Positions 1 through 7,019 of a stretch of DNA of 7,019 bases are shown here, piece after piece. Source of the DNA: Actinomycetota bacterium. Lineage in GTDB: Bacteria; Actinomycetota; Thermoleophilia; UBA2241. Location of the stretch: positions 1-7,019 of the forward strand of contig PMKK01000108.1 of NCBI GenBank assembly GCA_003157715.1, read 5' to 3'. The stretch's first letter is position 1. Each line of letters starts with the position of its first letter. The position numbers were made by a program, and so were the translations under genes. The notes beneath the pieces were generated by a model. That model did no database searches. It was given only the letters and a program-made list of their open reading frames with translations, and was not told where the DNA came from.

Positions 1-20
1 CGTCGGCCGTTCGGCCGGCG
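1..20 (+). other. GC-rich hairpin at window edge
   Basis: Bases 1-8 pair with 13-20 around a GTTC tetraloop, giving an 8-bp stem with one T-G wobble. No T-run follows, so it is not a classic intrinsic terminator. It may be the 3' end of an upstream gene's transcript or part of the 5' leader of the debranching enzyme gene. Only 55 bases precede that gene, so no promoter can be judged. Confidence 0.4.
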
Positions 21-36
21 GAGCCCCCGAGCCACG

Positions 37-51
37 AAAGGAACCACCTTT
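37..51 (+). promoter_or_regulatory. Ribosome binding site within a small hairpin
   Basis: AAAGGA at 37-42 is the only Shine-Dalgarno-like sequence before the GTG at 56. It is a long 13 bases away. AAAGG (37-41) is exactly complementary to CCTTT (47-51) with a 5-base loop, so the site could be partly hidden in a 5-bp hairpin. The pairing is seen directly; a regulatory role is inference. Confidence 0.35.
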
Positions 52-55
52 ACCC

Positions 56-2329
56 GTGGAATCTGACAAGCCGTCCAAAGGCCGCTCCCCGGCCGAGGGG
101 GATCGTCCGACCGCACAGCCGGCAGGCGCCGAGACCGAGATCGTCATCGGCGATGAGCGCTTCGAGTCGCTCGGCCAGGAGCCGGCCGCAGGCGCGGGCG
201 CCGAGCGTTTCGTGATGACCGACACGCGCCGCAGCCGGCACGTGATCAAAGAGGACGAGCTCTTCATGTACACCAACGACGCGGGGCTGATACCGGCCGC
301 CGAAAGCTCGCCCCTGGGCCTGTACTTTCGCGACACGCGCTTTCTGTCGCGACTCGAGATGACCGTCGGCGGGCGCTCGCCGGTGCTGCTCTCCTCGACC
401 GCCGAACGCGACTACCTGTCGTCGGCCGAGTTCACGAACCTCGAGATCAAGGGTGCCGGCGGCGACAGTATTCCGCAGACCTCGATCCACGTGCGGCGCA
501 CGCGGCTGATCGCCGACCGCGTCTACGAGCTGCTGCGCGTCAAGAACTACCACTCGGTGCCGCTCGAGGTCGTCGTCGAGCTCACTTTCGACGCCGACTT
601 TCGCGACATGTTCGAGGTGCGCGGCCTGCGCCGCCACAAGCGCGGCACGCGTCTTGCCCCCAAGATCGACGGAGACACGCTGACGCTGGCCTACTACGGA
701 CTCGACGAGGTGCTGCGCAAGACGATCGTGCGCTTTGAGCACTCCCCGACGCGGCTCGAAGGCGGCACGGCGCGTTTTCGCCTGAACCTCGCGCCGCGCG
801 AGCGCAAGGTGCTGCGCTTCTCGATCGAGGTGGCCATGCCCGACGCGCCGCCGCTGAGCGAGGGCGACTTTACGGCCCACCTGGCCGGCCAGCGCCGCGA
901 CTACGAGCGCGGCTTTGCCGGCGCGACCGGCATCTTCACCGACTCGGAGCAGATCACCGGAGTGCTGCGCCGCGGCCAGGCCGACCTGCGCATGATGACG
1001 ATGAACACGCCGTATGGGCGCATCGTCGGGGCCGCGGTGCCGTGGTTCGTGGCGCCGTTTGGCCGCGATGCCATCATCGCCAGCCTCGAGACGCTGATGC
1101 TTGACTCGCGCCCGGCGGTCGACTGCCTGCGCCTGCTCACGCGCCTGCAGGGCCGCACCGAGAGCACCTTTCGCGAGGAGCAGCCGGGCAAGATCCTGCA
1201 CGAGCTGCGGCGCGGCGAGCTCGCCGCGCTGAAGAGCATCCCGCACACGCCCTACTACGGGGCGGTCGACACCACGGCGCTCTATCTGCTGCTGATCTGC
1301 GAGGTCGTCATGTGGACCGGCGACCTGGAGTTCTTCGAGCTGCTGCGCGAGCCCATCGAGGCGGCCCTGCGCTGGATCGACGAATGCGGCGACCTCGACG
1401 GCGACGGCTTCGTCGAGTATCAGCGGCGCTCGCGGGCCGGGCTCGTGAACCAGGGCTGGCGCGACGCCGACGACGCTATCGTCCACAGCGACGGCACGCT
1501 GGCCCACGGGCCGATCGCGCTGGCCGAGTCGCAGGCCTACATCTACTACGCCAAGCGCCGTCTGGCGAGCCTGTTCGGCCAGCTCGGCGACGTTGAGATC
1601 TCGGAGCGCCTGCAGGCCGAATCGCAGGCCCTCAAGCTGCGCTTCAACGAGCGCTTCTGGATGGAAGACGAAGGCTACGTGGCGATGGCGCTCGACGGTG
1701 ACAAGCGTCAGGTCAAGACCATGGTCTCGACGGCGGGCCACTGCGTGTGGTCGCGGATCCTGGCCGAGGAGCACGTGCCGGCGGTCGTCGAACGGCTCCT
1801 GGGCCCCGACATGTTCTCGGGCTGGGGCGTGCGCACGATGGCCAAATCGGCGCCGGCCTACAGCCCGATGAGCTACTACAACGGCAGCGTGTGGCCCTTC
1901 GACAACGCGCTCATCGTCACCGGCCTGAAGAAGCACGGCTACGCCCAAGAGGCCAACCGTGTCGCCGGCGCGATGTTCGAGGCCGCCATCGAACAGCAGT
2001 ACTCGCGCCTGCCCGAGTTCATCTGCGGCTTCACCCGCCAGGCGGTCAACCGGGCGGTCGCCTACCCGATGGCCTGCTCGCCCGACTCTCCGGCGGCGGG
2101 CGCGGCGTTTCTCATGCTGCAAGCCATGCTCGGCATCTATGCGAGCGCCGCCGAGAACGTGCTCTACGTTCACAATCCGCTGCTGCCCAAGTGGCTCGGC
2201 GAGGTGACTTTGAGCAATCTCGCCGTGGGGCGCTCCAAGCTCAGCCTGAGGTTCCGCCGCGACGGCAATCAGACGACCTTCTCGGTCCGCGACAAGCAGG
2301 GCGGCGTGCGCGTCGTGGTGGTGGAGTGA
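56..2329 (+). CDS. Glycogen debranching enzyme / amylo-alpha-1,6-glucosidase family protein
   Basis: This 757-residue protein resembles bacterial amylo-alpha-1,6-glucosidase-like proteins, which have an N-terminal beta-rich debranching domain followed by an (alpha/alpha)6 six-hairpin glycosidase domain. Such enzymes are expected to hydrolyse alpha-1,6 branch linkages of glycogen or related alpha-glucans in the cytoplasm; no signal peptide is visible. The N-terminal domain spans about residues 30-265 and includes GLYFRDTRFLSRLEM, typical of this family. The catalytic half (about 300-735) shows PWFVAPFGRD (329-338), NQGWRDADDA (465-474) with acidic residues D470, D472 and D473, YNGSVWPFD (608-616) and LPEFICGF with E654. 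By analogy with six-hairpin glycosidases, an Asp in GWRDADD and E654 are candidate catalytic acids. The GTG start has a weak, distant ribosome site. Residues 1-27 are unconserved-looking and Pro/Ala-rich, so a later start cannot be excluded. It heads a four-gene operon, with 13 bases to the next start. The exact substrate is not determinable from sequence alone. Confidence 0.88.
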   Translation: MESDKPSKGRSPAEGDRPTAQPAGAETEIVIGDERFESLGQEPAAGAGAERFVMTDTRRSRHVIKEDELFMYTNDAGLIPAAESSPLGLYFRDTRFLSRLEMTVGGRSPVLLSSTAERDYLSSAEFTNLEIKGAGGDSIPQTSIHVRRTRLIADRVYELLRVKNYHSVPLEVVVELTFDADFRDMFEVRGLRRHKRGTRLAPKIDGDTLTLAYYGLDEVLRKTIVRFEHSPTRLEGGTARFRLNLAPRERKVLRFSIEVAMPDAPPLSEGDFTAHLAGQRRDYERGFAGATGIFTDSEQITGVLRRGQADLRMMTMNTPYGRIVGAAVPWFVAPFGRDAIIASLETLMLDSRPAVDCLRLLTRLQGRTESTFREEQPGKILHELRRGELAALKSIPHTPYYGAVDTTALYLLLICEVVMWTGDLEFFELLREPIEAALRWIDECGDLDGDGFVEYQRRSRAGLVNQGWRDADDAIVHSDGTLAHGPIALAESQAYIYYAKRRLASLFGQLGDVEISERLQAESQALKLRFNERFWMEDEGYVAMALDGDKRQVKTMVSTAGHCVWSRILAEEHVPAVVERLLGPDMFSGWGVRTMAKSAPAYSPMSYYNGSVWPFDNALIVTGLKKHGYAQEANRVAGAMFEAAIEQQYSRLPEFICGFTRQAVNRAVAYPMACSPDSPAAGAAFLMLQAMLGIYASAAENVLYVHNPLLPKWLGEVTLSNLAVGRSKLSLRFRRDGNQTTFSVRDKQGGVRVVVVE
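1210..1229. repeat. 20-bp perfect palindrome in the debranching enzyme gene
   Basis: The sequence is self-complementary without spacer, centred between 1219 and 1220 on GAGCTC. It lies in codons for LRRGELAAL. In a GC-rich coding region with strong codon bias such a short palindrome can arise by chance, so no function is assigned. Confidence 0.6.
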
Positions 2330-2332
2330 GAC

Positions 2333-2340
2333 GGGGGTGA
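2333..2340 (+). promoter_or_regulatory. Ribosome binding site deciding the phosphoesterase start
   Basis: GGGGGTGA differs by one base from the ideal GGAGGTGA and ends two bases before ATG 2343, leaving 5 bases between the G-core and the ATG. A start at the in-frame GTG 2337 would lie inside this site, so ATG 2343 is preferred. Confidence 0.55.
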
Positions 2341-2342
2341 CG

Positions 2343-3221
2343 ATGACGTCCGACGACAGGAAGCCCGGCGATCGCGGGCCAGACGACCGGAAGTCCGGCG
2401 ACAAGAAGTCCGGCGACAGGAAGGCCGGCGACAAGAAGCGCCCGTTCACCCTCGCGCACGTCTCCGACTTTCACGCCGGCTCGCCGTACTTCGTGCCCAA
2501 CCTCATGGACCGCGCGGTCGTCGAGCTAAACGAGCTGCGGCCCGACGTGGTGACCGTCACCGGCGACCTCACCAACGAGGGCTTCAAGCAGGAGTACCAG
2601 GTCGCCAAGGGCTATCTCGACCGGCTCGAGTGCCCGCACGTGCTCGTCGTGCCGGGCAACCACGATTCGCGCAACGTCGGCTACGTGCATTTCGAGCACC
2701 TCTTCGGCGCGCGCAGCGTGGTCCATCACAGCGGCGACATCTCGATCGTGGGCGTCGATTCGACCGAGCCCGACCTCGATTACGGCACCATCGGTCGCTC
2801 GCGTTACTCGTGGCTCGAGGAACAGTTCGCGGTGCCGGCCCGCTTCAGGATCTTCATGTTGCACCACCACCTGTTGCCGATCCCGGGCACGGGGCGCGAG
2901 CGCAACATGGTCTACGATGCCGGCGACACGCTCGAGGTGCTGCAGCGCTGTAACGTCAACCTCGTGCTGTCGGGCCACAAGCACGTGCCGCACGCCTGGC
3001 ATTTCGAGAACATGTTCGTGGTCAATGCCGGCACGGTGTGCACGCTGCGTCTGCGCGGCGACACGCGGCCCTGCTACAACATCGTGACCATCGACGACGA
3101 CCGCGTGTGTATCGAGCGCAAGTACCCGTTCCACGGGACCGAGACGATCATCGAGTTCTCGCCCTCGACCCTGCACTACCAGAAGTTCGCCGGGCGGCCC
3201 GAGCGGCGGCTCGACACCTGA
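2343..3221 (+). CDS. Calcineurin-like metallophosphoesterase
   Basis: This 292-residue protein has all the metal-binding blocks of the calcineurin-like phosphoesterase superfamily: HVSDFHAG (D42, H44), TGDL (D75), PGNHD (N106, H107), LHHHL (H174-H176) and SGHKH (H212, H214). These ligate a two-metal centre that hydrolyses phosphomono- or phosphodiesters. Overall layout resembles class III (CpdA/Rv0805-type) enzymes, known for cyclic-nucleotide phosphodiesterase activity, but substrates vary widely in the family. There is no signal peptide or membrane segment, so it is probably cytoplasmic. Residues 5-32 form a charged repeat tail (RKSGD-type pentapeptides) absent from the usual family core; the true domain starts near residue 35. 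It lies 13 bases after the debranching gene and 22 before cpgS. The setting makes a role in cDPG or 2,3-diphosphoglycerate hydrolysis a reasonable hypothesis, not a demonstrated one. An in-frame GTG at 2337 is an alternative start. Confidence 0.9.
   Translation: MTSDDRKPGDRGPDDRKSGDKKSGDRKAGDKKRPFTLAHVSDFHAGSPYFVPNLMDRAVVELNELRPDVVTVTGDLTNEGFKQEYQVAKGYLDRLECPHVLVVPGNHDSRNVGYVHFEHLFGARSVVHHSGDISIVGVDSTEPDLDYGTIGRSRYSWLEEQFAVPARFRIFMLHHHLLPIPGTGRERNMVYDAGDTLEVLQRCNVNLVLSGHKHVPHAWHFENMFVVNAGTVCTLRLRGDTRPCYNIVTIDDDRVCIERKYPFHGTETIIEFSPSTLHYQKFAGRPERRLDT
2355..2438 (+). repeat. 15-bp tandem repeat coding a charged N-terminal tail
   Basis: Units of the form GAC-(A/C)(A/G)G-AAG-NCC-GGC occur at 2355-2369, 2385-2399, 2400-2414 and 2415-2429, with a partial copy at 2430-2438 and a diverged 15-base interruption at 2370-2384. 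They encode D-R/K-K-x-G pentapeptides, a Lys/Arg/Asp-rich and probably disordered tail in front of the phosphoesterase domain. Confidence 0.85.
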
Positions 3222-3243
3222 AGCGACAGCGACGGGGGGCGCG

Positions 3244-5070
3244 GTGGACTCACGCAAGCCCACAGACGCGCCGGCGGCGCGCGACGATGCTGCCGCGACG
3301 GCGCCGGCGGCGCGCGAGGATGGTGTCGCAACGGCTCCGGCGGCGCGCGAAGGTGATGTCGCGGCGCCGCCGGCGCCGTGCGAGCGCGAGCGCGAGACCG
3401 GCGCCGCCGCGATCGCCCCGTCGGGCTCGAGGCCCGTCGCGGTCGCTCTCATCGACGGTGAGCACTACCCGCCGGTCGTGGTCGACGCGCTGCGTGCGCT
3501 GTCCGGCCGCTACGCGTTCGTCGCGGCGCTCTTTCTGGGCGGCGAAGAGAAGCTGCGTGACCGGCAGGCCGTAGAGCTCGACGAGCTCTACGGCCTGCCG
3601 GTCACGCCGGTGGCCGTAGCCGCCGCGGTTACCGGCGGCGGCCACGGCGCGAGCGCCGCGGCCGGAGGTCCGAACGCTGACGCCGCGGCGAGCGAAGGCC
3701 TTCAAAGCGGCGCCGGGGCGAGCGTTGCCCGCGCCACTGCCGCCATGCGCGAGGCGCTGGGCAGCCTGCTGGCGCGCACCGGAGCGCGGGTTGTCGTTGA
3801 CGTGTCCGACGAACCGGTGCTAGGGTACCGGGAGAGGTTCCAGTTGATCAGCGTGGCGCTGTCATGGGGTGCGCGTTACGTCGGAGCCGATTTCGAGTTC
3901 TCACCCCAGCCTCTTGCACGACTCTCCAGCAAGCCGTCGCTTGCGATCATAGGAACTGGCAAACGGGTCGGGAAGACCGCCGTGAGTGGCATGTTCGGAC
4001 GCCGCCTCGGGGGTCGGTTCGGGTTCGACCAGGTGGTGATCGTAGCGATGGGGCGCGGGGGTCCGGCGGCTCCACAAGTGGTCTACGGGGGCGACCGGCT
4101 CGGCGCTCATGGCCTGCTGGCGGTCTCGAGACAGGGGTTGCACGCCGCGTCCGACTATCTCGAAGACGCGGTGCTCACGGGGGTGACGACGGTGGGTTGC
4201 CGGCGCTGCGGAGGCGGCATGGCCGGCGCCTCCATGCAAGACACTGTCGGCGAGGCGCTGGTGCTCGTCGACGACATGCCGGCGACCGTCGTGGTGTGGG
4301 AGGGCAGTGGTTCCGCCAATCCGCCGGTGCAGGCGCAAGTGGTGGTCTGCGTGGCTTCGGCCGCGCAGCCGCCAGAGTACATAACGGGGTATCTGGGTAC
4401 GTATCGAATGCTCATCTCCGACGCTCTCTTTCTCACCATGTGTGAACCACCCTTCTGCGACGTCGCGCGCGTCGATGCGTTGCGTTCCGATGTAGCGTCC
4501 GTCAATCCCGAGCTCGACTTGATCCCGACCGTTCTGAGGCCACGACCGGTCGACTCCGTCGCCGGTCGCCGCGTCGCCTTCTTCACGACCGCGACGCCCG
4601 AGAGCGCCGCCGTGCTGACGCGCCACCTCGAAGAAGTGCACGGCGCCCGGGTGACCGCGGTCTCGACCGATCTGGCGCGCCGGCCGGCGCTCGCCGAAGC
4701 AGTCGCGGCCGCCGCCGGCAAGGCCGACGTGTTTCTCACCGAGATCAAGGCGGCGGCGGTCGACGTGGTCGCCGAAGCCGCCGCCGCGCGGGGCAAAGAG
4801 CTCGTCTTCTGCGACAACGAGCTCGTCGCCACCGACGGCCGCGATCTCGCGGCGGTCATCGACGGGCTCACCGACAAGGCCCTGGCGCGCTTCGCGACCG
4901 GCGAGTACGGGTCGCAACGGGCGAGCTCGGGTCACACAGCTCACGAAGCCCACACAGCCCACGAAGCCCACACAGCCCACGAAGCCCAAGCGGCCCACGA
5001 AGCGCACACAGCCCACACGGCCCACGACGCCCGCACAGACGGCGACGCAGACGAACGGAGGTGGCAGTGA
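3244..5070 (+). CDS. cpgS: Cyclic 2,3-diphosphoglycerate synthetase
   Basis: CpgS closes 2,3-diphosphoglycerate to cyclic 2,3-diphosphoglycerate using ATP; the founding enzyme is from the methanogen Methanothermus fervidus. Recognisable blocks here are IDGEHYP (70-76), YGLPV (116-120), DVSDEPV (186-192), a dethiobiotin-synthetase-like P-loop GTGKRVGKT (237-245), MGRGGP, HAASDYLEDA, GCRRCGGG with C319 and C322, EGSGSANPPV starting at E353, and TEIKAAAVDV around K502. The protein is 608 residues against about 460 in the archaeal enzyme as I recall it. The excess is an Ala/Pro-rich repeat N-terminus (1-60), a Gly/Ala-rich insertion (about 121-170) and a His-rich repeat tail (about 564-596). The GTG start lies after a G-run (3234-3239). 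No other start precedes the conserved region in frame. Codon use in 3800-4555 is noticeably less GC-biased than elsewhere. The stop overlaps the kinase start by four bases (GTGA), implying translational coupling to the preceding pathway step. Confidence 0.92.
   Translation: MDSRKPTDAPAARDDAAATAPAAREDGVATAPAAREGDVAAPPAPCERERETGAAAIAPSGSRPVAVALIDGEHYPPVVVDALRALSGRYAFVAALFLGGEEKLRDRQAVELDELYGLPVTPVAVAAAVTGGGHGASAAAGGPNADAAASEGLQSGAGASVARATAAMREALGSLLARTGARVVVDVSDEPVLGYRERFQLISVALSWGARYVGADFEFSPQPLARLSSKPSLAIIGTGKRVGKTAVSGMFGRRLGGRFGFDQVVIVAMGRGGPAAPQVVYGGDRLGAHGLLAVSRQGLHAASDYLEDAVLTGVTTVGCRRCGGGMAGASMQDTVGEALVLVDDMPATVVVWEGSGSANPPVQAQVVVCVASAAQPPEYITGYLGTYRMLISDALFLTMCEPPFCDVARVDALRSDVASVNPELDLIPTVLRPRPVDSVAGRRVAFFTTATPESAAVLTRHLEEVHGARVTAVSTDLARRPALAEAVAAAAGKADVFLTEIKAAAVDVVAEAAAARGKELVFCDNELVATDGRDLAAVIDGLTDKALARFATGEYGSQRASSGHTAHEAHTAHEAHTAHEAQAAHEAHTAHTAHDARTDGDADERRWQ
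3268..3366 (+). repeat. 33-bp tandem repeat, three copies, in the cpgS N-terminus
   Basis: Copies lie at 3268-3300, 3301-3333 and 3334-3366 and encode the 11-residue units APAARDDAAAT, APAAREDGVAT and APAAREGDVAA; a diverged fourth Pro/Ala stretch follows. The array sits in front of the conserved CpgS core and probably gives a flexible, disordered extension. Copies differ by several substitutions, so the expansion is not brand new. Confidence 0.88.
3555..3607. repeat. 53-bp perfect palindrome (26-bp arms, 1-base centre) inside cpgS
   Basis: Every base from 3555 to 3580 pairs with its partner from 3607 down to 3582 around the single base A3581; the first mismatch is 3554/3608. It encodes CpgS residues 104-121, ending in the YGLPV block. 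Because of the symmetry, the complementary strand reads nearly the same peptide (RQAVELxELYGLPVT on both strands). In RNA it would fold as a very stable hairpin with a minimal loop. Confidence 0.97.
3610..3645. repeat. Imperfect inverted repeat next to the cpgS palindrome
   Basis: GTGGCC (3610-3615) pairs with GGCCAC (3640-3645), GCCGC (3619-3623) with GCGGC (3635-3639), and CGG (3626-3628) with CCG (3632-3634), with two small bulges and a TTA loop. It follows the 53-bp palindrome by two bases and opens the Gly/Ala-rich insertion of CpgS. Confidence 0.7.
4933..5031 (+). repeat. 18-bp tandem repeat coding a His-rich C-terminal tail
   Basis: Units begin at 4933, 4951, 4969 and 4987, with a diverged end from 5005 to 5031. 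They encode HTAHEA, HTAHEA, HTAHEA, QAAHEA and HTAHTAHDA, so ten His residues mostly at every third position. The two copies at 4951 and 4969 are identical at DNA level, which points to recent expansion. The tail is beyond the conserved end of CpgS. Confidence 0.93.
5056..5063 (+). promoter_or_regulatory. Strong ribosome binding site of the 2-phosphoglycerate kinase gene
   Basis: CGGAGGTG matches the anti-Shine-Dalgarno sequence. Its GGAGG core (5057-5061) is five bases from GTG 5067 but overlaps the other in-frame GTG at 5061, so 5067 is the better start. The site is inside the last codons of cpgS. Confidence 0.75.
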
Positions 5071-6002
5071 ACGACAACGAGGTCGAGATGGTAGTCGTCA
5101 CCCGCGACCCCTCGCTGCCGTACTCCAAGGGCCTCATGGCGCAGGCCCTCATGGCCACCGGCCTGCCGCCTGAGCGCGCCTACGAGATCGCCTCGGCGGT
5201 CGGCGAGCGGCTGCACGACAGCAGCCAGGGCACGATCACCCTTCAGGGGCTCCAAGAGATCGCCAGCGCGGCGCTCGGCGAGGCCGAGGGCAAGGACACC
5301 ATCGTGCGCTTTCGCAAGTGGCAAGACTTGACCAGGCTGGCACAGCCGCTCGTCATCCTGGTGGGCGGCACGACCGGCGTGGGCAAGAGCACGCTGGCCA
5401 CCCAGATCGCTCACCGGCTGGGCATCACCCGGGTGGTCTCCACCGACACCGTGCGCCAGGTCATGCGCGCCTTCTTCGCCCCCGACCTCATGCCCGAGAT
5501 CCAGTATTCGTCGTTCGAAGCCGGCGCCGGCGTGCGTATTCCGCTGCCCGACTGGAGCGATATCGACGAGGCGGGCTTCATCGAGCAGGCCCGCAGCATC
5601 GCGGTGGGCGTCAATGCGGTCGTCGACCGGGCCATCACCGAAGGGCAGCGCACCATCATCGAGGGCGTGCACATCGTGCCCGGCTTTCTCGACCGCAGCC
5701 GCTGGGGTGACGCCGTGGTCGTCGAGGTCATGGTCGCCATCCACGAAGCCGAGCGCCACCGCAGCCACTTCTACGTGCGCGAGTGGGAGACCGACGGCAT
5801 CCGTCCGCTGCGGCGTTACCTGCAGGGCTTCGCCAAGATCCGCAAGGTCCAGGACTATCTGCTCACCCAGGCCGAAAAACAGGGCGTGACGGTCCTCGAG
5901 AACACCAACATCGACCAGGCCGTGAAAGAGCTCATGGCAGACGTGCTCGACGCCGTGTCCGAGTACTCAGGGCCGGCGGCCAGACGCAGCACAGGAGGAT
6001 GA
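5067..6002 (+). CDS. pgk2: 2-phosphoglycerate kinase with N-terminal ATP-cone
   Basis: This 311-residue protein matches the archaeal-type 2-phosphoglycerate kinase in length (about 300) and layout. It phosphorylates 2-phosphoglycerate with ATP to 2,3-diphosphoglycerate, the substrate of CpgS. Residues about 5-90 form an ATP-cone-like domain (RDPSLPYSKGLMAQAL, GLPPERAYEIASAV), usually a nucleotide-sensing module. The kinase domain begins with the Walker A loop GTTGVGKS (101-108), followed by the family-typical STDTVRQVMR and IEGVHIVPG blocks. The enzyme appears cytoplasmic. The start GTG 5067 overlaps the cpgS stop as GTGA and has a strong ribosome site, so the two enzymes are probably made in coordinated amounts. 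No catalytic motif is visibly missing. The last few residues (GPAARRSTGG) look like an unstructured end. Function as a kinase of this family is well supported; activity in this organism is inferred. Confidence 0.93.
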   Translation: MNDNEVEMVVVTRDPSLPYSKGLMAQALMATGLPPERAYEIASAVGERLHDSSQGTITLQGLQEIASAALGEAEGKDTIVRFRKWQDLTRLAQPLVILVGGTTGVGKSTLATQIAHRLGITRVVSTDTVRQVMRAFFAPDLMPEIQYSSFEAGAGVRIPLPDWSDIDEAGFIEQARSIAVGVNAVVDRAITEGQRTIIEGVHIVPGFLDRSRWGDAVVVEVMVAIHEAERHRSHFYVREWETDGIRPLRRYLQGFAKIRKVQDYLLTQAEKQGVTVLENTNIDQAVKELMADVLDAVSEYSGPAARRSTGG

Positions 6003-6099
6003 GCCGGCGTGCCCGCTCAAGCCGTACCCCACGTTGCCGATATCGCTAGCATCCTCCCTTGGTGCGCCTCGCCGGCATCATCCGCCGCCCGGCTCACTA

Positions 6100-6165
6100 C
6101 TCCGCTCGCGCGATCCGGCAGCGGCCGGCCGAGCGCCGCAGCTCGGCGGCGACTCGCGAGCGGAG
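6100..6165 (+). terminator. Long nested stem-loop; terminator or leader structure
   Basis: CTCCGCTCGCG (6100-6110) is exactly complementary to 6155-6165, an 11-bp stem. Inside it GCCGAGC (6128-6134) pairs with 6141-6147 around a six-base loop. No T-run follows, so termination would be of the non-canonical kind found in many high-GC bacteria. It may instead be a structured 5' leader of the downstream gene. The pairing is certain, the role is not. Confidence 0.45.
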
Positions 6166-6218
6166 CACCGATCAGAGGGCAGATCAGGGGATCGACCTCA
6201 CAGCAGCGGATCAGTCAA

Positions 6219-6260
6219 AGGCCGGCGGACCCATCGCGGGCGGCCGGCCTGTCAGAGGCC
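6219..6260 (+). promoter_or_regulatory. Two mutually exclusive hairpins before a ribosome binding site
   Basis: AGGCCGGC (6219-6226) pairs with GCCGGCCT (6243-6250). The last five bases of that right arm (6246-6250) can instead pair with AGGCC (6256-6260). The two folds cannot coexist, which is the layout of an attenuator or RNA switch. The ribosome site begins 16 bases downstream. In GC-rich DNA such overlaps can be accidental. Confidence 0.3.
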
Positions 6261-6276
6261 ACACAACCGTGTCGAC

Positions 6277-6285
6277 AGAAAGGAG
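6277..6285 (+). promoter_or_regulatory. Strong ribosome binding site upstream of a TTG
   Basis: AGAAAGGAG is an extended Shine-Dalgarno match, and it stands six bases before TTG 6292. It is among the best ribosome sites in the window and is the main reason for proposing the small gene that follows. Confidence 0.6.
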
Positions 6286-6291
6286 CCTGCG

Positions 6292-6459
6292 TTGGGCATC
6301 TCATCGTGGCGCAACCCGCTTGAGCGCGGGCACCGAGACTCGAGAGCTTCTGAGCGCAAGACGGTCATGAGGACGGCCGTGAGGACCGACCAGACAGCCG
6401 TGAGGATCACCCCAGCAGTCACGACGACTGCGCAAACCCTGAACGCGAGACAGTCATGA
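6292..6459 (+). CDS. Small unrecognised ORF coupled to the next gene
   Basis: A 55-residue reading frame begins at a TTG with a near-ideal ribosome site and ends with TGA 6457-6459, overlapping ATG 6456 as ATGA. I do not recognise the protein. It starts GISSWRNPLERG, then becomes basic and Thr/Val-rich with repeats such as TAVRT and no membrane segment or Cys motif. Third-position GC is lower than in the operon upstream but higher than in the following 35 codons. It could be a leader peptide coupling ribosome flow to the downstream gene, or the true beginning of that gene separated by a frameshift: the downstream frame is also open back to 6354, so a shift anywhere in 6354-6459 would join the two. 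Comparison with related genomes would tell these apart. Confidence 0.4.
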   Translation: MGISSWRNPLERGHRDSRASERKTVMRTAVRTDQTAVRITPAVTTTAQTLNARQS

Positions 6460-6463
6460 AGAC
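6350..6463 (+). repeat. 25-bp direct repeat, 89 bases apart
   Basis: Bases 6350-6374 and 6439-6463 match at 21 of 25 positions; all four differences are G/A changes. Each copy contains GTCATGA; the second supplies the ATG at 6456. The 89-base spacing is not a multiple of three, so the two copies are read in different frames. Confidence 0.75.
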
Positions 6464-7019
6464 CACTGAAGAAGTCATAAAGGCCACTCAAGAAACGAAG
6501 GCCACTGAAGAAATGAAGACCACTGAAAAAACGAAGACCACCCAGGAACCGACAGGGAGTGAGTCTGTGAAGGACACCCCGCAGGAGACCGTAGTCGCCC
6601 CGCCGCCCGCCGCCCAGACCGACGGTGGCGCGCCGCCGTCCGTCGCGCCGCAGACCGCTGCGCCGCAGGCCGTCGCGCCGCAGGCCGACACGGCACAGAC
6701 CGCTACGGCACAGACCGACGCGCCCGCCAAAGCCCCGCGCGGCGGGACCCGCCAGACCAAGGCTCCGCGTGCTAACGGCGACGAGGCCAAGGCCCCGCGC
6801 GGCGAGGCCGCCGCGACGGGCGCTTCCGATCCGGCGCCGAGCGCCGCGGACACCGCCGTCGCGACCGCTGTCGCGACACAGACCAAGGATGAGCGTCCGG
6901 CCGCCACGGCTCAGGACGCACCAAAGGCCGCCACGGCCCAGGAAGAGCGGCCCGCCGGTACGCAGACCAGGGAGGAGCGTCCCGCCCCAACGACGCAGGG
7001 CGACCAGCAGCCTCGCCAG
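6456..7019 (+). CDS. Low-complexity N-terminal region of an unidentified protein (partial)
   Basis: An open frame of 188 codons runs off the window end, so only the N-terminal part is seen. It is not assignable to a family. Residues 1-31 are five Lys/Thr/Glu hexapeptides (MKTTEE, IKATQE, TKATEE, MKTTEK, TKTTQE). The rest is rich in Ala, Pro, Gln, Thr and charged residues, with recurring KAPR (three times), ERPA (three times) and AQT/PQT words. Such disordered N-termini precede folded domains in, for example, actinobacterial Rho, RNase E/G or IF-2; none of these can be confirmed here. The start is uncertain: ATG 6456 overlaps the small ORF as ATGA but has a poor ribosome site, while GTG 6567 has AGGGAG (6554-6559) at seven bases. 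Codons before 6567 are A-rich, unlike those after it, which favours 6567 or a recently expanded 5' end. Confidence 0.6.
   Translation, partial: MKTTEEVIKATQETKATEEMKTTEKTKTTQEPTGSESVKDTPQETVVAPPPAAQTDGGAPPSVAPQTAAPQAVAPQADTAQTATAQTDAPAKAPRGGTRQTKAPRANGDEAKAPRGEAAATGASDPAPSAADTAVATAVATQTKDERPAATAQDAPKAATAQEERPAGTQTREERPAPTTQGDQQPRQ
6464..6553 (+). repeat. 18-bp A-rich tandem repeat, about five copies
   Basis: Units resembling ACTGAAGAAATGAAGACC begin at 6464 (three bases longer), 6485, 6503, 6521 and 6539 (diverged). In the 6456 frame they encode K-T/A-T-E/Q-E-type hexapeptides. This is one of the most AT-rich stretches of an otherwise very GC-rich window. Confidence 0.85.
6554..6559 (+). promoter_or_regulatory. 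Alternative ribosome binding site before GTG 6567
   Basis: AGGGAG lies seven bases before an in-frame GTG. It offers a second start for the low-complexity protein that would exclude the A-rich repeat from the product. Confidence 0.4.

Follow-up and report, generated by a model that had tools for sequence, protein, structure and literature searches.

A 53-base perfect palindrome in an actinomycetotal cpgS gene looks like one of many long coding palindromes whose halves seem copied from each other

Within coding genes, perfect palindromes are regarded as rare and costly. In the window analyzed here, a stretch of 7,019 nucleotides from an Actinomycetota bacterium, an open reading frame (ORF) for a relative of cyclic 2,3-diphosphoglycerate synthetase (cpgS) carries a palindrome of 53 bases with fully complementary arms. 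This raises the question of how such a sequence might have arisen, and why it persists, inside a protein-coding gene. The palindrome appears to belong to a larger set of long perfect palindromes in the coding genes of two related uncultured bacteria, and the halves of these palindromes seem to be copied from each other, not retained because they serve a particular gene.

The palindrome and its host gene

The following features of the window are relevant to this question.

3244..5070, + strand: ORF of 608 aa, cyclic 2,3-diphosphoglycerate synthetase relative, cpgS (PDB 8ork, E 2.7e-90)
3538..3624, no strand: looser inverted repeat enclosing the perfect core, with 43-nt arms that are 84% complementary
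3555..3580, + strand: left arm, 26 nt, encoding (L)RDRQAVEL(D); varies between relatives
3581..3581, + strand: centre base A, the middle base of D113 (GAC)
3582..3607, + strand: right arm, 26 nt, encoding (D)ELYGLPVT; conserved in close relatives
3606..3636, + strand: second predicted hairpin (RNA fold), 12 pairs and a 7-nt loop; the sequence of the related locus L001 differs here
5061..6002, + strand: downstream ORF, 2-phosphoglycerate kinase-like (NCBIfam PRK04220.1, 284 bits, under its cut-off of 343)

The perfect palindrome reported inside cpgS by the first-pass annotation was confirmed, with 26 of 26 pairs around A3581. The runner-up perfect inverted repeat of the window has arms of 10 (positions 1210-1229; spacer 0-11), and in 60 order-2 Markov sequences of the window's length the longest arm ranged from 7 to 13. 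The annotation's judgement that the palindrome is far longer than chance would give was thus borne out, and a chance origin of the 26-nt arms is excluded. The RNA of positions 3535-3640 is predicted to fold at -83.3 kcal/mol (z -9.9), and 0 of 200 shuffled sequences were equally stable. A second inverted repeat had been placed two bases beyond the palindrome; a hairpin is indeed predicted in this region, but it starts at 3606 and overlaps the palindrome's end.

The cpgS product has thousands of relatives in a protein search. Within its ORF, the palindrome begins with the third base of codon 104 and finishes with the first base of codon 122, and the arms pair codon opposite codon (position 1 with 3, 2 with 2), so that RDRQAVEL is the antisense of ELYGLPVT. 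PDB 8ork and several close relatives align without gaps across the site; thus, the palindrome is not an insertion. In 24 proteins selected by a pattern that already demands DE[LV][YF]GLPV, ELYGLPVT is exact in 17 and the left arms come in 19 different versions, with RDRQAVEL present in five (P0001, P0004, P0005, P0016, and the window). The earlier statement that the palindrome encodes a conserved part of the enzyme therefore holds for the right arm but not for the variable left arm; conserved residues in both arms, as looked for in palindromes of the nematomorph type, were found in cpgS in the right arm only. If the best codons are assumed, 17 to 24 of 24 pairs are possible for the left arms, an upper bound estimated from proteins only; random arms with matching composition average 16.0. 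Relatives may therefore carry a quasi-palindrome.

Two further repeats are present in the same ORF. Three 33-nt direct repeats at 3268-3384 lie in its N-terminal extension, and the extensions of relatives are shorter. Tandem 9-nt units at 4928-5048, near the 3' end of cpgS, give rise to an AHxAHx-like tail, which is absent or of other form in close relatives.

Scanning genome contigs for cpgS relatives yielded 49 loci. Arms identical to those of the window are present in L001, from the Actinomycetota metagenome-assembled genome (MAG) bog_752, with two N at the centre and a right arm that matches the window's by sight. The MAG palsa_645 (G002) has the same sequence until its contig ends within the right arm. 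In the other loci compared, the longest arm in the matching 110-nt segment was 3 to 11. The check suggested at annotation, whether relatives keep the symmetry, thus showed that L001 (apart from the two N) and G002 (as far as its contig goes) keep the sequence and that distant relatives are without it. In the main aligned blocks, identity between window and L001 is 81 to 87%. Comparison of the 40 codons upstream of the palindrome gave 21 identical, 10 synonymous, and 9 residue-changing ones; all 9 left-arm codons compared are identical, and L001 differs from the window again after the palindrome. Hence, the arm sequence is unchanged in two related MAGs while the surrounding gene diverged. Among 15 genomes of the family, only G001, the second genome surveyed below, and G002 contain an arm without mismatch, and 6 contain a match with at most three mismatches. 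Since the cpgS arms are identical in three lineages, cpgS offers no compensatory change of its own. In a separate part of the gene, the 80 nt at 3892-3971, just before and into the P-loop, are also identical in L001; this run is the longest identity in the 5.6-kb alignment of window and L001 (85% overall), and its codons look unlike the rest of cpgS.

Coding palindromes and coupled arms in two related genomes

Perfect palindromes whose arms reached 16 or more were counted in sampled contigs of G001 and G002, with genes called by a simple codon-usage script and no published gene finder. G001 contained 46 in 493 kb sampled (31 coding, 14 intergenic, and 1 partial), and the first 20 contigs of G002, which were not picked by match to G001, contained 14 in 119 kb (9 coding, 5 intergenic). 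The genes of both genomes together held 38 in 456 kb, and three repeats of synonymous-codon shuffling produced 0; a second run gave 30 vs 0.33 for G001 and 20 vs 0 for G002. Coding density amounted to 7.84 per 100 kb in G001 and to 4.73 in G002, the latter value including contigs picked for matching palindrome-rich G001 contigs. Elsewhere in the family it was 2.33 (5 in 215 kb), and in 47 wider Actinomycetota loci, one of which belongs to the family, it was 0.54 (2 in 373 kb; GC 0.634 vs 0.69). No palindrome of this size was detected in 50 kb of E. coli or in 50 kb of a Rhodococcus plasmid.

The host genes are diverse and include genes for a P-type ATPase, glycyl-tRNA synthetase, TetR, a recombinase, and AlkZ, among others. 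Pfam domains were found in all 10 palindrome genes tested, of 37, the tested ones being chosen among those with longer arms. Arm-to-arm comparison among coding palindromes revealed identical stretches of at most 14 nt, the palindromes are scattered from 0.02 to 0.97 of gene length, and their loops vary. At an arm length of 18 nt, 25 repeats were perfect and 9 had a single mismatch, where shuffles gave 0 and 0.5, respectively. Imperfect 18-nt repeats with 2 to 5 mismatches were over the shuffles, too (39 vs 20.25 at three mismatches, 130 vs 92.75 at four, and 553 vs 465 at five). Codon-to-codon register was seen in 30 of 43 palindromes vs 111 of 190 shuffle repeats. With so many chance repeats in the same register, codon usage probably explains much of this bias, and protein-level selection on codon register was dropped as an explanation.

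Coupled change of the arms was assessed in 11 ungapped orthologous palindromes of G001 and G002. These remained from 13 forward alignments after two with arm gaps had been dropped; the 8 reverse alignments comprised 6 repeats of forward sites and 2 gapped ones. Of 211 pairs, 16 were changed on both sides vs 4.68 expected, 13 of these 16 double changes were complementary, and 0 of 20000 permutations reached 16. All or all but one of the pairs are kept in five of the 11 palindromes (L101, L103:16982, L148, L151:13551, and L154:8428), each with complementary differences. Between L154:8428 and L278, there are five complementary double changes, four of them adjacent (RGDAQAGALLRAGLRIAE to RGDARSGALLRAAARVAE), which alter amino acids in both arms. 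Such adjacent double changes are expected if a block changed in one arm and was then copied to the other. Two of the orthologous palindromes are only partly paired in G002, with six changes in one arm and two in the other (L106/L211) or four and two (L110/L212). Three of the 11 (L103:17274, L151:1834, and L154:12711), likewise only partly paired in G002, show no two-sided change, implying that gain or loss of some palindromes proceeds without coupling. Arms that change together in complementary fashion, as looked for under template switching, were thus found in other genes of the lineage, and the cpgS arms are unchanged. A tyrosine recombinase gene has an orthologous coding palindrome in both MAGs (L101:2947-2991 and L133:1257-1297), with a complementary A/T to G/C change between them.

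Template switching and competing explanations

Among the three explanations put forward at annotation, templated correction of a quasi-palindrome is the best supported, by the genome-wide evidence and not by cpgS alone. We consider it likely that template switching during replication produced the palindrome and that this process operates genome-wide in the lineage. A stalled nascent strand would fold back on a partly self-complementary stretch and copy the other arm, whereby one arm would be rewritten as the exact reverse complement. In cpgS, the protein-held right arm (ELYGLPVT) would act as the template, and the variable left arm would be overwritten with the antisense RDRQAVEL. Because the arms are paired codon by codon, each third position in the right arm would be linked to a first position in the left arm, and this pairing, repeated correction, and protein constraint together would hold both arms in place. 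Copying that equalizes the arms explains their perfect match, the paired changes in unrelated genes, the amino acid changes, and the unshared arm sequences. For cpgS itself, we infer an origin by template switching from its likeness to the other palindromes and from the pattern seen at the protein level; the choice of template arm and the enzymology are proposals.

A bolder version is possible, though we regard it as rather doubtful. In this lineage, a hitherto unrecognized type of fold-back copying might keep taking a segment of a gene and writing its reverse complement back into that gene, perhaps at 200 sites per genome or more and with a preference for a G-rich (GGCGG) 5' arm, maintaining palindromes through speciation and changing the protein as a side effect. 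Proteins would then evolve partly by antisense of themselves.

Selection of the hairpin in cpgS, either because the mRNA structure makes ribosomes or polymerase pause ahead of the P-loop domain and tunes cpgS/pgk2 expression or because a protein binds the palindrome, appears unlikely. It would account for identical arms in the window, L001, and G002 where 19 of 40 upstream codons differ between window and L001, and it fits the very stable predicted fold. However, similar palindromes occur in unrelated genes with no shared arm stretch longer than 14 nt, and relatives of the same gene are without the palindrome or have left arms unable to pair fully. A search of the window against Rfam identified no RNA family, and a tRNA search found none. 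The annotation's idea of a terminator inside the operon found no support, as no terminator-like site was called at 3555-3607 and no T-run follows the palindrome. Nothing here requires regulation by a cpgS hairpin.

Quite improbable, too, is a genome-wide functional element, i.e., sites for a DNA- or RNA-binding protein that are marked by GGCGG in the 5' arm. A polarity of this kind does exist: in 37 coding palindromes, the 5' arm contained more G than C in 28 and more C than G in 3, with GGCGG in 23 and CCGCC in 1, and CGCCGC or its complement occurred in 22 of 38 arms vs 3.5 expected. Part of it may be general, since short chance palindromes (G>C in 117 and C>G in 93 of 276) and palindromes of the wider loci with arms of at least 12 (16 and 6 of 27) also lean G-rich. 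The cpgS arm lacks GGCGG, the scattered gene positions and varied loops argue against a common element, and a polymerase stall site or a folding strand could give the same polarity. Our guess is that GGCGG polarity marks where synthesis stalls or folds.

An assembly or library artefact, such as a fold-back chimera, is very improbable, even though several records break at the palindrome. There are the two N at the L001 centre and the G002 contig end inside the right arm; among the proteins, P0129 terminates within the left arm, P0013 begins within the right arm, P0014 begins just after its YGL, and P0125, P0126, and P0136 leave the frame after RDR. In the latter three, it is as if the palindrome had been skipped, by deletion or by an assembly fault. 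Against an artefact, the same residues appear in records from different sources (P0001, P0004, P0005, and P0016), the reading frame runs on through the palindrome, and orthologous palindromes of the two MAGs differ complementarily. G002 contig ends mapped into G001 near palindromes in 2 of 21 cases vs a background of 3.9%, not counting one further end inside an orthologous palindrome (G002 C100), which is no clear enrichment; assembly breaks were therefore discarded as a genome-wide signature, the cases being too few for such a claim.

In-frame insertion of a mobile palindromic element of the Rickettsia palindromic element, REP, or MITE type would place a palindrome within a gene, but it is hardly credible: for cpgS, the absence of any insertion (no length gain vs homologues) refutes it, no copy-like second site with at most three mismatches was found in G001 or G002 except one 3-mismatch half-arm in G002, and viral contigs (21-nt exact pattern), phages, and plasmids gave no match.

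Loss of nucleases was considered as a cause of the lineage effect. ExoVII restrains such mutations in E. coli, and ExoI reportedly does so as well, judging by the title of a paper. The large subunit of ExoVII, XseA (TIGR00237), was over the cut-off in 0 of 15 family genomes and in 76 of 149 class genomes; with its absence common to the sampled family and much of the class, ExoVII loss is a lead only. RecJ was over the cut-off in 12 of the 15 family genomes. SbcD reportedly cuts palindromes in E. coli (PMC7999016, judging by a reference title); loss of SbcCD was rejected as the cause, SbcD being over the cut-off in both G001 and G002. Given the presence of SbcD and the widespread lack of ExoVII, the cause of the lineage effect was not found.

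Comparison with known systems

Rickettsia palindromic elements and REP elements are palindromes in repeated families, sometimes located inside genes. The palindromes described here differ from these in that each arm sequence is its own and nothing is inserted in cpgS. Our literature search turned up no report of comparable palindromes in bacterial chromosomal genes. Perfect inverted repeats were surveyed in 118,019 complete genomes (PMC13155455); coupled arm evolution was not seen in the accessible portion of that survey, and MAGs like these may lie outside it.

Quasipalindrome template-switch mutation is described for E. coli and yeast, with homogenization of arms and multinucleotide changes templated by the other arm (PMC6357072, PMC8604942, PMC7202029, PMC3820800), and the arm-copying process has been demonstrated for yeast genes (PMC8604942). 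In these accounts, the mutations are rare events in reporters or strains; in the present genomes, by contrast, many genes carry long perfect palindromes, and these survive from one species to another. Template switching is also reported to create and maintain RNA hairpins, so that multibase compensatory changes stem from one copying event (PMC8794818). That work concerns RNA genes; here, the sequence is protein-coding, and amino acids are changed in both arms.

If a free-living bacterial lineage has 5 to 8 such palindromes in every 100 kb of genes and their arms evolve together, it would represent a natural genome-scale record of template switching. This would provide a route for proteins to acquire several residues at once and would caution against taking paired complementary substitutions as proof of selection for structure.

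A close likeness in kind is to the mitochondria of Nematomorpha, in which many coding genes contain long perfect inverted repeats, few of them with one mismatch, that were gained and lost between species, template switching being among the mechanisms discussed (PMC6649704). Long perfect repeats within many coding genes, fewer repeats with one mismatch than perfect ones, and gain as well as loss are found here, too, along with an excess of imperfect repeats over shuffles. In contrast to that system, the present palindromes reside on a bacterial chromosome and have arms of at most 26 nt, compared with hairworm repeats of up to 284 bp; their register bias lies close to the value for shuffled genes, and a direct count was made of complementary double changes in orthologues. 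The question posed by the hairworm paper, why repeats of this type build up in a particular lineage, becomes testable in bacteria.
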